From Polyangiaceae bacterium (GTDB lineage: Bacteria > Myxococcota_A > Polyangia > Polyangiales > Polyangiaceae): a stretch of DNA of 64,000 nucleotides. The notes under the pieces are model-generated. The model did no database searches, was not told the origin of the DNA, and was given only the letters and a program-made list of their open reading frames with translations. Both the position numbers and the translations under genes were made by a program. The DNA lies in assembly GCA_023150915.1 (NCBI GenBank), contig JAKLKA010000019.1, positions 1 to 64,000 on the forward strand, in the 5' to 3' direction. Each line of letters opens with the position of its first letter. Position 1 is the first letter of the stretch. Positions 1 through 64,000 of this stretch are shown piece after piece.

Positions 1-894
1 GGTGGCAGCGGCGGCGTGGGCGGCGCGTCGGGCGGCAGCGGCGGCGCGTCGGGCGGCAGCGGCGGCGCGACGGGTGGCAGCGGCGGGGCGTCGGGTGGCA
101 GCGGCGGCGCGACGGGCGGAGCAGGTGGCTGCGGGGGCGCGACGGCTCCGCTCACGGGCACACCCACCGTCGTCACGACGGTGACCGGGACCACCCAGCT
201 CACACACCTCGCGGTGGACGCGACGCACGTGTACATCGGGACCTACGCGCTGAAAGAGCTACGCCGTGCGCCCATCGGAGGCGGGACGAGCGAGACCATC
301 GGCAGTACGAGTCTCAACGTCATGGGCGTGGCGCATCTGGCCAACGACGCCTACTTCACCGACGTCGGCGGCCAGGTGATCCGCGCGGCCAAGGCTGGCG
401 GCTCTCAGAGCGTGCTCGCCTCGCTGGGCTCGGACGGCATCGGTCTGACGGTGAACGCCTCCTTCGTGCATGCTCTGCGCCTGGCCAACCCCGGCCCGCT
501 GTTTCGCATCCCCGTCGGCGGCGGCACGCCGGCCTCGATCGGCACCTTCCCCGTCACCACCCGCAGCGTGGTCGAAGCTCCGACGCGCTTCATCGCCGGC
601 GGCGCGAGCGCGCCCAAGCTCTACTCCATGCCGCTCTCCGGCGGCACCGCGACGGAGCTCGTGGATCTCGGGCCGGGCGGACGCGATGTAGGCCAGCTCG
701 CCTACGACGCGGGGAAGATCTGGGTCGCGTCCTACCAGTCGAACGAGATCCTCGTCGTCGACGAGTCGTGCCTGACGGTGACCGCCGTGCGCTCCGCCAC
801 CGACACCAACAAGGTCATCGGCATCGCGCTCAGCCCCACCCACGTGTACTGGGCGAGCTTCCAGGACAACCGGGTGTGGTCGCTGCCGCGCTGA
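1..894 (+). CDS. Gly/Ser-rich lipoprotein-like protein with beta-propeller-like repeats (5' truncated by window edge)
   Basis: The frame is open from base 1, so the true start and any signal peptide lie upstream of the window. The first ~45 visible residues are a repetitive Gly/Ser/Ala linker encoded by near-identical GGCGGC-rich units. They are followed by ~240 residues with recurring short strands of the type 'LTHLAVDATHVYIGT' and 'LYSMPLSGGTATELVDLG', ending in 'ALSPTHVYWASF'. Such blades are typical of secreted NHL/DUF5050-like beta-propellers, which are often lipoproteins in Myxococcota. No catalytic residues are recognisable. Role inferred: extracytoplasmic binding or scaffold protein. 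The next coding trace downstream is transposase debris. Confidence 0.75.
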   Translation, partial: GGSGGVGGASGGSGGASGGSGGATGGSGGASGGSGGATGGAGGCGGATAPLTGTPTVVTTVTGTTQLTHLAVDATHVYIGTYALKELRRAPIGGGTSETIGSTSLNVMGVAHLANDAYFTDVGGQVIRAAKAGGSQSVLASLGSDGIGLTVNASFVHALRLANPGPLFRIPVGGGTPASIGTFPVTTRSVVEAPTRFIAGGASAPKLYSMPLSGGTATELVDLGPGGRDVGQLAYDAGKIWVASYQSNEILVVDESCLTVTAVRSATDTNKVIGIALSPTHVYWASFQDNRVWSLPR

Positions 895-939
895 GCTGAC
901 GCCGGCGTCCTCCGCGCGCGTGCGCTTTGCCTAAGGGTC

Positions 940-1239
940 GTCTTCGCGGCCGACGTCGAGACCTGCCCGCGCTGCTCGGGTCCGATGCGACGCGCTTCGC
1001 GATGCCCGGAGGGGTACTGGTCCGAGGTTGCCAACACGCGCGCCCAGATCACCCGCCTGCTCGCGGAGCACGGCCTCGGGCCGAAGATCGTCCGGCTCTT
1101 CAAGGAGCGCTGGCGCGCCGAGCGCAGGTACGAAGACCTCACGGGCGAGCTCGGGCTGGATCACTTCGAGGGACGCTCCCTCCCGGATGGCACCATCGCG
1201 CGGCGACGATCTTCGCGAGGCGCGCGTGTGAGAACCTAG
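940..1239 (+). mobile_element. Chimeric remnant of two transposases (IS91-like C-terminus joined to IS701-like C-terminus)
   Basis: One uninterrupted frame reads 'FAADVETCPRCSGPMRR', then 'ITRLLAEHGLGP', and then 'LFKERWRAERRYEDLTGELG' followed by 'LDHFEGRSLPDG'. The first part resembles the C-terminal zinc-ribbon-like stretch of IS91-type transposases (CPxC and a closing 'I..LL..LGL.P'). The second resembles the ELGLDHFEGRSW C-terminal signature of IS701/DDE transposases. No catalytic domain, terminal repeat or target duplication is visible, so this is a dead chimera. It marks the outer edge of the accessory island. Family naming comes from motif recall only. Confidence 0.5.
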
Positions 1240-1390
1240 GTCTCTGGCAGTACTTTTGGGTCCTGACTAGTGCTAGATAACGCGAACGGTCGTTCGCGCG
1301 TCTCTTCCACATGGCCGTTCGCTCCTGCCCAAATGTCGTCGATCCCGAAACCGCGGGCGAGCGCCTCAGTTTGCGCCGGGTGATCGGGCC

Positions 1391-1819
1391 GTGACCCAAC
1401 GATCTGGTTTCGCCGCGCCGCTGAGCCTGATGCTCGCCATCGGAGCGGGTGTCTCGCTGGGAGCAGTCAGCTGGTGGTCGTGGTCTCCCGCGTTGGTGCG
1501 CTGGTACATGGTAGCGCCCTTGGCAATCGCCGCGACGTCGGCTCTCCTGTGGAGCCACCCCGCGAGACGTTGGGGATGGCTGGCGGCGTTGAGTGTTACC
1601 GTCACCGCGTCTCTGGTGATCACGATTGCGTGGGCCCTACCGAGCCCGGTGCGAGATGCCTGGTGCCGGGCTCCGACCGCGCGGTGCCCAGATCGCCTCG
1701 TGACGGTCGCGCTCCCCGCAGTCGGCCTTCTGGCAGGGGGTTTGGGCGCGCTCTTCACCTGGTTGCTCGCGAGGCTCCGCTTGCGGATGTCTTCATACCA
1801 GCAGGGCGGCGGCGAATGA
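1391..1819 (+). CDS. Small four-helix membrane protein, hypothetical
   Basis: 142 residues from a GTG start. Four hydrophobic segments can be seen at about residues 7-28, 34-54, 61-83 and 103-128. A Cys-containing loop ('WCRAPTARCPDR') lies between helices 3 and 4. The stop overlaps the start of the next gene (ATGA at 1816), so the two are probably translationally coupled and the lipoprotein downstream may be a partner at the membrane. No family is recognised and no charged or catalytic motif suggests a transport or enzymatic role. Confidence 0.6.
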   Translation: MTQRSGFAAPLSLMLAIGAGVSLGAVSWWSWSPALVRWYMVAPLAIAATSALLWSHPARRWGWLAALSVTVTASLVITIAWALPSPVRDAWCRAPTARCPDRLVTVALPAVGLLAGGLGALFTWLLARLRLRMSSYQQGGGE

Positions 1820-2454
1820 CACGCGCCAGGCCGAGACTGCTTCCAGCTTGCTGGCTCCTTGCGCTGCCCGCAGCGCTCACCCTGCTTGCTTGTGGCAAGC
1901 CGACCGGAAGCCCGCCACCATCAACCGGAAGCGCGGATTCGCGGGGTGGCATGGCCTGGACGCCGCGCTCGACCACGGGCCGAACTGCCGACTCTGCGCA
2001 GCCTGCGCCCCGTCTGAGCTGCCTGCCGTCCCCAGAGCCGACTCGCGTGCCATCCGAAGGCGATCCCGTGGCGTTGTGCCGCTTCTTGTTCGGCCCGCTG
2101 GTTTCGGGTGATGTCGATGGCTTTCTGGGCCGCGTGGCTCCTGGTGTGGCCGTCTCGCCGGCGCTGCTCCCGGAGACCTTCATGGACGAGGACCGGCGCC
2201 CCGCGATGCGTAAACGCATCCTCTCGCGAAACGGGCTGCGGCGCTGGCTGGGTGTCGGGCCCGAGCTCGTCGTCCGGGTCGAGAAGGACTGCTCGATGTG
2301 TCGCCGTCCGTTCGTTGGATTTCGCATTCAGGCAGCTGCCGCGGACGTGCTGGTGACTGCGGAGGGTCGACGCATCATCGGCATCCGTGTGGAGTCGCGT
2401 CTGGGGCGCGGCGCGACGCTCGCGCACCGGAAGGATGACCAGGCTCGCTCGTAG
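1816..2454 (+). CDS. Predicted lipoprotein, hypothetical
   Basis: The start is placed at the ATG that overlaps the previous stop because it gives a clean lipoprotein signal: basic n-region, hydrophobic core and lipobox 'LTLLAC' with the Cys near residue 24. A Pro/Ser/Thr-rich linker follows, and then a ~135-residue globular domain containing 'VALCRFLFGPLVSGDVDGFL', a CSMC pair and a closing 'VLVTAEGRRIIGIRVESRLG'. The frame extends further upstream, but that part lies inside the preceding membrane protein and has no signal peptide. Function unknown. It probably works with the membrane protein encoded just upstream. Confidence 0.6.
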   Translation: MTRARPRLLPACWLLALPAALTLLACGKPTGSPPPSTGSADSRGGMAWTPRSTTGRTADSAQPAPRLSCLPSPEPTRVPSEGDPVALCRFLFGPLVSGDVDGFLGRVAPGVAVSPALLPETFMDEDRRPAMRKRILSRNGLRRWLGVGPELVVRVEKDCSMCRRPFVGFRIQAAAADVLVTAEGRRIIGIRVESRLGRGATLAHRKDDQARS

Positions 2455-2903
2455 TCGCGTTCGTCGCCCTCGCCAGCGTCGAATTCTGGTTTCTGGCCAG
2501 CGACGTGCACGCAGGCGCATCGAATGGTATCGTCGTTGCTGGCCCTCGCGGACGCGCCGGGCCAAGACGAGATTTGTCCACGACCAGTCTCCCGCCTCGC
2601 ACGAGTGGTCGACGTCTACCGTCGGTGCTGTCCGAGATCGCGCTCCTGCCTCGCAGGAAGAAGCGCATCCCGGACCGAACGAGGTCGGACTCCAGCGTCC
2701 CCTCGCCCGCGTGGGTCGTGGTCGGCGCCTGTCGTGCTCGTGCGCCAGAGAGGACGCGAGCGGCGGAGCAGGCGTTCATTCGCGCTCCGAGACGGGCGAC
2801 TCCGTGCCCAGGTGCTTGCAGGCGCGGCGCGGGTGAGGTCCGGCGCGAACCGGTTCCCGTACTGTGACTTTACACGCCATGTCCGTCGCGCAAGGCTTCG
2901 CGC
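2455..2903. other. Interval of about 450 bp without a convincing gene
   Basis: Several frames stay open here because of the high GC content, but none carries a recognisable domain. One short stretch reads 'VVAFVALASVEFWFLASDVH' in the frame of 2439. It looks like the start of a secreted protein, but its nearest ATG (2435) is in another frame, so at most it is a frameshifted leftover. A perfect 10-bp palindrome GAACCGGTTC (2847-2856) lies about 50 bp upstream of the brnT remnant and could be an operator. Nothing else is supported. Confidence 0.4.
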
Positions 2904-3075
2904 GTGGCGACCATCGTCTACGGGGACTTCGAGTGGGACAGCGACAAGGCGGCCCGCAATGTGGCCAAGCACGGCGTTCGTTGTTGCCGCCGAGTCGACA
3001 GGCGCCCGGATCCGCTTGATCAGCGCTCGCCCAGCGAGCCCCGCGCAGAGGAAGCTCTATGAAACGAAAACCTAG
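2904..3075 (+). pseudogene. brnT: brnT toxin remnant with central part deleted
   Basis: BrnT is the ribonuclease toxin of the type II BrnT/BrnA pair, normally about 90 residues. From the GTG at 2904 one frame gives a good BrnT N-terminus ('FEWDSDKAARNVAKHGV'). A different frame, ending with TAG at 3073-3075, gives the C-terminus ('RIRLISARPASPAQRKLYE'). The middle ~35-40 residues are missing and the two ends are out of frame, so no active toxin can be made. The characteristic overlap with the antitoxin start (3059) is preserved. This is best read as a toxin inactivated by internal deletion while the antitoxin stays open. Confidence 0.75.
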
Positions 3076-3301
3076 AACCCGGTCCGAGCTCGACATGTCG
3101 CGGTACGACTGGTCCAAGGCGACGCGTGGCCGATTCGCACAACGCTTCGCGGCTCGGTCACGGAAGCCACCCGTCGCCGTCAGGGTCATCGACGACGATC
3201 TCGTGGCGGCGTTCCCGGACTCCGAGTCCGTGAATCGAGCCCTGCGCGCGCTCGTTGATGCGGCGCGAGCGACCCGCCGCTCGCGCACGCGCGCCGCCTG
3301 A
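3059..3301 (+). CDS. brnA: BrnA-family antitoxin
   Basis: 80 residues. The N-terminal part 'DMSRYDWSKATRGRFAQRF' and the C-terminal 'VAAFPDSESVNRALRALVDA' match the BrnA antitoxin layout: an extended N-terminus that covers the toxin, then a ribbon-helix-helix DNA-binding segment. BrnA normally neutralises BrnT and represses its own operon. The ATG lies inside the end of the toxin reading frame, as in intact brnTA operons. Since brnT is broken upstream, this gene is now solitary. It could act as an anti-addiction factor or repressor, or be on its way to loss. The hemB tail begins two bases after its stop. Confidence 0.8.
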   Translation: MKRKPRTRSELDMSRYDWSKATRGRFAQRFAARSRKPPVAVRVIDDDLVAAFPDSESVNRALRALVDAARATRRSRTRAA

Positions 3302-3302
3302 C

Positions 3303-3530
3303 TCACCCCTTCTTCAACAGCCGCGCCGCCTCGATGGTCCCGCACGTGAATCTTCCTGCCTCCCCCGGTCGTTGCTCGCCGCGCTTCGCGCGGCTGCGCG
3401 CCGCCTGCCCCCTCCCGATCCGTGCTCGCGCCGGCTTCGCCGCGCAGGAAGGGGCACGTCGTCTCGATGCGCTCCGGGGAACTTGGAAGCTTTCGGGGCC
3501 GGCGCTGCGCGCGGATGGAGGGGGCGCGTC
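3303..3530 (-). repeat. hemB 3'-end copy A plus GC-rich module (direct repeat with 4478-4704)
   Basis: Positions 3303-3350 on the minus strand encode the last ~15 residues of HemB including a stop ('FTCGTIEAARLLKKG'), starting within the TTCACG that encodes Phe310-Thr311 of the intact gene. Positions 3351-3530 hold a GC-rich module whose hemB-proximal end reads GGCAGGAAGA on the minus strand. The whole block recurs almost unchanged at 4478-4704. It has the orientation of intact hemB at 11725-12699. It looks like a regenerated gene end left by an insertion at the hemB 3' terminus. Confidence 0.85.
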
Positions 3531-3701
3531 GTTGGGAGACCGTGCGCGCCTGCGCAGACTGGAGCCGGGCAAAGGCCGTAACCGCGATCGCCCCTGTCCG
3601 GGCGCCCGGAGAGAGCGCGTCACAACGGCGCCGCCCGGGCGCGCCCTGCTCCGCGAAGGCAGTGCCCCCAAGCCCACCCCTTTCCGTGGCATGCTCCGGG
3701 G

Positions 3702-3956
3702 GTGGGTGCTCCCAGCTACGACGAAGCGACGCTCGCGCGATACTTCCAGCCAGTCCACGCCGAGACATACGCGGACGGGCGCATTGGCGCACTCCTCATG
3801 CGGTTGCGGGACGAGCAGCCGGACCTCATCCTCGCCGTCGAAGACGTTGACCGGTCCCAGATCAGGGACGCTCTGGAGCGCACGCCCGAGGAGCGCCTGA
3901 GAGCGTGCTTCCAGATGGCGGCAGCCTACGGCGGAATGCGCGTTGTCGCTCGCTGA
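3702..3956 (+). CDS. Small partner protein of a nucleotidyltransferase module (copy 1)
   Basis: 84 residues from a GTG start. The protein is helical and acidic, with the stretch 'VEDVDRSQIRDALERTPEER'. This resembles residues ~38-57 of the small protein at 10552-10785 ('IADVDRTLITLSLEQSPWDR'), which likewise precedes a related nucleotidyltransferase. Its stop overlaps the TTG start of that downstream gene by 14 nt. The conserved pairing suggests a two-component unit, plausibly toxin-antitoxin, with this the small regulatory or antitoxin partner. That role is inferred from context only; no named family is recognised. Confidence 0.65.
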   Translation: MGAPSYDEATLARYFQPVHAETYADGRIGALLMRLRDEQPDLILAVEDVDRSQIRDALERTPEERLRACFQMAAAYGGMRVVAR

Positions 3957-4440
3957 CGATACGCAAGCGCTGCTGGTCGGACTGACCAGTGCGGGCGTCG
4001 AGTTCATCGTCGTCGGAATGAGTGCAGCAGTGGCGCAGGGTGTGCCCGCGGTAACCTTCGACCTCGACATCGTGCATCGACGATCCGATGAGAACGTCGA
4101 CCGGCTCATGGCGTGGCTCTTGGATCACGACTCGTTCCATCGCTTCGACCTGGCGAACAGGCGGCTGCCGCCCACTCGGGAGCTCTTGCTCGGCACCGGT
4201 CACGTGAACTTGCAAACCAACCTCGGAAAACTCGACATCCTCTGCGAGTTGGCGCTGGGCGAGGGGTATGACGAGCTGGTGGAAGACACGGTGCTCGTGG
4301 AGACGGGCTCGGTGTTGGTGCGGGTGCTTGGGTTGCCACGACTGATCGAGGTCAAGGCGCGCGCGAACCGCGCGAAGGACCGCGCGGTGCTGCCGTTACT
4401 CATCGCAACTCTCGACGAGCTGAAATCGCGCCGGGGATGA
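3943..4440 (+). CDS. Nucleotidyltransferase-fold protein (DUF6036/AbiEii-like), copy 1
   Basis: 165 residues from a TTG start overlapping the upstream small gene. The N-terminus 'AGVEFIVVGMSAAVAQGVPA' followed by 'TFDLDIVHRR' is the pol-beta-type nucleotidyltransferase core: a Gly-containing turn, then Asp-x-Asp (DLD). The C-terminal 'LIEVKARANRAKDRAVLPLL' is the conserved Lys/Arg-rich helix of this family. The glycine pair usual in the turn (VGG in the paralogue at 10071) is VGM here, so activity may be weakened. Such enzymes act as toxins or antitoxins in AbiE- and MNT-like systems. The module lies between hemB tails A and B. Confidence 0.75.
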   Translation: MSLADDTQALLVGLTSAGVEFIVVGMSAAVAQGVPAVTFDLDIVHRRSDENVDRLMAWLLDHDSFHRFDLANRRLPPTRELLLGTGHVNLQTNLGKLDILCELALGEGYDELVEDTVLVETGSVLVRVLGLPRLIEVKARANRAKDRAVLPLLIATLDELKSRRG

Positions 4441-4477
4441 CGGCCCTCGCCGCTTGCGCGGTCTGTCCGGGGGACAC

Positions 4478-4704
4478 TCAGGTCTTCTTCAACAACCTAG
4501 CCGCCTCGATGGCCCCGTACGTGAATTTTCCTGCCTCCCCCGGTCGTTGCTCGCCGCGCTGCGCGCGGCTGCGCGCCGCCTGCCCCCTCCTTATCCGTGC
4601 GCGCGCCGGCTTCGCCGCGCAGGAAGGGGCAGGTTGTCTCGATGCGCTCCGGGGAATTTGGAAGCTCTTCGGGCCGGCGCTGCGCGCGGATGGAGGGGGC
4701 GCGT
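4478..4704 (-). repeat. hemB 3'-end copy B plus GC-rich module
   Basis: Second copy of the block at 3303-3530. Positions 4478-4525 encode on the minus strand 'FTYGAIEAARLLKKT' and a stop, again starting at the TTCACG of hemB codons 310-311. Positions 4526-4704 repeat the GC-rich module with only scattered substitutions. Short pieces of the module's distal end (ATGGAGGGGGCGCGTC) also appear near 9962. The block ends shortly before the Uma2 gene. Confidence 0.85.
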
Positions 4705-4815
4705 AGTCCCGAGACAGCCGAGGCCGGCGCCGCGTCGGTCGGCTCTGCAAGTGCATCTCGCACATGGGACCCGTTGCAACGACGCCGTGAGCCGGAGGGG
4801 TGCTATGCTCCTGCC

Positions 4816-5394
4816 GTGTCGTCGCAAGCTCGCCAGCTCGCCACGTACGAGGACCTATTGGCGCTGCCGGAGGAAACTCGGGCGGAGCTCATCGGCGGAA
4901 CGATCGTCGTCGCGCCATCGCCCTCGCCGATCCACCAGAGCTCGGTTGCCGAGCTGTACGCGGAGCTACGGGCACCGTTCCAGCGCGCACGCGGTGGCCC
5001 GGGCGGATGGTGGCTCATCCCCGATGTCGATGTCGCGTTTGGCGCCCACGACGTCTTGCGTCCGGACATCTCGGGCTGGCGGAGAGAGCGCGTCCCCGAG
5101 TTTCCCACGGCGCGGCCGGTGCGACATCGACCGGATTGGATCTGCGAAGGGCTTTCGCCCGCGACCGCTGCGCGTGACCAGAGCGAGAAGAGAGCCATTT
5201 ACCAGCGCGCCGGCGTGCCGTGGTTCTGGCAGCTCGACCCAACGAATCGCACGCTCAGCGTCCTCCGACTGACGGCAGAGGGCTATGTGGTCGAACGCGT
5301 GGTCGGAGAAGCGGAGACCGCGAGACTTCCGCCATTCGACGCGATGGAGCTCGACATTCGAGCGCTGTTTCCACCGGCGCCACCGAATGCATAG
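4816..5394 (+). CDS. Uma2 family (DUF820) putative restriction-endonuclease-fold protein
   Basis: 192 residues from a GTG chosen because it follows the repeat and begins directly before the family's usual N-terminus ('ATYEDLLALPEETRAELIGG'). The PD-(D/E)xK-type core can be followed: an early Glu in 'RAELIGG', Asp in 'VLRPDISGW', then 'ICEGLSPATAARDQSEKRAI' and 'GVPWFWQLDP'. The length is typical. Uma2 proteins are expanded in cyanobacteria and Myxococcota; their cellular role is poorly defined, with nuclease activity inferred from the fold. It lies between hemB tail B and a hemB internal fragment, so it is probably cargo of an insertion. Confidence 0.85.
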   Translation: MSSQARQLATYEDLLALPEETRAELIGGTIVVAPSPSPIHQSSVAELYAELRAPFQRARGGPGGWWLIPDVDVAFGAHDVLRPDISGWRRERVPEFPTARPVRHRPDWICEGLSPATAARDQSEKRAIYQRAGVPWFWQLDPTNRTLSVLRLTAEGYVVERVVGEAETARLPPFDAMELDIRALFPPAPPNA

Positions 5395-5592
5395 GGGCTG
5401 ACTCATCGCGCTCTCGTGCGGCGCCCGCGCAGTCACGCTGCAAGCGTGCAGACGGACGTGGCACGAGCGCAGCGGGCGGCCGCCGACAATCTCCGCCGAA
5501 CCACGCCCTGCCGGCCGTCCCGCGGGGGTTCGGGGCAGCACTCGACCCGACCAAGGACGCCGCGTACCCTTGGACGCGGTGGGTTTTGGCAG

Positions 5593-6120
5593 ATGGAATT
5601 TCCTACGCGCCGGTCTCGCATCTCGAAGTGGTTGATCTCGGTCGGCATGTGGGCAATGACGGGCTCTTGCCGCAACGCCGACGCGTCGTACGTGGGCACG
5701 TTTGGCGGCGACTTCACCGTTTATCGCGCGATCTTTGTGGCCCTACCGGATGGGGGCGAAGCGAGCTACGTCGCACACAAGGAGACGACGCCCGGCCCCG
5801 ACAAGCTCGAGGGGGACATCGACATCGCGAAGAAACCCGAGACAGCGGCGTCCTACCAGGTGAGCGTGAGAGCACGGTTCATGTCCTGCGCCTTCACGGC
5901 GCACGTCGAGCAGGACCGCCTGCTCGTAGACGAGAAGCAGCGTTGTGAAATCGAGGTCGAGGGCTATCACGGTGACGCCGACATCAAAGGCACGCTCACA
6001 CCTCCGAGCGACGGGGCGATGAAGTCCGCGCTCACGCTCACTCCGCGGGCGGCGAAGCCTCCGAGCGGCGTGAACGTCGACTTCGTGGGAAATCGCGGGC
6101 GCACGATCAACCGTCCCTGA
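5593..6120 (+). CDS. Putative secreted or lipoprotein, hypothetical
   Basis: 175 residues if the ATG at 5593 is the start. The N-terminus is basic, then moderately hydrophobic and ends in 'MTGSC', which could be a weak lipobox. The rest is hydrophilic and beta-rich ('YVGTFGGDFTVYRAIFVALP', 'AHVEQDRLLVDEKQRCEIEV'). The frame continues upstream to 5416 without signal-like sequence. No family recognised. Base composition is less extreme than its neighbours', consistent with acquisition as part of the island. Confidence 0.5.
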   Translation: MEFPTRRSRISKWLISVGMWAMTGSCRNADASYVGTFGGDFTVYRAIFVALPDGGEASYVAHKETTPGPDKLEGDIDIAKKPETAASYQVSVRARFMSCAFTAHVEQDRLLVDEKQRCEIEVEGYHGDADIKGTLTPPSDGAMKSALTLTPRAAKPPSGVNVDFVGNRGRTINRP

Positions 6121-6158
6121 CTCGGGTCTGCCGTCTGCCGTCGCCGAGCGCTGCAGTT

Positions 6159-6290
6159 TCAGCCGACCGTCGCCTGCTCGGGGGACACTTGCTCGGCCGC
6201 GCGGATGGCCTTCTTCACCAGCGTGTCGACCACGCGGCGCTGGAAGGTGGCGCAGAGGTCGCGCAGCGTCTGATCGTCGCCAGGGCGGCC
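6159..6290 (-). pseudogene. tsaD fragment
   Basis: The minus strand encodes 'RDLCATFQRRVVDTLVKKAI' followed by 'RAAEQVSPEQATVG' and a stop. The first part matches a conserved TsaD/Kae1 segment (pattern DLaasFQxxVVDvLvxKtxrA) of the tRNA threonylcarbamoyladenosine enzyme. The usual following 'GGVAAN' region is absent and the N-terminal ~200 residues are missing. About 40 codons of a housekeeping gene have therefore been captured between island genes. A complete tsaD is presumably elsewhere in the genome. Confidence 0.6.
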
Positions 6291-6297
6291 AGGCAAG

Positions 6298-7941
<1,644 letters not shown>

Positions 7942-7945
<4 letters not shown>

Positions 7946-8856
7946 CGGTCAAGAACGTCTCAAACCTCGCGGCCTCGGTGCAGGCCCGTCTCCAGAATCA
8001 CGCGCGCGCGACGAAGCGGCCGTTCCAGGAGCTGCTCCAGTACTACGCGATGGAGCGCTTCCTCTACCGGCTGTCGATGACTTCACACCGCGCGCGCTTC
8101 GTCCTCAAGGGCGCGCTGATGCTGCACGTGTGGGAGGCCCCGCTCGCGCGCGCGACGAAGGACCTCGACTTCCTCGGCCGGCTCGACAACTCGCTCGAGA
8201 ACCTCGAGCGCGTGGTCCGCGAGGTCTGCAGCGCCGACGTGGAGCCCGACGGCATGGTGTTCGACCCGGCCACGGTGAAGACCGAGCGCATCAAGGAGGA
8301 TGCGGACTACGAGGGCGTGCGCGTCCGCTTTGTCGGCCTGCTCGGCAAGGCGCGCGTCGCGATGCAGCTCGATATCGGGTTCGGCGACGTCGTCACGCCC
8401 GGCGCGGTAGACATCACGTACCCGGCGCTGCTCGACTTCCCCGCGCCTGCGCTCTCGGGCTACCCGCGCGAGACCGTGATCGCCGAGAAGATGGTGTACC
8501 AGCGCGCGCTGAACAGCCGCATGAAGGACTTCTACGACGTGTGGCTACTCGCGAGGCAATTCGCCTTCGATGGCTCGGTGCTCGCGAAGGCCATCGCCGC
8601 GACCTTCGCGAACCGCGAGACCGCCATCGACATCGAGCCGATCGCCTTCACACCAGAGTTCACCGAGCAGGCGTCCACCATGTCGCAATGGACCGCGTTC
8701 CGAAAGAAGCTCCCGAACACCGAGTGCCCGGAGACGCTCGCCGAGGCCGTGCCGTTCCTCGCGGAGTTCCTGCTGCCGATCGCGCGCGCCTACGCGGGTG
8801 GCGAGAGCTTCGAGCAACGCTGGCCACCGGGCGGCCCGTGGACGACCAGCCCGTGA
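7942..8856 (+). CDS. abiEii: AbiEii-type nucleotidyltransferase toxin
   Basis: 304 residues, GTG start overlapping abiEi. The nucleotidyltransferase motifs are present in order: 'FVLKGALML' (turn), 'TKDLDFLG' (metal-binding D-x-D), 'MQLDIGFGD', and the later 'KMVYQRALNSRMKDFYDV', which carries the conserved Lys and Asp of the family. AbiEii toxins are GTP-binding nucleotidyltransferases whose expression stops growth during phage infection. With abiEi it forms a complete, apparently intact type IV toxin-antitoxin system between direct repeats R1 and R2. Confidence 0.9.
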
Positions 8857-8878
8857 CCTTCGTGATCGCCTCTGCGGA

Positions 8879-8912
8879 CGAATAGCCGCCTCACTACGGA
8901 AGCGGCTATTCG
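8879..8912. terminator. Long hairpin between abiEii and the LysR remnant
   Basis: Perfect 11-bp arms CGAATAGCCGC (8879-8889) and GCGGCTATTCG (8902-8912) around a 12-nt loop. It lies between convergent genes and overlaps the last codons of the LysR remnant. No T-run follows on either strand, so it is an unusual terminator if it is one at all. Its position suggests bidirectional insulation of the abiE operon. Confidence 0.5.
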
Positions 8913-9766
8913 ATGCGGCGACGCGCCTTGCGGCGGCGGCCCGTCGCCACGGGCTCCGGCTGCGCGAACGCCTCGTCGGCTGCCTCGCTGAGGGTCTGCC
9001 GGAACCACGTGGTCGCCGGATCGCGGTCGAGCTGCGCGCTCCAGAACATCGACAGCTCTATCGGGGCAAGCTTCACCGGACACGGCAGCGCGACGAGGCC
9101 AAAGCGTGGTGCGACGTCGGCGAGCACCGCTCGCGGGACGGTCATCAACAGATCCGTTCGCGCGAGGAGTGGCGGCGCTAGAAGAAAGTGCGGCAGATAC
9201 GGGCCCGTGCGGCGGGACAGCTTCTGTGCTCGCGCGGCGACATCGACGGGGCTCTCGCCCCCCGATGTCCGAACGCGCACATGAGGGTACGCTGACCACG
9301 CCTTCGCGTCCCAGCTCCGAGCTGCCGGGTGATCGGCGCGGGCGTACACCGCCCAGTCGAGCGAGACGAGGTGTGCGCTGCGCAGTCCGTCGACTTTGGC
9401 AACCGAGGTCGGCGCGATGGCGACGTCGATGCGGCCATCTGCGACATCGCGGAGCATGCCGGCCCCCGCCGGGACGAGCTCGACCCCAGCAGAGGGAGTC
9501 GCCTTCGACATGCGGGCGAGGAGCACGGGCAACGTTGCGGCGACAAAGTCAGGACCCGCGAGCGTGAAGACGCGGTCCGTTGTGACGGGGTCGAACGCAC
9601 CCTCATGCGCGAGCACCCGGCTGATGGTGCGGAGGATCCGCGACACCTCACCCGCCAGCCGCTCGGCCTTTGGCGTCGGGCGCATCTCACCGCCAACGCG
9701 GACGAGGATCGGATCGCCGAGCTGTTCGCGGACGCGTCCGAGCGCGTGGCTCGTGGCCGACTGCGT
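8906..9766 (-). pseudogene. LysR-family regulator lacking its N-terminal helix-turn-helix
   Basis: The minus strand encodes the second half of a LysR HTH ('SATSHALGRVREQLGDPILV', 'GGEMRPTPKAERLAGEVSRI') and then a full effector-binding domain ending near the stop at 8906. The first ~30 residues, including the start of the winged helix, are replaced by unrelated sequence. The frame continues only as the antisense of a reductase fragment. DNA binding should therefore be lost. The break coincides with the truncated end of the oppositely oriented reductase (9780-9937), as expected from one deletion across a divergent promoter. Confidence 0.75.
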
Positions 9767-9779
9767 CCGGTGCCCAGCG

Positions 9780-9937
9780 GCGCAGGGCTCGACCGCATCA
9801 CCCACGCAGCGGAGGGGCCTGGCCTTCGCGTCGTCGTCGATAAGGTCTTCCCATTCGACGCGCTCGGCGCCGCGTTCGAGCACTTGCAGAGCGGCAAGGC
9901 GAAAGGGCGCGTTGTGCTCAAGCGCAACCTGACGTGA
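9780..9937 (+). pseudogene. C-terminal fragment of a zinc-type/quinone oxidoreductase (MDR family)
   Basis: The last ~50 codons of the frame ending at 9937 read 'GLRVVVDKVFPFDALGAAFE' and 'HLQSGKAKGRVVLKRN'. This is the conserved C-terminal end of medium-chain dehydrogenase/quinone reductases, where the 'FE.L.SGKA.GKVVL' strand closes the domain. The catalytic and Rossmann domains are absent. LysR genes often lie divergent from such reductases, so both fragments probably come from one ancestral divergent pair that lost its middle. Confidence 0.65.
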
Positions 9938-10070
9938 GAACACCATCCCCCGACGAAGAAATGGAGGGGGCGCGTCCCACTTCTGGGACTCCCCGGGGTC
10001 GTCGTCCCGAGACCGTGTGCGCGTGCCTGGAGCAACGCCACGCACATCGTCGAGACGTGACCTATCCGGA

Positions 10071-10577
10071 CTACCGTTTCGCCTTGTCACGTTCCTGTAG
10101 CGTAGCGATGAGGATGGGGAGGACGATGCGATCCTTCGCGCGCCCGGCCTTCGTCTTCACCGCAATGAGCGTCGGCAGATCGAGCACATGTAATTGGCGC
10201 CCTTCGTCGATCACCGACTCGGCATGTGGCAAGAGCTCCTCGTAGCCTTGGCCCTCGCCGAGCTCGCAGAGGGGGTCGAGGGGGCCCAAAGACGTCGAGA
10301 GGTTGATCTGGCCTCTCCCCGCCAACATCTCCGCGGTTGGCCGCAGCCCCCGATTGGCCGCGTCGTAACGCATGGTCGCGTCGAGCTGAAGCACGAGCGC
10401 GAGCAACCGTGCCACGTTCTCGGGCGTGCGCCGGTGCACGATGTCGAGATCGTTCGTAGTCATCGGTGCTCCATGGATCACCGCGGCTGCGCCGCCAACG
10501 ACGATGAACTCGACCCCGGCGTCGCACAGCTTCGCGAGCAGCGCCGGGAGGTCAGCCGCGCTGGGATGTCGCCGCAT
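10071..10577 (-). CDS. Nucleotidyltransferase-fold protein (DUF6036/AbiEii-like), copy 2
   Basis: 168 residues. 'AGVEFIVVGGAAAVIHGAPM' followed by 'TTNDLDIVHRR' supplies the glycine turn and D-x-D of a pol-beta-type nucleotidyltransferase, here with the canonical VGG. 'LIAVKTKAGRAKDRIVLPIL' is the conserved C-terminal helix. It is clearly paralogous to 3943-4440, sharing the VEFIVVG, DLDIVHRR and RAKDR blocks, but has the opposite strand and different flanks. Its ATG overlaps the end of the small upstream gene by 26 nt. Likely the toxin or modifying enzyme of a two-gene module. Confidence 0.8.
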   Translation of the reverse strand: MRRHPSAADLPALLAKLCDAGVEFIVVGGAAAVIHGAPMTTNDLDIVHRRTPENVARLLALVLQLDATMRYDAANRGLRPTAEMLAGRGQINLSTSLGPLDPLCELGEGQGYEELLPHAESVIDEGRQLHVLDLPTLIAVKTKAGRAKDRIVLPILIATLQERDKAKR

Positions 10578-10785
10578 CGCGGATCCTGGCCAGGGATTGC
10601 GCCGTCTTGGACGCGGAACGCAGCCTATCCCACGGCGACTGTTCGAGCGAGAGAGTGATCAACGTGCGATCCACGTCGGCTATCGCTGCGCGGACCTCTG
10701 CGTCGAGAGCTTCGATCAGGTCGGCCACCGTGGGTACCGCCGAGGTCGCCCCCGCTTCTCGAGTCCGAGCCACTCGTGCCGCCAT
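10552..10785 (-). CDS. Small partner protein of a nucleotidyltransferase module (copy 2)
   Basis: 77 residues. The core 'ALDAEVRAAIADVDRTLITL' followed by 'SLEQSPWDRLRSA' parallels the 84-residue protein at 3702-3956 (DVDR...L...P.ERLR). The two share little else, as expected for a fast-evolving antitoxin-like partner. The gene is upstream of and overlaps copy 2 of the nucleotidyltransferase. Helical and charged, with no DNA-binding motif that I recognise. Role inferred from the conserved pairing. Confidence 0.65.
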   Translation of the reverse strand: MAARVARTREAGATSAVPTVADLIEALDAEVRAAIADVDRTLITLSLEQSPWDRLRSASKTAQSLARIRDAATSQRG

Positions 10786-10958
10786 GTCCGGAGCTTACAC
10801 CGCGCGACCCTGCGGGTGGAGACGATCACGCGAAACCGCGGCGCTCTGATCAAGATGAGACGCGCCGGAACGTGACTCGTCCCGCGGGCGCGCGAACGCG
10901 CAGCCGCCGGAGCCCTCGGCTGGCTGGCTGGGCGGGCTCTGCCGGGGAGAGTGCCGAG

Positions 10959-11232
10959 GGCGGAGGGGACGCGCCGCTCCGCCACTGTGTCGTCTCACTT
11001 CGATGACGGCGTCGTGAGTTTCCGCGCCGCTGGCTGCTGCCAGCACCGCGGCCGGGCTCCGCGCAGGTGGCGCACGAGGCGCGCCAGCCGCTGTGGCTTC
11101 ACGACGCGTTTCCCGAGGTCGCCGCGCCGAGGCGCATCGCAAGGGCGAGGCGGCTGTCACGCCTCCTGCGCCGTGAGTGGGCAAAGCCCGGCCGCGGTGC
11201 CGGACAGGAGGCGCCATGTCTCGGAAGACCAC
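10959..11232. repeat. Direct repeat R2 (pair with 6847-7121)
   Basis: Second copy of the 275-bp repeat. Its right end contains the start codon (11216) of the truncated DUF559 gene. Beyond the shared ATGTCTCGGAAGACCAC the two copies diverge completely. The stretch 10786-10958 between the nucleotidyltransferase module and this repeat holds nothing recognisable. Confidence 0.85.
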
Positions 11233-11390
11233 TCACTCGCATCTCATCGAAGCTCGAGCACGCGCCATGCGGTTTGACCAGACGCGCACGGAGGAAGCGC
11301 TGTGGCGGGAGCTGCGCGGCGGGAAGCTGGGCGCGGTCGTCCGACGTCAATACGTCGTCGGCCGTTACATCGCGGACCTGGCACCTGGTA
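11216..11390 (+). pseudogene. DUF559 (VSR-like endonuclease) N-terminal fragment
   Basis: From the ATG at 11216 the protein reads 'LIEARARAMRFDQTRTEEAL' and 'WRELRGGKLGAVVRRQYVVG', then 'RYIADLA'. This is the start of DUF559, whose members carry a very-short-patch-repair-like nuclease fold (pattern R..QT.AE..LW..LR...LG..FRRQ.....Y..D). The family's following catalytic strand (VVELDG) is missing because the frame runs into unrelated sequence at about 11390. A broken gene joined directly to the fragment below. Confidence 0.7.
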
Positions 11391-11586
11391 CTGGCACGTG
11401 GGCTTCCCGACGAACGTCGGATCGTATGTGGACTGCCCAGGACTGGGGACCTTCCAACAGGTGAACGACCTGAGCACCGCGGGGGGGGTCTCCGGCCAGA
11501 TCACCGTGGAGTGCGGCAGCGTGTCGCCAGTCATCCCGGTGAAAGTGGGGCTCGCCTGCCAGTATGGACCCGCATGGTGTCAGTGA
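11380..11586 (+). pseudogene. C-terminal fragment of an unidentified secreted-type protein
   Basis: In the frame ending at TGA 11584-11586 the peptide runs 'GTWYWHVGFPTNVGSYVDCP' ... 'GLACQYGPAWCQ'. It is Cys- and aromatic-rich, like the C-terminal domains of the secreted protein family found at 56-61 kb, although no direct match can be claimed. It has no start of its own: its upstream part lies in the DUF559 fragment in another frame. Positions 11587-11724 contain no recognisable gene. Confidence 0.4.
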
Positions 11587-11724
11587 CCGTCACGACGGCC
11601 CGCCGCCATCGTGCTCGCGGCCGGTGACGCTGGCTTCGACGGCGCGTGCCGACGGGCGCCGGGATTTCGGAACCCGACAATCACTGGCAGTTCGACGACG
11701 CAGTAGCTCCTGACGGCTCGTCGC

Positions 11725-12699
11725 CTACCCCTTCTTCATCAACCTCGCCGCCTCGATGGCCCCATACGTGAAGATGATGTCCGCGCCCGCGCGACGCAGG
11801 CAGAGCAGGCTCTCGATCAGGCAGCGATCGAAGTCGAGCCAGCCGTTCTGCGCGGCGGCCTTGAGGGAAGCGTACTCGCCACTCACGTGATACGCGGCGA
11901 TGGGTAGCTCGCTGATCTCGCTGACGGCGCGGATCACGTCGGCGTAGGGCAGGCCGGGCTTGACCATCAACCAGTCGGCGCCCTCCTCTTCGTCCAGCCG
12001 CACCTCGCGCAGGCACTCGCGCACGTTCGCGGGGTCCATCTGGTAGGTCTTCTTGTCGCCGGCGCGGGGGGCCGAGTCGAGGGCGTCGCGGAACGGGCCG
12101 TAGAACCCCGAGGCGTACTTCACCGAGTAGCTGCAGATCAGCACGTCGGTGTGACCGGCTTCGTCGAGCGCGGCGCGGATCGCTCCCACGCGACCGTCCA
12201 TCATGTCGCTGGGCGCGACCACGTCGGCGCCGGCGGCGGCCTGGGCCACCGCCATCTTGGCCAGGAGCGGGACCGTCTCGTCGTTGTCGATGCGCCCGTC
12301 GATCACCACACCGTCGTGGCCATCGGACGAGTAGGGGTCGAGCGCGACGTCGGTGATCACCACCAGCTCGGGCAGGGCACTCTTGAGCGCGCGCACCGCG
12401 CGCTGGAGCAAGCCGGAAGCGTTCAGGCTCTCGGTGCCCCGCGGGTTCTTGAGCGCGTCGGCGAGGGCGGGGAAGAGCGCCACCGCCGGCACGCCGAGCT
12501 CGAACGCTTCGCGCGACTTCGCCACCAGGAGCTCGAGGTCGAGGCGCGCGTGTCCGGGCATGCTCGCGATGGGGTGCGCTCCCGGGCCTTCGTGGACGAA
12601 GAGCGGCAGGACCAGGTGCTCCGGGCCCAGCCAGGTCTCGCGAACGAGCCCTCGGACCCCGGCGGTTACTCGATTGCGGCGCGGACGATTCGTCGGCAT
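11725..12699 (-). CDS. hemB: Delta-aminolevulinic acid dehydratase (porphobilinogen synthase)
   Basis: 324 residues, full length. HemB condenses two 5-aminolevulinate molecules to porphobilinogen in tetrapyrrole synthesis in the cytosol. The two Schiff-base lysines are visible in 'SYSVKYASGFYGPFR' (Lys194) and '[10 protein letters not shown]' (Lys247). 'DVALDPYSSDGHDG' is the metal-lid region; the Cys-rich zinc triad is absent, which suggests a magnesium-type enzyme. It is divergent from the lipoprotein at 12765. Its last 15 codons and codons 220-311 recur as fragments at 3303, 4478 and 6457, so its 3' end appears to be an insertion hotspot. Confidence 0.97.
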   Translation of the reverse strand: MPTNRPRRNRVTAGVRGLVRETWLGPEHLVLPLFVHEGPGAHPIASMPGHARLDLELLVAKSREAFELGVPAVALFPALADALKNPRGTESLNASGLLQRAVRALKSALPELVVITDVALDPYSSDGHDGVVIDGRIDNDETVPLLAKMAVAQAAAGADVVAPSDMMDGRVGAIRAALDEAGHTDVLICSYSVKYASGFYGPFRDALDSAPRAGDKKTYQMDPANVRECLREVRLDEEEGADWLMVKPGLPYADVIRAVSEISELPIAAYHVSGEYASLKAAAQNGWLDFDRCLIESLLCLRRAGADIIFTYGAIEAARLMKKG

Positions 12700-12764
12700 G
12701 GCTCAGATTTATTGCACTTCTACGCACGCGCGAACAGTCGCGCGGCCTGTGGTAGCCTTCGCCC

Positions 12765-13889
12765 ATGGCGGGGTTGAAGACGGTCCGAATCGCATCACGA
12801 ATCTTTCTCGGCGGCGCGCTTTCGCTCTTGGCGCTGCACTGCTCGGCAGGTGGCGACAGCGGCGGCGGCAGCGGCGCTGGAAGCGGCGTGGGCGGCGGCG
12901 GTGGCAGCGGGGCGCAGGGCAGCGGTGGGGACTCGGGGCTGATCATCTCGCCCGACGGCGAAGCTCCCGACTATTCGACGGACGCGTTCTTCGCCGTCGA
13001 TCCGCCTCCACCCGACTGCAGCGACTCGGGCGCGCAGCCCATCAAGCCCGGCGGCACGCCCGAGTGCCCCGACGACAAGAACCTTCAGGGCTGCCCGTGC
13101 AAGACCCAGGGCGCCACCGCCCCGTGCTGGCCCGGCAAGCGCAAGAACCGCAACCGCGGCGCGTGCAAAGACGGCGTCACCACGTGTTCCGGGGCGTCAG
13201 AGTTCAAGCTGGCCTGGGGGGAGTGCAAGGGCTACACCGGCATCGCTCCGCCCACATTCGAGCCGCCGCCGGGCGCCACGGGCAAGGCCGCCTGCACCTG
13301 CTTCAGCGGCGGGTACTGGGACGTGAAGAACACCAGCCCGTGCTTCTATACCGACGGCGCGGGCAAGGTGGTGGGTGGAGTCTCGACCATTCTCGAGGCA
13401 GCCGGCCCGCGCTGCCCCACCCAGCAAGAGGTGGACTTCGCGACCGGCAAGGCGCCGGTGCAGCCGTTCAGCCCGAGCACGTTGAAGGTCGACTGCAACG
13501 GCTACTTCAAGCTGTGCTTCACGCTGCAGGCGCTGTCGGCGCAGGGGGGCACCAAGAACCCCGCCGCCGATTGCCAGGTGATGAAGGTGTGCACCGAGGG
13601 TCATTATAGCGACGCGGGCAAGGGCCCGGGCGGCACCGATGGTGAGATGAAGATGCCCGACCTGCCGGCCTGGATCACCAAGACCGCCGCCGAGACGGCG
13701 TGCGCCGGGCAGTTCTACAAGAACGGTGGGTACGGCAGCTTCGCCGTGGAAGGCATCAGCGACGAGTGCGATCAGGTGAAGAAGACCTTCATGACCTTCG
13801 ACTATTGCCCCATCTACTGCAACGACCCGGCGAACAAGTCGAAGCCCGAGTGCGTGAACTGCACCACCGGCAGCGGCGGGCCTTTCTAG
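12765..13889 (+). CDS. Cys-rich lipoprotein, hypothetical
   Basis: 374 residues. Signal peptide with lipobox 'LLALHC' (Cys ~26), then a Gly/Ser linker and a Cys-rich body with motifs such as 'CPDDKNLQGCPCKTQG', 'ACTCFSGGYWDVKNTSPCFY' and a final 'CPIYCNDPANKSKPECVNC'. The many paired cysteines suggest a disulfide-stabilised surface protein. It is transcribed away from hemB. The next gene starts 13 nt after its stop, so it may head the operon that continues into the flotillin genes. No enzyme motif seen. Confidence 0.8.
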   Translation: MAGLKTVRIASRIFLGGALSLLALHCSAGGDSGGGSGAGSGVGGGGGSGAQGSGGDSGLIISPDGEAPDYSTDAFFAVDPPPPDCSDSGAQPIKPGGTPECPDDKNLQGCPCKTQGATAPCWPGKRKNRNRGACKDGVTTCSGASEFKLAWGECKGYTGIAPPTFEPPPGATGKAACTCFSGGYWDVKNTSPCFYTDGAGKVVGGVSTILEAAGPRCPTQQEVDFATGKAPVQPFSPSTLKVDCNGYFKLCFTLQALSAQGGTKNPAADCQVMKVCTEGHYSDAGKGPGGTDGEMKMPDLPAWITKTAAETACAGQFYKNGGYGSFAVEGISDECDQVKKTFMTFDYCPIYCNDPANKSKPECVNCTTGSGGPF

Positions 13890-13902
13890 CCAAGGCACGC
13901 GC

Positions 13903-14538
13903 GTGGGCATCCTCTATCTGGCAGCGCTGATCATCGGGTTCGGTACCATTGCGCTTCAGCTGGCGATGGGGGGCGACTCCCACGGTGACGCCGACGTCGG
14001 AGGCGACGGCGCGGACGCCCATCTCGACGCCGACGCCGGCGCGGACGCCGACGCCCACGGCGACGCCGAGCACGGCCACGGCGACCATGGCCACGGCGAG
14101 GGCGGGTTTCTGCCGATCTTCCTCTCGCTTCGGTTCTGGACCTTCACCCTCCTGGCGTTCGGTCTGAGCGGGTCGCTGGTTCATTACCTGGATCTGGCAA
14201 GCTCGCCGGTCACGCTGGCCATGGCGGTGGGCCTGGGCCTGGGCGCGGGCCTGCTCGCGTCGCTCACCTTCCGGGCGCTGTCGAAGAGCGAGGCCAACTC
14301 GGGCGCGACCGATCGCGACGCCGTGGGGGTGGTGGGCCGCGTGCTCTTGCCCGTGGGCAAGGGGGCCCGCGGCAAGATCCGCATCGAGCTCAAGGGCCAG
14401 ACCGTGGACTACGTGGCGACCACCGACGACGAGCAGCTCGAGGCGGGGCAGATGGTGATGATCGAGGAAATGCGCGACACCACGGCGCACGTGTCGCGGG
14501 CGCCCGCCGAGCTCTTGCCACCCAAGCGCGAGTCGTAG
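13903..14538 (+). CDS. NfeD-like / DUF1449 inner-membrane protein with OB-fold
   Basis: 211 residues. Hydrophobic helix at residues 2-22, then an unusual His/Asp/Gly-rich loop (repeats of DAHGDAEHGHGDHGHGE type, ~residues 27-65). Two or three further membrane segments (~70-125) and a C-terminal beta-rich domain ('VGVVGRVLLPVGKGARGKIR', 'IELKGQTVDYVATTDDE') that looks like the OB-fold of NfeD/YqiJ proteins follow. Such proteins are encoded next to flotillins and act with them in membrane microdomains; two flotillin genes follow here. The His-rich loop could bind metal, which is inference. Confidence 0.8.
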   Translation: MGILYLAALIIGFGTIALQLAMGGDSHGDADVGGDGADAHLDADAGADADAHGDAEHGHGDHGHGEGGFLPIFLSLRFWTFTLLAFGLSGSLVHYLDLASSPVTLAMAVGLGLGAGLLASLTFRALSKSEANSGATDRDAVGVVGRVLLPVGKGARGKIRIELKGQTVDYVATTDDEQLEAGQMVMIEEMRDTTAHVSRAPAELLPPKRES

Positions 14539-14572
14539 CGCCGCCCCCGGAGGTCGCCTATGCTCGCGGCCG

Positions 14573-15874
14573 ATGCAACCGCAATTGCCGCCGGAGCTGG
14601 GGCTGGATCCGGACTCGATGTTGGTGCTCTTCGGGGCTGCCGGCGTCGTCTTCGGCCTGGCCTTCCTGATCTTCTTGCTCTCTCGATTCCTGGTGATCTG
14701 CCGCCCGAACGAGATCGTGGTGATCAGCGGCCGCAAGCACCAGCTGGCTGACGGCACCACCGTTGGCTACAAGGTGCTTCACGGCGGGCGCGGCTTCCGA
14801 ATTCCGTTGCTCGAGCAGGTCAACCGCATGGACATGCGGCTGATCCCGGTGCAGGTCGAAGTGCACAACGCGTATTCGCGTGGCGGCATTCCGCTGATGG
14901 TGCACGCCATTGCCAACGTGAAGATCTCGAGCATGCCGGGGCTCGCGCGCAACGCCATCGAGCGCTCGCTCTCGATGAGCCCGCGTCAGATCGGAGCCGT
15001 TGCCCAGCAGACGCTGGAAGGCGTCTTGCGCGAGGTGGTGGCCGAGCTCACCCCCGAAGAGGTGAACGAAGATCGCCTCAAGTTCGCCGGAACGCTGATC
15101 CGCCACGCCAAGGACGACTTCGACAAGCTGGGCCTCGAGCTCGACGTGCTGAAGGTGCAGAGCGTCAGCGACGAGCAGAGCTACCTGGCGAACCTGGGGC
15201 GTGCGCGCATTGCCCGCATGATCCGCGACGCGCAGAACGCCGAGAACAGCGCCAACCAGGCCATTGCCGAGGCGCAGGCCGCCAACCGCCAGCGCGCCGA
15301 GAGCGCGCAGAAGCAGGCCGAGGCCACCGTGCTCACCAAGCGTAACGAGCTGCGCGCCGAGATGGCCCGGCTCGAGGCGCAGGCCAAGTCCATCGAGAAC
15401 GAGGCCGAGGTGGCCGCGCAGACCGCCCGGGCCGAGGCCGAGCAAGAGATGCAGAAGATGCGTGCCGAGCTGGAGAAGCTACGGCTGGAATGTGACGTGT
15501 TCTTGCCGGCCGAGGCCGATCGGCTCGCGTCCGAGGCCGACGCCCGGGGTCGTGCCGCACCGGTGATCGAGAGCGGCAAGGCCTCGGCCGAGGCCCTGCG
15601 CCTGGTGGCGCAAGAGTGGCAGGCGGCGGGCACCGACGGCCGCGATCTCTACGTGCTTCAGCACTTGCGGCAGCTCGTCGAGTCGGCGGTGGCTCGCGTG
15701 ACCCGCGCCAAGGTCGAAGACCTGAGCGTGGTGGACGGCGGTGACGGTCACAGCTTCACCGGGACGATAGCCAGCTTCCCGGCGGCGGTCTCCCAGGTCT
15801 TGGACGAGACTGGGCGCGCGATGGGCGTGGACATGAAGGCGCTGCTCGCGGGCAAGAAGGGGGGTGCGCGATGA
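14573..15874 (+). CDS. Flotillin-family protein (SPFH domain), first copy
   Basis: 433 residues. An N-terminal membrane segment (~17-42), then the SPFH domain ('CRPNEIVVISGRKHQLADGT', 'RGGIPLMVHAIANVKISSMP', 'AELTPEEVNEDRLKFAGTLI'), then a long Ala/Glu-rich coiled coil (~residues 225-310) typical of flotillin/YqiK. Flotillins oligomerise at the inner face of the membrane and organise lipid microdomains. The ATGA overlap with the next gene and the NfeD-like gene upstream make a three-gene operon. Full length for the family. Confidence 0.92.
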   Translation: MQPQLPPELGLDPDSMLVLFGAAGVVFGLAFLIFLLSRFLVICRPNEIVVISGRKHQLADGTTVGYKVLHGGRGFRIPLLEQVNRMDMRLIPVQVEVHNAYSRGGIPLMVHAIANVKISSMPGLARNAIERSLSMSPRQIGAVAQQTLEGVLREVVAELTPEEVNEDRLKFAGTLIRHAKDDFDKLGLELDVLKVQSVSDEQSYLANLGRARIARMIRDAQNAENSANQAIAEAQAANRQRAESAQKQAEATVLTKRNELRAEMARLEAQAKSIENEAEVAAQTARAEAEQEMQKMRAELEKLRLECDVFLPAEADRLASEADARGRAAPVIESGKASAEALRLVAQEWQAAGTDGRDLYVLQHLRQLVESAVARVTRAKVEDLSVVDGGDGHSFTGTIASFPAAVSQVLDETGRAMGVDMKALLAGKKGGAR

Positions 15875-17109
15875 CCGGCCTTCTCACGGTGGGCGCCATC
15901 ACGGTCTTCGTGGTGGTGCTGGCCCTGTACTTGATGGTCAAGAAGCTGCTCTGGGTGTCCACGCCGAACGAGGCGTTGATCTTCAGCGGCACCACCCGCC
16001 AGCTGGGCGACGGCCGGCGTGTGGCTTATCGCTTCGTCCGCGGCGGGCGGGCGCTCCGGCGGCCGCTGGTCGAGAAGGTGGACGTGCTCGACCTCAGCAT
16101 GTTCACCGTGGTGGTGAACGTGACCGGCGCGTTCTCGAAGGGCGGCATTCCGCTGACCGTGCAGGGCGTGGCCAACGTGAAGCTGCCGGGTGAAGATCCG
16201 CTGCTCTCGAACACGGTCGAGCGCTTCCTCGGTCGCTCGCGCGAGGAAATTTACTACATCGCGAAAGAGACCCTGGAGGGCAACTTGCGCGGCGTCTTGG
16301 CCAGCCTGACCCCGGAAGAGGTCAACGAAGACAAGCAGGCGTTCGCGGGCAAGCTGCTGGACGAAGCCGAGCACGACATGAGCCGCATCGGGTTGGTGCT
16401 CGACACGCTGAAGATCCAAAACGTCACCGACGAGGTGAACTATCTGGCGAGCATTGGCCGAATCCGCGGTGCAGGTCTGAACCAGGTGCAGGCCATCGCC
16501 GAGTCCGAGGCGCGGGCCGACGCATCGGTGCAGCAGGCGTCGAACTGGTCCGCGTCCGAGACGGCCAAGGTCGAAGCCGACATCCAGATCGCCCGCCAAG
16601 AGACCGCGAAGCGCATCGCCGAGGCCACCAGCCGCCGCGAGGCGCTGATCCAGGAGGCGCGCGGCGAGGTCTTGGCGCAGATCGCCCAGGTGCGCGCCGA
16701 GATCGAGCGCCAGAAGGCCCGGGCCCTGCAAGAGAAGCGCCGCCTGGACGCCGACGTGGTGCAGCCGGCCATCGCGCGTCAGCGCGCCGCCGAAGAGTCG
16801 GCCAAGGGCGACGCGGCGTCGACGGTCGAGCGCGGCCGGGCCGAGGCCGGGTCGCTCAAGCAGCTGGTCGAGGCGTTCCGCGAGGGCGGGGCGGCTTCGC
16901 GCGACGTGCTGGCGCTGCAGAACCTGATGCCGCTCTTGCCGCACATTGCCGGTGCGCATCACTCGCTGGCGATCGCCAAGGTCACGGTGCTGCCCGCCCG
17001 CGAGGCCGAAGGCAGCGACGTGGCTCGAAAGGCCATCGGCGCCGCCGAGCAGATCCGCGCCGCAACCGGCGTCGATCTGGCCGGGGTCGCCAAGAAGCTG
17101 GGGGGCTGA
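15871..17109 (+). CDS. Flotillin-family protein (SPFH domain), second copy
   Basis: 412 residues, start overlapping the previous stop. Same layout as the first copy: membrane helix (~5-25), SPFH core ('STPNEALIFSGTTRQLGDGR', 'KGGIPLTVQGVANVKLPGED', 'ASLTPEEVNEDKQAFAGKLL') and a coiled coil rich in Ala/Glu/Arg. The two proteins align over most of their length and so arose by tandem duplication; they may form hetero-oligomers. Translational coupling suggests equal dosage. Confidence 0.92.
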   Translation: MTGLLTVGAITVFVVVLALYLMVKKLLWVSTPNEALIFSGTTRQLGDGRRVAYRFVRGGRALRRPLVEKVDVLDLSMFTVVVNVTGAFSKGGIPLTVQGVANVKLPGEDPLLSNTVERFLGRSREEIYYIAKETLEGNLRGVLASLTPEEVNEDKQAFAGKLLDEAEHDMSRIGLVLDTLKIQNVTDEVNYLASIGRIRGAGLNQVQAIAESEARADASVQQASNWSASETAKVEADIQIARQETAKRIAEATSRREALIQEARGEVLAQIAQVRAEIERQKARALQEKRRLDADVVQPAIARQRAAEESAKGDAASTVERGRAEAGSLKQLVEAFREGGAASRDVLALQNLMPLLPHIAGAHHSLAIAKVTVLPAREAEGSDVARKAIGAAEQIRAATGVDLAGVAKKLGG

Positions 17110-17165
17110 CCGCGGTCAGCCCCGCGCTGGCGTGCTGCGCGGGCTCGGCGCATACTCTCCGAGCT

Positions 17166-17903
17166 TTGCGGAGGCTTGCTTCGATCTGGGCCCAGGGGTG
17201 GGCGCGCCGGTGGGCGCTCGTCGGCGCGCTGGGGGTCGCGTTTGCGTTCGCGGGCTGCGATCTGAACCCGCAGCCCGAGGTGCCCAGCGGGGCCACCGGC
17301 GGCGGCGCCGGATCCGGCGGCAAGGCCGGCGGCGGCGGAGCCGGCGGCGCTTCGGGCGGCGGCGGCGGCATCAACCTGGGCGGAGCCGGCGGCGCGGCGG
17401 GCTCCAGCAGCGGCGGCGCCGGCGGCACCACGTCGAAGTGCGGCGGCGGGTGTGCCGGTGGCGAGCTGTGCAACGAGGGCAAGTGCGTCGACGATCCGTG
17501 CGCGCCGAACTCGTGCAAGAGCGATCAGGCCTGCAAGCCCAACGCCGACTTCACCGCGTCGAACTGCGTCGAGTCGTGCGCCGAAGTGGTTTGCGGTGCG
17601 AACGAGGCGTGCGAGAACGGGACCTGCAAGCCCACGGGTTGCGCCAGCGCCTGCAAGAGCGGGGAGGTCTGCGCGCAGAGCGGTGACGGCGGCTTCGCCT
17701 GCAAGCCCGATCTGTGCGCGGGCGACGCGCAGGTCAGCTGCGGCGCGGGTGAGAGCTGCGCGCCGGCCACCGGGGCGTGCGCGCCCGATCCGTGCAACGG
17801 CGTGAAGTGTCCGGCGCAGCAGGCCTGTCAGAGCGGCGAGTGTCGCTGGGCTGGCGATGGCGGCAGCGGGGACTCGGGCCCGACCGACGCCAGCGCGGAC
17901 TGA
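17166..17903 (+). CDS. Gly-linker, Cys-rich lipoprotein (EGF/disulfide-repeat type)
   Basis: 245 residues from a TTG that gives a good signal peptide ending in 'AFAGC' (lipobox Cys ~31). A ~60-residue Gly/Ala/Ser linker follows, and then six or so Cys-rich repeats with pattern C..G..C..G.C ('CGGGCAGGELCNEGKCVDDP', 'CGANEACENGTCKPTG', 'CPAQQACQSGECRW'). This is the common myxobacterial surface lipoprotein style; binding or structural role inferred. It lies between the flotillin operon and a convergent ECF sigma locus. Confidence 0.8.
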   Translation: MRRLASIWAQGWARRWALVGALGVAFAFAGCDLNPQPEVPSGATGGGAGSGGKAGGGGAGGASGGGGGINLGGAGGAAGSSSGGAGGTTSKCGGGCAGGELCNEGKCVDDPCAPNSCKSDQACKPNADFTASNCVESCAEVVCGANEACENGTCKPTGCASACKSGEVCAQSGDGGFACKPDLCAGDAQVSCGAGESCAPATGACAPDPCNGVKCPAQQACQSGECRWAGDGGSGDSGPTDASAD

Positions 17904-17921
17904 GCGCCGTCCAACGGCCCC

Positions 17922-18173
17922 CTAGCGAAACACTGCCATCGTCTGATCGAGCGCCCACCACAGATAGACGAAGCACGCGGCGGCCACCAAGGCCGGCTCG
18001 ACCGCGCCGTCGTACAGGCGCGAGGCCCCGCGCAGCGCGGGGCGCTTCGCGAGCCGCGCCTCACGGCCCAGCACCACGCGAGCACGGCCCTGAATGCGTC
18101 GCGCCACGTCGTCGCCCACGTCGGACGTGGGGAGCGCGCCCAGCTGGGACGCGAGGTCGTCGGTACTCTTCAT
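17922..18173 (-). CDS. Small single-pass membrane protein, putative anti-sigma partner
   Basis: 83 residues. An N-terminal cytoplasmic part ('DDLASQLGALPTSDVGDDVA', basic patch) and one C-terminal membrane helix ('PALVAAACFVYLWWALDQTM'). Its start overlaps the stop of the ECF sigma gene (ATGA), so the two are co-translated. Gene order and topology are those of a membrane-anchored regulator of the sigma factor, though no ZAS zinc motif is present. The anti-sigma role is inferred from context. Confidence 0.7.
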   Translation of the reverse strand: MKSTDDLASQLGALPTSDVGDDVARRIQGRARVVLGREARLAKRPALRGASRLYDGAVEPALVAAACFVYLWWALDQTMAVFR

Positions 18174-18727
18174 GGTCGTGGCCTTTCGCTTCGGCCGAGG
18201 TGCTCGGCAAGCATACTCCGCGCGCGTGACAAACGCTGCCGCACCGCCTCGGGCTTCAGCCCCAAGACCTGGGCCGCCTCGCTCGGCTCCATCCGCTCGA
18301 CCGCGCACAGCAGCAGCACCTCGCGTTGGGCCACCGGCAACGCGGCAAGGCCTGCCTCGAGGGCGCGCTCGGTCTGGCTCGCGGCGGCGAGCTCGAACGG
18401 GGTCTCGGTGCGCCGCCCGGGCAAGAGCCCGACCTCGCGCAGGCGATCGGCGTCGAGCAGCGCCCAGCGCCGATGGCTGACGAAGGCGTTGCGGGCCACG
18501 GTGAACAGCCAGGGTCGGAGCGGCGTGTCGGCGGGCAGATCCACGGCGTGCCGAGCGAAGCGCAGCCAGGTCTCTTGCAGCAGGTCCTCGGCCAGCCAGC
18601 GGCGCCCGGTCAGCCGCAGCAAGAAAGAGTGCAACGGCGCGCGATAGCGAGCGTAGACGGCGTCGAACGCAGCCGGATCCGCCGCCCGCAGGCGGCCCAG
18701 CAGATCGGCGTCGCTCCCGGCCGTCAC
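18170..18727 (-). CDS. ECF-type RNA polymerase sigma factor
   Basis: 185 residues from the GTG at 18727. Region 2 is seen in 'FDAVYARYRAPLHSFLLRLT' and 'AEDLLQETWLRFARH', and region 4 in 'LPVAQREVLLLCAVERMEPS' followed by 'EAAQVLGLKPEAVRQRLSRA'. A TTG at 18763 is also in frame, but it would lie upstream of the promoter proposed at 18737-18762, so the GTG is preferred. The sigma factor probably controls its own operon and the divergent membrane gene through matching promoter elements in the shared intergenic region. Confidence 0.9.
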   Translation of the reverse strand: MTAGSDADLLGRLRAADPAAFDAVYARYRAPLHSFLLRLTGRRWLAEDLLQETWLRFARHAVDLPADTPLRPWLFTVARNAFVSHRRWALLDADRLREVGLLPGRRTETPFELAAASQTERALEAGLAALPVAQREVLLLCAVERMEPSEAAQVLGLKPEAVRQRLSRARSMLAEHLGRSERPRP

Positions 18728-18736
18728 CGCCCGATC

Positions 18737-18800
18737 AACGCGCCGGGGGCCGCTGCGTGACAACGATTTTTTCCTGTCACGCCCGGCGCCCCCGAGCGTC
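18737..18800. promoter_or_regulatory. Divergent pair of ECF-like promoters
   Basis: Minus strand: TGTCACG (18762-18756), 15 nt, then CGTT (18740-18737). Plus strand: TGTCACG (18775-18781), 15 nt, then CGTC (18797-18800). Identical -35-like elements and equal spacing on both strands lead to the sigma gene and to the membrane gene at 18844. ECF promoters commonly show a conserved -35 and a CGT-type -10. The two -35 elements form an inverted repeat across the T-rich centre. Confidence 0.65.
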
Positions 18801-18843
18801 GTAGGGTCGAGCGCCGGGCACGGGGCCCGGCCGAGGAGACACG

Positions 18844-19215
18844 ATGATGTTGGACTTCATGCGTTCGGGTGGCGTCGGGATGTGGTTCGTGCTGCTGTTT
18901 GGCGGCATTTCGCTGGGGGCCGCCCTGCGCTTCGCGCTTTCGCCCGACCCGCGCCGGGTGGACGCCGTGCGCGATCTGACCCGGGCCACGCTGTTCAGCG
19001 TGGCGGCCGCCGTCGTCTCGGGGTTCGCCGCCGTGGGCTCGAAGGTGCCGGCCCGCCCCGAGTGGGCGAACAGCCCCAAGATCCACCTGATCGTGATGGA
19101 GGGGATCAGTGAGTCGCTGGCCGGAGGCATTCTGGGGTTCGCGCTCTTGTCGCTCACCTGGATGGTCATGGCGGTGGGCCATCGCCGCCTTGCGCGCGAG
19201 CTGCCCGCGGCCTGA
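18844..19215 (+). CDS. Small membrane protein, probable ECF target
   Basis: 123 residues with three hydrophobic segments (~8-30, 48-68, 95-115) and a good ribosome binding site (GAGGAGAC just upstream). The segment 'VGMWFVLLFGGISLGAALRF' recalls proton-channel-like MotA/TolQ helices, but the protein is too short to assign. It is transcribed divergently from the ECF sigma gene and carries the same promoter pattern, so it is likely part of that regulon. Function unknown. Confidence 0.7.
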   Translation: MMLDFMRSGGVGMWFVLLFGGISLGAALRFALSPDPRRVDAVRDLTRATLFSVAAAVVSGFAAVGSKVPARPEWANSPKIHLIVMEGISESLAGGILGFALLSLTWMVMAVGHRRLARELPAA

Positions 19216-19296
19216 GCGGCGCCCGAATTCGCCGGCTATTGCGGCGGATCGGGCCCTCCCGCCCTCTTCCGCAATGTGCCAGAATGCGGCTTCAGC

Positions 19297-20409
<1,113 letters not shown>

Positions 20410-23178
20410 ATGACCCAGTTCGCCATCAAGACTTCCTTGCCGCGCTACCTGCGGGTCGAGCAAGCAAAGATCGAGAAGATCGCCCGGGAGTACGGCCTGG
20501 ACTTCTTCCCCGTCATCTTCGAGATGCTGTCGTACGACCAGATGAACGAGATCGCGGCCTATGGCGGCTTCCCCAACCGCTACCCGCACTGGCGCTACGG
20601 CATGGAGTACGAGCGCCTGAGCAAGTCGTACGAGTACGGCCTCTCGAAGATCTACGAGATGGTCATCAACAACAACCCTTCGTACGCCTACCTGCTCGAG
20701 GGGAACAGCTTCACCGACCAGAAGCTGGTGATGTGTCACGTGTTCGGGCACGTGGACTTCTTCAAGAACAACTTCGCGTTTCGCCCCACGGATCTGGATG
20801 CCAGTGGGGACGTGGTCGACGCCACGCGCCACCTGGCGGGCCCCTATGACCCGAACCGCAAGTGGATGGACAAGATGGCGAACCACGCCACCGCCGTGCG
20901 GCGGGTGGTGGATCGGTTCGGCATCGCGCGCGTCGAAGAGTTCATCGACGTCTGCCTGTCCCTCGAGAACCTGATCGACGCCTATTCGCGCTTCGTGGTC
21001 CGCGAGCGCACCGAGCGCCGGGAAGACGAGCCGAGTGAGATCGAGGTCCCGCGCCTGCGCGCCAAGGACTACATGGAGGACTTCATCAACCCCGAGGAGT
21101 TCCTCGAGGAGCAGAAGAAGAAGATCGAGGCGGACCGCGAGAAGCTGAAGAAGCACCCGCCCGAGCCGGTGCAAGACGTGCTCGCCTTCTTGCTCGAGAA
21201 CGCCCCGCTCGAGAAGTGGGAGCGGCTGATCCTCTCGATCATCCGCGAAGAGGGCTACTACTTCGTCCCGCAGATGCAGACGAAGGTGATGAACGAAGGT
21301 TGGGCCTGCGTGGCGCCCGACTCACTGGTCTACACGGAGCGGGGGCTCGTGCCGATGGAGCGCGTCGTCGCCGGTGATGCGACCATGGTCTTCGACGGCG
21401 GCGAGCGACTGCAGAAGATCTACGACCGCAACATCATCCGGAATCACCCGACCATCACGCTGCGCACGCGGCGCGGGCTCGAGCTCACGGGCTCGAACAA
21501 CCACCGCCTGCTCCTGGCAGACGGTCAGACCTGGAAGCGCCTCGACGAGCTTCAGGTTGGGGATCGCGTCGCGATCAGCGGGGCCCACGGTTTCGGCCCC
21601 GAGCGCGAGGTGGCCGTCGATTGGCAGCCAGCCTCTCGCGTCAACCTCGACGACGTCGCCGACGAGGTCGGCGTGTCGGTCTGGACGGTGCTGAGGCACC
21701 GGGCCGGTCGAACCACCCGGCACGGGGAGGCCATCGCTGCCGCGCTCGAGTGCTACGACACCCCGCAGAACCTGGCTCGAAATCACCGGCGCCGCCGGCC
21801 CGTGCGCATCCCCGAGAAGGTCGACGCGAAGCTGGGCGCGTTCTTGGGGTACTTGATCGGCGATGGGCACGTCAGCAGGGTGAAGCGGCACCTCGGGCTG
21901 ACCACCGGCGACGAAGCTCAGGCCGTCGAGTTCGCGAGCCTGTCGAGCGAGCTGTTCGGCGTCTTCCCGACCATGAAGTGGGACGACGGCCGCTGGCGCG
22001 TGCTCGTCCACGCCGAGACGGTCAGCGACTTCCTCACCGAATTCGTCGGTCTCACGACCGGGCCCAGCGCAAGAGAGAAGCGCATCCCCGACGTGATCCT
22101 CCGCTCTCCCGAGCGCGTCGTCCGAGCGTTCCTCTCGGCATACTTCGACTCTGATGCGTACGCCGGCAGCCAAGGAGTGATCCTCTCGAGCGCCAGCCAT
22201 GATCTCGTGAGCCAGACGCAGCTCTTGCTGCTGAACTTCGGCGTCCTCAGCCGAGTGCGCGCGCAAGCCGATGGGACGTTCCACCTGCATGTCACCGGCG
22301 CCAGCGCCGAACGCTTCCAGGAGCGCGTCGGCTTCAGCCTCGATCGCAAGACGCGCGCTCTCGAAGCGTATCTCGCGGACCACACGTGGTTCCTGAAAGA
22401 AGACTGGAGCGACGAGGTCGTCGCGCTCGAGCCGGGCGTCTCCGATGTGTACGACATTTCGGTCACCGAGACCCATCGCTACGTGGCGCAGGGGTTCGTC
22501 AATCACAACTCGTTCTGGCACTCGCGCTTGATGACCCAGCGCGTGGCCGACCCCAGCGACATCATCGACTACGCCGAGAACAACGCCGGCGTGATGGCCA
22601 CCAGCGGCGGGCGCCTGAACCCGTACAAGCTGGGTGTCGAGCTCTTCCGCCACATCGAAGAGCGCTGGAACAAGGGCCAGTTCGGCCGCGAGTGGGACGA
22701 GTGCGACGACCTGGACCAGAAGCGAAGCTGGGACCTGCGCCTGGGGCTCGGCACGAAGAAGATCTTCGAGGTGCGCGCCCTGTACACCGACGTGACCTTC
22801 ATCGACGAGTTCTTGACCCCCGAGTTCTGCATCGAGAACAAGCTGTTCAGCTTCGACTGGTCGAACCGGAACGAGCGCTACGAGATCGCCTCGCGGGAGT
22901 TCAAGGCGGTCAAAGAGAAGCTTCTGCACTCGCTCACCAACTTCGGCAACCCCTACATCTATGTGGTGGACGCCAACTTCGAGAACAAGGGCGAGCTCTT
23001 GCTTCAGCACGATCACCGGGGCGTGGATCTGCGCGCCGACTACGCCAAAGAGACGCTGCAGGCCCTGGTGCGCGTTTGGAAACGGCCGGTGGTGCTGGCC
23101 ACCTTCCTGGACAACAAGCCGGCCCTCTTGCGCTTCGACGGCAAAGACCACACCGTGAAGAACGACGCCACGCCATGA
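20410..23178 (+). CDS. spoVR: SpoVR family protein interrupted by an in-frame intein
   Basis: 922 codons. The exteins are 299 residues (start to 'TKVMNEGWA') and 222 residues (from 'SFWHSRLMTQRVADP'). Together they make a 521-residue SpoVR, the family's usual size. The join recreates the highly conserved 'NEGWASFWH'. The 401 residues between form an intein (annotated separately). SpoVR/YcgB proteins work with YeaH and PrkA in sporulation and stress responses, with unclear biochemistry. yeaH ends directly before this start and the next gene overlaps the stop by ATGA. Function of the mature protein depends on splicing. Confidence 0.95.
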   Translation: MTQFAIKTSLPRYLRVEQAKIEKIAREYGLDFFPVIFEMLSYDQMNEIAAYGGFPNRYPHWRYGMEYERLSKSYEYGLSKIYEMVINNNPSYAYLLEGNSFTDQKLVMCHVFGHVDFFKNNFAFRPTDLDASGDVVDATRHLAGPYDPNRKWMDKMANHATAVRRVVDRFGIARVEEFIDVCLSLENLIDAYSRFVVRERTERREDEPSEIEVPRLRAKDYMEDFINPEEFLEEQKKKIEADREKLKKHPPEPVQDVLAFLLENAPLEKWERLILSIIREEGYYFVPQMQTKVMNEGWACVAPDSLVYTERGLVPMERVVAGDATMVFDGGERLQKIYDRNIIRNHPTITLRTRRGLELTGSNNHRLLLADGQTWKRLDELQVGDRVAISGAHGFGPEREVAVDWQPASRVNLDDVADEVGVSVWTVLRHRAGRTTRHGEAIAAALECYDTPQNLARNHRRRRPVRIPEKVDAKLGAFLGYLIGDGHVSRVKRHLGLTTGDEAQAVEFASLSSELFGVFPTMKWDDGRWRVLVHAETVSDFLTEFVGLTTGPSAREKRIPDVILRSPERVVRAFLSAYFDSDAYAGSQGVILSSASHDLVSQTQLLLLNFGVLSRVRAQADGTFHLHVTGASAERFQERVGFSLDRKTRALEAYLADHTWFLKEDWSDEVVALEPGVSDVYDISVTETHRYVAQGFVNHNSFWHSRLMTQRVADPSDIIDYAENNAGVMATSGGRLNPYKLGVELFRHIEERWNKGQFGREWDECDDLDQKRSWDLRLGLGTKKIFEVRALYTDVTFIDEFLTPEFCIENKLFSFDWSNRNERYEIASREFKAVKEKLLHSLTNFGNPYIYVVDANFENKGELLLQHDHRGVDLRADYAKETLQALVRVWKRPVVLATFLDNKPALLRFDGKDHTVKNDATP
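21307..22509 (+). mobile_element. Intein with LAGLIDADG homing endonuclease inside SpoVR
   Basis: 401 residues, in frame, beginning with Cys1 ('CVAPDSLVYTERGLVPMERV', splicing block A) and ending '...VYDISVTETHRYVAQGFVNHN' before Ser+1. The penultimate His and terminal Asn needed for cyclisation are present. Block B is 'LELTGSNNHRLLLADGQTW' with an S-x-x-H. Two LAGLIDADG-like motifs are seen: 'LGAFLGYLIGDGHVS' (with GDGH) and 'VVRAFLSAYFDSDAY'. Inteins self-splice from the host protein, and the endonuclease drives their spread to empty alleles. All catalytic positions look intact, so it is probably splicing-competent. Confidence 0.95.
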
Positions 23179-24416
23179 AAGCGTGGCGCGTTCTGCTCGG
23201 GCTCTTGGTCGTGTTCACGGCCTGTGGTCCCGAGCGGCCCGCGGATTCGCCGCCGCCCAGCGCTGCCGCCAGCGCGCCGCCGCCGGGGCTGTACTCCGAC
23301 ATGCACGCCCCGGGCCCCACGCCTCCGCCGGCGCCCCTGGGCAGCGCGCCGGCTTGCGCCCCCGGCGCGCCCTGCGGTCCGGCGCCTTCGGGCAGCGCTT
23401 TGCCCAGCTCCCCGCCACCCGCGCCCACGCCGCCCGAGCCGCCCCGGCCCGGCAAGGTGCCCGGCGGGCTGTCGCGCGGGACCGGGGACGCGCTCGACGC
23501 AGCGCTGTTCGAGGGCGACAAGGCCTACGCCGCCGACCAGCTTGCCGTGGCCGAGCAGCACTACGCGAAGGCCAAGAAGCTGGCGCCGAAGGATCCGGCA
23601 CCAGAGGTCGGGCTGGTGCGCGTGGCGCTCGCCAAGTCGGGCGTTGCCACCGACTATGCCGCCGCGCCCAAGGACAAGAAGATCGCGGCGCTCGAGAAGC
23701 GCGTGGGTGCGGTCACCCAGGCCCATGCGAGCTATGGGCCCGCGCGCGTCGAGCGGGGGCGCTTGCTCCTGATCCTGGGCCAGGCCGACAAGGCGCTGGC
23801 CGAGCTCGAGAAGGCCGTCACGCTCGAGCCCGGCGATCCCGAGTCGCACTCGGCGCTGGGCGTGGCGCTGCTCGCCACCGGCAAGGCCGAGCAAGCGCTG
23901 GTCCGCTTCCGCCGCGCCGCCGAGCTCGACCGCGACAACCCGGCGCGCCTGGCCAACCTGGGCACGGCCCACATGATGCGCGGTCAGGTGGAAGAGGCCG
24001 TCAAGGCCTACGAGCGCGCCGTGGCCTTGGCACCGAACGACGCCCGCGCCCGCGGCGATCTGGGCACGGCTCTGCTCGCCGCGAATCGCGCGGATCAGGC
24101 GTTGCCACACCTCGAACAGGCCGTGAAGCTTGCCCCGGATCGCGCGACCTTCCTCTCCAACCTGGGCTATGCCCAGCAGCAGCGCGGCAAGCTGGACCAG
24201 GCCATCGCCACCTACAAGTTGGCGCTGAAGAAGGACGACAAGCTGGGTTCGGCCTGGATCAACCTGGGCACCGCCTTGGCCCAGAAGGGGCAGCTGGACG
24301 AAGCCGAGGCGGCCTTCAAGAAGGCGCAGGCGCTCGATCCCAGCGACCCGCGGGTGAAGGCGAACCTGGACGAGCTGGCCGAGCTTCGGAAGAGCAAGGG
24401 GAGGCCGAAGCCGTGA
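23175..24416 (+). CDS. TPR-repeat lipoprotein
   Basis: 413 residues. Lipobox 'VVFTAC' (Cys 17), a ~80-residue Pro/Ala/Ser linker, then at least six tetratricopeptide repeats ('YGPARVERGRLLLILGQADK', 'PESHSALGVALLATGKAEQA', 'ARARGDLGTALLAANRADQA', 'SAWINLGTALAQKGQLDEAE'). The start overlaps the spoVR stop (ATGA), placing it at the end of the yeaH-spoVR operon. A protein-interaction scaffold at the outer or inner membrane is inferred; TPR proteins of this size often assist envelope assembly. Confidence 0.9.
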   Translation: MKAWRVLLGLLVVFTACGPERPADSPPPSAAASAPPPGLYSDMHAPGPTPPPAPLGSAPACAPGAPCGPAPSGSALPSSPPPAPTPPEPPRPGKVPGGLSRGTGDALDAALFEGDKAYAADQLAVAEQHYAKAKKLAPKDPAPEVGLVRVALAKSGVATDYAAAPKDKKIAALEKRVGAVTQAHASYGPARVERGRLLLILGQADKALAELEKAVTLEPGDPESHSALGVALLATGKAEQALVRFRRAAELDRDNPARLANLGTAHMMRGQVEEAVKAYERAVALAPNDARARGDLGTALLAANRADQALPHLEQAVKLAPDRATFLSNLGYAQQQRGKLDQAIATYKLALKKDDKLGSAWINLGTALAQKGQLDEAEAAFKKAQALDPSDPRVKANLDELAELRKSKGRPKP

Positions 24417-24436
24417 GGGTGCGCTAGTGTGGCGCC

Positions 24437-25516
24437 ATGGTGCGCTGGACGATCTTGGGGGTGGCGCTCGCGCTCGCGGGCTGCTCGAGTGACGAGGGCG
24501 GTGGCGGCAGCGGCGGTTCGACCGCGAGCGGTGGCGCTGCCAGCGGCGGCGGAGGGTCTGCGAGTGGGGGCGCCGCGGGCAGCGGTGGGTCGTCGACGGG
24601 TGGGGCTTCGGGCAGCGGTGGGTCGTCGACGGGTGGGGCGTCGGGCAGCGGCGGTTCGTCGACCGGTGGCGCCGGCGGCAGCGGTGGCGCGAGCGCCTGG
24701 GTCGATCCGCTCGCCGGCATGGGCTTGGTCGAGAAGGTGGCCGGAGGGTTCAGCTTCACCGAAGGTCCGGTCTGGTTCGCCAAGACCGGCAAGCTGTTCT
24801 TCTCCGACATCCCCAATTCGCGCATCCACGAGCTCGCGCCGCCCGGCAGCGTGAGCGTGTTCCGCGAGCCCAGCGGTCAGAGCAACGGGCTGGGCATCGA
24901 TCAAAACGGACTGCTGGTTGCCTGCGAGCACCAGGGCCGACGCGTGAGCCGCACGCAGGCGGGGGGCACGGTGGTCGCGGTGGCCAGCAGCTATCAGGGC
25001 AAGAAGCTCAACTCGCCCAACGACGTGATCGTGAAGAAGGACGGTAACCTCTACTTCACCGACCCACCCTACGGCGGCAACCCGAACGAGCTGGGGTTCC
25101 AGGGCGTGTTCCGCGTCGACCCGAGCGGCGCGCTCTCGCTGGTGTCCAGCGACATGTTTCGCCCGAACGGCATCGCTCTCTCCCCCGACGAGAAGACGCT
25201 CTACGTCACGGACTCGGAACAGAACTTCCTCCGCACCTACGTGGTGGGCAGCGACGGCGCGGTCTCGGGCGCCAAGAAGTTCCTCGACACGTCGCCGGCG
25301 CCGGATGGCATGGCGGTGAACCTGCAAGGCGATCTGTTCATCAGCACGCAGGCTGGGGTCGAAGTCTACAAGGCGGATGGCACCCCGCTGGGCACCATCA
25401 AGGTGGCCGAGCAGCCCGCCAACTGCACGTTCGGCGGTGCCGACGGGAAGACGCTGTACATCACCGCACGCAAGGCGCTCTATCGGGTGAGCCTGGCGGT
25501 GGCGGGGCTGCCCTAG
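24437..25516 (+). CDS. SMP-30/gluconolactonase-like lipoprotein
   Basis: 359 residues. Lipobox 'ALALAGC', then a strongly repetitive linker of Gly-Ser-Gly-Gly-Ser-Ser-Thr-Gly-Gly-Ala type (nearly identical 30-bp DNA units around 24585-24690). A six-bladed propeller of the SMP-30/gluconolactonase family follows, starting 'GGFSFTEGPVWFAKTGKLFF'. Metal-site residues are plausible: Glu in FTEGP, Asn in 'KLNSPNDVIV' and 'FRPNGIALSPD', Asp in 'PAPDGMAVN'. The likely activity is lactone hydrolysis outside the cytoplasm. It starts 21 nt after the TPR gene. Confidence 0.88.
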   Translation: MVRWTILGVALALAGCSSDEGGGGSGGSTASGGAASGGGGSASGGAAGSGGSSTGGASGSGGSSTGGASGSGGSSTGGAGGSGGASAWVDPLAGMGLVEKVAGGFSFTEGPVWFAKTGKLFFSDIPNSRIHELAPPGSVSVFREPSGQSNGLGIDQNGLLVACEHQGRRVSRTQAGGTVVAVASSYQGKKLNSPNDVIVKKDGNLYFTDPPYGGNPNELGFQGVFRVDPSGALSLVSSDMFRPNGIALSPDEKTLYVTDSEQNFLRTYVVGSDGAVSGAKKFLDTSPAPDGMAVNLQGDLFISTQAGVEVYKADGTPLGTIKVAEQPANCTFGGADGKTLYITARKALYRVSLAVAGLP

Positions 25517-25557
25517 CTGTTCGTGGGCACGCTGCGAGCGGCGCCCGCGTCAGGTGC

Positions 25558-25755
25558 TCACAGCGCCGACCCGCCGCCGGGCAGGCGCACCCGGAGGAAC
25601 TGCGTTCGCTCGGCCATCGGCAAGGCGAGCAGCCGCCGGATCATCGCGACCAGGTCGCGTTCGGACTCGGCTCGAAGCGCCGCCAGCGTCGCGCTCTGCT
25701 TGGCGCGAGCGTGGTCAGCGCGGCTTCTTCGGGCGGGACGTTTCACGCTCGACAT
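25558..25755 (-). CDS. Small conserved-type protein, hypothetical
   Basis: 65 residues from the ATG giving 'MSSVKRPARRSRADHARAKQ'. The N-terminal half is very basic; the C-terminal half is 'LVAMIRRLLALPMAERTQFL' followed by 'RVRLPGGGSAL'. I have an impression of similar small proteins ending in LPGGGSAL in other Polyangia, which argues that it is real. It is convergent with the SMP-30-like gene and about 75 bp from the divergent gene at 25833. Function unknown; nucleic-acid binding is possible from the charge. Confidence 0.6.
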   Translation of the reverse strand: MSSVKRPARRSRADHARAKQSATLAALRAESERDLVAMIRRLLALPMAERTQFLRVRLPGGGSAL

Positions 25756-25832
25756 GGTGCCCTCGGCTCTCTTGGCTTTCACGCGGTTGCCCGGGTTTTG
25801 CGTTCCGAACGCCCGCGGGTAATCCTCTCGGA

Positions 25833-26528
25833 ATGCCCCGGGCGACGGCTCTTCTGCTCTTGGCGCTGGTGCTGGTGGGGCGCCCCGCGCTGGCGGCGGA
25901 CGGCCGCCGCACCGACGAGCGCTACGACTTCATCGTGGGGGAGCTCGAGCGCGGTGAGGGGAACGCCGCGCTGTGGTGTAATGGGTGGGCTCTTGGCTTT
26001 GCACTGGCCACGGCGGGGCAGGGGGCGGTCGCGCTGGCTGCCGGCGATCGCGGCTGGCGCATCGACAACGCGGTCGGGGCCGCCAGCTCGGGGCTGGGCT
26101 TGATCGGGACCCTGATCGAGCCGCGAACTCCGATCACCGCGGCGGCCGAACTGCGGGCCATGGACTCGAGCACGCCGCGCGCGCGGGCCCTGCGGCTTCG
26201 ACGCGCCGAGCAACTACTGCGCAGCGCAGCCCAAGAAGAGGTCGACGGCCGCTCCTGGTTTCCACACGTGGCGGGGGCAGCCACCACCCTCGCTGCCTCG
26301 GCGGTGCTCTGGTACGGCTACGATCGCTACGCTTCCGGCTGGCTGAACCTGGTCGGCGGTACGCTGGTCTGCGAGCTGCAGATCGCTTCGCGCCCCACGG
26401 CGGCGGCGCGGTCGTATCGTGCGTACTTCGACCGGTACGCGAGTGGACGGGCCGCGGCGGCCCTGGCCCCGCAGCGCCTGTGGGTTCGCCCGCAAGGCCT
26501 GGGGCTCGGGCTCGGGGGCGAGTGGTGA
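25833..26528 (+). CDS. Secreted or membrane-associated hypothetical protein
   Basis: 231 residues. The chosen ATG gives a signal peptide ('TALLLLALVLVGRPALA^ADG'). The body has two glycine-rich hydrophobic stretches ('CNGWALGFALATAGQGAVAL', 'ASSGLGLIGTLIEP') and a third near 'LAASAVLWYGYDRYASGWLN', suggesting membrane or outer-membrane insertion. No family recognised. It is followed by about 150 bp of non-coding sequence before the convergent histidine kinase. Confidence 0.65.
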   Translation: MPRATALLLLALVLVGRPALAADGRRTDERYDFIVGELERGEGNAALWCNGWALGFALATAGQGAVALAAGDRGWRIDNAVGAASSGLGLIGTLIEPRTPITAAAELRAMDSSTPRARALRLRRAEQLLRSAAQEEVDGRSWFPHVAGAATTLAASAVLWYGYDRYASGWLNLVGGTLVCELQIASRPTAAARSYRAYFDRYASGRAAAALAPQRLWVRPQGLGLGLGGEW

Positions 26529-26680
26529 GGGTTGCCGGGAAGGCGGAGGGGTTCGGCTGATCGAGGTCGAGCAGGGTCGAGCCGTGCATCCGGCGGACGC
26601 CCGCACCATCGCGGCATTGTTGCCGTGCCTCGCGCGGTCGACGCCTTCGTCGGCGCACGGCAGCTCGGAGCTCGACCCGT

Positions 26681-28723
26681 TCACCGCCCCGCGCGCGGCA
26701 GGCGCACCTCGAACACGGCGCCGGTGTCGCTCGGGATCAGGCGCAGCTCGCCCCCGTGACGCGCGATGATCTCGTGTGAGACCGAGAGGCCCAGGCCGGT
26801 GCCCTCGCCGGGCTCGCGGGTGGTGAAGAAAGGCTCGAAGATGCGTTCGCCCAGCTCGGCCGGCACGCCCGGGCCCGTGTCGGCAAAGCGCACCCAGACG
26901 CTCTCGGCATCGGCGCCGGTCGAAATGGTGAGGGTTCCGCCCTTGGCCTTCATGGCGTGACAGGCGTTGACCACCAGGTTCACGAACACCTGACCCAGCT
27001 CGCCCGGGCGGCACACGCACGCGGGCAGGGACTGGATCTGGAGCACCGGCAGCACCTCGGCCTTCTCCAGCTCGTCTGCGCACAGCCCCAAGATGGCCTC
27101 GAGCTCCCCACTGATGTCGGTCGGGACCGGCTCGGATCGCTCCGAGCGCACGAACGATTGCAGATTCGAGACGATCGCTCCGATGCGCTGGTTGCCGGCG
27201 TCTACCAGCTCGAGCGCGGACTGGGCCGTGGCGTGCGCCTGCTCGGCCTGCTCGAGCCCGTCGGCCTGCTTCGCGGGCACGGGCGTGCCCCGCAGCGACG
27301 CGAGGAAGCGCCCCAAGACCCCGAGCTCGGACCGCAGCTTGGTGGCGCCCCCGCCGCCGAATGTGAGCGGGTTGTTGATCTCGTGCGCCACGCCCGCGAC
27401 CAGGCGCCCCAGCGAAGCCAGCCGCTCTTTGCGGGCCAGCTCGGTCTGCGCGTCTTGCAGCTCGCGCGTGCGCTCGTTCACCCGGGCCTCCAGCGTCTCG
27501 GCGTACTGCTTTCGGCTCTCGGCCAGCGCGCTGGTGGCGCGCTCTTTCTCGAGCTGGGCCAGGTTGATCCGGTTGGCCAGTGCGAAGGCCAAGAGCAGGG
27601 CTTCGCCCGCCGAGCCGATGCGCAAGAACAGCGTGGGGCTCTGGGGGCGAGTGACCAGACCCGCCGTGGCGAGGGTATCGAACACCGTCGCCACCACCAA
27701 GAGCACGTAGGCGATGGCGAGATAGCGCGCGTTGGGGACGCCGCGGGCCCAACCGATGAAGCCGGTGGCCAGGCTGGTCGCGAGCAGCGTCATCGCCAGA
27801 TACAGCGTGGCCTGCTGGGCCCAGCTGTGGGCCGTGATGGCCCCCAGCGGCAAGAGCACCAGGGCGGCCGTCATCAGCCCGCCGATTGCGCGGTTCATCC
27901 GGGGCATGTGGCGCGGAAGCTCGAGGAACGAGCGGGCGAACCACGCCCCGAACACCAGCGCCGCCGATCCGAACACCAGCTCGCTCTTGGCGCTCCACTC
28001 GGGGTGGTTTGGCCACAGGTACTGGAAGGTGTAGCGGTCGAACGCCGCCAAGAGCGCCGTGTAGCAGAGCTGGAACCCGACGTACGGTCCGTACGACTGG
28101 GCGCGCGTCGCCAGAAGCACGAAGGCGTTGTACAGAATCAGCGCCAGCATCACGCCGTAGTACAGGCCCGTCGAGAACGTCTCGTTGCGCACTCGATCGA
28201 GGAACGCGCTCTCGGACCAGATCTTGGGCGTGAGGTCGAACGAGTCCGAGCTGGCGAGGCGCGCGAAGTAGTCGACCCGCTCGCCCGGCTCGAGGGCGGT
28301 GCGGAACACGAAGTTGGCGTGGCCCACCTCGCGTGAGCCGAACGGGTGGCGGTGGCCGGTCTCGACCAGCCGGATGCGGCCCTGCCGGATCTCGTGGAAG
28401 TCGAGGTGGTCGATGGCGCGGAACTGCTCGACCAGGACGACGCGGCGCTGGGAGCTGCGGTTTTCGACGCTGAAACGTGTCCAGAACGTGGTCGACGTGT
28501 AGCCGACGTTCAACCCCGAGCGCGCGGCGAATCGTTCGGGCGTGGCCTGCACGTCTTCGAGGCGAAGTCGCCCGCCGGGGTCCTCGAGGACCTCGACCTC
28601 GGGCACCGCGCCCGAAAGCTCGGCGGCGCCCAGCGGAAGGGGAGCCGCGGCGCGGGCGGGCAGCGACCACAGCGAGAGCGCGACGACGATCAGGGCGGCG
28701 AGCCGACGGGCGACGGCGGCCAT
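26681..28723 (-). CDS. 7TM-DISM sensor histidine kinase
   Basis: 680 residues from the ATG at 28723. Signal peptide; an extracytoplasmic 7TMR-DISM-type sensory domain ('GGRLRLEDVQATPERFAARS', 'YTSTTFWTRFSVENRSSQRR'); seven membrane helices (~185-390); a coiled coil; then a HisKA domain with the phospho-acceptor in 'VAGVAHEINNPLTFGGGG' and an ATPase domain ('VNLVVNACHAMK', 'DTGPGVPAELGERIFEPFFT', 'GEGTGLGLSVSHEII'). It autophosphorylates and should pass phosphate to the NtrC-like regulator encoded 4 nt upstream. The ligand is unknown; DISM sensors often bind carbohydrates or other small molecules. Confidence 0.93.
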   Translation of the reverse strand: MAAVARRLAALIVVALSLWSLPARAAAPLPLGAAELSGAVPEVEVLEDPGGRLRLEDVQATPERFAARSGLNVGYTSTTFWTRFSVENRSSQRRVVLVEQFRAIDHLDFHEIRQGRIRLVETGHRHPFGSREVGHANFVFRTALEPGERVDYFARLASSDSFDLTPKIWSESAFLDRVRNETFSTGLYYGVMLALILYNAFVLLATRAQSYGPYVGFQLCYTALLAAFDRYTFQYLWPNHPEWSAKSELVFGSAALVFGAWFARSFLELPRHMPRMNRAIGGLMTAALVLLPLGAITAHSWAQQATLYLAMTLLATSLATGFIGWARGVPNARYLAIAYVLLVVATVFDTLATAGLVTRPQSPTLFLRIGSAGEALLLAFALANRINLAQLEKERATSALAESRKQYAETLEARVNERTRELQDAQTELARKERLASLGRLVAGVAHEINNPLTFGGGGATKLRSELGVLGRFLASLRGTPVPAKQADGLEQAEQAHATAQSALELVDAGNQRIGAIVSNLQSFVRSERSEPVPTDISGELEAILGLCADELEKAEVLPVLQIQSLPACVCRPGELGQVFVNLVVNACHAMKAKGGTLTISTGADAESVWVRFADTGPGVPAELGERIFEPFFTTREPGEGTGLGLSVSHEIIARHGGELRLIPSDTGAVFEVRLPRAGR

Positions 28724-28727
28724 CGGA

Positions 28728-30098
28728 TCACAACAGCCCGTGCTTCTTCGCACGGGCCAGCAGCGTGGTGCGGGGGATGCCCAGCGCCCGGGCCGCGCGG
28801 GCGCAATTGCCGCCGTGCTCCAGCAGCAAGGCCCGAAGCTCTTCGTGCTCGGCGCTCTTGGCTTCGCTGCGCACCGAGGCGGGGGCCGCCACCCGCAGAT
28901 CGAGGCAGAAGTCCTCGAGCGTCAGCTCGCTGCCGGTGGCCATCACCAGCGCGCGCTGCACCACGTTCTCGAGCTCGCGCACGTTGCCGGGCCAGCCGTA
29001 TCGCATCAGGCCGTTCAGCGCCTCTTCGGCGATGGGGGGCAAGGGCCGACGCAGCGCGTGCTTGGCGACCATGTGTTCGAGCAAGGCGGGGATGTCCTGG
29101 CGGCGGTCACGCAGCGCCGGCACGAAGATCGGAATCACGTTCAACCGATAGAACAGATCCTGGCGGAACTCGCCGGAAGTCACCCGCGCCTCCAGATCTT
29201 GGTGGGTCGCGGCGATGACGCGCACGTCCACGCGCAGTGGCGCGCTGCCGCCCACGCGCTCGACCTCGCGTTCTTGCAGCACGCGGAGCAGCGCCAGCTG
29301 CGCGTGCGGCGAGATGTCGCCAATCTCATCGAGGAAGATCGTGCCGTGGTCGGCCAGCTCGAAGCGCCCGCGGCGGCTGCGCACGGCCCCGGTGAAGGCG
29401 CCCCGCTCGTGCCCGAACAGCTCGCTCTCGAGCACGCCTTCGGCCAGCGAGGCGCAGTCCACCCGCACGAAAGGGCCCGCATGGCGCGCGCTCTGGTCGT
29501 GGATGGAGCGCGCCAGCAGCTCTTTGCCGGTGCCCGTTTCACCGCGCAAGAGCACCGTGGACGCGCTCTCGGCCGCTCGGCGCGCCGCCGTGGCGGCCCG
29601 AGCAAACGCGCCGCTGCCGATCACCATCCGCGACGAGGCGTGGTCGCGCTTCAGATCATCGTGCATCGCCTCGGCCAGCTCGGCGCGCACCCGCAGGTCT
29701 CGGCGCCGGCGTGCGACCTCACGTCCGCGGGCAATGCAGGCGCGCATGTCGTCCACCGTCCAGGGCTTGACCACGTATTCGTGGGCGTGACCCTGGTTGA
29801 TGGCCCGGAGCACGCGCTCGGCGTCGCTGTAGGCTGACACGATCACGCGCACCACGTCGGGGAAGAGGTCGACCATGGCCGCGAGCAGCTCGATGCCCGA
29901 CATGCCGGGCATGCGCTCGTCGGTGAGCACCATGCAGACGTCTTCGCGGGCCAAGAGGTCGAGCGCCTCGCGGCCGCTCTTTGCCGTGAGCAGCGGGATC
30001 TCACCGCCGAAGTGCAGGCGAAAGAGCGTCAGGTTGTTCGGCTCGTCGTCGACGAACAGGACGGCGGGCTCTCCCCCCTGCTCGCGACGGTCGGCCAT
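28728..30098 (-). CDS. NtrC-family sigma-54-dependent response regulator
   Basis: 456 residues from the ATG giving 'MADRREQGGEPAVLFVDDEP'. Receiver domain with phospho-acceptor Asp in 'MVLTDERMPGMSG'; AAA+ domain with Walker A 'LLRGETGTGKELLARSIH', the sigma-54 contact loop 'GAFTGA' and Walker B 'TIFLDEIGDIS'; C-terminal Fis-type HTH ('NCARAARALGIPRTTLLARA'). It activates transcription by sigma-54 polymerase once phosphorylated by the downstream kinase. A perfect 13-bp inverted repeat and a -24/-12-type promoter lie between it and the divergent LuxR gene, a likely target. Confidence 0.95.
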   Translation of the reverse strand: MADRREQGGEPAVLFVDDEPNNLTLFRLHFGGEIPLLTAKSGREALDLLAREDVCMVLTDERMPGMSGIELLAAMVDLFPDVVRVIVSAYSDAERVLRAINQGHAHEYVVKPWTVDDMRACIARGREVARRRRDLRVRAELAEAMHDDLKRDHASSRMVIGSGAFARAATAARRAAESASTVLLRGETGTGKELLARSIHDQSARHAGPFVRVDCASLAEGVLESELFGHERGAFTGAVRSRRGRFELADHGTIFLDEIGDISPHAQLALLRVLQEREVERVGGSAPLRVDVRVIAATHQDLEARVTSGEFRQDLFYRLNVIPIFVPALRDRRQDIPALLEHMVAKHALRRPLPPIAEEALNGLMRYGWPGNVRELENVVQRALVMATGSELTLEDFCLDLRVAAPASVRSEAKSAEHEELRALLLEHGGNCARAARALGIPRTTLLARAKKHGLL

Positions 30099-30144
30099 TT
30101 CCCGGGGCAATCTTGCAGCGGGCTCCGCCCCGCCGACAAGGGTC

Positions 30145-30182
30145 GTCGAAAAGCGTCTAGTCACTTTTCGACGCTTTTCGAC
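30145..30182. promoter_or_regulatory. 13-bp perfect inverted repeat, probable enhancer/operator for the NtrC-type regulator
   Basis: GTCGAAAAGCGTC (30145-30157) and GACGCTTTTCGAC (30170-30182) with a 12-nt spacer; a further CTTTTCGACG unit overlaps the right arm. It lies in the divergent intergenic region between the regulator gene and the LuxR-type gene. Its centre is about 86 bp upstream of the transcription start expected from the sigma-54 element at 30224-30238, within the usual range for upstream activating sequences. Confidence 0.7.
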
Positions 30183-30223
30183 GGGCCAGCGCGAGAACAT
30201 CGGGAAATTCGTGGCTGCACGGC

Positions 30224-30238
30224 TGGCATGTGGCTTGC
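30224..30238 (+). promoter_or_regulatory. Sigma-54 (-24/-12) promoter candidate
   Basis: TGGCATGTGGCTTGC has the obligatory GG and GC separated by exactly 10 nt and differs from the TGGCAC-N5-TTGC consensus at one core position (T for C). Transcription would start near 30250, just before the ATG at 30257, leaving a very short leader. Support comes from the adjacent NtrC-type regulator gene and the upstream inverted repeat. Confidence 0.6.
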
Positions 30239-30256
30239 GAATGCGCAAGCGGGGCA

Positions 30257-31249
30257 ATGTCTCAGCCAGACCTCGTCAGTGTGATCGAGAGCGCGTACGC
30301 CATCGAGGCTTCCGAGGCCGAGTGGCTCATGGGCATCGCCCGCGCGGCCCGCGGCGAGCTCGATGCCGGGTTCGGCGTGGGGGCGTGGACGTTCGACGCG
30401 CGAGAGGTGTCTCGGGTGCGGGTGCTGGGCACCGCGCTGGCCGGCGACGACCCGCAGGTGCTCCACCGCATGCAGCAGTGCAGTGCGCACTTCGAGCAGT
30501 CCGCCCGCGACCTGCGAGCCGACGTACTCAGGTTTGGTCCCTGTCAGACCTTCAGCCAAGTGCTGGGTGAAGACACCCTGGCCCGGCAGGCCGACGTTCA
30601 AGCCGTGATGGGTCCGATCGGCGCGCGGGACATGCTCGGCGTCATCGGCGCCGACCCGACCGGGATGGGCCTGGGCTTGGGGGCGCTCTTGCCCACGCCC
30701 CGCCCCGCGACTCGGGGTGAGGTGCGGCGCTGGTCGCGCATCGTGGCGCATCTCGCGGCGGGCTATCGACTGCGGCGGACCCTGGCCCACCGCCCGGTGC
30801 AGGCCGTGCTGAGCCCCGCTGGGCGCGTGGAGCATGCGGAGGGCGGGGCCCGCGCCAGCGAGGCGCGTGAGGCGTTGAAGCGCGCCGCGCTCTCCGTCGA
30901 TCGCGCGCGCGGTCGCCTGCGGCGCGAGGACGGCGACGAAGCCCTCGAGACCTGGCGGGGTCTGGTGGCGGGGCGCTGGACGCTGCTCGACCAGTTCGAC
31001 AGCGACGGGCGCCGGTTCGTCGTGGCGCGTCGCAACGACCCCGAGGCGGCGTTTCCGCTGAACCTGACCGAGCGCGAACGGCAGGTGCTGATTTACCGCG
31101 TGCTCGGCCACCCCCTGAAGCTCATTGCATACGAGCTGGGGCTGGGCATGAGCACGGTGTCCGCAGCGCTCGCGCGCGCCCTCACGAAGCTGGGCGCGGA
31201 CTCGATAGCCGACGTGATCCGGCTGCTGCTGCCCGGGGAAGCCCCCTGA
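30257..31249 (+). CDS. LuxR-type transcriptional regulator with N-terminal sensory region
   Basis: 330 residues. The N-terminal ~240 residues lack a recognised domain but contain GAF-like features ('VLGTALAGDDPQVLHRMQQC', 'MGPIGARDMLGVIGADPTGM'). The C-terminus is a LuxR/GerE helix-turn-helix ('LNLTERERQVLIYRVLGHPL', 'IAYELGLGMSTVSAALARAL'). It is the first of three overlapping genes, the last also a LuxR-type HTH. The presumed sigma-54 promoter places it under the divergent NtrC-like regulator. A GTG at 30230 is in frame but would precede the promoter's -12. Confidence 0.82.
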   Translation: MSQPDLVSVIESAYAIEASEAEWLMGIARAARGELDAGFGVGAWTFDAREVSRVRVLGTALAGDDPQVLHRMQQCSAHFEQSARDLRADVLRFGPCQTFSQVLGEDTLARQADVQAVMGPIGARDMLGVIGADPTGMGLGLGALLPTPRPATRGEVRRWSRIVAHLAAGYRLRRTLAHRPVQAVLSPAGRVEHAEGGARASEAREALKRAALSVDRARGRLRREDGDEALETWRGLVAGRWTLLDQFDSDGRRFVVARRNDPEAAFPLNLTERERQVLIYRVLGHPLKLIAYELGLGMSTVSAALARALTKLGADSIADVIRLLLPGEAP

Positions 31250-31368
31250 TGTCCAGGTCCGATCGGGTGGAGCTGACGCGGACCCGGGTCGAGCGGAGCG
31301 CTTTCGCCGGCGCCGTGGCCTTGGTGACCGAAGTGATGCGCCTGCTCGTGCCGGGGGGCGAGGCATGA
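31249..31368 (+). CDS. 39-codon small ORF between two LuxR-type genes
   Basis: Starts on the TGATG junction with the upstream gene (ATG 31249, stop 31247-31249) and ends in the ATGA that opens the next gene (31365-31368). The product begins 'MSRSDRVELTRTRVERSAFA' and ends 'GAVALVTEVMRLLVPGGEA'; it would be a short amphipathic helix. Tight coupling at both ends argues for translation of the small peptide, or at least for ribosome transit coupling the two regulators. No family known. Confidence 0.5.
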   Translation: MSRSDRVELTRTRVERSAFAGAVALVTEVMRLLVPGGEA

Positions 31369-31652
31369 ACGCCGGCAGTGCTCCCCCCAAGGGGTTGCGC
31401 CTGTCGCAGCTCGAGCGCGACGGGCAAGAGCTGGTGGTGCTCTCGTTTCCGTCGCCGCGCCGAGGGTTACCCGCGGGCCTCAGCCCCGCCGAAATCGAGG
31501 TGGCGCTGATGGTCCGCTACGGGCTCAGCAACGCCGAGATCGCGGCGGCGCGCGGGGTGTCGGTGCGCACGGTGGCCAACCAGCTGCAGGGCTTGTTCCG
31601 CAAGCTGGGGGTGGGCTCTCGGCTCGAGCTGGCACGCAAAGTCGGCGGCTGA
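31365..31652 (+). CDS. Single-domain LuxR-type HTH protein
   Basis: 95 residues, mostly a GerE-type HTH: 'LSPAEIEVALMVRYGLSNAE', 'IAAARGVSVRTVANQLQGLF', 'RKLGVGSRLELARKV'. An N-terminal ~40 residues of unknown role precede it. It has no receiver or sensory domain, so it may dimerise with, or act under, the larger LuxR-type protein two genes upstream. Same operon by overlapping start and stop codons. Confidence 0.82.
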   Translation: MNAGSAPPKGLRLSQLERDGQELVVLSFPSPRRGLPAGLSPAEIEVALMVRYGLSNAEIAAARGVSVRTVANQLQGLFRKLGVGSRLELARKVGG

Positions 31653-31688
31653 CGGGTCCGAGCTTGACCTCGGCGGCGGGCCGATCAA

Positions 31689-32213
31689 ATGCTTCGCACG
31701 CGAAACAATTCGCGACGGAGCCGAAAATCGGTGCGTGCTGCCACGAAAAACCAGAGCGCCGAGCAGCCCGAGCTCGACTCGATCGTCGAGGCCATCCTCT
31801 ACCTCTACACCGAGAGCCGGCGCATCACGAAGGACCTGGCCGCGCGTCACGGGGTGACCGGACCGCAGCTGGCGGTGGTGAAGATGCTCGAGCCGGTGGG
31901 CAAGCTCTCGCTCTCGGAGCTGTCGTGGAAGATCCGCGCCCGCAACAGCACCGTCACCGGCATCATCGACCGGATGGAGCGCGAGGGCCTGGTCGAGCGC
32001 CGTCGCTCCGAGGACGACCGTCGGGTGATTCACATCACGCTCACCAAGAAGGGGCAGCGCCTTGCCGGCGAGATCCCGGTCGAGCCGGTGCAGATCTTCC
32101 GCCAGATCCTGGCCGAGCTCAGCCCGCGGGACGCCGCCGAGCTGAGCCGCATCTTGACACGACTGGCTCGCCGCGTGCGCGAGCTGGTGCACGAGAAAGG
32201 TGGAACCGAATGA
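31689..32213 (+). CDS. MarR-family transcriptional regulator
   Basis: 174 residues from the ATG at 31689; a GTG at 31731 ('VRAATKNQSAEQPELDSIVE') is an alternative start without the very basic tail. The winged helix is clear: 'KLSLSELSWKIRARNSTVTG', 'IIDRMEREGLVERRRSEDDR', 'RVIHITLTKKGQRLA'. It overlaps the BKACE gene by ATGA, so it probably represses the three-gene acyl-CoA cluster it heads and responds to a pathway intermediate. Confidence 0.9.
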   Translation: MLRTRNNSRRSRKSVRAATKNQSAEQPELDSIVEAILYLYTESRRITKDLAARHGVTGPQLAVVKMLEPVGKLSLSELSWKIRARNSTVTGIIDRMEREGLVERRRSEDDRRVIHITLTKKGQRLAGEIPVEPVQIFRQILAELSPRDAAELSRILTRLARRVRELVHEKGGTE

Positions 32214-33094
32214 GCGCTCAGACCCAAGGCAAACGCGACTCGGACATCTGCGTAGTGACGTGCGCGCTCACCGGCGTGCTCGCCAATCGCAAGCAGTGCC
32301 CGGGGATCCCGTATACGCCGGCAGAGATCGGCGAAGAGGCACGGCGCGCCTACGAGGCGGGCGCGGCCGTGGTGCACATCCACGCGCGCAACGACGACGG
32401 GTCGCCGACCTTCAGCCCGGCGGTATTCGCCAAGATCCGCGAAGAGGTGCGGTCGCGTTCGCCGGTGATCCTCAACTATTCGACCGGCACCATGAGTGAC
32501 GACGTGACCGAGCAGAGCACGTACATTCGGGAAACGCGGCCCGAGATCGCAGCGCTCAACATGGGGACCATGAACTATTCGAAGTACTCCGAGAAACGGA
32601 AGGACTTCGTGTTCGACATGGTCTTCCCCAATACCTACGCCAAGATCATCGCCCTGCTGCGGGCCATGAACGAGGCCGGCGTGAAGCCCGAGCTCGAGTG
32701 CTTCGACAGCGGGCACACCCACGGGGTCTGGCCACTGGTCGACATGGGGGTTCTGAAGCCGCCGCTGCAGTACTCGTTCATCGTGAACGTGCTGGGGGGC
32801 ATTCCGCCGCGGGTCGAGTCGTTGCAGCTGCAGGCCCAGCTGGCAGTGCCGGGCAGCGAGTGGGAGGTGATCGGCATCAGCCACGGCCACTGGAAGATGC
32901 TGGCCGCGGCGCTGGTGCTGGGCGGGAACATCCGGACCGGACTGGAAGACCACCTCTATCTGCCGAGCGGCGAGATGGCGAAGTCGAACGGCGAAATGGT
33001 CGAGACCGCCGTGGGCCTGGTGCGCACCGTGGGGCGCCGGCCGGCCACGGTGGACGAGGCACGCCAGATCCTGAACTTGCCGCGGGTGGCGTGA
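32210..33094 (+). CDS. BKACE family beta-keto acid cleavage enzyme (DUF849)
   Basis: 294 residues. BKACE enzymes are zinc-dependent and transfer an acetoacetyl unit from a beta-keto acid to acetyl-CoA. Family blocks are seen in 'VVTCALTGVLANRKQCPGIP', 'GAAVVHIHARNDDGSPTFSP' (zinc His pair HIH), 'NYSTGTMSDDVTEQ', 'ECFDSGHTHGVWPLVDMGVL' and 'WEVIGISHGHWKMLAAALVL'. The substrate cannot be read from sequence. Co-transcription with a MarR regulator, an enoyl-CoA hydratase and a carboxyltransferase suggests a degradative acyl-CoA pathway. Confidence 0.92.
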   Translation: MSAQTQGKRDSDICVVTCALTGVLANRKQCPGIPYTPAEIGEEARRAYEAGAAVVHIHARNDDGSPTFSPAVFAKIREEVRSRSPVILNYSTGTMSDDVTEQSTYIRETRPEIAALNMGTMNYSKYSEKRKDFVFDMVFPNTYAKIIALLRAMNEAGVKPELECFDSGHTHGVWPLVDMGVLKPPLQYSFIVNVLGGIPPRVESLQLQAQLAVPGSEWEVIGISHGHWKMLAAALVLGGNIRTGLEDHLYLPSGEMAKSNGEMVETAVGLVRTVGRRPATVDEARQILNLPRVA

Positions 33095-33879
33095 TGCAGG
33101 CCCGGGAATACGAGACGCTGCTGGTCGCCAGCGACGCCGGCGTGGCCCGGCTCACGCTGAACCGCCCCGAGCGCCGGAACGCCATCGGCACGCAGATGGT
33201 GAACGAGCTGGTGTGGGCGCTGGACGACGCGAAGGACGACGACGCGGTGCGGTGCGTGGTGATCACCGGCGCCGGCAATGCGTTCTGCGCGGGCGGTGAC
33301 TTCCAACAGATGACCGCCGGCAGCCAGGCGGGCGAGCTGCCGTTCAAGGGCGACTACAAGGACTTGCTTCTGCGCCTGTGGCGCAGTGAAAAGCCGGTGA
33401 TTGCCCGGGTCAACGGCCACGCCCTGGGCGGGGGGCTGGGCCTGGTGGCCGCCTGCACCTTCGCCGTGGCCGCCAGCGACGCCAAGCTGGGCACGCCCGA
33501 GATCAAGGTGGGCCTGTTTCCGTTCATGATCATGGCGGTGCTCGAACGCCTGATGGGGCGCCGCGCGCTGGTCGAGATGATGCTGAGCGGTCGCCACCTG
33601 AGCGGGGACGAGGCAGCCCGGCTCGGTCTGGTGAACAAGTCGGTGCCGCCCGAGTCGCTGGACGCCGCGGTCGCGGAGTACACCGCGATGATCTCTGCCA
33701 AGAGCCCGAGCACGGTGCGGATCGGGCTGGCGGCCCTGGCCGACACCGAAGAGCTGGGGCTCGACCAGAAGCTGCCCATCTTGGAGCAGCGGCTGCATCA
33801 GTGCCTGGCCACCGAAGATGCGCGTGAAGGGCTGATGGCGTTCCTGGAAAAGCGCGAGCCGCGGTGGAGTGGCCGTTGA
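33094..33879 (+). CDS. Enoyl-CoA hydratase/isomerase family protein
   Basis: 261 residues, start overlapping the BKACE stop (TGATG). Crotonase-fold marks: 'ARLTLNRPERRNAIGTQMVN', the oxyanion-hole regions 'GAGNAFCAGGDFQQM' and 'VNGHALGGGLGLVAACTFAV', then 'LGTPEIKVGLFPFMI' and 'HLSGDEAARLGLVNKSVPPE'. At the usual catalytic Glu positions it has 'GHALGGGLGL' and 'PEIKVGLFP', so hydratase activity is possible but another crotonase reaction cannot be excluded. Part of the MarR-BKACE operon. Confidence 0.9.
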   Translation: MQAREYETLLVASDAGVARLTLNRPERRNAIGTQMVNELVWALDDAKDDDAVRCVVITGAGNAFCAGGDFQQMTAGSQAGELPFKGDYKDLLLRLWRSEKPVIARVNGHALGGGLGLVAACTFAVAASDAKLGTPEIKVGLFPFMIMAVLERLMGRRALVEMMLSGRHLSGDEAARLGLVNKSVPPESLDAAVAEYTAMISAKSPSTVRIGLAALADTEELGLDQKLPILEQRLHQCLATEDAREGLMAFLEKREPRWSGR

Positions 33880-33982
33880 CCGTGGCTCGAGCTCGACCCG
33901 TGGCGACGGCCTCACCACGGCGGCCGGCCGCCACGCTGACAACCCGCTTTCGGCCCGGCGCGCCCCGGGCGAAACTGGGCGC

Positions 33983-35545
33983 ATGACGATGAAAGACCGA
34001 GTGGCCGAGCTGGAAGCTCGGCGCGCGAAGATCCGCGAGATGGGCGGCGCTGCGCGCGTGGCGCGGCAGCACGAGCGCGGCAAGCTGACCGCGCGCGAGC
34101 GCATGGCGGCGCTCTTCGACCAGGGTCAGTGGTTCGAGGTCGGGATGCACGGGCGGCAGATGGGGCCGGCCGGAGAGCGGGGCGACACCCCTGCCGACGG
34201 GGTGATCTGCGGCTTCGGCAAGGTAGAGGGGCGCATGGTGTGCGCCGCGGCCTACGACTTCACCGTCAAGGGCGGCAGCATTGGGCAGACCGGCGAAGAG
34301 AAGGTGACCCGCCTGCGCAAGATGGCGCTGACCGGTCGCTGGCCGATGGTCTGGCTGATCGACTCGGCCGGGGCACGCATCGACCCCGGCAGCGGCCATC
34401 ACCCCGACGAGCTCAGCCTGTTCGCCGGGTCGGGGCACCTGTTCCGCGAGCAGGTGATCATGAGCGGTGTGGTGCCGCAGGTGGCGGCCATGGTGGGGCC
34501 GGGCGCGGCCGGCACGGCCTACATCCCCGGGCTCGCGGACTTCGTTCCGATGGTGAAAGACGTGGGGTCCCTGGCGCTGGGCGGCCCCCCGCTGGTCAAG
34601 GCGGTCACGGGGCAAGACATCGACGAGCAGTCGCTGGGCGGCAGCAAGGTGCACTGCGAGACCAGCGGCGTGGGGGATGCCGAGGTGGCGAGCGACGCGG
34701 AGTGCATCGCGCTGGTCAAGCGCTACCTGTCGTACATGCCGTCGAGCGCGGATCAGCCGCCGCCCGCGGTGCCCTGCGATGACCCCGTGGAGCGGCGAGA
34801 CGAGTGCCTGCTCGAGCTCTTGCCCGAAAACCCCCGCCAGGCCTGGGACATGTACGGCCTGATCCGCAGCATTGTCGACCACGGCGAGTACCTGGACATC
34901 AAGAAGAAGTTCGGGCGCAGCATCATCACCTGCCTGGCGCGCATCGGCGGCAAGAGCGTCGGCATCGTCGCCAACCAACCCAAGCACCTGGGGGGCATCC
35001 TCGAGAACGACAGCGCCGACAAGGCGGCGCGCTTCATCCAGATCTGCGACGCCTTCGAGATCCCGCTGGTGTTCCTGCAAGACGTGCCGGGGTTCATGGT
35101 GGGCTCGAAGGTGGAGCACGCCGGCATCATTCGCCACGGCGCGAAGCTGCTGCACGCCATGAGCGCGGCGACGGTGCCCAAGATCACGGTGGTCGTGCGA
35201 AAGGCCTATGGCGCGGGGTACTACGTGATGTGTGGGCGCGCCTACGAGCCGGACCTGATCGTGGCGTGGCCCACGGCCGAGGTGAGCGTGATGGGCGCCG
35301 AGGGCATGGTGGGCATTGCCGGCAAGAAGCTGTTCGGGGGCGGCGAGCCCGACCCGGAAGTGAAGCAGCAGCTGGTCGACTTGATTGCGAAGAACATCGA
35401 CATTTACAAAGTTGCCGGTTGGGGGTTCGTCGACGACGTGATCGACCCGAGGGACACGCGCCGGGCCGTGGCCTGGGGCCTGGAGCTTGCCGCGCGCAAA
35501 CAGGTGGAGCGGCCTGCGAAGAAGCGTGGCATTCTGCCGGTGTGA
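33983..35545 (+). CDS. Acyl-CoA carboxylase carboxyltransferase (beta) subunit
   Basis: 520 residues from the ATG giving 'MTMKDRVAELEARRAKIREM'. Two crotonase-type halves are typical of the carboxyltransferase domain: 'WLIDSAGARIDPGSGHHPDE' and 'GPGAAGTAYIPGLADFVPMV' in the first, 'QICDAFEIPLVFLQDVPGFM' and 'RKAYGAGYYVMCGRAYEPDL' in the second. It transfers CO2 from carboxybiotin to an acyl-CoA. No biotin carboxylase or carrier subunit is in the window, so partners must be encoded elsewhere. It lies 103 bp after the hydratase gene and is probably in the same pathway. Confidence 0.93.
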   Translation: MTMKDRVAELEARRAKIREMGGAARVARQHERGKLTARERMAALFDQGQWFEVGMHGRQMGPAGERGDTPADGVICGFGKVEGRMVCAAAYDFTVKGGSIGQTGEEKVTRLRKMALTGRWPMVWLIDSAGARIDPGSGHHPDELSLFAGSGHLFREQVIMSGVVPQVAAMVGPGAAGTAYIPGLADFVPMVKDVGSLALGGPPLVKAVTGQDIDEQSLGGSKVHCETSGVGDAEVASDAECIALVKRYLSYMPSSADQPPPAVPCDDPVERRDECLLELLPENPRQAWDMYGLIRSIVDHGEYLDIKKKFGRSIITCLARIGGKSVGIVANQPKHLGGILENDSADKAARFIQICDAFEIPLVFLQDVPGFMVGSKVEHAGIIRHGAKLLHAMSAATVPKITVVVRKAYGAGYYVMCGRAYEPDLIVAWPTAEVSVMGAEGMVGIAGKKLFGGGEPDPEVKQQLVDLIAKNIDIYKVAGWGFVDDVIDPRDTRRAVAWGLELAARKQVERPAKKRGILPV

Positions 35546-35994
35546 TCGTCGCCGGAACGCGACTGGCAGGGAAGGTGGACGAATCCCAGGTCGGGTTCGT
35601 CGTCACCCGCTTCGTGCACGTCTGGTTCGTGCCGCTGATCCCGCTCTCGAGCTGGTTCGTGACCGCGGGCGGCGCGCGCCCGGTGCCCTTCAGTCTCAAG
35701 TCCGCGTTCGTAGGTTACGTGCGCGGCTGGGGGGTGCTGGCGGCGCTGGGCGGCTTCGGGGGGTTCGTCTACCTGTGCACCGAGTACTACAGCCGGTTCG
35801 AGATCTACTTCCGGGGGGGCACGGCGGTGGGCGAGGCCGAGGTGGTGACCATGGTCATCCACCTCGCGGTGCTCGGCGTGCTGGCGGTGCTGGGCGCGGT
35901 GGCCTTCATCGCGATGCGCTTCCTGTCGAAGGCCGGCGCCGCACGCTGCGCCGAGCTGTCACGCACCACGGGCCTGAACGTGGTCCCGCTCTAG
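35542..35994 (+). CDS. Two-helix membrane protein, hypothetical
   Basis: 150 residues from a GTG overlapping the carboxyltransferase stop. The N-terminal segment 'TRFVHVWFVPLIPLSSWFVT' resembles the membrane-proximal part of zinc-ribbon membrane proteins, but the ribbon cysteines are missing. Two further hydrophobic segments lie at ~55-80 and ~100-125. Converges with the DUF3943-like gene, with 3 bp of overlap at the ends. Function unknown. Confidence 0.65.
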   Translation: MIVAGTRLAGKVDESQVGFVVTRFVHVWFVPLIPLSSWFVTAGGARPVPFSLKSAFVGYVRGWGVLAALGGFGGFVYLCTEYYSRFEIYFRGGTAVGEAEVVTMVIHLAVLGVLAVLGAVAFIAMRFLSKAGAARCAELSRTTGLNVVPL

Positions 35995-36569
35995 CACTTC
36001 GTCCCGGCCCAGCGCTCGAGCTCGCCGAAGGGGTCGAGCACGCCGGAAAGCACGCCGCGCCAGGTGCGGCTGCCGATGCGGCGAGCCAGCGTCCAGCCCA
36101 GATAGCGCGCTTCGCCCAGTACCAGCCCCGCCGCCGGGGTGTACCAGAGGTCGAGCGCGCTTGGCCGAACCCCGTTGGCCTCGAAGCCGTATTCCCACAC
36201 GGTGCTGCCGAGGGCCGTGAACGCCAGGGCGGGTACCAGGCTGTTGTGACAGGTGCGGGCTCGCAAGTAGAGCTCGCTACCGAACGCGGCATGCCCGATG
36301 GAGTTGACCCACCACGGATCGCCGTCCCACTCGAAGGCTCGCTTCGACGAGTCCCACTTGGGCGGCTGCGTGAAGGCGGCCTCGTAGCTCCTGCCCATGC
36401 GGGCCAGGCTGGTGTCGGCGAAGGGCTCGGGCCAGATCACCGCTTCGGTCAGCCGCATGCCGGTCATCAGACCCAGCGCGTGCGCTGAAGGAATGGTCCA
36501 CGACTGCGGATCTTCGGGCGGGAGAGCCGCGCCGCCCGTGGCCCAGATCAGCGTCAGCGCTGGCGTCAC
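35991..36569 (-). CDS. DUF3943-like protein
   Basis: 192 residues from the GTG that overlaps the end of the phosphoesterase gene (GTGA). Segments such as 'WDGDPWWVNSIGHAAFGSEL' and 'YTPAAGLVLGEARYLG' fit the DUF3943 pattern of bacterial envelope proteins. A hydrophobic N-terminus ('TPALTLIWATGGAALPP') may be an export signal. The family has no known biochemical role. Translationally coupled to the metallophosphoesterase upstream. Confidence 0.7.
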   Translation of the reverse strand: MTPALTLIWATGGAALPPEDPQSWTIPSAHALGLMTGMRLTEAVIWPEPFADTSLARMGRSYEAAFTQPPKWDSSKRAFEWDGDPWWVNSIGHAAFGSELYLRARTCHNSLVPALAFTALGSTVWEYGFEANGVRPSALDLWYTPAAGLVLGEARYLGWTLARRIGSRTWRGVLSGVLDPFGELERWAGTKC

Positions 36570-37432
36570 GCCGTCACCGCGATCAGCTCGGCGCGGGCGG
36601 TCTCGCCGTCGGTGTCGAGCCGGACGTGGTAGCGGCGACCATCGCGCTCGATGCGCGGCACGCGCGCCGCGTTGACGTACAGCACGCCCTCGCGCTCGAC
36701 CAGCCAACGGCGCTCGCCGCCCCCCTTCAGTCGATGGTGCATGTGCCCTGCCACCACCGCCAGCACGCGCTTGCCCGAGCGCTGGGCGTGGTCGATGGCG
36801 ACACGCAGATCATTGTCGCCGAAGTCGCCCTCGGCGCGCCGGAAGTCGCAGCCCCAGATGTCGTGGCGGCGTGCCCCCAGGCCGCTGGGACCGTTGTGGG
36901 CGACGAAGATCAGGCGACCGTGCGGGGCTTCGTCCACCAGCCGGCACAACCGCTTGGCCGACTCTTCGAGCGAACGGACGCCGTACTTCCGTTCCAGGTG
37001 GCGCGAGAACGCGAAGAACCCCCCACCCTGGGAATGGGGGCGACCGGCGATCACGCTGACCGAGAGACCGTCGCGCGCGACGGCGTGCAGGCTGTAGCCC
37101 GCCAGCGGCACCGGCCCGAGCATTGCCTCGAGATCGCCGCAGCGCCGCCGCTGGCCGCGCCCCATCAGGCGGGCGAGCGCGCGTTGCTCCAGGGTCTCGG
37201 CAGCCAGGTGGGGCAGGCTCACGCCGTCATGGTTGCCCGGGATCACCAGGGCGGCGGTTCGCAGCCGGGCGATGCTGGCGGCGACCCCGAGCCCGTCATG
37301 ACGATAACCCGCGAGGTCACCGACGAACGCCACCAGATCGTAGTCGGCGCCATCGAGGAGCTCGACGTCGCGATCGTCCCAGCGAAGGTGCACGTCGCCG
37401 ACCACGGCGATGCGGATCGCCGAGCGGGCCAT
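36566..37432 (-). CDS. Metallophosphoesterase
   Basis: 288 residues. All calcineurin-type motifs are in order: 'VVGDVHLRWDD' (D-x-H), 'LVAFVGDLAGYRHD' (GD), 'LVIPGNHDGVS' (GNHD), 'LIFVAHNGPSG' (H) and 'VVAGHMHHRLKGG' (GH-x-H). These bind a two-metal centre that hydrolyses phosphoesters; substrate unknown (nucleotides, lipids or proteins are possible). The protein looks cytosolic with no signal peptide. It overlaps both neighbours by start/stop codons, giving a three-gene minus-strand operon with the lipoprotein at 37432-37929. Confidence 0.92.
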   Translation of the reverse strand: MARSAIRIAVVGDVHLRWDDRDVELLDGADYDLVAFVGDLAGYRHDGLGVAASIARLRTAALVIPGNHDGVSLPHLAAETLEQRALARLMGRGQRRRCGDLEAMLGPVPLAGYSLHAVARDGLSVSVIAGRPHSQGGGFFAFSRHLERKYGVRSLEESAKRLCRLVDEAPHGRLIFVAHNGPSGLGARRHDIWGCDFRRAEGDFGDNDLRVAIDHAQRSGKRVLAVVAGHMHHRLKGGGERRWLVEREGVLYVNAARVPRIERDGRRYHVRLDTDGETARAELIAVTA

Positions 37433-37929
37433 CACGGTGCCGGCGGGCTGGCCGAGACCGGCTGCTTCAGCTTTCCGCTGCACAGCCACGTGCACCCGCA
37501 GACCTTGAACTTGTGGCCGCTCTCGGTGCACGCGTCTTGGAACGCCGCGCTGGTGTCGGGCGGCGAGCAGTCCTTCTGCTCGGGCGGGCAGGGCTTCTCG
37601 GTGTTCTGCGCGTCGTAGGCGACCTTGCCGCCGCCGGGCCGGCCCGTGCACACCATGGCGCAGCCACACTGCATCAAACGAAAACCCGCGAGCCGGCACT
37701 CGTCGCGGAAAGCGAGGGGGGCTTCTTCCGGGGTGCAGCCGCGATCCGGCGGAGCGCAGCTCTGCTCGTTTCCGCGCGCGTCGTAGACCTTCTGACCCGC
37801 CATCCGGTCCTTGGGCAGCTCGACCGGTGCAGGATTTGCCGTGGGCGCCGCGGGCTCGGGCGAGCCACCGCCGCAGGCAGCGAGGGCGACCGCCAGCGCG
37901 GGCAGAAGTCGTGGGTGGGCAAGCACCAT
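37432..37929 (-). CDS. Lipoprotein with two tandem Cys-rich repeats
   Basis: 165 residues. Lipobox 'AVALAAC' (Cys 19), then a Pro/Ala linker and two copies of a ~48-residue unit. Unit 1 runs 'KVYDARGNEQSCAPPDRGCT' to 'CGCAMVCTG' and unit 2 'KVAYDAQNTEKPCPPEQKDC' to 'CGCTWLCSG'. Each keeps six cysteines and a central F(R/Q)D(E/A)C. The duplication implies a disulfide-bonded repeat fold. It heads the operon with the phosphoesterase. The repeat type is not one I recognise. Confidence 0.75.
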   Translation of the reverse strand: MVLAHPRLLPALAVALAACGGGSPEPAAPTANPAPVELPKDRMAGQKVYDARGNEQSCAPPDRGCTPEEAPLAFRDECRLAGFRLMQCGCAMVCTGRPGGGKVAYDAQNTEKPCPPEQKDCSPPDTSAAFQDACTESGHKFKVCGCTWLCSGKLKQPVSASPPAP

Positions 37930-37955
37930 GATGGCTCGGTAGTATCGCGAAGCCG

Positions 37956-39575
37956 GTGCGCCGTCATCCTCTCCTTCTCGGCGTGGGCCTCTTCCTCGGA
38001 GCCGTGCCCTCTCTCGCGGATCAGACGCCGTCGCTCGCGCTCGCGCCGGCCCCCGCCGGCGAGCCGCTGTTCTTGGTCGAGCCCGCCCAGGTGCGGGGTG
38101 ACGCGCACCTGCGCGCGCGCGCGCTCGGGGTCTTTGCCCGAGAGCCGCTGGTCTTGCAGAACGCAGACCAGGAATACGACCGCGTGATCGACAGCCAGAT
38201 CTGGCTGCACGCGCTGGCGTCGTTCTCCCTGTCGCACCGCTATCAGCTGTCGCTCGACGTTCCGCTGCTCATGTCGCAGAAGGCCGGCGAGCCTGCTCTG
38301 CAGGGCGCCACCGCGGCGCGGCCCGACGAGGCGGCCCTGCTCGGCGACGTGCGCGTCGGCGCGCGCGTCAAGCTGCTCGGCCCGGCGGGCGACGGCGAGC
38401 ACCTGGCGCTGGCGGCTGGCGCCTGGCTGCCCACGGGGAAGGACTACGCCGGCGACGACGGCGCCGCGGTGCGCGGCTCGCTCTTGGCCGATGGGCGGTA
38501 CGCCCGCTGGCTGTGGGCGGTCGAGCTGGGCGGGCGGACGCGGCCCAGCATGCGCCTGCCCGGGATCGTGCCGACGCGGGTCGGCTCGGCGATCGTGGCC
38601 TCTGCGGGTCAGAGCACCTTCGTCGACGCGAACCGGCAGATCGCGGTGAGCAGCGAGCTCGCGGCGTCGTTCACCGTGGGCGCCGGCGCCAAGCCGTTCG
38701 ACCCGAGGGGCACGCGCGCACACTTCCTGCTCGGCGCGCGGTATCGGCCCATCGTCGAGCTCGAGGTCGGTGCGGCCTTCGGCCCCGATCTGGGGCAAGC
38801 GCCCGGCGCGGCGGACTTCCGCGCCCTCGGGTTCGTCGGCTTCACGCCCGAAGTGACGCCCCCGCCCCCGGACCGGGACGACGACCGGGTTCCCGATCGG
38901 GTCGACGCTTGCATCGATCTGCCGGGCGTGGCCGCCGCCGACCCGCAGATGAACGGCTGTCCCGAGGTGCCGCCGGATTTCGACACCGACGAGATCCCCG
39001 ATCAGTTCGACGCCTGCCCCAAAGAGGCGGGGCTCCCCACCGGCGATCGCAAGACGCACGGCTGCCCGCCGCAGGTGGACACCGACGGCGACGGGGTCTT
39101 TGATCGCGACGACGCGTGTCCGAAGGAGCGGGGCGTCCGCAGCGCCGAGCGCCCGAAGAACGGCTGCCCGCCGCCGCCGCCGCCCCCGCCGCCGGTTGCG
39201 CATGTCGAAGCCGAGCAGGTCGTGATCTCGGAGCAAGTGCAGTTCGAGCACGGCACCGCGGTGCTGCGCGCCGAGAGCGACGGCATCTTGGCCGAGGTGG
39301 CCAAGGTCCTGGCCGAGCATCCCGAGCTCGAGCTGATCGAGGTGGCCGGTCACACCGACGACACCGGGACGCCGGCCATCAACCAGAAGCTGAGCCAAGA
39401 GCGCGCCGCCGCCGTGATGAAGTGGCTGGTGGATCGTGGCACCGCCGCCGGGCGCCTGTCTGCCAAGGGCTACGGCCAGAGCGCGCCGATCGCGGACAAC
39501 TCGAGCGAGCCGGGCCGCGCCAAGAACCGGCGGGTCGAGTTCCGGATCGTCAAGCGGGCCGAGGTGACGCCGTGA
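37956..39575 (+). CDS. OmpA-family outer-membrane protein with TSP3-like repeats
   Basis: 539 residues from a GTG start. Signal peptide ('GVGLFLGAVPSLA^DQ'), a ~280-residue beta-barrel-like region, then Asp-rich calcium-binding TSP3-type repeats ('DRDDDRVPDRVDACIDLPGV', 'DTDEIPDQFDACPKEAG', 'DTDGDGVFDRDDACPKERG'), a Pro stretch, and an OmpA domain ('EVAGHTDDTGTPAINQKLSQ', 'ERAAAVMKWLVDRGTAAGRL', 'SAKGYGQSAPIADN'). It anchors outer membrane to peptidoglycan. The start of the next gene overlaps its stop (GTGA). Confidence 0.92.
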   Translation: MRRHPLLLGVGLFLGAVPSLADQTPSLALAPAPAGEPLFLVEPAQVRGDAHLRARALGVFAREPLVLQNADQEYDRVIDSQIWLHALASFSLSHRYQLSLDVPLLMSQKAGEPALQGATAARPDEAALLGDVRVGARVKLLGPAGDGEHLALAAGAWLPTGKDYAGDDGAAVRGSLLADGRYARWLWAVELGGRTRPSMRLPGIVPTRVGSAIVASAGQSTFVDANRQIAVSSELAASFTVGAGAKPFDPRGTRAHFLLGARYRPIVELEVGAAFGPDLGQAPGAADFRALGFVGFTPEVTPPPPDRDDDRVPDRVDACIDLPGVAAADPQMNGCPEVPPDFDTDEIPDQFDACPKEAGLPTGDRKTHGCPPQVDTDGDGVFDRDDACPKERGVRSAERPKNGCPPPPPPPPPVAHVEAEQVVISEQVQFEHGTAVLRAESDGILAEVAKVLAEHPELELIEVAGHTDDTGTPAINQKLSQERAAAVMKWLVDRGTAAGRLSAKGYGQSAPIADNSSEPGRAKNRRVEFRIVKRAEVTP

Positions 39576-40804
39576 GGGCCCTTGCAGCAGGGTGCTTCGT
39601 TCTGCTCGGTCCGGCCCTTGCGCTGGCCGACGGCGCCCCGAACGAGCTTGGCCCCGGCGTGCTCAAGCTGCCGGTGCTCGAACGCAAGGCCGAGCAAGGG
39701 ATCTTGACGCCCGTCCCCATCACCGTGGCGCTGCCGGCCCCGCTGGCGCCCAAGGCGGCCCGGGTGCTGGTCCACTACAAGGTCTGGGGCGATCCGGACT
39801 GGATCACGCTGGTGCTCACCCGGCACGGCGCCACCTGGACGGGTGCCATCCCCTGTCTCGAGGTCAGCACCATCACCGGCGACGTGCGCTATTACGTGCG
39901 AATTCACGACGCCGAGGGCAGCGTCTTGGCGAGCGCGGGCTCGCGCGTGAAACCCTTCCGGGTCACGGTGAAGCACGACAGCGTGCTCGGGCAGCGCGCG
40001 CAGACGAAGGCTCGCTGTCCCGATCCGTCGGACTGCCCCCGGGGCCTGCCGGGCTGCCCCAGCGAGGCCATCAAAGAGATCCCGTGCAAGAGTGACCGCG
40101 ACTGCGAAGGCGGAATGAGCTGCAGTTGGCGTGGCTTCTGCGAGGTCACCACGCGCAAGACCAGCTGGCTGTCGCTGGGCGTGGAGCAAGACTTCGGCCT
40201 GGTTTCGACCACCGGCGCCTGCTCCATCCAGGCGCAAGAGAACGAGGGCACGGCCTGCTTCCGCGAGCTCGACGGCGACAACTACGCCAGCTATCCCGTG
40301 TACACCAACGAGCCCCTGGGGCCAGCGCGCGGCCCCACCCGCGTGCTCATCGGTTTCGATCGTCTGGTCTTCTACGACACCAGCGTGGGCGTTCGCGCCG
40401 GCATGGCCGTCTGGGGGAAGGGCCCGACGCTGCGCGGCGCCGCCGAGTTCGTGCCGTGGTCGCTGTCGGTGCGCGCCACTCGGTGGTTCGGGGACGACCT
40501 GTTCGTGCGGCCGGGGTTTCGCCCGTTTGCGTTCCTGACGGCGGGTTATGCCCAGTTCGACCTCGTGACCCACACCCGCGTGCGCGAAGATCCGACCCAC
40601 GTGTCGTACCAAGGTGGCAACGATCTGGAGCAAGACGTCGAGCTGTGGAAGCGCGCCGGGGACGGCTTCGCAGGGATCGGCGCGGGCGCCGGCTATGCGC
40701 CCACCCTGGACAGCTTCGTCTTCGGCGAGCTGGCCGTGGTGCAGGTCTTCCCGTTCAGTGCGACCGTGATCACGCCCACGGTCGGCGCCGCGGTCGGGTT
40801 CTAG
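39572..40804 (+). CDS. Secreted, probable outer-membrane beta-barrel protein
   Basis: 410 residues. Signal peptide ('ALAAGCFVLLGPALALA^DG'), an N-terminal Ig-like or domain-of-contact region ('VLVHYKVWGDPDWITLVLTR', 'GDVRYYVRIHDAEGSVLASA'), a Cys-rich centre ('CPDPSDCPRGLPGCPSEA', 'CKSDRDCEGGMSCSWRGFCE') and a C-terminal series of amphipathic strands ending in Phe ('VGAAVGF'), typical of a barrel. Coupled to the OmpA-like gene; the pair probably functions together at the cell surface. Confidence 0.8.
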   Translation: MRALAAGCFVLLGPALALADGAPNELGPGVLKLPVLERKAEQGILTPVPITVALPAPLAPKAARVLVHYKVWGDPDWITLVLTRHGATWTGAIPCLEVSTITGDVRYYVRIHDAEGSVLASAGSRVKPFRVTVKHDSVLGQRAQTKARCPDPSDCPRGLPGCPSEAIKEIPCKSDRDCEGGMSCSWRGFCEVTTRKTSWLSLGVEQDFGLVSTTGACSIQAQENEGTACFRELDGDNYASYPVYTNEPLGPARGPTRVLIGFDRLVFYDTSVGVRAGMAVWGKGPTLRGAAEFVPWSLSVRATRWFGDDLFVRPGFRPFAFLTAGYAQFDLVTHTRVREDPTHVSYQGGNDLEQDVELWKRAGDGFAGIGAGAGYAPTLDSFVFGELAVVQVFPFSATVITPTVGAAVGF

Positions 40805-40811
40805 GCTGGGG

Positions 40812-41348
40812 TCAGAAGCGGTACTTCACGTGGCAGCTGGTGCACCCCTCGAGCACCACGCCGAGTTGCTTGGTGGCGCCCGGCAGATCATTGCCCTTCG
40901 ACGCCTTGAGCAGCTTCACCAGCTCGTCGTGGAAGGCCGCGTCTTGCTTCTTGAACGCGGCCATGTCGGCGCCCGCCTTGGGCGGCTTGTATTCGCCCTT
41001 CTCGATGGCCTTCTCGGTGACCATGCGCGCCGAGTGCACCTGAGAGATGCCCGTGGGAATGCTGGCGAGGTCGTTGTTGGCGATGGCGGTGACCCAGTCG
41101 CGCGTGGCGGCGTGCAGCGCCCGCATCTCTGCCTGCACCGGGTTCGCGGGGGGCGGCGCGGGGGTGGCCGACGCGCTGGCGGGGGGCGCGACCTGGGCGT
41201 GCTCTTGATGCGCGTGGGTGTCGCCCTTGGCCGCGGGCGCGGTGGCCGTCGGCACTTCGGCGGTCGGTTTCACGTCGGCCTGCTTGCTCTCGCACGCCGC
41301 GAGCGCGAACAGACCCACGAGCGTGACGAACGGGAGTGAGGTCTTCAT
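40812..41348 (-). CDS. Cytochrome c'-type lipoprotein
   Basis: 178 residues. Lipobox 'ALAAC' (Cys 19), a His/Ala/Pro-rich linker ('GDTHAHQEHAQVAPP'), then a four-helix domain with a single heme site 'CTSCH' eight residues from the C-terminus ('LEGCTSCHVKYRF'), as in class II cytochromes c. These bind NO or CO, or carry electrons, in the periplasm. Last gene of the TetR-led operon; the start overlaps the membrane-protein stop (ATGA). Confidence 0.85.
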   Translation of the reverse strand: MKTSLPFVTLVGLFALAACESKQADVKPTAEVPTATAPAAKGDTHAHQEHAQVAPPASASATPAPPPANPVQAEMRALHAATRDWVTAIANNDLASIPTGISQVHSARMVTEKAIEKGEYKPPKAGADMAAFKKQDAAFHDELVKLLKASKGNDLPGATKQLGVVLEGCTSCHVKYRF

Positions 41349-41731
41349 GGGGGCGTCCTTCTACATCCGAGGTGTTTGCAGGAAAAGGCTGCGATGACGG
41401 TCCAGAGGCCGGTGCGGATGGCCATGGCGACGGCGGTCCGCCGCTCGAACGCCCCGCCCGAAAGCACGTGGAGGCCGAAGGCGAGATACGTCAGGGCGGT
41501 GGCGGCTGCGATGGCCGCCGCGAGCCGCGCGGCCCACGGGTCGCCACGCCAGAGCCCGACGCCGGCCAGCACGTAGGCGAAGCCGGCGACGAAGTTGAAC
41601 CAGAGCACGAACGGCACGATGGCGCCGGCGGCCACTCGCGCCGCTTCGGCCCCGAACAGCACGCGCCCGCCCGAGAACACGGTCGCGATGCCGAACACCA
41701 CCGCCACCAGGGCAGCGATGCGCAAGGTCAT
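41345..41731 (-). CDS. Four-helix membrane protein, hypothetical
   Basis: 128 residues from the ATG at 41731, 4 nt after the TetR stop. Four hydrophobic helices (~4-24, 36-60, 66-90, 102-120) and a terminal 'CKHLGC' pair that could bind metal or heme. Between a TetR regulator and a cytochrome c' gene, it may be a redox-partner membrane subunit; inference from context only. An in-frame ATG at 41761 lies inside the TetR gene. Confidence 0.7.
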   Translation of the reverse strand: MTLRIAALVAVVFGIATVFSGGRVLFGAEAARVAAGAIVPFVLWFNFVAGFAYVLAGVGLWRGDPWAARLAAAIAAATALTYLAFGLHVLSGGAFERRTAVAMAIRTGLWTVIAAFSCKHLGCRRTPP

Positions 41732-41735
41732 GGGT

Positions 41736-42359
41736 TCAGTGCGTCTTGTCGTTGCTTCCATCGGTCCTCGTCGTGAGCAAGAGCTCGAGCGCGCGCCAGG
41801 CTGCGGCCGGGTCGAAGCGTGCGGCCCGCTTGCGCAGGCTGGGCGCATGGCTGGCGCCGGCGGCGCCGCGCAGCACGCCCGTCACGGTCCACACCAAGAT
41901 CTCGACCGGAACGTCGTCGCGCACCCGGCCCTGCCGGCGGGCCAGGGTGAGCTGTTCGCGAACGAAGGTGACCGAGCGCTCGACCACGGCCTTTACACGA
42001 GCGGCACCCTCGGCCCCAGCGACCTCGGTCAAGCGGTCGCTGAGCGCCAGGCGCAGCAGCTCGGGCCGCGCCCGGGCCAGGGCGACCCGACGCTGGAAGA
42101 GCTCGGAAAGCGCGCGGAGCGGATCGCCCGCGGGGTCGGGGAAGGTCTCGCCCATCAGCTCTTCGAAGGCGTCGATGGCCGCGTCGACGATCGCCTCTTT
42201 GCTGGCGAAGTGGCGGAAGAGCGAGCCGTCTTTCACGCCCACCCGCTCGGCGATGGCCCGCGCGGTCAGACCCCGAACCCCGTCCGTGGCCAGGATCTCC
42301 AGCGCGGCGGCCGCGATTTGCCGGCGGCGCTCGGGGGCGGGAAGGCGTTTAGCTAGCAA
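41736..42359 (-). CDS. TetR-family transcriptional regulator
   Basis: 207 residues, apparent TTG start within a palindrome. N-terminal HTH: 'RRRQIAAAALEILATDGVRG', 'LTARAIAERVGVKDGSLFRH', 'FASKEAIVDAAIDAFEEL'. The C-terminal ligand-binding domain is helical and unassigned. It heads the operon with the membrane protein and cytochrome c' and most likely represses it through the inverted repeat at 42351-42372. The ligand is unknown. Confidence 0.9.
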   Translation of the reverse strand: MLAKRLPAPERRRQIAAAALEILATDGVRGLTARAIAERVGVKDGSLFRHFASKEAIVDAAIDAFEELMGETFPDPAGDPLRALSELFQRRVALARARPELLRLALSDRLTEVAGAEGAARVKAVVERSVTFVREQLTLARRQGRVRDDVPVEILVWTVTGVLRGAAGASHAPSLRKRAARFDPAAAWRALELLLTTRTDGSNDKTH

Positions 42360-42372
42360 GTGCTCACTAGCT
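42351..42372. promoter_or_regulatory. Palindrome at the TetR start (putative operator)
   Basis: AGCTAG (42351-42356) and CTAGCT (42367-42372) flank a 10-nt centre that itself contains AGTG and CACT half-sites. The element overlaps the proposed start codon of the TetR gene and lies about 50 bp upstream of the divergent gene at 42424. That position would allow autorepression. Confidence 0.5.
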
Positions 42373-42423
42373 TAGCGAGGGGCGGCGCAGCGTCAAGCCG
42401 CCGGCGCGTGGTAGCTTTCGGCC

Positions 42424-42801
42424 GTGGCCTGGTCGCGCATCCCCGTCATCGTCGCGCTGGCGTGGGCGGCCTCTGGCTGCGCGTCGGATGCGGTGGACCC
42501 GCCGGAGCCGACCCTGGAGACCGGCGGGTCGTTCGTGGCCAGCGAGCAGGCCCCGGGCGAGGTGGTGCTCTATCGCATGTTCGGCTCGCTGCACCTCGAG
42601 AACGGCGAGACGGTCCTGATCATGAAGCGCTTCGCCCCGCGCAGCCAGAGCTTCGCCCAGGCCGAGGCCTTGGCCAAGCAGCGCGACCTGGCCATCGACG
42701 TGCCGCTGATGAGCGCGCCCAGATCCGAGTTCGTGACGCTTCCGTGGCGCGTGGTCTGGTACCGAACGCTCGACGATCAGGAGCGCGATGCGCTGTATTA
42801 G
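42424..42801 (+). CDS. Small lipoprotein, hypothetical (copy partner of next gene)
   Basis: 125 residues from a GTG start, lipobox 'AWAASGC' (Cys 19). The body is short and beta-rich ('PGEVVLYRMFGSLHLENGET', 'VLIMKRFAPRSQ'). It overlaps the following lipoprotein gene by 14 bases in another frame. Divergent from the TetR operon and possibly under the same operator. No family recognised. Confidence 0.65.
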   Translation: MAWSRIPVIVALAWAASGCASDAVDPPEPTLETGGSFVASEQAPGEVVLYRMFGSLHLENGETVLIMKRFAPRSQSFAQAEALAKQRDLAIDVPLMSAPRSEFVTLPWRVVWYRTLDDQERDALY

Positions 42802-43279
42802 TGCAGCGCTGGTCGCCGGCGCGCTGCTCGCTGCCGTGCACGGCTGCCAGCGCCAGGCCGATCTGGTGGACGAGCCGGACGCGGCCGTCGCGATCACCCA
42901 GACCCCGAAGTACGACGGTGATCTGCCGCTGCTCGACGCCCACCTCGAGTCGGACGCCCATGCGGCCTGCGAAGACCGCCCGATGGAAGCCTGCAAAGGC
43001 CCCAACGACTTCGTGTGTGGGTTCGGCGAGTGGGCGCGCGAGATCGCGCGGGACTGCCAGCGACAAACCGGCTGCAAGACCAACGGCTGGGTCACGGTGA
43101 CGATCGGCGACGACGGCTGCGTCAGCGATCTGGGGATGGATCGGCCCTATCCGCCCATCGTCGAGTGCCTGGTGCAGAAGCTCTCCGAGACGCGGTGCCC
43201 CTGCCCGGCTCAGGAAACGACTTACTACTTCGGCGAGGGCAACGCCGGCCCGTGCCCCGACGGCGGGCCCAAGGGCTGA
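42788..43279 (+). CDS. Cys-rich lipoprotein, hypothetical
   Basis: 163 residues, lipobox 'LLAAVHGC' (Cys 20). It contains four or five Cys pairs ('ACEDRPMEACKGPNDFVCGF', 'CQRQTGCKTNGWVTVTIGDD', 'CLVQKLSETRCPCPAQE'). The region 'NGWVTVTIGDDGCVSDLGMD' followed by 'PPIVECLVQKLSETRC' resembles the AgmX/TonB-C-like 'G.V....G.V.......P.....C' pattern common in myxobacterial envelope proteins. Start overlaps the previous gene. Confidence 0.7.
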   Translation: MRCISAALVAGALLAAVHGCQRQADLVDEPDAAVAITQTPKYDGDLPLLDAHLESDAHAACEDRPMEACKGPNDFVCGFGEWAREIARDCQRQTGCKTNGWVTVTIGDDGCVSDLGMDRPYPPIVECLVQKLSETRCPCPAQETTYYFGEGNAGPCPDGGPKG

Positions 43280-43363
43280 CGGCGCCGCCCCGGTTCTGGC
43301 CGAGCCCCCGGCGCGGCGCAGCTGCGTCCATCTGTCGCGCTGGCCGAGAGGTTGATATAGAGG

Positions 43364-43377
43364 CCGCCCTCGGGCGG
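43364..43377 (+). terminator. Short GC hairpin, possible terminator
   Basis: CCGCCC-TC-GGGCGG followed by TGTTT, about 85 bp after the lipoprotein stop and about 50 bp before the metalloprotease start. The T-run is poor, so termination is uncertain. Confidence 0.35.
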
Positions 43378-43429
43378 TGTTTCGACCGACCGAGCCGGGC
43401 GCGTGCGTCCGGACCTCTGGGAGGCACAC

Positions 43430-46400
43430 ATGTCGAAGACCTTCGCGCGGCGCGCGTTCGCCGCCCTTGCCATCGTCGGTTGTTCTGGGCTCGCGGGCTG
43501 CGCCGAAGAGCGCGACCCGATCAACCGCGTGCAGCCGAACGCGCTCGCCAAGAGCTTCTTCGTCGCAGAGCTCGACACGCCCGACGACGACCCCGAATTC
43601 TACATGCGCGTCACGGTGGTCGACGTGGACTCGGGCGCCGGCTCGGACGGCCTGTTCACCAACAGCGACGCGCAGCCCACCATGCGCGTGCGCTGGGAGA
43701 TCACCGAGAACCTGCTGATCGCGCGCCTGACCTACGAACGCATCGACGACACCGACGGCAAGGGCGTGCGCCGCACCCCCGACGGGCAGGCGGTGGCTGC
43801 CTACACCATCGAGAGCCACTTCGACATCAAGCGCTCGTACAACGAGGCCACGGGCGAAGAGCTGAACGTGGTGGTCGAGAACGACACCGATCGCCCCTGG
43901 AGCCAGCGCGCGCACTTCCGCGTGGACTGGTCGAAGAACTTGATCACCAGCGCCTACGAGCTCGATACGCTCTCGCAGCTGGGCATCTACTACGGGGTCG
44001 AGGTCGAGCCCATCGCGTATTACGTGAACGACCCCGCGCACCCCGATACGCCGGTGTTCGACGCCAAGCGCGGCTACTTCGACGTGACGCACAAGGTGTG
44101 GGCCAAGCCGCAGATCATCAAGGACGAGGTCTGGGGCGACTTCCCCGCGTGCTGGCTCTACGGCGCGTTTCCCAGCACCAACTGCAACCCCAGCGAGGTC
44201 ACCCTTCGCCAGTCTTACTTGAAGATCGCGGACACCGACTACGAGCCGCTGGAATACGACGGCACGAAGATGGACATGTTCGGCCTCTTCACCGTGGACC
44301 GCTTCGGCTACGACCGCAGCTACGGTGTGGTGGACGACCGCTGGCACCGCTTCGGGGCGCGGTGGAACCTGTGGCAGCGCTCGCACGCGGAGCCCGTGGT
44401 GCCCTGCAACACGCCCGAGACCACGCCCGCCGGCGCCGACCCGCACCGCGACGAGGACGAAAACGGCACCGAAGACGAGTGCGAGAGCGTGGGCCGCGGC
44501 AGCCGTTGCGACAAGGTGGTGGGCGAGTGCACCGTCCCGCTGCGCGACCGCCAGAGCCGCACCATTGCCTGGCACGTGAATCCGGGCTTCCCCGCCGACC
44601 TCTTCGCCTCGACCCAAGAGATGCTCTCGGCCTGGAACCACGCGGTGCGCGTGGGTGTTCTCTCGGGGCGCCTGGCCGAGTGCCGCCGCACCGGTGAGCA
44701 GGGCTGCGAGGCAACGTACGGCTGGCCCGCGCGCTGGTCGGACGACTTCGTTCCCCCGGTGGGAAGCGCCACGCCCGCCGAGGTGCCAAACATCTTCGTG
44801 CTGTGCCACAACCCGGTGTCGGCCGAGGCGGGCGACGATCCGGCGTGCGGCGAAGACGGCGTCGCGCCGCGCATCGGCGACCTTCGTTACAACATCTTGG
44901 CGGTGGTCCAGGACCCGCAGCTGATGTCGCCCTGGGGCATCATGATGGACGCCGAAGACCCGCTGACCGGCGAGAAGATCGCCGGCTCGGTCGCCGAGTG
45001 GGGCGCGGTGCTCGATCGCGCCGCGGCCACCCTGGCGGACCTGGCGGGCCTGATCAACGGCCAGATCGCCCCCGACCAGTACATCAAGGGGCAGAACGTC
45101 AGCGATTGGGTCGCGGCCAACCAGCCCAAGGGCCCGGCCGAGAAGCTGGCGGGGATGTCCAGCGAAGAGCTGTCGTCACGCCGCGCGGCGTTCGACCCGA
45201 AGGTGCTCGAGAAGTACTGGGCGGGGACCCCCACCGGCAAACAGCACCACCATCCGCTCGCGCGTCGCGCGGCCCGGGCGAAGGCCCTGCTCGACTCGGG
45301 CAAGCTGGGGCCCGGCAACGCGGCGCTCTCGGATCGGCTCACGGCCTTGCGGGGCAGCGCCATCGAGGCCAGCCTGGTCACCCCCGAGATGCTGCAGGCG
45401 TCTGGCGCCGACCCCAGCGCGGCACCCAGCGCCCAGACCATCCGCCGTGCGTCCCCCTTCGATCGGCGACTGAACCCCAGCTTGCGCGGGTCCGATCGCC
45501 GCGCGCGGCTGCTGGGTAACGCGCGCCGCCACGCCTGCCGCTACGACGCCGTCGAGCCCGACAACCTGCTGGGCCTGGCGCGCCGGGTGAAGAAGCTGTT
45601 TCCGCCGCCCGATCCCAAGAACAAGGCCGCCGTGAACGAGCACCGCAAGAAGGTGGTCGACTGGGCGCGCGCCGAGCTCAATCGGGGCGTGATGGCCCAC
45701 GAGCTGGGCCACTCGATGGGTTTGCGCCACAACTTCGGCGCCTCGTTCGACTCGCTGAACTACGAGCCCGAGTACTGGCAGCTGCGCACCGGCGACGGCA
45801 ACGTGACCGCGCCCTGCGCCGACGGCACCACCGACGGCTCGAAGTGCCTGGGCCCGCGCTGGCGCGACCCGATCAGCAACGCCGAGATCGATGGCGAGAT
45901 CCAGCGCTATTCCACCTCGAGCGTGATGGACTATCCGGGTGAGCACGCCCAAGACATGCTGCTGCCCGGCAAGTACGATCGCGCCGGCGTGCGCTTCACC
46001 TATGGCGGCGTGGTGGACGTCTGGGCCAAGCAGGGCCTGAGCGTGAAGGCCAAGGGGGCGTCGCAGGCCCAGGCTTACAAGCTGACGGCGTTCACGAACA
46101 GCCCTGGGCTGTTTGGCGTCTACTACTTCCCGCCGGTCAGCAGCAGCGACCCGTATGAGTTCATCCACTACAGCCAGTACCAGAAAGAGTTCGGCTTGAT
46201 CGGCCAGTGCAGCGCCGACGGCGCAGCGCCCCTGGGCACCCGCTGTCAAGAAGCCGAGATGGACGTGGTCGACTATCGCGACATGGAAGACTTCGCCTCG
46301 GACCCCGACTACGCCTCGTTCGCCTGGGCGGTCCAGCCCCGCGCCGTCGACCCCGAGGGTCGCGTGCGCCGCGGTTACGTTTTCTCGAGCGACGAGTACG

Positions 46401-47740
46401 CGGACACCGGCAACGTGCCGGCGTTCACCAGCGATTCGGGCGCCGACGCCTACGAACAGGTGCGCTTCCTCGAGTCGGGCTTCGAGAACCGCTACGTCCT
46501 GGACGCGTTCCGCCGCGACCGGGTCGACTTCAACTCGTTCGACGTCACCTCGCGCATTCAGTATCGGTACCTGGACAAGATCCAGCAGATCAGCAAGGCC
46601 TTCGCCTTCGGCGCGGTGCTGGACGGCGACCCGGCCAAGCCCTCGACCGAGCTGATTGCCGACGGGAACATGGGGCCGCTGGCGCTGGCGGCGACGCACG
46701 GCCTGGATCTGTTCGCGCGCATCGTGACCCGGCCCGAGCCCGGCCACTACTGTCCGGGCACGATCTGCGGCAGCGGCCAGCCGGTGGGTGTCGAGGGTGA
46801 AATCTTTGCTGCCGACTCGGCGGCCCTGCCCGACGTGTTCACCTACGACTTCCGCGTGGCGCTGGGCGACGGGCGCTACTTGCACAACGACTTCGACTAT
46901 TCGCAAGGCTACTTCTGGGGCGACTATCAGACCCAGGTGGGCACCTATTACGAGAAGATCTGGGCCACCTATTACCTGGCCGAGGCGTTCGACTCGTTCG
47001 TCTCGAACTCGAAGGAAGACTTCTACGACTCGCGCTACAAGAACGTGAGCTTCGCCACCATCTTCCCCGAGCAGGTGCGCCGCTTGTACTCGTCACTGTT
47101 GACCGGGGACCTGGACACCTTCGCGCCCTGGGTGACGGTGAAGAAAGATCCGAACGACACCCCGCTCGGCACGCTGACCTATCCGAACTGGCACGACGCC
47201 GCCGACCTGGGCACCCGCCCGCCCGGCGCGCTGCTGGCCGATCCGAACTATGGCTTCAACCCGCAGCTTTACGCCATGGTCTGGGGCAGCATCTACTTCC
47301 CCACCAACTGGTCGAGCTCGTGGGTGCACGACGCGCGCATCGCGGTGCTCCCGAGCGAGCTGCCCGAGTGGCCGAAGGACGAGATCTTGGTCTTCAACTA
47401 TCCGGTGACCGGCCTCACCTACCGCGCGCACCGCACCGGCACCGAATCGCTGCTGGGCCGCGTGCGCGAGAAGGGGATCGGCGCCCGCATGCTGGCCTGG
47501 GCCAACCACCTGATGGCGCTGGCCTACAAGGTGCAGGTCGACGGCGCCGGCAAGCCGCTCTTCAACCCCGACGGCACGCCGGTGCTCGAGCTGGACGGCA
47601 GCGGCAAGCCCCAGAAGAACAGCGCCAACCCGGGCGCGGCCGCCGCGCTGCAGAAGTACGTCGACCAGATCGATCTCTTCAGGCAGCTGACGGCTCAGTT
47701 CGTGATGCCGCTCGACGGCGGCAGCCTGCCGTCCCCGTGA
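43430..47740 (+). CDS. Very large zinc-metalloprotease lipoprotein (HExxHxxGxxH)
   Basis: 1436 residues. Start at 43430, giving signal 'SKTFARRAFAALAIVGCSGL' and lipobox 'GLAGC'. The catalytic zinc site 'MAHELGHSMGLRHNFGASFD' is complete (His757, Glu758, His761, His767), and 'SSVMDYPGEH' downstream supplies the Met-turn expected of metzincin-like enzymes. Long flanking regions contain Ca-site-like acidic patches and conserved aromatic blocks ('GTYYEKIWATYYLAEAFDSF'). It is probably a surface-anchored protease for predation or matrix turnover; that role is inference. A single-gene unit with its own upstream region. Confidence 0.88.
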   Translation: MSKTFARRAFAALAIVGCSGLAGCAEERDPINRVQPNALAKSFFVAELDTPDDDPEFYMRVTVVDVDSGAGSDGLFTNSDAQPTMRVRWEITENLLIARLTYERIDDTDGKGVRRTPDGQAVAAYTIESHFDIKRSYNEATGEELNVVVENDTDRPWSQRAHFRVDWSKNLITSAYELDTLSQLGIYYGVEVEPIAYYVNDPAHPDTPVFDAKRGYFDVTHKVWAKPQIIKDEVWGDFPACWLYGAFPSTNCNPSEVTLRQSYLKIADTDYEPLEYDGTKMDMFGLFTVDRFGYDRSYGVVDDRWHRFGARWNLWQRSHAEPVVPCNTPETTPAGADPHRDEDENGTEDECESVGRGSRCDKVVGECTVPLRDRQSRTIAWHVNPGFPADLFASTQEMLSAWNHAVRVGVLSGRLAECRRTGEQGCEATYGWPARWSDDFVPPVGSATPAEVPNIFVLCHNPVSAEAGDDPACGEDGVAPRIGDLRYNILAVVQDPQLMSPWGIMMDAEDPLTGEKIAGSVAEWGAVLDRAAATLADLAGLINGQIAPDQYIKGQNVSDWVAANQPKGPAEKLAGMSSEELSSRRAAFDPKVLEKYWAGTPTGKQHHHPLARRAARAKALLDSGKLGPGNAALSDRLTALRGSAIEASLVTPEMLQASGADPSAAPSAQTIRRASPFDRRLNPSLRGSDRRARLLGNARRHACRYDAVEPDNLLGLARRVKKLFPPPDPKNKAAVNEHRKKVVDWARAELNRGVMAHELGHSMGLRHNFGASFDSLNYEPEYWQLRTGDGNVTAPCADGTTDGSKCLGPRWRDPISNAEIDGEIQRYSTSSVMDYPGEHAQDMLLPGKYDRAGVRFTYGGVVDVWAKQGLSVKAKGASQAQAYKLTAFTNSPGLFGVYYFPPVSSSDPYEFIHYSQYQKEFGLIGQCSADGAAPLGTRCQEAEMDVVDYRDMEDFASDPDYASFAWAVQPRAVDPEGRVRRGYVFSSDEYADTGNVPAFTSDSGADAYEQVRFLESGFENRYVLDAFRRDRVDFNSFDVTSRIQYRYLDKIQQISKAFAFGAVLDGDPAKPSTELIADGNMGPLALAATHGLDLFARIVTRPEPGHYCPGTICGSGQPVGVEGEIFAADSAALPDVFTYDFRVALGDGRYLHNDFDYSQGYFWGDYQTQVGTYYEKIWATYYLAEAFDSFVSNSKEDFYDSRYKNVSFATIFPEQVRRLYSSLLTGDLDTFAPWVTVKKDPNDTPLGTLTYPNWHDAADLGTRPPGALLADPNYGFNPQLYAMVWGSIYFPTNWSSSWVHDARIAVLPSELPEWPKDEILVFNYPVTGLTYRAHRTGTESLLGRVREKGIGARMLAWANHLMALAYKVQVDGAGKPLFNPDGTPVLELDGSGKPQKNSANPGAAAALQKYVDQIDLFRQLTAQFVMPLDGGSLPSP

Positions 47741-47750
47741 GGGCTCAGGC

Positions 47751-47957
47751 TCAGGGCGCGGCGGCGTCGTGCTCTTCGCCTTCCGCGTCGCCCGCCCGCG
47801 CGGTCGCGATATAGGCCGCGCCCAGGGCGAAGCCGATCACCAGGGCGACGGCCCTCAGCCGAGGGTTCGTCGAGCCGTAACGCCGCGAAGCCAGTGCCGC
47901 TGCAGCGAAGAAGGCCAGCGTGACGGCCGCGAAGACGAGATCCACCGCGGGCATCAC
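47751..47957 (-). CDS. Small membrane protein, hypothetical
   Basis: 68 residues with two hydrophobic helices ('VDLVFAAVTLAFFAAAALA', 'AVALVIGFALGAAYIATARA') and an acidic tail ('GDAEGEEHDAAAP'). Start overlaps the stop of the upstream gene (ATGA at 47954-47957). Convergent with the metalloprotease. Confidence 0.6.
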   Translation of the reverse strand: MMPAVDLVFAAVTLAFFAAAALASRRYGSTNPRLRAVALVIGFALGAAYIATARAGDAEGEEHDAAAP

Positions 47958-48403
47958 TTCTTCTTCCCTTCCAGGCAGTCGGTGTAGGTGGCGTAGGCCT
48001 CGGCGCAGGCAACCCCGGCGGCGGCGCCAGCGACGAACGCGCCCACCACCGTGGTGGTCGCGGCCGCCGCACCCGCAAGGCCACCCGCGCAGACGACCGT
48101 GGTCTTGAAGGCCGGGTACCCGCAGTCTGCCGGCGAGCGGCGCCCGTTCGCGGCTGGCGGGCGCAAGGTCGACGGCGCCGGGGAGGGCGCCGGCTTCTTC
48201 GAGGCGCCGGCGACCAGCTGATTCACTGCGCTGCGCGAGACGCCCGTCGAGCCGTCAGCCCCGGTGTACCCGCCCTCGAAGGCGGCCGGCTTTCCGGCGG
48301 AAGCGGGCTTCGCGGGCGGGCTCGGCGCATACGACTGGTTCGGGTAGTCGTCGAGGCTGCACTGATTCTTCTGGCGGTCGGTCGAGGCGATGGGGGACGG
48401 CAT
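47954..48403 (-). CDS. Protein with C-terminal glycine-zipper-like membrane segment, hypothetical
   Basis: 149 residues. The N-terminal ~90 residues are hydrophilic and Pro/Ala/Ser-rich. The C-terminal part 'CAGGLAGAAAATTTVVGAFV' followed by 'AGAAAGVACAEAYATYTDCL' is a glycine/alanine zipper of the kind that oligomerises in membranes, ending in 'EGKKK'. No signal peptide. Coupled to the small two-helix protein downstream; the pair may form one membrane complex. Bacteriocin-like or envelope functions are possible but unproven. Confidence 0.55.
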   Translation of the reverse strand: MPSPIASTDRQKNQCSLDDYPNQSYAPSPPAKPASAGKPAAFEGGYTGADGSTGVSRSAVNQLVAGASKKPAPSPAPSTLRPPAANGRRSPADCGYPAFKTTVVCAGGLAGAAAATTTVVGAFVAGAAAGVACAEAYATYTDCLEGKKK

Positions 48404-48468
48404 GCCCCCCCATCGGTCCGCCGCCGCTCCAAGTTGCGGGATTTCTCTTCACCCGCGGGCCCGAGCCA

Positions 48469-49329
48469 TCAGCAGGTGGGGCAGCCGCAGGTCACGCCCT
48501 TCACACCGGACAGGTCGTTGCACGAGTTGAAGCTTCCGGTGCACACGCTGGGGCCGAAACACGCGCAGCTGGCGCTGCCAGCACAGACCGGCGGAACATC
48601 GACGCAGTGTCGCTGCGGGGCCGGCTTGGCCACGTAGGTGACGCAGGCGTACTTCGAGGTGTCGCAATCCGCGCAACCCGCCACGTTCTTGCACTCGTCG
48701 GCGGGGACGCACTCGCCGCTCCAGCAGGCGCCCTTCACCTGGGCCACCTCACCGGCGGGGCACTTGGGCGGCATCGACAAGCACACCACCGCGGTCGAGT
48801 TGCACTCGAAGCCCTTCACGCACCGACCGGCGATGCAGGCCACGTCGGTCGAATTCACGCCAAGCGCAGCGCACTTCTTGGTGGTGCACGCCATCTTGCA
48901 CACCGGCGGGGTGTCGGCCTTGGGGACGCCCTCGCACGAGCAGCAGTCTTCGAAGACCTTGCAGTCGCCGTCGACCTTGCACTCGGGTGAGGCTACGGCG
49001 CTGCCGCCGGTGCCCCCGGTTCCGCCGCTGCCGCCGGTGGTGGAGCCGCCGGTTCCGCCGCTGCCGCCGGTGGTGGAGCCGCCGGTTCCGCCGCTGCCGC
49101 CGGTGGTAGAGCCGCCGGTCCCGCCGGTGGCGGAGCCGCCGGTGCCCGCAGCGCCGCCGGTGGTGGAGCCGCCGCTGCCGGAAGCGCCCCCCGTGGTGGA
49201 GCCGCCGCTGCCGCCAGTGGTGGACCCGCCGGTGCTGGCGCCGCCGGTGCTGCTGCCGCCGTCTTCCGACTCACCGCCACAAGCGAACGCCACTGCCGAA
49301 GCCACGATCAAGAAAGCAAAGCTGCGCAT
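48469..49329 (-). CDS. Gly/Ser/Thr-linker, Cys-rich lipoprotein
   Basis: 286 residues from the ATG giving signal 'MRSFAFLIVASAVAFAC' (lipobox Cys 17). Residues ~20-115 are a near-perfect repeat of TGGSGGTGG(S)T units encoded by matching DNA repeats (49000-49250). The C-terminal 170 residues carry about 25 cysteines ('CKVDGDCKVFEDCCSCEGVP', 'CPAGEVAQVKGACWSGECVP', 'CAGSASCACFGPSVCTGSFN'). Disulfide-rich surface protein; binding role inferred. The repetitive linker will be prone to length change by slippage. Confidence 0.85.
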   Translation of the reverse strand: MRSFAFLIVASAVAFACGGESEDGGSSTGGASTGGSTTGGSGGSTTGGASGSGGSTTGGAAGTGGSATGGTGGSTTGGSGGTGGSTTGGSGGTGGSTTGGSGGTGGTGGSAVASPECKVDGDCKVFEDCCSCEGVPKADTPPVCKMACTTKKCAALGVNSTDVACIAGRCVKGFECNSTAVVCLSMPPKCPAGEVAQVKGACWSGECVPADECKNVAGCADCDTSKYACVTYVAKPAPQRHCVDVPPVCAGSASCACFGPSVCTGSFNSCNDLSGVKGVTCGCPTC

Positions 49330-49403
49330 CGCAAAACCTCCCGAAGGCGGAAGGTGTACGAGATGAAAGGCGGCCACGCAAGCACCAGCGAAAGCCGGCG
49401 GCC

Positions 49404-49826
49404 CTAGGTCTGCTCGACCAGCCGGGCGATGGCAGCCACGAAGCGATCGAGCACGGCAAGCCCGCTGGGCAACTCTTGCCAGAGGCGCTCGACCTCCACC
49501 GAGGCGTAGCCGTGGGCGATCCGGTTCCTGAGGCGGGCCATCCCCTCGAGCGGGTCGACCAGATCCCGCGGCAGCGCTCCTTTGTCTGCGAGGATGGCGA
49601 ACGCTTCGGCGTACGAACCCGGCATGCCCCAACCCTCGTCGGCGATGACATGGAAGGCGATATCGATGGCTTCTTGGATCGCGACCAAAAGGCTCATTGC
49701 CAATGCGTCCTGTAGCAGGGCGCTTTCCGCGAGCTCTTGCGGGGTCGCCGGGCGGCGTGCGCGCGCCCGGCCGAGGTGCTCGCGGAGCACCACCAGCTTC
49801 CGGAGCACGATGATTGCATCCGTCAC
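49404..49826 (-). CDS. hepT: HepT-like HEPN-domain toxin
   Basis: 140 residues. All-helical HEPN protein with the catalytic R-x4-H-x-Y motif in 'MARLRNRIAHGYASVEVERL' and helix 1/2 features 'LVVLREHLGRAR' and 'ALAMSLLVAIQEAIDIAFHV'. HepT toxins are ribonucleases held inactive by the partner MntA, which adds AMP to the motif tyrosine; that Tyr is present. Start overlaps the MntA stop (GTGA). An intact type VII-like toxin-antitoxin pair. Confidence 0.88.
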   Translation of the reverse strand: MTDAIIVLRKLVVLREHLGRARARRPATPQELAESALLQDALAMSLLVAIQEAIDIAFHVIADEGWGMPGSYAEAFAILADKGALPRDLVDPLEGMARLRNRIAHGYASVEVERLWQELPSGLAVLDRFVAAIARLVEQT

Positions 49827-50239
49827 TGGCTGCCCTCCGAAAGCCTTCTCGCCAAGCGGCGCTGAGCGTCGTCCCAGAGGGGCCTGAGCTCGGCGTGCTC
49901 GAGGGCGGCAGCAGCCAAGAACCGTGGGAGTGCGCCGTCTGGATCGGCGCGGAGCACGACGTGTCGCTTGGCGACCTCGAAGCGAACGATGGCGGGCGCA
50001 CGGTCCAGACGCACGATGTCGACCTCACGCCCCGTCGCCCGCCCGAGCAACGTGGCCAGCGAAAGCTCGTCGGCCAGGGTCATGCCGGGATCGGTCGGCC
50101 AGATCCCGACGTCGAGGTCGCTGTCGGGTCGGAGCGTCGCGCGCGCCGCTGATCCGAACAGCAGAGCGAGCCGCAGCCCGGGCACGTTCTGCAACGCGCC
50201 CCTGAGGGTCTCCGCAAACGCTGTCGCCTGATCCGTCAC
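49823..50239 (-). CDS. mntA: MntA-like nucleotidyltransferase antitoxin
   Basis: 138 residues from the GTG giving 'TDQATAFAETLRGALQNVPG'. The minimal nucleotidyltransferase signature GS-x10-D-x-D is exact in 'LFGSAARATLRPDSDLDVGI', with a third carboxylate in 'REVDIVRLD'. MntA antitoxins neutralise the HEPN partner by AMPylation. It is the first gene of the two, immediately upstream of hepT. A longer frame to 50299 lacks support. Confidence 0.88.
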   Translation of the reverse strand: MTDQATAFAETLRGALQNVPGLRLALLFGSAARATLRPDSDLDVGIWPTDPGMTLADELSLATLLGRATGREVDIVRLDRAPAIVRFEVAKRHVVLRADPDGALPRFLAAAALEHAELRPLWDDAQRRLARRLSEGSQ

Positions 50240-50414
50240 TGCGGGTGAGCATAGCGCGGTTCCGGGCGTGCCGCGGAGGCCCCGCGCCAACCCCCACAAC
50301 CTGCAGATGCCGAGCGCGGGCTGCGCTCGAAGTTGTGCGAAGTTGGCACACCCCGCCAGCTAGCCGAACAGGTCGGTTGAGTGACACGCCGCGGGCAGGC
50401 ATCATGTGCGGCGC

Positions 50415-51686
50415 ATGGGCGGTGCAGCGGAGCCACGTTCCGATCTAGGGCCGGGCGCGCGCATTGCGGGCTACGAGGTCTTGCGACCGCTCGGCAGCGG
50501 CGGCATGGGCGTGGTGCTCGCCGCGCGCCGGCTCGCCGACGGCACGGAGGTGGCGCTCAAGCTTCCGACCGGGCGTCGCGCCGCCGAGCCGTCGGTGAAG
50601 CGCCGTCTGTTGCGCGAGGCGCGCTCGGTGCAGCGCGTCGACAGCCCGCACGTCGCGCGCGTGCTCGACGTGGGCGAGCTGGACGACGGCTCGCCGTTCC
50701 TGGTGCTCGATCTGCTCGAGGGCGAAGATCTGGGGCGGCTGATCGCGCGCGAGGGGCGCGTGCCCGTGGCGCAGGCTGCGCGCTGGGTGCGCGAGGCGTG
50801 CAAGGGCGTAGCGGCGGCCCACGACCGCGGGGTGATCCATCGCGACATCAAGCCTTCGAACCTGTTCGTGGCGCGCGCCGCGGCCGGCGGCCCCGCGCTG
50901 GTGAAGCTGCTCGATTTCGGCCTGTGCCGCGCGTTCGTGGCCGGCGGCGCTCCGCTCGACGACTCGTCGCTGACGGCGTCCGACGCGGTGGTGGGCTCGC
51001 CGCGTTACCTGGCGCCCGAGGTGGTGCGCGACGCGCATGCCGCTGACCATCGCTCCGACATCTGGTCTCTGGGCGTGGTGCTCTACGAGCTGGTCAGCGG
51101 GCGCCGGCCGTTCGAGGCGCCCACGCTGGCGGGGGTGCTGGCCCGCATCGTGGCCGACGAACCCACGCCGCTCGCTCAGATCCTGGACGCGCCGCCCCAG
51201 GCGCTGGTGCAGATCCTGGCGCGGGCGCTGTCCAAGGATCCCGAGCGCCGCTACCAGAGCGCGCGGGAGCTGTCCGACGCGCTCGCTCTGCTGTGCGCCC
51301 CGGTGGCACCCCCCCCGCGCTTGGCCCCCGGCCGGCGCAACCGTCGGGCTGCGTTCTGGGTGCTGGCGCCCGTGCTTGGGTTCAGCGCCTGGGCATGGCT
51401 GAGTCCCGCCGTCGTCAGCGCGGATCTGCGGCGCGCCCTGAGCGCGGTCGCGTTGCCGCCCGCTGCGCCGGTACTGACCGCGTCCGTCCAGTCGGACGGC
51501 CCTGCAGCACCGACCACCGCGCCCAGCCCGACGCCCGCGCCGCCCAAGGCACGGAGAGCGCCCGCGCCTGCCACCAGCGCGAAGCCCGCGCCGCCGTCCC
51601 TGAGCGAGCCTTCGCCCCTGTCTACCACTCCGGGGCCGGGCACGTGGGCGCTCGGCCAGCCATCGACGATCGAGACGCGGAAATGA
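50415..51686 (+). CDS. Hanks-type Ser/Thr protein kinase with C-terminal membrane helix (kinase module 1)
   Basis: 423 residues from the ATG at 50415 (a GTG at 50406 is 3 codons earlier). Kinase motifs: 'LGSGGMGVVLAARR' (P-loop), 'EVALKLPTG' (Lys), 'RGVIHRDIKPSNLFV' (HRD), 'VKLLDFGLCRAF' (DFG), 'HRSDIWSLGVVLYELVSGRR'. A membrane helix (~residues 315-340, 'AAFWVLAPVLGFSAWAWLSP') and an Ala/Pro-rich extracytoplasmic tail follow. A TPR-like exported protein and a lipoprotein follow with overlapping starts, as in the second module at 62075. Confidence 0.93.
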   Translation: MGGAAEPRSDLGPGARIAGYEVLRPLGSGGMGVVLAARRLADGTEVALKLPTGRRAAEPSVKRRLLREARSVQRVDSPHVARVLDVGELDDGSPFLVLDLLEGEDLGRLIAREGRVPVAQAARWVREACKGVAAAHDRGVIHRDIKPSNLFVARAAAGGPALVKLLDFGLCRAFVAGGAPLDDSSLTASDAVVGSPRYLAPEVVRDAHAADHRSDIWSLGVVLYELVSGRRPFEAPTLAGVLARIVADEPTPLAQILDAPPQALVQILARALSKDPERRYQSARELSDALALLCAPVAPPPRLAPGRRNRRAAFWVLAPVLGFSAWAWLSPAVVSADLRRALSAVALPPAAPVLTASVQSDGPAAPTTAPSPTPAPPKARRAPAPATSAKPAPPSLSEPSPLSTTPGPGTWALGQPSTIETRK

Positions 51687-52639
51687 TGCGGCTCGTCGTG
51701 GCGGCGTGCCTGGCGGCGGGGTGCCTTGCGGTCGCGAGCGCCAGCGGCGCCGACCCTGACCCCGCCACCACCAACCCGGCGCTGGCCGAGGCGCTATTTC
51801 GCGAGGGCAAGCAGCTCGCCGGCGCGGGCGACTTCGAGCGGGCGTGCCCGAAGCTGGCGGACAGCCATCGTCTGGACCCCGGCGGCGGCACGGTGCTGGC
51901 GCTGGCCCACTGCTATGAAGCCGGAGGTCGACTTGCCAGCGCGTGGGCCGCGTTCAACGACGCGATTGCTTTCGCGCAGCGGGACGGTCGCGGCGATCGC
52001 GAGACTGAAGCGCGCGCGCGCCTCGCGGCCATCGAGCCGCGCCTGTGCTGGATCGAGCTCACGGTCTCGACGCCGCCCTTGGACCTCGAGCTTCGCCACG
52101 ACGGCCAGCCCGTGCCGCGGTCGGCCTGGGCCTCGCGCCTGCCGGTGGATCCGGGCGCGCATCGCTTCGAAGCGCGGGCGGGCGGGCGGAAGCCCTGGCG
52201 CGTTTCTGTCCAGGTTGCCGAAGAAGGCGCGACGGTTGCCGTGCGCGTTCCAGCGCTCGAAGTGTCCAGCCCGGCCGTTGCCGCCGTGCCCCGCCGGCGC
52301 GAGCGCCCGCCCAGCGTGCACCGTGATTCCGCCTCGGCCTCGCACCAGTGGGGCTGGTCGGCCCTTGCCGGCGGCGTGGCCGCAATGTCGGTGGGTGCGT
52401 ACTTCGGGGTCCTTGCGCTCTCTGACGACCGAAAGGCCGACGAGGCGTGCTCGGGGGCGCGCTGCGACGACCGCGCAGCGGTCGATCGATCCGAGCGCGC
52501 TGCCCGCCTGGCTACGCTCTCGACGCTGGCGTTTGGCGTCGGCATCACTTCCGTGGCCGCGGGCGGTGCGCTTCTCGCGCTGACGCCGTCCCGCACACCG
52601 TCGAACGTGGGCTTGCACATTTCAGGAGGGTTCCAATGA
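51683..52639 (+). CDS. Exported TPR/PEGA-like membrane protein of kinase module 1
   Basis: 318 residues, start overlapping the kinase stop. Signal peptide ('LVVAACLAAGCLAVASA'), then a TPR-like region ('ALFREGKQLAGAGDFERACP', 'KLADSHRLDPGGGTVLALAH'), a PEGA-like beta domain ('LDLELRHDGQPVPRSAWASR', 'LPVDPGAHRFEARAGG') and two C-terminal membrane helices. The same layout starts the gene at 63535 behind the second kinase. It probably senses or transmits envelope state to the kinase; inference from repeated linkage. Confidence 0.8.
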   Translation: MMRLVVAACLAAGCLAVASASGADPDPATTNPALAEALFREGKQLAGAGDFERACPKLADSHRLDPGGGTVLALAHCYEAGGRLASAWAAFNDAIAFAQRDGRGDRETEARARLAAIEPRLCWIELTVSTPPLDLELRHDGQPVPRSAWASRLPVDPGAHRFEARAGGRKPWRVSVQVAEEGATVAVRVPALEVSSPAVAAVPRRRERPPSVHRDSASASHQWGWSALAGGVAAMSVGAYFGVLALSDDRKADEACSGARCDDRAAVDRSERAARLATLSTLAFGVGITSVAAGGALLALTPSRTPSNVGLHISGGFQ

Positions 52640-53817
52640 AAGGATGGGTTCTGGCGATCATCGGGAGCAGCGCCGCCGCGTGCGCGGTGCTGGGCGACAT
52701 CCAAGAGAAGGAGCTCACGGCGACCGGCCAGGATGCGGGCGCCGACACCGGCACTCTGGACGCGAACGACGCGAGCGAAGTGCCTGATGTCTCGTCGCAG
52801 CCCGGCTACCTCGATCTCGATCGCCCGGGTCGCCCGCCCAGCCGCCCCAGCAAGCCGGCGGCCGGCCCGGGGAAGCTCATGTACTTCGCCATGCGTCGCA
52901 TCTACTTCGGCATCTCGAAGCGCGGCACCGCCGAGCGTGACCCGAATGCCTGGCGCGCCATCGGCTGGGATCTGGACGGCCTTGCCACCACGAAGCAAGA
53001 GCTCGACGACGGCAAGGCGAAGACCTGCAAGTCGAGCGGGGAATCGAACGTGCTCCAGGACGGGTTCGATGGGCGCGATAACGCCCTGGGCGCGTCGCTG
53101 ATGCAGTTCATCGGCAACGCCGACGCCAACGGCGAGCATGTCGCGAACCAGAGCATCGAGTCCGGCACCGCGACGCTGCTCCTGGTGCTGGGGGACGTGA
53201 ACGACGTGGAGAACGACCCCCACGTCAACGGCGCGGTCTATCTTTCGACCAGCGACAAGGGCCTGCCCACTGCCCCCAAGTGGGACGGCACGGACGTGCG
53301 TCAGGTCTGGAACGCCAGCATGTTCACCGACACGATCAACACAACCGCCTCCTTTCCCGACGGGTACATCCGCGACGGCGTGTGGGTCAGCGGCGATCAG
53401 CACAAGGCCGACATGACCCTGGTGTTTCCGATCTACGTGAACGCCTACCCGATCCCGATGGTGCTGCAGCTGGCGGGGCGCAGCGGCTGGCTGACCGCGG
53501 CGGTGAAGAAGGGCGCGGGCGGCCCGGGCACGTTCGGCTTCACGATGACCGCCGAGCAGCTCTACGGCACGTTCTTTCCGCTGTTCAAACGCGTGCTCGG
53601 CTGCGATTCGCCCGTCGGCACCACCCACGGGCTGGTGTCTGGCTTCAAGTCCAACGTGGACGTGCAAGGCAGCAACGCCTGGGCGCCCGATCCAAATCTG
53701 GGTTGCGACTCGGTCTCGTGGGGCCTCGACGTCGAGTGGGCGCCGATTGCGTACGCGGACTGGCAGCACCCGGTGGCCGCCGAGTCGACGCCGCCTTGCG
53801 CGGGGCCGGGGCCGTAG
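52636..53817 (+). CDS. Secreted lipoprotein of kinase module 1, hypothetical
   Basis: 393 residues, ATGA overlap with the previous gene and a good Shine-Dalgarno (AGGAGG). Signal peptide ending 'SSAAAC' (lipobox-like). The body includes 'YFAMRRIYFGISKRGTAERD', 'GWDLDGLATTKQELDDGKAK' and 'GYIRDGVWVSGDQHKADMTL', with two late Cys. The Asp-rich front region ('DAGADTGTLDANDASEVPD') is a surface linker. No family recognised; third gene of the operon. Confidence 0.75.
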   Translation: MKGWVLAIIGSSAAACAVLGDIQEKELTATGQDAGADTGTLDANDASEVPDVSSQPGYLDLDRPGRPPSRPSKPAAGPGKLMYFAMRRIYFGISKRGTAERDPNAWRAIGWDLDGLATTKQELDDGKAKTCKSSGESNVLQDGFDGRDNALGASLMQFIGNADANGEHVANQSIESGTATLLLVLGDVNDVENDPHVNGAVYLSTSDKGLPTAPKWDGTDVRQVWNASMFTDTINTTASFPDGYIRDGVWVSGDQHKADMTLVFPIYVNAYPIPMVLQLAGRSGWLTAAVKKGAGGPGTFGFTMTAEQLYGTFFPLFKRVLGCDSPVGTTHGLVSGFKSNVDVQGSNAWAPDPNLGCDSVSWGLDVEWAPIAYADWQHPVAAESTPPCAGPGP

Positions 53818-53822
53818 GGGCG

Positions 53823-53870
53823 CATTGCTCGCCATAACTGCCTGCGATGACCGGGTTGTGGCGAGCAATG
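53823..53870. promoter_or_regulatory. Long inverted repeat upstream of the DUF234-type ATPase
   Basis: Left arm CATTGCTCGCCATAAC (53823-53838), right arm GTTGTGGCGAGCAATG (53855-53870): 15 of 16 positions pair, with 16 nt between. It lies 5 bp after the previous stop and about 40 bp before the ATPase start. It could be a terminator for the kinase operon, although no T-run follows, or an operator for the ATPase gene. Confidence 0.55.
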
Positions 53871-53911
53871 TTGACGGCTAGGTCGCCGGGACTACTCTTT
53901 CTGGGGCAGTC

Positions 53912-55339
53912 GTGGCGAGTATTCTTCCCCCCCTCTCGGGCCGGCGCGGTGAACGGGCCATCTTGGAGCGCCTGCTCGGGTCGCAGCGGTCCGAGTTCCT
54001 GGCGGTGTACGGGCGGCGCAGGGTGGGCAAGACCTTCCTGGTCCGCCGGTTCTTCCAGGACCGGCCCGTCACGTACTTCGAGATGGTGGGTCGGTTCGAG
54101 GGCAGTCAGGCTGATCAGCTGCAGATCTTCGCGGACTCGCTGTCGTCGACCTTCTATCGCGATGCGCCGCTCGCGGCCTTTCCGGACTGGCACGCCGCGT
54201 TCCGTGCGCTCGTGCGGGCCATCGAAGAGCGAAAGGGCCGCCGCCGCCGCACCGTTCTCTTCTTCGACGAGCTCCCCTGGATCGACACCCACCGCTCCGG
54301 TTTCCTGCGCGAGCTCGAGCACTTCTGGAACAGCTGGTGCTCGCGCCGGGGCGACATCATCCTGATCGCCTGCGGCTCGGCCGCGTCGTGGATGCTCCGA
54401 CGGATCGTCAACGCCAAGGGTGGCCTGCACGACCGGCTGACGCAGACGATTCGGCTACTGCCGTTCACGCTGGCCGAGACCCACGAGTTCTTCGACGCGC
54501 GCAAGGTGCGGCTCGGGCTCCGCGACCTGATCGAGCTGTACATGATCCTGGGCGGCGTGCCGCACTATCTGGATCACGTCCGCCGCGGTCGCTCGGTCGC
54601 CCAGATCGTGGACGAGCTCTGCTTCGAGAAGGACGGCGCGCTCCGAGACGAGTTCGACCGGCTGTTCGCTTCGTTGTTCGGCTCGGACAAGAAGCACCTG
54701 GCCGTGGTCCGCGCGCTCGCCAAGCGCCGCGGGGGGCTGGACCGCAACCAGCTGCTCGCCGCCGCCGGGCTACCCACCGGCGGGGGCGCCACCGCCGTCT
54801 TCGAGAACCTGGAGCAGGGCGGGTTCATCCGCTCGGGCGTCCCCTTCGGCAAGACGGAGCGCGATCGCATCTTCCGCCTGACCGACCCGTTTTCGCTCTT
54901 TCACCTCCGGTGGATTGAGGGTCGAAAGGCGTCGAGCTGGAGGCACGTTCACCGGACGCCCGCCTGGCAGGCGTGGGCCGGGCTCGGCTTCGAGGGCCTG
55001 TGCCTCGAGCACGCGCCGGCCATTCAGCGCGCGCTCGGCATCTCTGGCGTGCGCGCCGAGGTCAGCGCCTGGCGATCGCGCGACGCGCAGATCGACCTCT
55101 TGATCGACCGCGCCGACGGCGTGATCACGGTCTGCGAGATGAAGTTCACGGCGGCCCCCTTCCGCATCGACAAGCGGTACGCTACCGAGCTGCGCGACAA
55201 GCTCGCGCGCTTCCGCGACCACACCAAGACCAAGAAGGCCTTGCAGCTGGTGTTCGTCACATCGTACGGCGTCGAGCAGAACCCGTACTCCGACGAGCTG
55301 GTGGACCAGGTGCTGACGATGGATGTGCTGGTGGGTTAG
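53912..55339 (+). CDS. ATP-binding protein with C-terminal DUF234 nuclease-like domain
   Basis: 475 residues from a GTG start. AAA/STAND-type ATPase: Walker A 'VYGRRRVGKTFLVRRFFQDR', Walker B 'RTVLFFDELPWID', sensor-like 'IILIACGSAASWM'. A winged-helix region ('AKRRGGLDRNQLLAAAGLPT') is followed by a PD-(D/E)xK-type end ('DAQIDLLIDRADGVITVCEM', with E-M-K). This is the archaeal-type ATPase plus DUF234 layout, spread by horizontal transfer. The role is uncertain; defence or mobile-element functions are suspected. Followed by a remnant of a related DUF4143-type ATPase. Confidence 0.88.
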   Translation: MASILPPLSGRRGERAILERLLGSQRSEFLAVYGRRRVGKTFLVRRFFQDRPVTYFEMVGRFEGSQADQLQIFADSLSSTFYRDAPLAAFPDWHAAFRALVRAIEERKGRRRRTVLFFDELPWIDTHRSGFLRELEHFWNSWCSRRGDIILIACGSAASWMLRRIVNAKGGLHDRLTQTIRLLPFTLAETHEFFDARKVRLGLRDLIELYMILGGVPHYLDHVRRGRSVAQIVDELCFEKDGALRDEFDRLFASLFGSDKKHLAVVRALAKRRGGLDRNQLLAAAGLPTGGGATAVFENLEQGGFIRSGVPFGKTERDRIFRLTDPFSLFHLRWIEGRKASSWRHVHRTPAWQAWAGLGFEGLCLEHAPAIQRALGISGVRAEVSAWRSRDAQIDLLIDRADGVITVCEMKFTAAPFRIDKRYATELRDKLARFRDHTKTKKALQLVFVTSYGVEQNPYSDELVDQVLTMDVLVG

Positions 55340-55389
55340 GGGGGCGGCGCAGTGGCCCCCGCGGAGAAGCGCGGCGCCGGGCGGCGCCG

Positions 55390-55421
55390 TGTGTAAACTC
55401 GAGTATGTCCAACTTTACACA
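55390..55421. promoter_or_regulatory. Perfect 8-bp inverted repeat before the ATPase remnant
   Basis: TGTGTAAA (55390-55397) and TTTACACA (55414-55421) with a 16-nt spacer in an otherwise GC-rich gap. It begins about 50 bp after the upstream stop and ends 15 bp before the ATG at 55437. It may be the surviving operator of the lost gene. A similar TTTACAC lies before the brnT remnant (about 2870). Confidence 0.45.
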
Positions 55422-55436
55422 TGTGCAAAATCGGGC

Positions 55437-55688
55437 ATGGAGCTGCGGTTTCTCCGCGACACCGCCGGTCGCGAGGTCGACTTCGTCGTGCTGAAGGGCA
55501 GAAAGCCGCTGTTCGCCGTGGAGGCAAAAACCGCCGAGCAAGGCATCTCCCCCGCGGTCCGCTACTTCCAGCCACGGGTCGGGATCCCGCGCTGGTATCA
55601 CGTGCATCTCGGCAAGAAGGATGTCGTGGTCGACGGCGTCCGCTTGCTTCCGCTGGCCGCGCTCTGCACGGAGCTGGGCATTCCCTGA
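55437..55688 (+). pseudogene. C-terminal remnant of a DUF4143-type ATPase
   Basis: Only the last 83 residues remain: 'MELRFLRDTAGREVDFVVLK', 'GRKPLFAVEAKT', ending 'PLAALCTELGIP'. The D-x(n)-E-x-K core (REVDFVV...AVEAKT) is the nuclease-like end of AAA+DUF4143 proteins, normally ~400 residues. The ATPase domain is missing and unrelated sequence lies upstream. Its neighbour at 53912 is a complete protein of a comparable but different family. Confidence 0.75.
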
Positions 55689-55728
55689 AGTCGGTGCGGG
55701 GGAGGTGGGGGTGGCGGGCGCCGCAGAG

Positions 55729-56079
55729 TCATTGCCAGCAGGCCTGGTCCCAGTTGCTCTGGTCCCACACGCCGGGGGAGCACCCCGTCCCGCCCGTGCC
55801 ACCCGTCGGAGCTCCGCCGCCCCCGCTCGAGCCGCCTGCACCACCTGCACCGCCGGGCGCACCGCCTGCACCGCCGGGCGCACCGCCTGCTCCTCCCGTT
55901 CCGCCGCCGGTGCTGGCCGCGCCCGTTCCTCCGGCCCCGCCGGTTTTGCCGCCCGCGCCCGACCCCCCGAGCCCACCGGTCGCACCGCCGGTGCCGGGCT
56001 CGTCGACCAGGTTCTTGTCGTCGCCGCAGGCGGCGGCGGCGAGTACGAGGACCATTGCTGCTGCTGAAAGCATCCGCAT
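55729..56079 (-). CDS. Gly/Ala-rich lipoprotein, hypothetical
   Basis: 116 residues from the ATG giving 'MRMLSAAAMVLVLAAAACGD'. Lipobox Cys 18, followed by 'DDKNLVDEPGTGGATGG', which parallels 'EEKSLVDGTGSGGAPDAST' of the lipoprotein at 60792. A ~70-residue Gly/Ala linker and a short C-terminal 'CSPGVWDQSNWDQACWQ' follow. Most of the protein is linker; only the tail could fold. Part of the group of short lipoproteins that borders the leader-sharing gene family. Confidence 0.7.
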   Translation of the reverse strand: MRMLSAAAMVLVLAAAACGDDKNLVDEPGTGGATGGLGGSGAGGKTGGAGGTGAASTGGGTGGAGGAPGGAGGAPGGAGGAGGSSGGGGAPTGGTGGTGCSPGVWDQSNWDQACWQ

Positions 56080-56096
56080 CGGTGCTGCCTTTCGTC

Positions 56097-56744
56097 TCAA
56101 GAACAGGGGAGGCGCGTGGCGATCAGGCGCACGTTTTTGAGCCGGAGGAGCGGGCTGTAGCCCTGGGCGTTCAGTTCGGCCCCACGGAGGGAGTACGTGT
56201 GGCTACCCGGGGCCGGGAGCTTGTCCCAGAACACGAACGCGGACGGATGCACCTCGACGCTTGGATTCGTCGAGTTTGGGCAAGAGCCCCAGCGCATGGT
56301 GGTCGAAGGCACGCTCTGCCCGTCGCGCACGAGCTCCAACCCTGCGCGCGTGCAAGACGCGCTCGAACTGGATTGGAGGTGTCCCGATTCCATGGGAGTT
56401 GCAGCCGGTCCGGGCGCCAGCTCTACCCGCACACACTCCCCGGAACCCACCGTCACCTTGACATGGAGGTTCTGGACGTCGGTCATGGATGATGACGTGA
56501 TGTCGGGCGGCTGGACGACCACGTCACCGAACACGACTGCGCGACCTTCGATGGCACCTACTGCGTCCGAGAGAGCCTTGAAGTTCGCGTTGACGTCGGC
56601 GGCCACGATCTTCTCGGCCGGCTGAAACGTCTTCATCGCCGGCACAGCCGGCGCCATGCCAGTGGCGAGGGCCAGTGCGGTGCCGACCAGCCACGGTCGA
56701 GCCGCACGTCGCGTGCTCTGCTTGTTCCCTCTTGCAATCGCCAT
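56097..56744 (-). CDS. Leader-family secreted protein, member a
   Basis: 215 residues from the ATG at 56744, preceded by AAAGGGAG. Signal peptide ending near 'MAPAVPA', then the family's leader block 'MKTFQPAEKIVAADVNANFK' and 'ALSDAVGAIEGRAVVF'. The ~140-residue C-terminal part is unique here ('VQNLHVKVTVGSGECVRVEL', 'LRLKNVRLIATRLPCS') and beta-rich, carbohydrate-binding-like in appearance. VNANFK-type motifs occur in tail-fibre-like and secreted bacterial proteins, probably as a short oligomerisation stalk. Role unknown. Confidence 0.75.
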   Translation of the reverse strand: MAIARGNKQSTRRAARPWLVGTALALATGMAPAVPAMKTFQPAEKIVAADVNANFKALSDAVGAIEGRAVVFGDVVVQPPDITSSSMTDVQNLHVKVTVGSGECVRVELAPGPAATPMESGHLQSSSSASCTRAGLELVRDGQSVPSTTMRWGSCPNSTNPSVEVHPSAFVFWDKLPAPGSHTYSLRGAELNAQGYSPLLRLKNVRLIATRLPCS

Positions 56745-56755
56745 CGAACTCCCTT

Positions 56756-57075
56756 TCACAGCTCAGTCACGGTGATGAAGCTGCCCAGCGTATAGGCGTA
56801 GTTCGCACCGCCGGAGCAGTTGTTGGTGACCAGCGGCCGAATCTTCTCGCCCGCTGCGACCGAGAGGGTCGTCACCAGACTCACACTCCCTGCGCCCACG
56901 ACGCACTCACGGCGTCAGCCAGCACCTTGAAGTTCGCGTTGACGTCGGCGGCCACGATCTTTTCGGTCGGCTGAAACGTCTTCATCGGCGCGACAGCGAG
57001 TGCCGTCGCGGTCGCGAGAAGGCCCAAGCCCAGCACGAGCGCCGCGCTGCCTCCCGGTTGTCCCTTGCGTTGCAT
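56756..57075 (-). pseudogene. Leader-family member b: leader joined out of frame to a foreign tail
   Basis: From the ATG at 57075 the leader is normal ('MQRKGQPGGSAALVLGLGLL', 'APMKTFQPTEKIVAADVNAN', 'FKVLADAVSA') but then ends 'SWAQGV' at a stop. In another frame the DNA continues 'GSVSLVTTLSVAAGEKIRPL', 'VTNNCSGGANYAYTLGSFIT', 'VTEL' to a stop at 56756-56758. The frame break coincides with the end of the 226-bp sequence shared with member c (56901). This looks like a tail joined to a copied leader in the wrong frame, by recombination or a later indel. Confidence 0.75.
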
Positions 57076-57126
57076 GGCCGTACCCTGTCAGAACCTGTGG
57101 CAACTCGCGTCCCCCGAACGGGGGAC
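56901..57126 (-). repeat. 226-bp leader repeat, copy 1 (pair with 57474-57699)
   Basis: Equal in length and nearly identical to 57474-57699. It spans the palindrome, 33-nt spacer, start codon, signal peptide and VNANFK block of member b. Similarity stops abruptly at the junction with the variable tail. A more divergent version heads member f (about 59880-60089). Confidence 0.85.
57109..57126. repeat. Palindrome GTCCCCCGAACGGGGGAC, 33 nt before member b
   Basis: 18-bp perfect palindrome: 7-bp stem with GAAC loop, or a fully symmetric DNA site. It lies exactly 33 nt upstream of the ATG at 57075 and abuts the stop of member c at 57127. Confidence 0.9.
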
Positions 57127-57648
57127 TCATCGGCAACAGAGCACCGGCATCTGCGCGTTACAGAACGCCACTGATGGGGAGTTCGTGGCGCTCGCCCAGC
57201 GGCACCCGCGCAGCGCGCTCGAGTTGCTGGTGAAACCGGTGCAATCGTCCATGTCGGTGGTGTCGGCCACGGCCACGCCCGCCGCGTACCAACCGTTGTC
57301 GAGTTGTTCGCCCGCGCTGGCCGCCGCCACCACTTCCGGGCCAGTGCAGACCCGAGCCGACGGACCGCACGAAGGGAGCGCCTGGCACAGGGCTCGCACG
57401 CCCACGTATCCGCCGGTGCTCCCTGTCTTGAGGGCCGTCTTTCCGCAGTAGGGATTCGCCTTGTGCTGCTCCAACGCACTCACGGCGTCAGCCAGCACCT
57501 TGAAGTTCGCGTTGACGTCGGCGGCCACGATCTTTTCGGTCGGCTGAAACGTCTTCATTGGCGCGACTGCGAGTGCCGTTGCGGTCGCGAGGAGGACCAA
57601 GCCCAGCACGAGCGCCGCGCTGCCGCCCCGTTGTCCCTTGCGTTGCAT
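57127..57648 (-). CDS. Leader-family secreted protein, member c
   Basis: 173 residues, intact. Leader 'MQRKGQRGGSAALVLGLVLL', 'APMKTFQPTEKIVAADVNAN'. The C-terminal Cys-rich domain contains 'GGYVGVRALCQALPSC', 'VCTGPEVVAAASAG', 'DCTGFTSNSSALRGCRWAS' and ends 'AQMPVLCCR'. This pattern (C..E/M......G ... DC.G(W/F)TS ... I/VLCCD/R) is shared with members e and f. It is exported and disulfide-bonded, and probably oligomeric through the leader stalk. Function unknown. Confidence 0.8.
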   Translation of the reverse strand: MQRKGQRGGSAALVLGLVLLATATALAVAPMKTFQPTEKIVAADVNANFKVLADAVSALEQHKANPYCGKTALKTGSTGGYVGVRALCQALPSCGPSARVCTGPEVVAAASAGEQLDNGWYAAGVAVADTTDMDDCTGFTSNSSALRGCRWASATNSPSVAFCNAQMPVLCCR

Positions 57649-57699
57649 GGCCGTACCCTGTCAGAACCTGTGGCAACTCGCGTCCCCCGGACGGGGGAC
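57474..57699 (-). repeat. 226-bp leader repeat, copy 2
   Basis: Second copy of the leader unit; differs from copy 1 by a small number of substitutions. Contains the palindrome at 57682-57699 (GTCCCCCGGACGGGGGAC, one centre base changed), again 33 nt before its ATG (57648). Confidence 0.85.
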
Positions 57700-58060
57700 T
57701 ACCTCGAGTCGCAGCGGGGCGTCTCCACCACGAAACCACTCGACACGACCCAGGCTGGGGTTGCGGAGGCGCCGCAGAAGATCGCGTCGAGCGAGAACTC
57801 CTTCCCGTTGCACATGACCAGGCGAGCTGCTCCGGGAGACTCGGTGCGCGCATCGATGGCGTCGAAGTTCTCGTTCGGATCTACGTCGGTGAGGGTATCG
57901 CGCGGTCCTCACGTCGTCGGCAGCGCTGCGATCGCAGAGCCCGCGAACGCCCGTGCTCGCGTCGGGTGCGCCCCCGGAGCCCGAGCTGTCGACCAGGCTT
58001 TTCTCCTCGCCGCGCCTAGCGAGCGCGATCACGACCGCGAAACCGAGGAAACCGACGCAT
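57699..58060 (-). pseudogene. Composite pseudogene: frameshifted lipoprotein start plus member g-like domain with stop
   Basis: The ATG at 58060 opens 'MRRF' like the lipoprotein at 61115, but an extra T shifts the frame within the signal peptide. In the shifted frame 'EEKSLVDSSGSGGAPDAST' follows with the lipobox changed to 'LARR'. The sequence then runs into a copy of member g's leader ('GSAIAALPTT-stop-GPRDTLTDVD') in which the TGG of 'TWGPGDTL' is TGA, and ends 'GFVVETPRCDSR' at 57699-57701. At least two inactivating changes, so it is dead. Confidence 0.7.
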
Positions 58061-58081
58061 CTGCGCGACGTCATCGGGGCC

Positions 58082-58099
58082 GTCCCCCGTTCGGGGGAC
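58082..58099. repeat. Palindrome GTCCCCCGTTCGGGGGAC
   Basis: Perfect 18-bp copy, 21 nt upstream of the composite pseudogene's ATG (58060). It lies between that minus-strand unit and the plus-strand member e. Confidence 0.9.
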
Positions 58100-58130
58100 T
58101 GTAGCCAGAACATCGCGCGTGCGCGTGGAC

Positions 58131-58148
58131 CTACCCCATTCCGGGGAC
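58131..58148. repeat. Degenerate palindrome, 33 nt before member e
   Basis: The sequence CTACCCCATTCCGGGGAC keeps the CCCC/GGGG arms. Its end lies exactly 33 nt before the plus-strand ATG of member e (58182), and the intervening spacer resembles that of members b, c and f. The orientation follows the gene. Confidence 0.65.
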
Positions 58149-58181
58149 GCCTTTGCCAGAGCACCGTGGGAACCTGAGCTC

Positions 58182-58778
58182 ATGACTCGTGTAGTCAGAT
58201 TCAGAAATCGCCCGGTGATTGACCTCAGAAGCGCACTGGTTCTCGTGCTGGTCTCGCTGGCCGCCTCGGCACCCGCAGTCGCGCCGATGAAGACGTTTCA
58301 GCCGACCGAGAAGATCGTTGCCGCCGATGTGAACGCCAACTTCAAGGCGCTGGCCGACGCGGTGTCGGCGCTGGAGTAGAAACGACCCGTCGCGACCTAC
58401 GGCGGGAAGTCGTACTCGCTCGACGCTACCTGGTGCGCCGCATCGGCTCCCACGCTTGGGAACCTCGGCGGCCGCGCTGGAGCGAAGGCGATCTGCGAAG
58501 CGGCTTGCAACAAGTCGCCCACGGAGCACATGTGTTCGGTCACTGAGATGCAGAGAAGTTACTCGCTCGGCAAAACGACAACCCAAGACGGGTGGATCGA
58601 GGGGCCGAGCGACGCGGGATCGGGTCCCGGAGTCTCAGACTGCAAGGGCTGGACGGACTGGAGTTCGGCTGGAACTGGCTCTCTTGGGAGCAGCTGGATC
58701 GCCAGCGCTCCGGGTGTGGGCTTCGCGTGGTGGGCCCAGTGTTGGGACCCGAGCCGGCCGATCCACTGCTGCGACTGA
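58182..58778 (+). pseudogene. Leader-family member e, interrupted by one amber codon
   Basis: On the plus strand, opposite to its relatives. Leader '...SAPAVAPMKTFQPTEKIVAA', 'DVNANFKALADAVSALE', then TAG at 58377-58379. The same frame continues 'KRPVATYGGKSYSLDATWCA' ... 'AHMCS'-like 'EHMCSVTEMQRSYSLG', 'DCKGWTDWSSAGTG' and ends 'DPSRPIHCCD' at 58778. Member f has 'ALEKKRPLAT' here, so AAG became TAG. Everything else looks intact: a recently dead gene, or one read through at low level. Confidence 0.8.
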
Positions 58779-58894
58779 CCGTGGTTCGCCGTACCGGGGC
58801 CCGCGCGCTCCAGCGCGGAGAGCAGCGGCACCAGGGCGGTGTAACGCCGCCGCCGTCCTGTGTAGCAACGCCACGCTGAAGATCCCCGCTTCCG

Positions 58895-59202
58895 TGGACA
58901 CCCCCCAAGGCGCGAAGATGCGCAAGGCGTGTTCGATGGCGAAGCGAGTATCAAAGAGCCGCCGCAGGCACTTCACCGCGGAGTTCAAAGCGGAGGCCGT
59001 GCGCCTCTGCAAGGTCGGCTACAGAACGAGCGCGCAAGTGGCAAACTACCTGGATCTGACCGAGGCCGCGCTGCGTGGCTGGGTGAAGCGCGCCGCTGTG
59101 GACGCCGGCGAGGGGCCACACGACATGGCCATCGACGAGCGGACCGAGTTGCGTGAGCTGCGGAAGCGCGTGAAGCGGCTCGAGATGGAGCGCGAGATCT
59201 CA
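58895..59202 (+). mobile_element. Truncated IS3-family element (orfA)
   Basis: orfA from the ATG at 58936: 'RHFTAEFKAEAVRLCKVGYR', 'TSAQVANYLDLTEAALRGWV', 'ELRELRKRVKRLEMEREIS', the HTH plus leucine-zipper of IS3 transposase A. The left end carries a TGGACACCCCCC sequence resembling IS3 terminal repeats. The match stops at about 59202, before the '...ILKKA..FFAKE' end and the whole of orfB. The junction falls inside a leader-family gene on the other strand. Confidence 0.75.
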
Positions 59203-59402
59203 AGAAACGCCACGGAACACGACGGCGCGACCTTCGATGGCGCCTACTCCATCCGAGAGAGCCTTGAAGCTCGCGTCGACGTCGGCGGCCTTGGTGGGTT
59301 TGCCTGATTCGAAGGTCGTCACCGGCGGTACAGCCAGGGCGGTCGCCGAGAGAAGCGCCGCGGCCAACACACCGAGCGCTCTTCGTGGGCGGCTTTGGGC
59401 AT
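59203..59402 (-). pseudogene. Leader-family remnant cut by the IS3 fragment
   Basis: The ATG at 59402 has a good AGGAG site but runs out of frame after nine codons. In the corrected frame the peptide is 'ALGVLAAALLSATALAVPPV', 'TTFESGKPTKAADVDASFKA', 'LSDGVGAIEGRAVVF', matching the leaders of f and a. The C-terminal domain is gone, replaced by the IS3 orfA junction. Both a frameshift and a truncation are present. It follows member f directly (stop 59412). Confidence 0.7.
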
Positions 59403-59411
59403 GGAGCTCCT

Positions 59412-60038
59412 TCAGTCGCAGCAGGCGATCTTGTACTGGGCGCTGCACACCCCCGAAGACGGCGCGCCGCCGGGCGCGCCGCCAGAACTGACTTGCCACG
59501 TGGCGCCCGACACTTTGGGGTCCGTCGTGTTCTCCCAGGTGAATCCGTAGCAGTCGACCTTCAGGCGCTCGGCGATCGAGCCCAGCCCCTGGTCGCTTTC
59601 GGACAGCCCGGTTGCGATCCACGTGTACCCCTGTGGCATGGCGACGCCGATCGCGGCGCTGCGGACCATCTCTGCGGAGCTGCACATGTGTGCGCTCGGG
59701 CTGGATACATCCGACTCGCAGATTTTCTTCGCAGCCGCGTATCCGACGAGTGCGCCCGACGTGATCTTTCCGGTGGTCGCCGCCGCGCTGGTGCCCTTGA
59801 AGACGGCGTCCACCGAGTAGGTGGTGCCGTTCGGGCTCGTCGCCAGCGGGCGCTTCTTCTCCAGGGCCGATACCGCTTCGCTCAAGGCCTTGAAGTTCGC
59901 GTTGACGTCGGCGGCCTTGATGGGCTTGCCCGATTCGAAGGTCGTCATCGGCGCGACTGCGAGTGCCGTCGCGGTCGCGAGGAGGACCAAGCCCAGCACG
60001 AGCGCCGCGCTGCGGCCGCGTCGTCCTTTGCGTTGCAT
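59412..60038 (-). CDS. Leader-family secreted protein, member f
   Basis: 208 residues, intact. Leader 'MQRKGRRGRSAALVLGLVLL', 'APMTTFESGKPIKAADVNAN', 'FKALSEAVSALEKKRPLA'. C-terminal domain: 'YSVDAVFKGTSAAATTGKIT', 'GYAAAKKICESDVSSPSAHM', 'CSSAEMVRSAAIGV', 'DCYGFTWENT', ending 'SAQYKIACCD'. It shares the C-terminal pattern with c and e. Upstream: imperfect palindrome 33 nt before the ATG and a spacer nearly identical to those of b and c. Confidence 0.82.
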   Translation of the reverse strand: MQRKGRRGRSAALVLGLVLLATATALAVAPMTTFESGKPIKAADVNANFKALSEAVSALEKKRPLATSPNGTTYSVDAVFKGTSAAATTGKITSGALVGYAAAKKICESDVSSPSAHMCSSAEMVRSAAIGVAMPQGYTWIATGLSESDQGLGSIAERLKVDCYGFTWENTTDPKVSGATWQVSSGGAPGGAPSSGVCSAQYKIACCD

Positions 60039-60071
60039 GGCGTTACCCTGTCAGAACCTGTGGCAACTCGC

Positions 60072-60089
60072 GTCCCCCGAACTGGGGAC
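60072..60089. repeat. Imperfect palindrome GTCCCCCGAACTGGGGAC, 33 nt before member f
   Basis: One mismatch (T for G) in the right arm; same distance to the start codon as in b, c and e. It lies 20 bp after the stop of member g. Confidence 0.85.
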
Positions 60090-60109
60090 CGCGGCCTGTC
60101 TGCGTGCGT

Positions 60110-60781
60110 TCAGTTCGAAAGCCGAACCAGCCTGACCTGCGTGTAGACTTCCTTCTCGCCGAAGTCGGACTTGTGGCCGAGGGTCGAGTCGTCCCCGGAC
60201 GCGATTTGGACTACCGAGTCGATCTGAAACAGCTTGGATGCGCCGCTGACCGCGAACCGGCCCATGATCACGCTGTTCGACGTTATGGTGGCCTGCCCGT
60301 CGAGCCCCTGTCGTTCGCTCAGCAGGCCCGACGCGCTGACGACGGTGGTCGTTCCATCCGTCACGTTTCGCAAACGCGCCTGGGCTCGATTGCACCAGTG
60401 GCTCGGCACCGTGGCCAGGATCTCGTACTGCCCCGGGGCGAGCGTGAACTGATTCCCGTTCAGGGAGACCCAAGTGTACCCGCTCGGGTTCTCGATGGTG
60501 TTGAGCGCCCGCTGCCCCCAGGTACTCGACGGAAACGTGCCGCCGTTCGTGCCTGGCAGTCGGACGTCTTTCAGGTACACGACTTGCGGGGCTTGCGAGC
60601 CCTCGAGTTGCGAAACGCGCCCGTCGAGGTTCTTGAAGTTGTCGTTGAGATCCACGTTGGTGAGCGTGTCGCCCGGTCCCCATGTCTTCGGCAGCGCCGC
60701 GATCGCGGAGCCCGCGAACGCGGCCACCACCAGGCCTGCACCCAGGAAACCGAACCACCGTCGCGACTGCTGCGCTTTCAT
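60110..60781 (-). CDS. Leader-family secreted protein, member g (divergent leader)
   Basis: 223 residues from the ATG at 60781 with GAGGAGA upstream. Signal peptide ('GFLGAGLVVAAFAGSAIA'), then 'ALPKTWGPGDTLTNVDLNDN' and 'FKNLDGRVSQLEG', a VNxNFK-like variant. The C-terminal domain differs from the others and is beta-rich ('NPSGYTWVSLNGNQFTLAPG', 'QYEILATVPSHWCNRAQARL', 'IMGRFAVSGASKLFQIDSVV'), resembling a TNF/C1q-like or phage-fibre tip. A broken copy of its leader lies in 57699-58060. Confidence 0.75.
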   Translation of the reverse strand: MKAQQSRRWFGFLGAGLVVAAFAGSAIAALPKTWGPGDTLTNVDLNDNFKNLDGRVSQLEGSQAPQVVYLKDVRLPGTNGGTFPSSTWGQRALNTIENPSGYTWVSLNGNQFTLAPGQYEILATVPSHWCNRAQARLRNVTDGTTTVVSASGLLSERQGLDGQATITSNSVIMGRFAVSGASKLFQIDSVVQIASGDDSTLGHKSDFGEKEVYTQVRLVRLSN

Positions 60782-60791
60782 GTCCGTCTCC

Positions 60792-61115
60792 TCATCCGAG
60801 CTTGCAGGGCAGCTTCGCGGTCCCGAGGACGCACGGCGGCACGCTCGCGCCGCCGGTGCCGCCTGCGCCCGCGCCTCCGCTTCCACCGCCCCCGCCACTT
60901 CCACCGGCCCCGCCACTTCCGCCGCCCCCGCCGCTTCCACCGCCCCCGCCGCCTCCGCTGCCACCGGCTAGGCCTCCCGCGCCGCCCGCGGCGCCACTTC
61001 CGCCCGTTGTGCTCGCGTCGGGTGCTCCCCCCGAGCCCGTGCCGTCGACCAGGCTCTTCTCTTCGCCGCACGCGCCGAGCGCGATCACGATGGCGAGGCC
61101 GAGGAACCGACGCAT
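60792..61115 (-). CDS. Gly-rich lipoprotein, hypothetical
   Basis: 107 residues from the ATG at 61115; lipobox 'VIALGAC' (Cys 14). 'GEEKSLVDGTGSGGAPDAST' follows, then a ~60-residue Gly/Ser linker and a short tail 'ASVPPCVLGTAKLPCKLG'. A perfect palindrome sits 34 nt upstream of its start. Related at the N-terminus to 55729-56079 and to the composite pseudogene. It ends 10 bp before member g begins, so the two may be one transcript. Confidence 0.7.
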   Translation of the reverse strand: MRRFLGLAIVIALGACGEEKSLVDGTGSGGAPDASTTGGSGAAGGAGGLAGGSGGGGGGGSGGGGGSGGAGGSGGGGGSGGAGAGGTGGASVPPCVLGTAKLPCKLG

Positions 61116-61149
61116 CAGCGCGACCGTATCGGGTCGCTGGAAAGACGTC

Positions 61150-61167
61150 GTCCCCCGTTCGGGGGAC
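61150..61167. repeat. Palindrome GTCCCCCGTTCGGGGGAC, 34 nt before the lipoprotein start
   Basis: Perfect 18-bp copy. It lies 5 bp from the end of the PIN toxin gene (61173) and upstream of the lipoprotein at 61115. Confidence 0.9.
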
Positions 61168-61172
61168 ACCGG

Positions 61173-61622
61173 TCAGGGCGCGAGCACGCGGAGCGCCACG
61201 GCTTTGGCGAGCGCCGCCTGACGGGTGTCGTAGGTCACGAAGCGCTGCGCGCCGAGGGCCACTGCGCTCGCCACGTGGAGCACGTCCAGCGTGCGCGTGC
61301 CGAGCTTGGCTGTGTGCTCCTGGCTCAAGTCCGCCGCCAGGTCGAGCATCCGCCGCCAGAGAGCGTCGACCAGCTGGAGGCGGCCCTCCGCGAGGTCCGA
61401 CTCGAAGTCGGCTGCGGCCAAGGCAGCGACCTCAGCACCGATCGTGCCACGGTGCACAGCCAGCTGGATGGAATTCAGGAGCTCCGCGCGCCCAAAGCGC
61501 GTCACCGGCAGCGCACCGCGCGTGCGACGTCGCCATGCACAAAACCGCGGCGAGCGGTCATCGTGAAGGTAGAGACTTCGGAGCGCGCTCGGATCGACGT
61601 AGCACCGATCAGCGCTCGCCAC
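61173..61622 (-). CDS. vapC: PIN-domain (VapC-type) toxin
   Basis: 149 residues. PIN-fold acidic residues are in place: Asp in 'CYVDPSALRSLYL', Glu in 'RFGRAELLNSIQ', Asp in 'TRTLDVLHVASAVAL', Asp in 'FVTYDTRQAALAKA'. VapC toxins are Mg-dependent ribonucleases that cleave tRNA or rRNA. The start lies inside the end of the Phd-type antitoxin gene (14-nt overlap), the standard order. Full length. Confidence 0.85.
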   Translation of the reverse strand: MASADRCYVDPSALRSLYLHDDRSPRFCAWRRRTRGALPVTRFGRAELLNSIQLAVHRGTIGAEVAALAAADFESDLAEGRLQLVDALWRRMLDLAADLSQEHTAKLGTRTLDVLHVASAVALGAQRFVTYDTRQAALAKAVALRVLAP

Positions 61623-61857
61623 GGTCGGCCTCGTCGAGCTCTTCGCGTGCCTGGGCGGAAATGGGGCGAGGCATCCTGCTGCGGAGCCGAGCCCAGTAGT
61701 CGACGGCCCGCGGGCGCGACGGCCTTTGTTCCGAGTACGCTTTGAGGACGATCACCGGTCGTCCGCGCTCGGTGATGACCACCTCACCCTCTTGCTCGAC
61801 GATCCGGCGGATCGTCGGAAACTGGGTTCTCAAGTCCCGGATCGAGGCGCGACGCAT
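61609..61857 (-). CDS. Phd/YefM-type antitoxin
   Basis: 82 residues from the ATG at 61857: 'MRRASIRDLRTQFPTIRRIV', 'EQEGEVVITERGRPVIVLKA', then a flexible C-terminal tail ('RMPRPISAQAREELDEADRG') that would wrap the PIN toxin. The N-terminal half is the Phd DNA-binding fold, used to repress the operon. A perfect inverted repeat 7 nt upstream is the likely operator. Longer upstream frames are not credible because they cross the operator. Confidence 0.85.
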   Translation of the reverse strand: MRRASIRDLRTQFPTIRRIVEQEGEVVITERGRPVIVLKAYSEQRPSRPRAVDYWARLRSRMPRPISAQAREELDEADRGER

Positions 61858-61863
61858 GGCGAT

Positions 61864-61883
61864 GTGAATCATAATGGATTCAC
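61864..61883. promoter_or_regulatory. Operator of the Phd/PIN operon
   Basis: GTGAATC-ATAATG-GATTCAC: perfect 7-bp arms around an AT-rich 6-nt centre, in a very GC-rich context, beginning 7 nt upstream of the antitoxin ATG. Phd-type antitoxins bind short palindromes overlapping their promoter. Confidence 0.65.
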
Positions 61884-62007
61884 GTCCGCGGCGCCAGTTC
61901 GCCCAGCCGAGCCAACCGAGCCAACCGAGCCAAGACGAGCCTGCCCCGAGCCACCCCGCGCGCCGCGGCGGTGGGTTGATCGGGCCCGCCAATGCCGCCC
62001 CGCCGTC

Positions 62008-62025
62008 GTCCCCCGTTCGGGGGAC
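62008..62025. repeat. Palindrome GTCCCCCGTTCGGGGGAC before kinase module 2
   Basis: Perfect 18-bp copy between the divergent Phd/PIN operon and the kinase gene, 49 nt upstream of the kinase ATG (62075). It is the only copy that precedes a gene outside the leader and lipoprotein group. Confidence 0.9.
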
Positions 62026-62074
62026 GCGGAGCGTAGGCGTTCCGGGCGACCATTGCAGAGGCCCCGTGGCTGCC

Positions 62075-63532
62075 ATGCTGGACGCCAAACATCCCGTGCC
62101 CGGCGACCTGGTCGCGGGGAAGTATCGCGTCGAATCCGTGCTCGGCAAGGGTGGCATGGGCGTGGTCGTGTCCGCCGTGCATCAGCTCTTCGGCGAGCGC
62201 GTGGCGATCAAGTTCTTGCTGCCCGAGGCGGCGCACGGCGTGGGGCTCGAGCGCTTCTTGCGCGAGGCGAAGGTCGCGTTTCAGCTCAAGAGCCAGCACG
62301 TGGTGCGGGTGCTCGACGTGGCTCAGCTCGAATCGGGCGAGCCTTACATCGTCATGGAACACCTTGCGGGGCTGGATCTGGCAGCGCTGGTCGCGCGCGA
62401 GGGGCCCCTTCCGGTGCCGGCGGCGGTCGACTTCGTGCTCGAGGCGTGCGAGGCGCTGGCTGAGGCGCACGCCAAGGGCATCGTTCACCGCGATCTGAAG
62501 CCCTCGAATCTGTTCCTGGCCGCGGGTCCCGACGGTGGGCAGTTGGTGAAGGTGCTCGACTTCGGGATCTCGAAGCTGGTCAGCGGGGGTGCCGAAGACC
62601 ATGCGCTGACCAGCTCGCGAGCGGTGATGGGGTCGCCGCTCTACATGTCTCCCGAGCAGCTGATGAGCGCGCGGAGCGTGGGCCCGGCCACCGACATCTG
62701 GTCCCTCGGCGTCATCTTGTACGAGCTTCTGACCGGCCGCACACCGTTCATGGCCGAGACCTTCGCCGCGCTCAGCGTGGCGATCGTCACCCTTCCGCCG
62801 GCCGCCCCGCAGGGGCTTCGTCCCGACCTGCCGGCGGATCTCGAGGCGCTGGTGCTGCGCTGTCTCTCGAAGGCGCCCGGCGAGCGGCCGTCGAGTGTGG
62901 CCGAGCTCGCGCGCCTCCTCGAGCCGTTCGCCGGTCGGAACGCCGACCGACTGGTGGACCGCATCTCGCGGCTCGGCGGAGTGGTGGACCGCGTGAGCGT
63001 GGTGCCGCAGCAGGCGCCCACGCTGGACGTGCCGGTGGTCGTGAGCGAGCCAATCGGCGATGTCGGGACGTTCTCGCCCGTGTCGGACGACGGCCTCGAC
63101 CGATCGGGGGTGGTGCCGCGACGCGTGGTGCCACGCATAGCGGTGAGTGCAATCGCGCTGGCTACTGGTGCAGCAGTCTCGGTCGCGATCTGGGGCGTGA
63201 CTCATCGATCCAGCGTGGCGGCGCCCGTATCAGCCGCCGTGCCGGCGTCTGCGGCGCCCGCAGCGTTGGCGCCGGCCCCGCCGCCGCCGGAAGCGACGAG
63301 CCTGACGGGCGCGCGCCCGAGCGCGAGCGCGCCGGCCGGGCCGTACATCGCCGAGCCGAGCAAGCCCGGTCGTTCGATCGCGCGATTGCAACCGAGCACG
63401 AAAGCGACTCCCAAGGTCACGGTGAGTCCTTCGGTCTCGCTGCCGCCCCCGCCGGCGGCGGCGCCCGAGCCGCCTGCTGCGAAGCCCAAAGTCCCAGCTG
63501 GTGCGAGCACCGTTTACGACGATCGGAAGTGA
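62075..63532 (+). CDS. Hanks-type Ser/Thr protein kinase with membrane helix (kinase module 2)
   Basis: 485 residues from the ATG giving 'MLDAKHPVPGDLVAGKYRVE'; the longer frame from 61874 crosses the operator and palindrome and is rejected. Motifs: 'LGKGGMGVVVSAVH', 'VAIKFLLPE', 'GIVHRDLKPSNLFLA', 'VKVLDFGISKLV', 'ATDIWSLGVILYELLTGRTP'. A membrane helix ('VVPRIAVSAIALATGAAVSV') near residue 360 and an Ala/Pro-rich outer tail follow. The next gene starts 2 nt after the stop and encodes a TPR-like exported protein, as in module 1. Confidence 0.93.
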   Translation: MLDAKHPVPGDLVAGKYRVESVLGKGGMGVVVSAVHQLFGERVAIKFLLPEAAHGVGLERFLREAKVAFQLKSQHVVRVLDVAQLESGEPYIVMEHLAGLDLAALVAREGPLPVPAAVDFVLEACEALAEAHAKGIVHRDLKPSNLFLAAGPDGGQLVKVLDFGISKLVSGGAEDHALTSSRAVMGSPLYMSPEQLMSARSVGPATDIWSLGVILYELLTGRTPFMAETFAALSVAIVTLPPAAPQGLRPDLPADLEALVLRCLSKAPGERPSSVAELARLLEPFAGRNADRLVDRISRLGGVVDRVSVVPQQAPTLDVPVVVSEPIGDVGTFSPVSDDGLDRSGVVPRRVVPRIAVSAIALATGAAVSVAIWGVTHRSSVAAPVSAAVPASAAPAALAPAPPPPEATSLTGARPSASAPAGPYIAEPSKPGRSIARLQPSTKATPKVTVSPSVSLPPPPAAAPEPPAAKPKVPAGASTVYDDRK

Positions 63533-63534
63533 CG

Positions 63535-64000
63535 ATGCGGTGGATGTGCTTGATGGCGGTTGGGATCTTTGCTTTCGCGCCAGCGACGGCGTTGGGACAA
63601 GACAGCGACGCGGTGGCCGATTCGCTGTATCGAGAGGGCAAGCGGCTGTTCGACGCGAAGAAGTTCTCGGAGGCGTGCCCGAAGCTGGAAGAGAGCTTGC
63701 GGCTCGATCCCGAGTCCGGTGGCGCGCAGCTCATGCTGGCGGACTGTCTGGAGCAGACCGGCAAGCTGGCGCGGGCCTGGTCCGCCTATCTGAACGCGCT
63801 GCGTCTCGCGCGGGCTGCGAGTCGCCCGGACCGCGTGACCGATGCCGAGAGCGGGGCGAAGCGCATGGAAGGGCGGGTGCCGTTCGTCACCGTGCGCGTG
63901 CCGGCGAGCGCAGACATCGAGGGCCTTCGCGTGCGCATCAACGGGATAGAGCTGGGCCGCGGCGCTTGGGGCACACCCACACCGGTGGATCCGGGGCAAG
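63535..64000 (+). CDS. Exported TPR/PEGA-like protein of kinase module 2 (3' cut by window edge)
   Basis: The frame is open to the end of the window (155 codons visible). Signal peptide ('MAVGIFAFAPATALGQ'), TPR-like 'SLYREGKRLFDAKKFSEACP' and 'KLEESLRLDPESGGAQLMLA', then the start of a PEGA-like domain ('VRVPASADIEGLRVRINGIE'). It aligns with 51683-52639 over its whole visible length ('REGKQLAGAGDFERACPKLA'). Probably the partner of the kinase directly upstream. Confidence 0.8.
   Translation, partial: MRWMCLMAVGIFAFAPATALGQDSDAVADSLYREGKRLFDAKKFSEACPKLEESLRLDPESGGAQLMLADCLEQTGKLARAWSAYLNALRLARAASRPDRVTDAESGAKRMEGRVPFVTVRVPASADIEGLRVRINGIELGRGAWGTPTPVDPGQ

Follow-up and report, generated by a model that had tools for sequence, protein, structure and literature searches.

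We confirmed at the sequence level that the spoVR gene of a Polyangiaceae bacterium is interrupted by an intein with a homing endonuclease. The insert is very probably (roughly 93%) a full-length class 1 intein that carries a LAGLIDADG homing endonuclease (HEN) and a putative helix-turn-helix (HTH) accessory domain and that homes at its insertion site, SpoVR-a. The DNA analysed, here called the window, comprises 64,000 nucleotides (GCA_023150915.1, contig JAKLKA010000019.1, positions 1-64,000, forward strand). Within it, the start of spoVR, a sporulation and stress gene, directly abuts the stop codon of yeaH/yhbH, and the following features were assigned.

19276..20409, + strand: yeaH/yhbH (DUF444) gene (NCBIfam NF003711, 659.6 bits; TIGR02877, 291 bits)
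20410..23178, + strand: intein-bearing spoVR, 922 codons plus stop, one open frame (Pfam SpoVR, 414 bits)
20410..21306, + strand: N-extein, SpoVR residues 1-299, ending ...MNEGWA
21307..22509, + strand: intein, 401 residues, C1 to N401
21307..21309, + strand: catalytic Cys1, invariant in 33 site-a inteins
21475..21516, + strand: splicing block B, GLELTGSNNHRLLL (Ser63, 32/33; His66, 33/33)
21640..21759, + strand: LacI-like HTH, residues 112-151 (Pfam LacI)
21811..22341, + strand: LAGLIDADG homing endonuclease domain, bounds approximate (Pfam LAGLIDADG_3; 7qsu alignment)
21841..21876, + strand: LAGLIDADG motif 1, FLGYLIGDGHVS (acidic D186)
22126..22167, + strand: LAGLIDADG motif 2, AFLSAYFDSDAYAG (acidic D283)
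22444..22488, + strand: splicing block F, DVYDISVTETHRYVA (D383 and H390, invariant 33/33)
22492..22509, + strand: splicing block G, GFVNHN (H400 and N401, 33/33; TIGR01443)
22510..23178, + strand: C-extein and stop codon, beginning with Ser+1 (TCG) of SFWH

The original prediction had placed a 401-residue insertion within the conserved SpoVR motif NEGWA^SFWH, and its coordinates proved exact: the Cys1 codon starts at 21307, the last Asn codon (the 401st) finishes at 22509, and the flanks read NEGWA and SFWH. The host domain is broken at this point, as the Pfam SpoVR match is split by the insert into two stretches totalling 414 bits; both this family and SpoVR_C (39.2 bits) scored above cut-off on the flanks. 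Removal of the insert in silico left a SpoVR of 521 residues, in agreement with the host length of about 521 given beforehand.

On the insert itself, Pfam Intein_splicing reached 43.1 bits (cut-off 35.8) and LAGLIDADG_3 reached 64.4 bits in two stretches (cut-off 22.5), scores that together with that of SpoVR exclude chance. NCBIfam intein_Cterm (TIGR01443) was also above cut-off, and intein_Nterm (TIGR01445) was slightly under it (22.2 bits; cut-off 24.5). All class 1 splicing residues are present, namely C1, the SNNH of block B (TGSNNH, of the form S-x-x-H), D383, H390 and the terminal FVNHN|S with Ser+1 next, so that Cys1, block B, the two LAGLIDADG-like motifs and the His-Asn pair before Ser+1 were all found exactly as first described. 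The insert lies in frame in a conserved host, has exact boundaries and is absent from orthologues, as a class 1 intein would be. The closest solved chains by sequence were HEN-bearing archaeal VMA inteins (7qsu, E 2.6e-18), and Foldseek with the insert of the predicted precursor returned 7qss (E 2.4e-17); this model has a mean pLDDT of 72.6, is weak at the splice junctions and has low-confidence N-terminal Hint strands.

The alignment of the endonuclease domain with 7qsu begins at residue 158, and both motifs of the window intein keep the metal-binding acidic residue (GYLIGDGH, D186; AYFDSDAY, D283). Between block B and the endonuclease lies the LacI-like HTH, which in the window intein matches Pfam LacI below cut-off (E 0.017) and which is matched in six of ten members of the SpoVR-intein family (best E 2.7e-4). 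The precursor model places helices at 413-420, 424-431 and 439-449 in this region, and the sequence suggests that it probably serves the endonuclease as an accessory module for binding DNA. Cleavage is modulated by HTH-like accessory domains in TliVMA and PI-TkoII (PMC8966425), so the HTH of the SpoVR intein is not new in kind.

The same-site intein is patchily distributed: about 30 further myxobacteria and certain large phages have it, and most relatives lack it. A SpoVR search of 97 related genomes gave many unbroken matches and, in about ten further genomes, a match interrupted near profile position 270 with an intein next to the break. An intein profile search detected the SpoVR intein in 22 of the 318 genomes searched within the class and in 18 of 379 taken from the phylum, three of the genomes in these tallies having contig-end pieces only. 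In both searches, strong matches in Myxococcota fell in SpoVR only; far weaker ones, where identified, were in GyrB, PhoH, FtsH, DUF362 and DnaB. All 29 bacterial inteins that could be read end to end are at NEGWA^S. A scan with the single window intein and window-specific patterns found only a remote archaeal intein, and the distribution given here covers Myxococcota and phages. Empty alleles in relatives, for which the original prediction had called, were found in the congener G002 and in many other genomes, reading NEGWAS[FY]WH or NEGWATYWH with no insert.

The uninterrupted SpoVR of G002 is 95.8% identical to the window exteins at the protein level, and the extein DNA of the window is closer to this empty allele (92.9% identity) than to that of the intein-bearing congener G001 (89.1%). 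The SpoVR tree likewise groups the window with G002 (support 99/89), and the presence and absence of the intein on this tree require at least nine gain or loss changes. With the window genome (G000) and G001 both filled, the intein may equally well have been lost by G002 or gained separately by the other two. A recent transfer between the window lineage and G001 was considered and is not claimed: the dS of the intein (0.80) exceeds that of the exteins (0.41), yet neighbouring genes lie at 0.50-0.68, and the higher intein value can be accounted for by codon bias or by small differences in age.

Residue conservation was assessed in 33 same-site copies (29 bacterial and four phage). C1, H66, D383, H390, H400 and N401 are invariant in all of them and Ser63 is kept in 32, the exception being one S63A. 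A LAGLIDADG acidic residue is altered in four copies (G019, D283S; G078, D283E; G103, D186A; G494, D283A), all of which retain the splicing residues. Fixed splicing residues together with acidic changes in the HEN fit an element that must splice at every stage and whose endonuclease decays once fixation is reached, as in the established homing-cycle model (PMC1654191). The host, once translated, would undergo an N-S shift at C1, followed by transfer to Ser+1 and cyclisation of Asn401, which would release the intein and join the exteins into a normal 521-residue SpoVR. The freed endonuclease would then cut empty spoVR at NEGWA^S[FY]WH, and repair of the cut allele would copy the intein in. The sequences show the exact in-frame insertion, a full and strongly constrained set of splicing residues, intact endonuclease motifs, empty alleles and the patchy same-site distribution in Myxococcota and phages; splicing, cutting of the SpoVR-a site and recent movement are inferred, as is any carriage between bacteria by phages.

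The codon at the +1 position differs between filled and empty alleles. It is TCN in 26 and AGY in three of the 29 filled bacterial alleles, with no Thr codon; among the 23 empty alleles, TCN accounts for six, AGY for 12 and Thr (ACN) for five. The association of TCN with the intein gave a Fisher p value of 3e-6 with kinship ignored. Independent pairs are few, and across the eight available an average of 5.7 had TCN on the intein side and 0.5 showed the reverse, with a median p of 0.06 in the sign test. This bias fits co-conversion of the donor flank or a preference of the endonuclease, and alleles with Thr at +1 may be poor targets. The association is not universal, since the five filled phage records (four distinct sequences) all have AGY.

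An alternative explanation is that the intein splices and no longer moves, being inherited vertically within genera with an idle endonuclease, its patchiness arising by losses. The intein tree agrees with this at the shallow level, where its groups mostly parallel the host groups, as do the altered HEN acidic residues of the four relatives. However, both acidic residues of the window HEN are intact, and dN/dS between the window and G001 is 0.14 for the HEN, the same as for the whole intein (splicing ends 0.05-0.08; HTH 0.42). In addition, the SpoVR tree calls for at least nine gain or loss changes, and an intein is not easily lost with precision. We consider an immobile intein unlikely and prefer a homing one.

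The place of the insertion may bear on the biochemistry of SpoVR. No PDB chain matched SpoVR by sequence, and a Foldseek search with the predicted structure of a phage SpoVR (mean pLDDT 85.8) gave no significant solved relative. VIA-align of the same model put M1 aminopeptidases first, at Z 10.1 and 9.5, followed mainly by other zinc metallopeptidases or proteins related to them (ACE2, DPP III, BlaR1, IrrE, a DNA-protein-crosslink-repair protease and Ste24). Two helices of the model bear H110-xxx-H114 and E296 (of NEGWA), which are among the invariant residues of SpoVR, and NEGWA resembles NEGFA, a motif that supplies a zinc ligand in M1 enzymes. HxxxH together with NEGWA may form a degenerate metal site of the gluzincin type, a zincin-like site that lacks the usual HExxH glutamate and would be split by the intein. 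The insertion site marks a SpoVR motif that looks like the metal-ligand motif of M1 peptidases, which is a lead on the biochemistry of SpoVR.

Inteins are commonly inserted in active-site motifs. Because this one interrupts a probable metal-site motif, an inactive SpoVR precursor is plausible, and conditional splicing is documented in other inteins (PMC6195587). The original prediction suggested that splicing could gate SpoVR activity; in that case splicing would depend on stress or development, the intein having been co-opted as a switch. The analysis gave no support for such gating. Against it, most Myxococcota SpoVRs, that of a congener included, have no intein; neither a conserved extra cysteine nor another sensor-like feature was seen in the splicing domain of the 33 same-site copies; and the copies act as a mobile element, being patchy, with decaying HENs and fixed splicing residues. 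We do not favour the gate and regard it as very improbable. Repeated targeting of SpoVR in bacteria and phages, tied to its near-invariant probable metal-site motif, is supported by the data; it is highly doubtful that, in addition to such targeting through the motif, some lineages with a probably dead HEN (such as G019, G103 and G494) retain the intein as a condition-dependent switch that keeps SpoVR inactive until it splices. A non-working insert can practically be dismissed, since nothing was found to favour either a dead insertion or an error of assembly, spoVR is one open frame, the splicing residues are invariant, and the same arrangement in independent genomes (G001, on a 2.5-Mb contig, and G103, a single-contig genome) refutes an artefact.

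Among about 80 phage SpoVRs in IMG/VR, an allelic intein at the first site was found in four distinct proteins (L104, L177, L178, which equals L179, and L181), 37-39% identical to the window intein. Six phage inteins (L104, L170, L172, L174, L175 and L176) occupy a second site, which follows V[IV]N at SpoVR residue 87 and at which no break was seen among the bacterial SpoVR matches listed. The L104 gene (IMGVR_UViG_3300027754_005796, 1790-5911) holds both inteins in one frame of 1373 codons, with yeaH upstream. L175 and L177, whose SpoVR exteins are closely alike, hold different inteins, at the second and the first site, respectively. In the 636-kb phage LR756504.1 (L108:3911-5821), a mini-intein of about 131 residues without endonuclease is inserted at NEG^CATF, two residues upstream of the bacterial site. 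YeaH adjoins SpoVR in L104, L109 (LR756511.1) and L110 (Thermus phage MN1), in the YeaH-SpoVR order of the window; in L109 and Thermus phage MN1, YeaH, SpoVR and PrkA are neighbours as a stress module without inteins. Bacterial and phage inteins form separate clades (100/100), and the SpoVR tree also splits phage from bacterial proteins. A recent transfer from phage to bacterium was rejected on these two trees, which point to an old relation with no recent transfer visible. Phages that carry SpoVR (with YeaH and PrkA alongside where examined) and have inteins at the bacterial codon offer a route to asking whether phages move inteins between hosts.

The VMA-b inteins TliVMA and PhoVMA, from Thermococcus litoralis and Pyrococcus horikoshii (7qss, 7qsu, 7qst; PMC8966425), share with the SpoVR intein a Hint domain, a LAGLIDADG HEN and, probably, an accessory DNA-binding domain, which is HTH-like in TliVMA. 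Like it, they sit in an active-site motif of their host, the archaeal V-ATPase subunit A, and PhoVMA, with a degenerated HEN beside an active one, parallels the SpoVR-intein family. Identity in the structural alignment is about 20%, and unlike in VMA-b inteins the HTH is LacI-like and is placed after block B, ahead of the first LAGLIDADG helix. Bacterial GyrA, DnaB and PhoH inteins have the same splicing domain and LAGLIDADG_3 family in different hosts and sites, PhoH being a precedent for a stress-related host. Inteins of one kind in phages and bacteria are likewise known, for instance in mycobacteriophage portal and terminase proteins (PMC5050341); unlike those, the phage and bacterial SpoVR copies share both host gene and insertion site.

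Inteins are biased towards hosts in DNA repair and replication, and a review of them mentions neither sporulation proteins nor myxobacteria (PMC7765530). No paper among the 5.39 million open-access texts searched, a set distinct from InBase and supplementary tables, joined 'intein' with 'SpoVR'. This agrees with SpoVR being an undescribed host and falls short of proof of novelty. We consider it likely that SpoVR is an intein host new to the literature and that the element is an ordinary homing intein with a new host and insertion site. It thus adds an apparently undescribed host outside DNA metabolism, and its counterparts in phages and its graded states add to its value. A natural series within one phylum, of active-looking, degenerating, empty and allelic phage forms, makes the homing cycle testable.

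Several other SpoVR frames were examined as candidate insertions and rejected. The SpoVR of G040 (G040:C1:13791200-13792491, L038) is split into two overlapping frames with no insert, apparently by a frameshift, and the long SpoVR frames of G017, G034, G042, G062, G144 and G368 match continuously across the whole profile. The window genome has another, distantly related LAGLIDADG intein in GyrB (G000:C217:43318-43827, L024). Further Myxococcota inteins (L096, L097, L098, L099, L101 and L102) were found in PhoH, in FtsH of two genomes, in a DUF362 protein and in DnaB, where a single gene matches the splicing domain twice. As intein hosts, FtsH and DUF362 may deserve attention.
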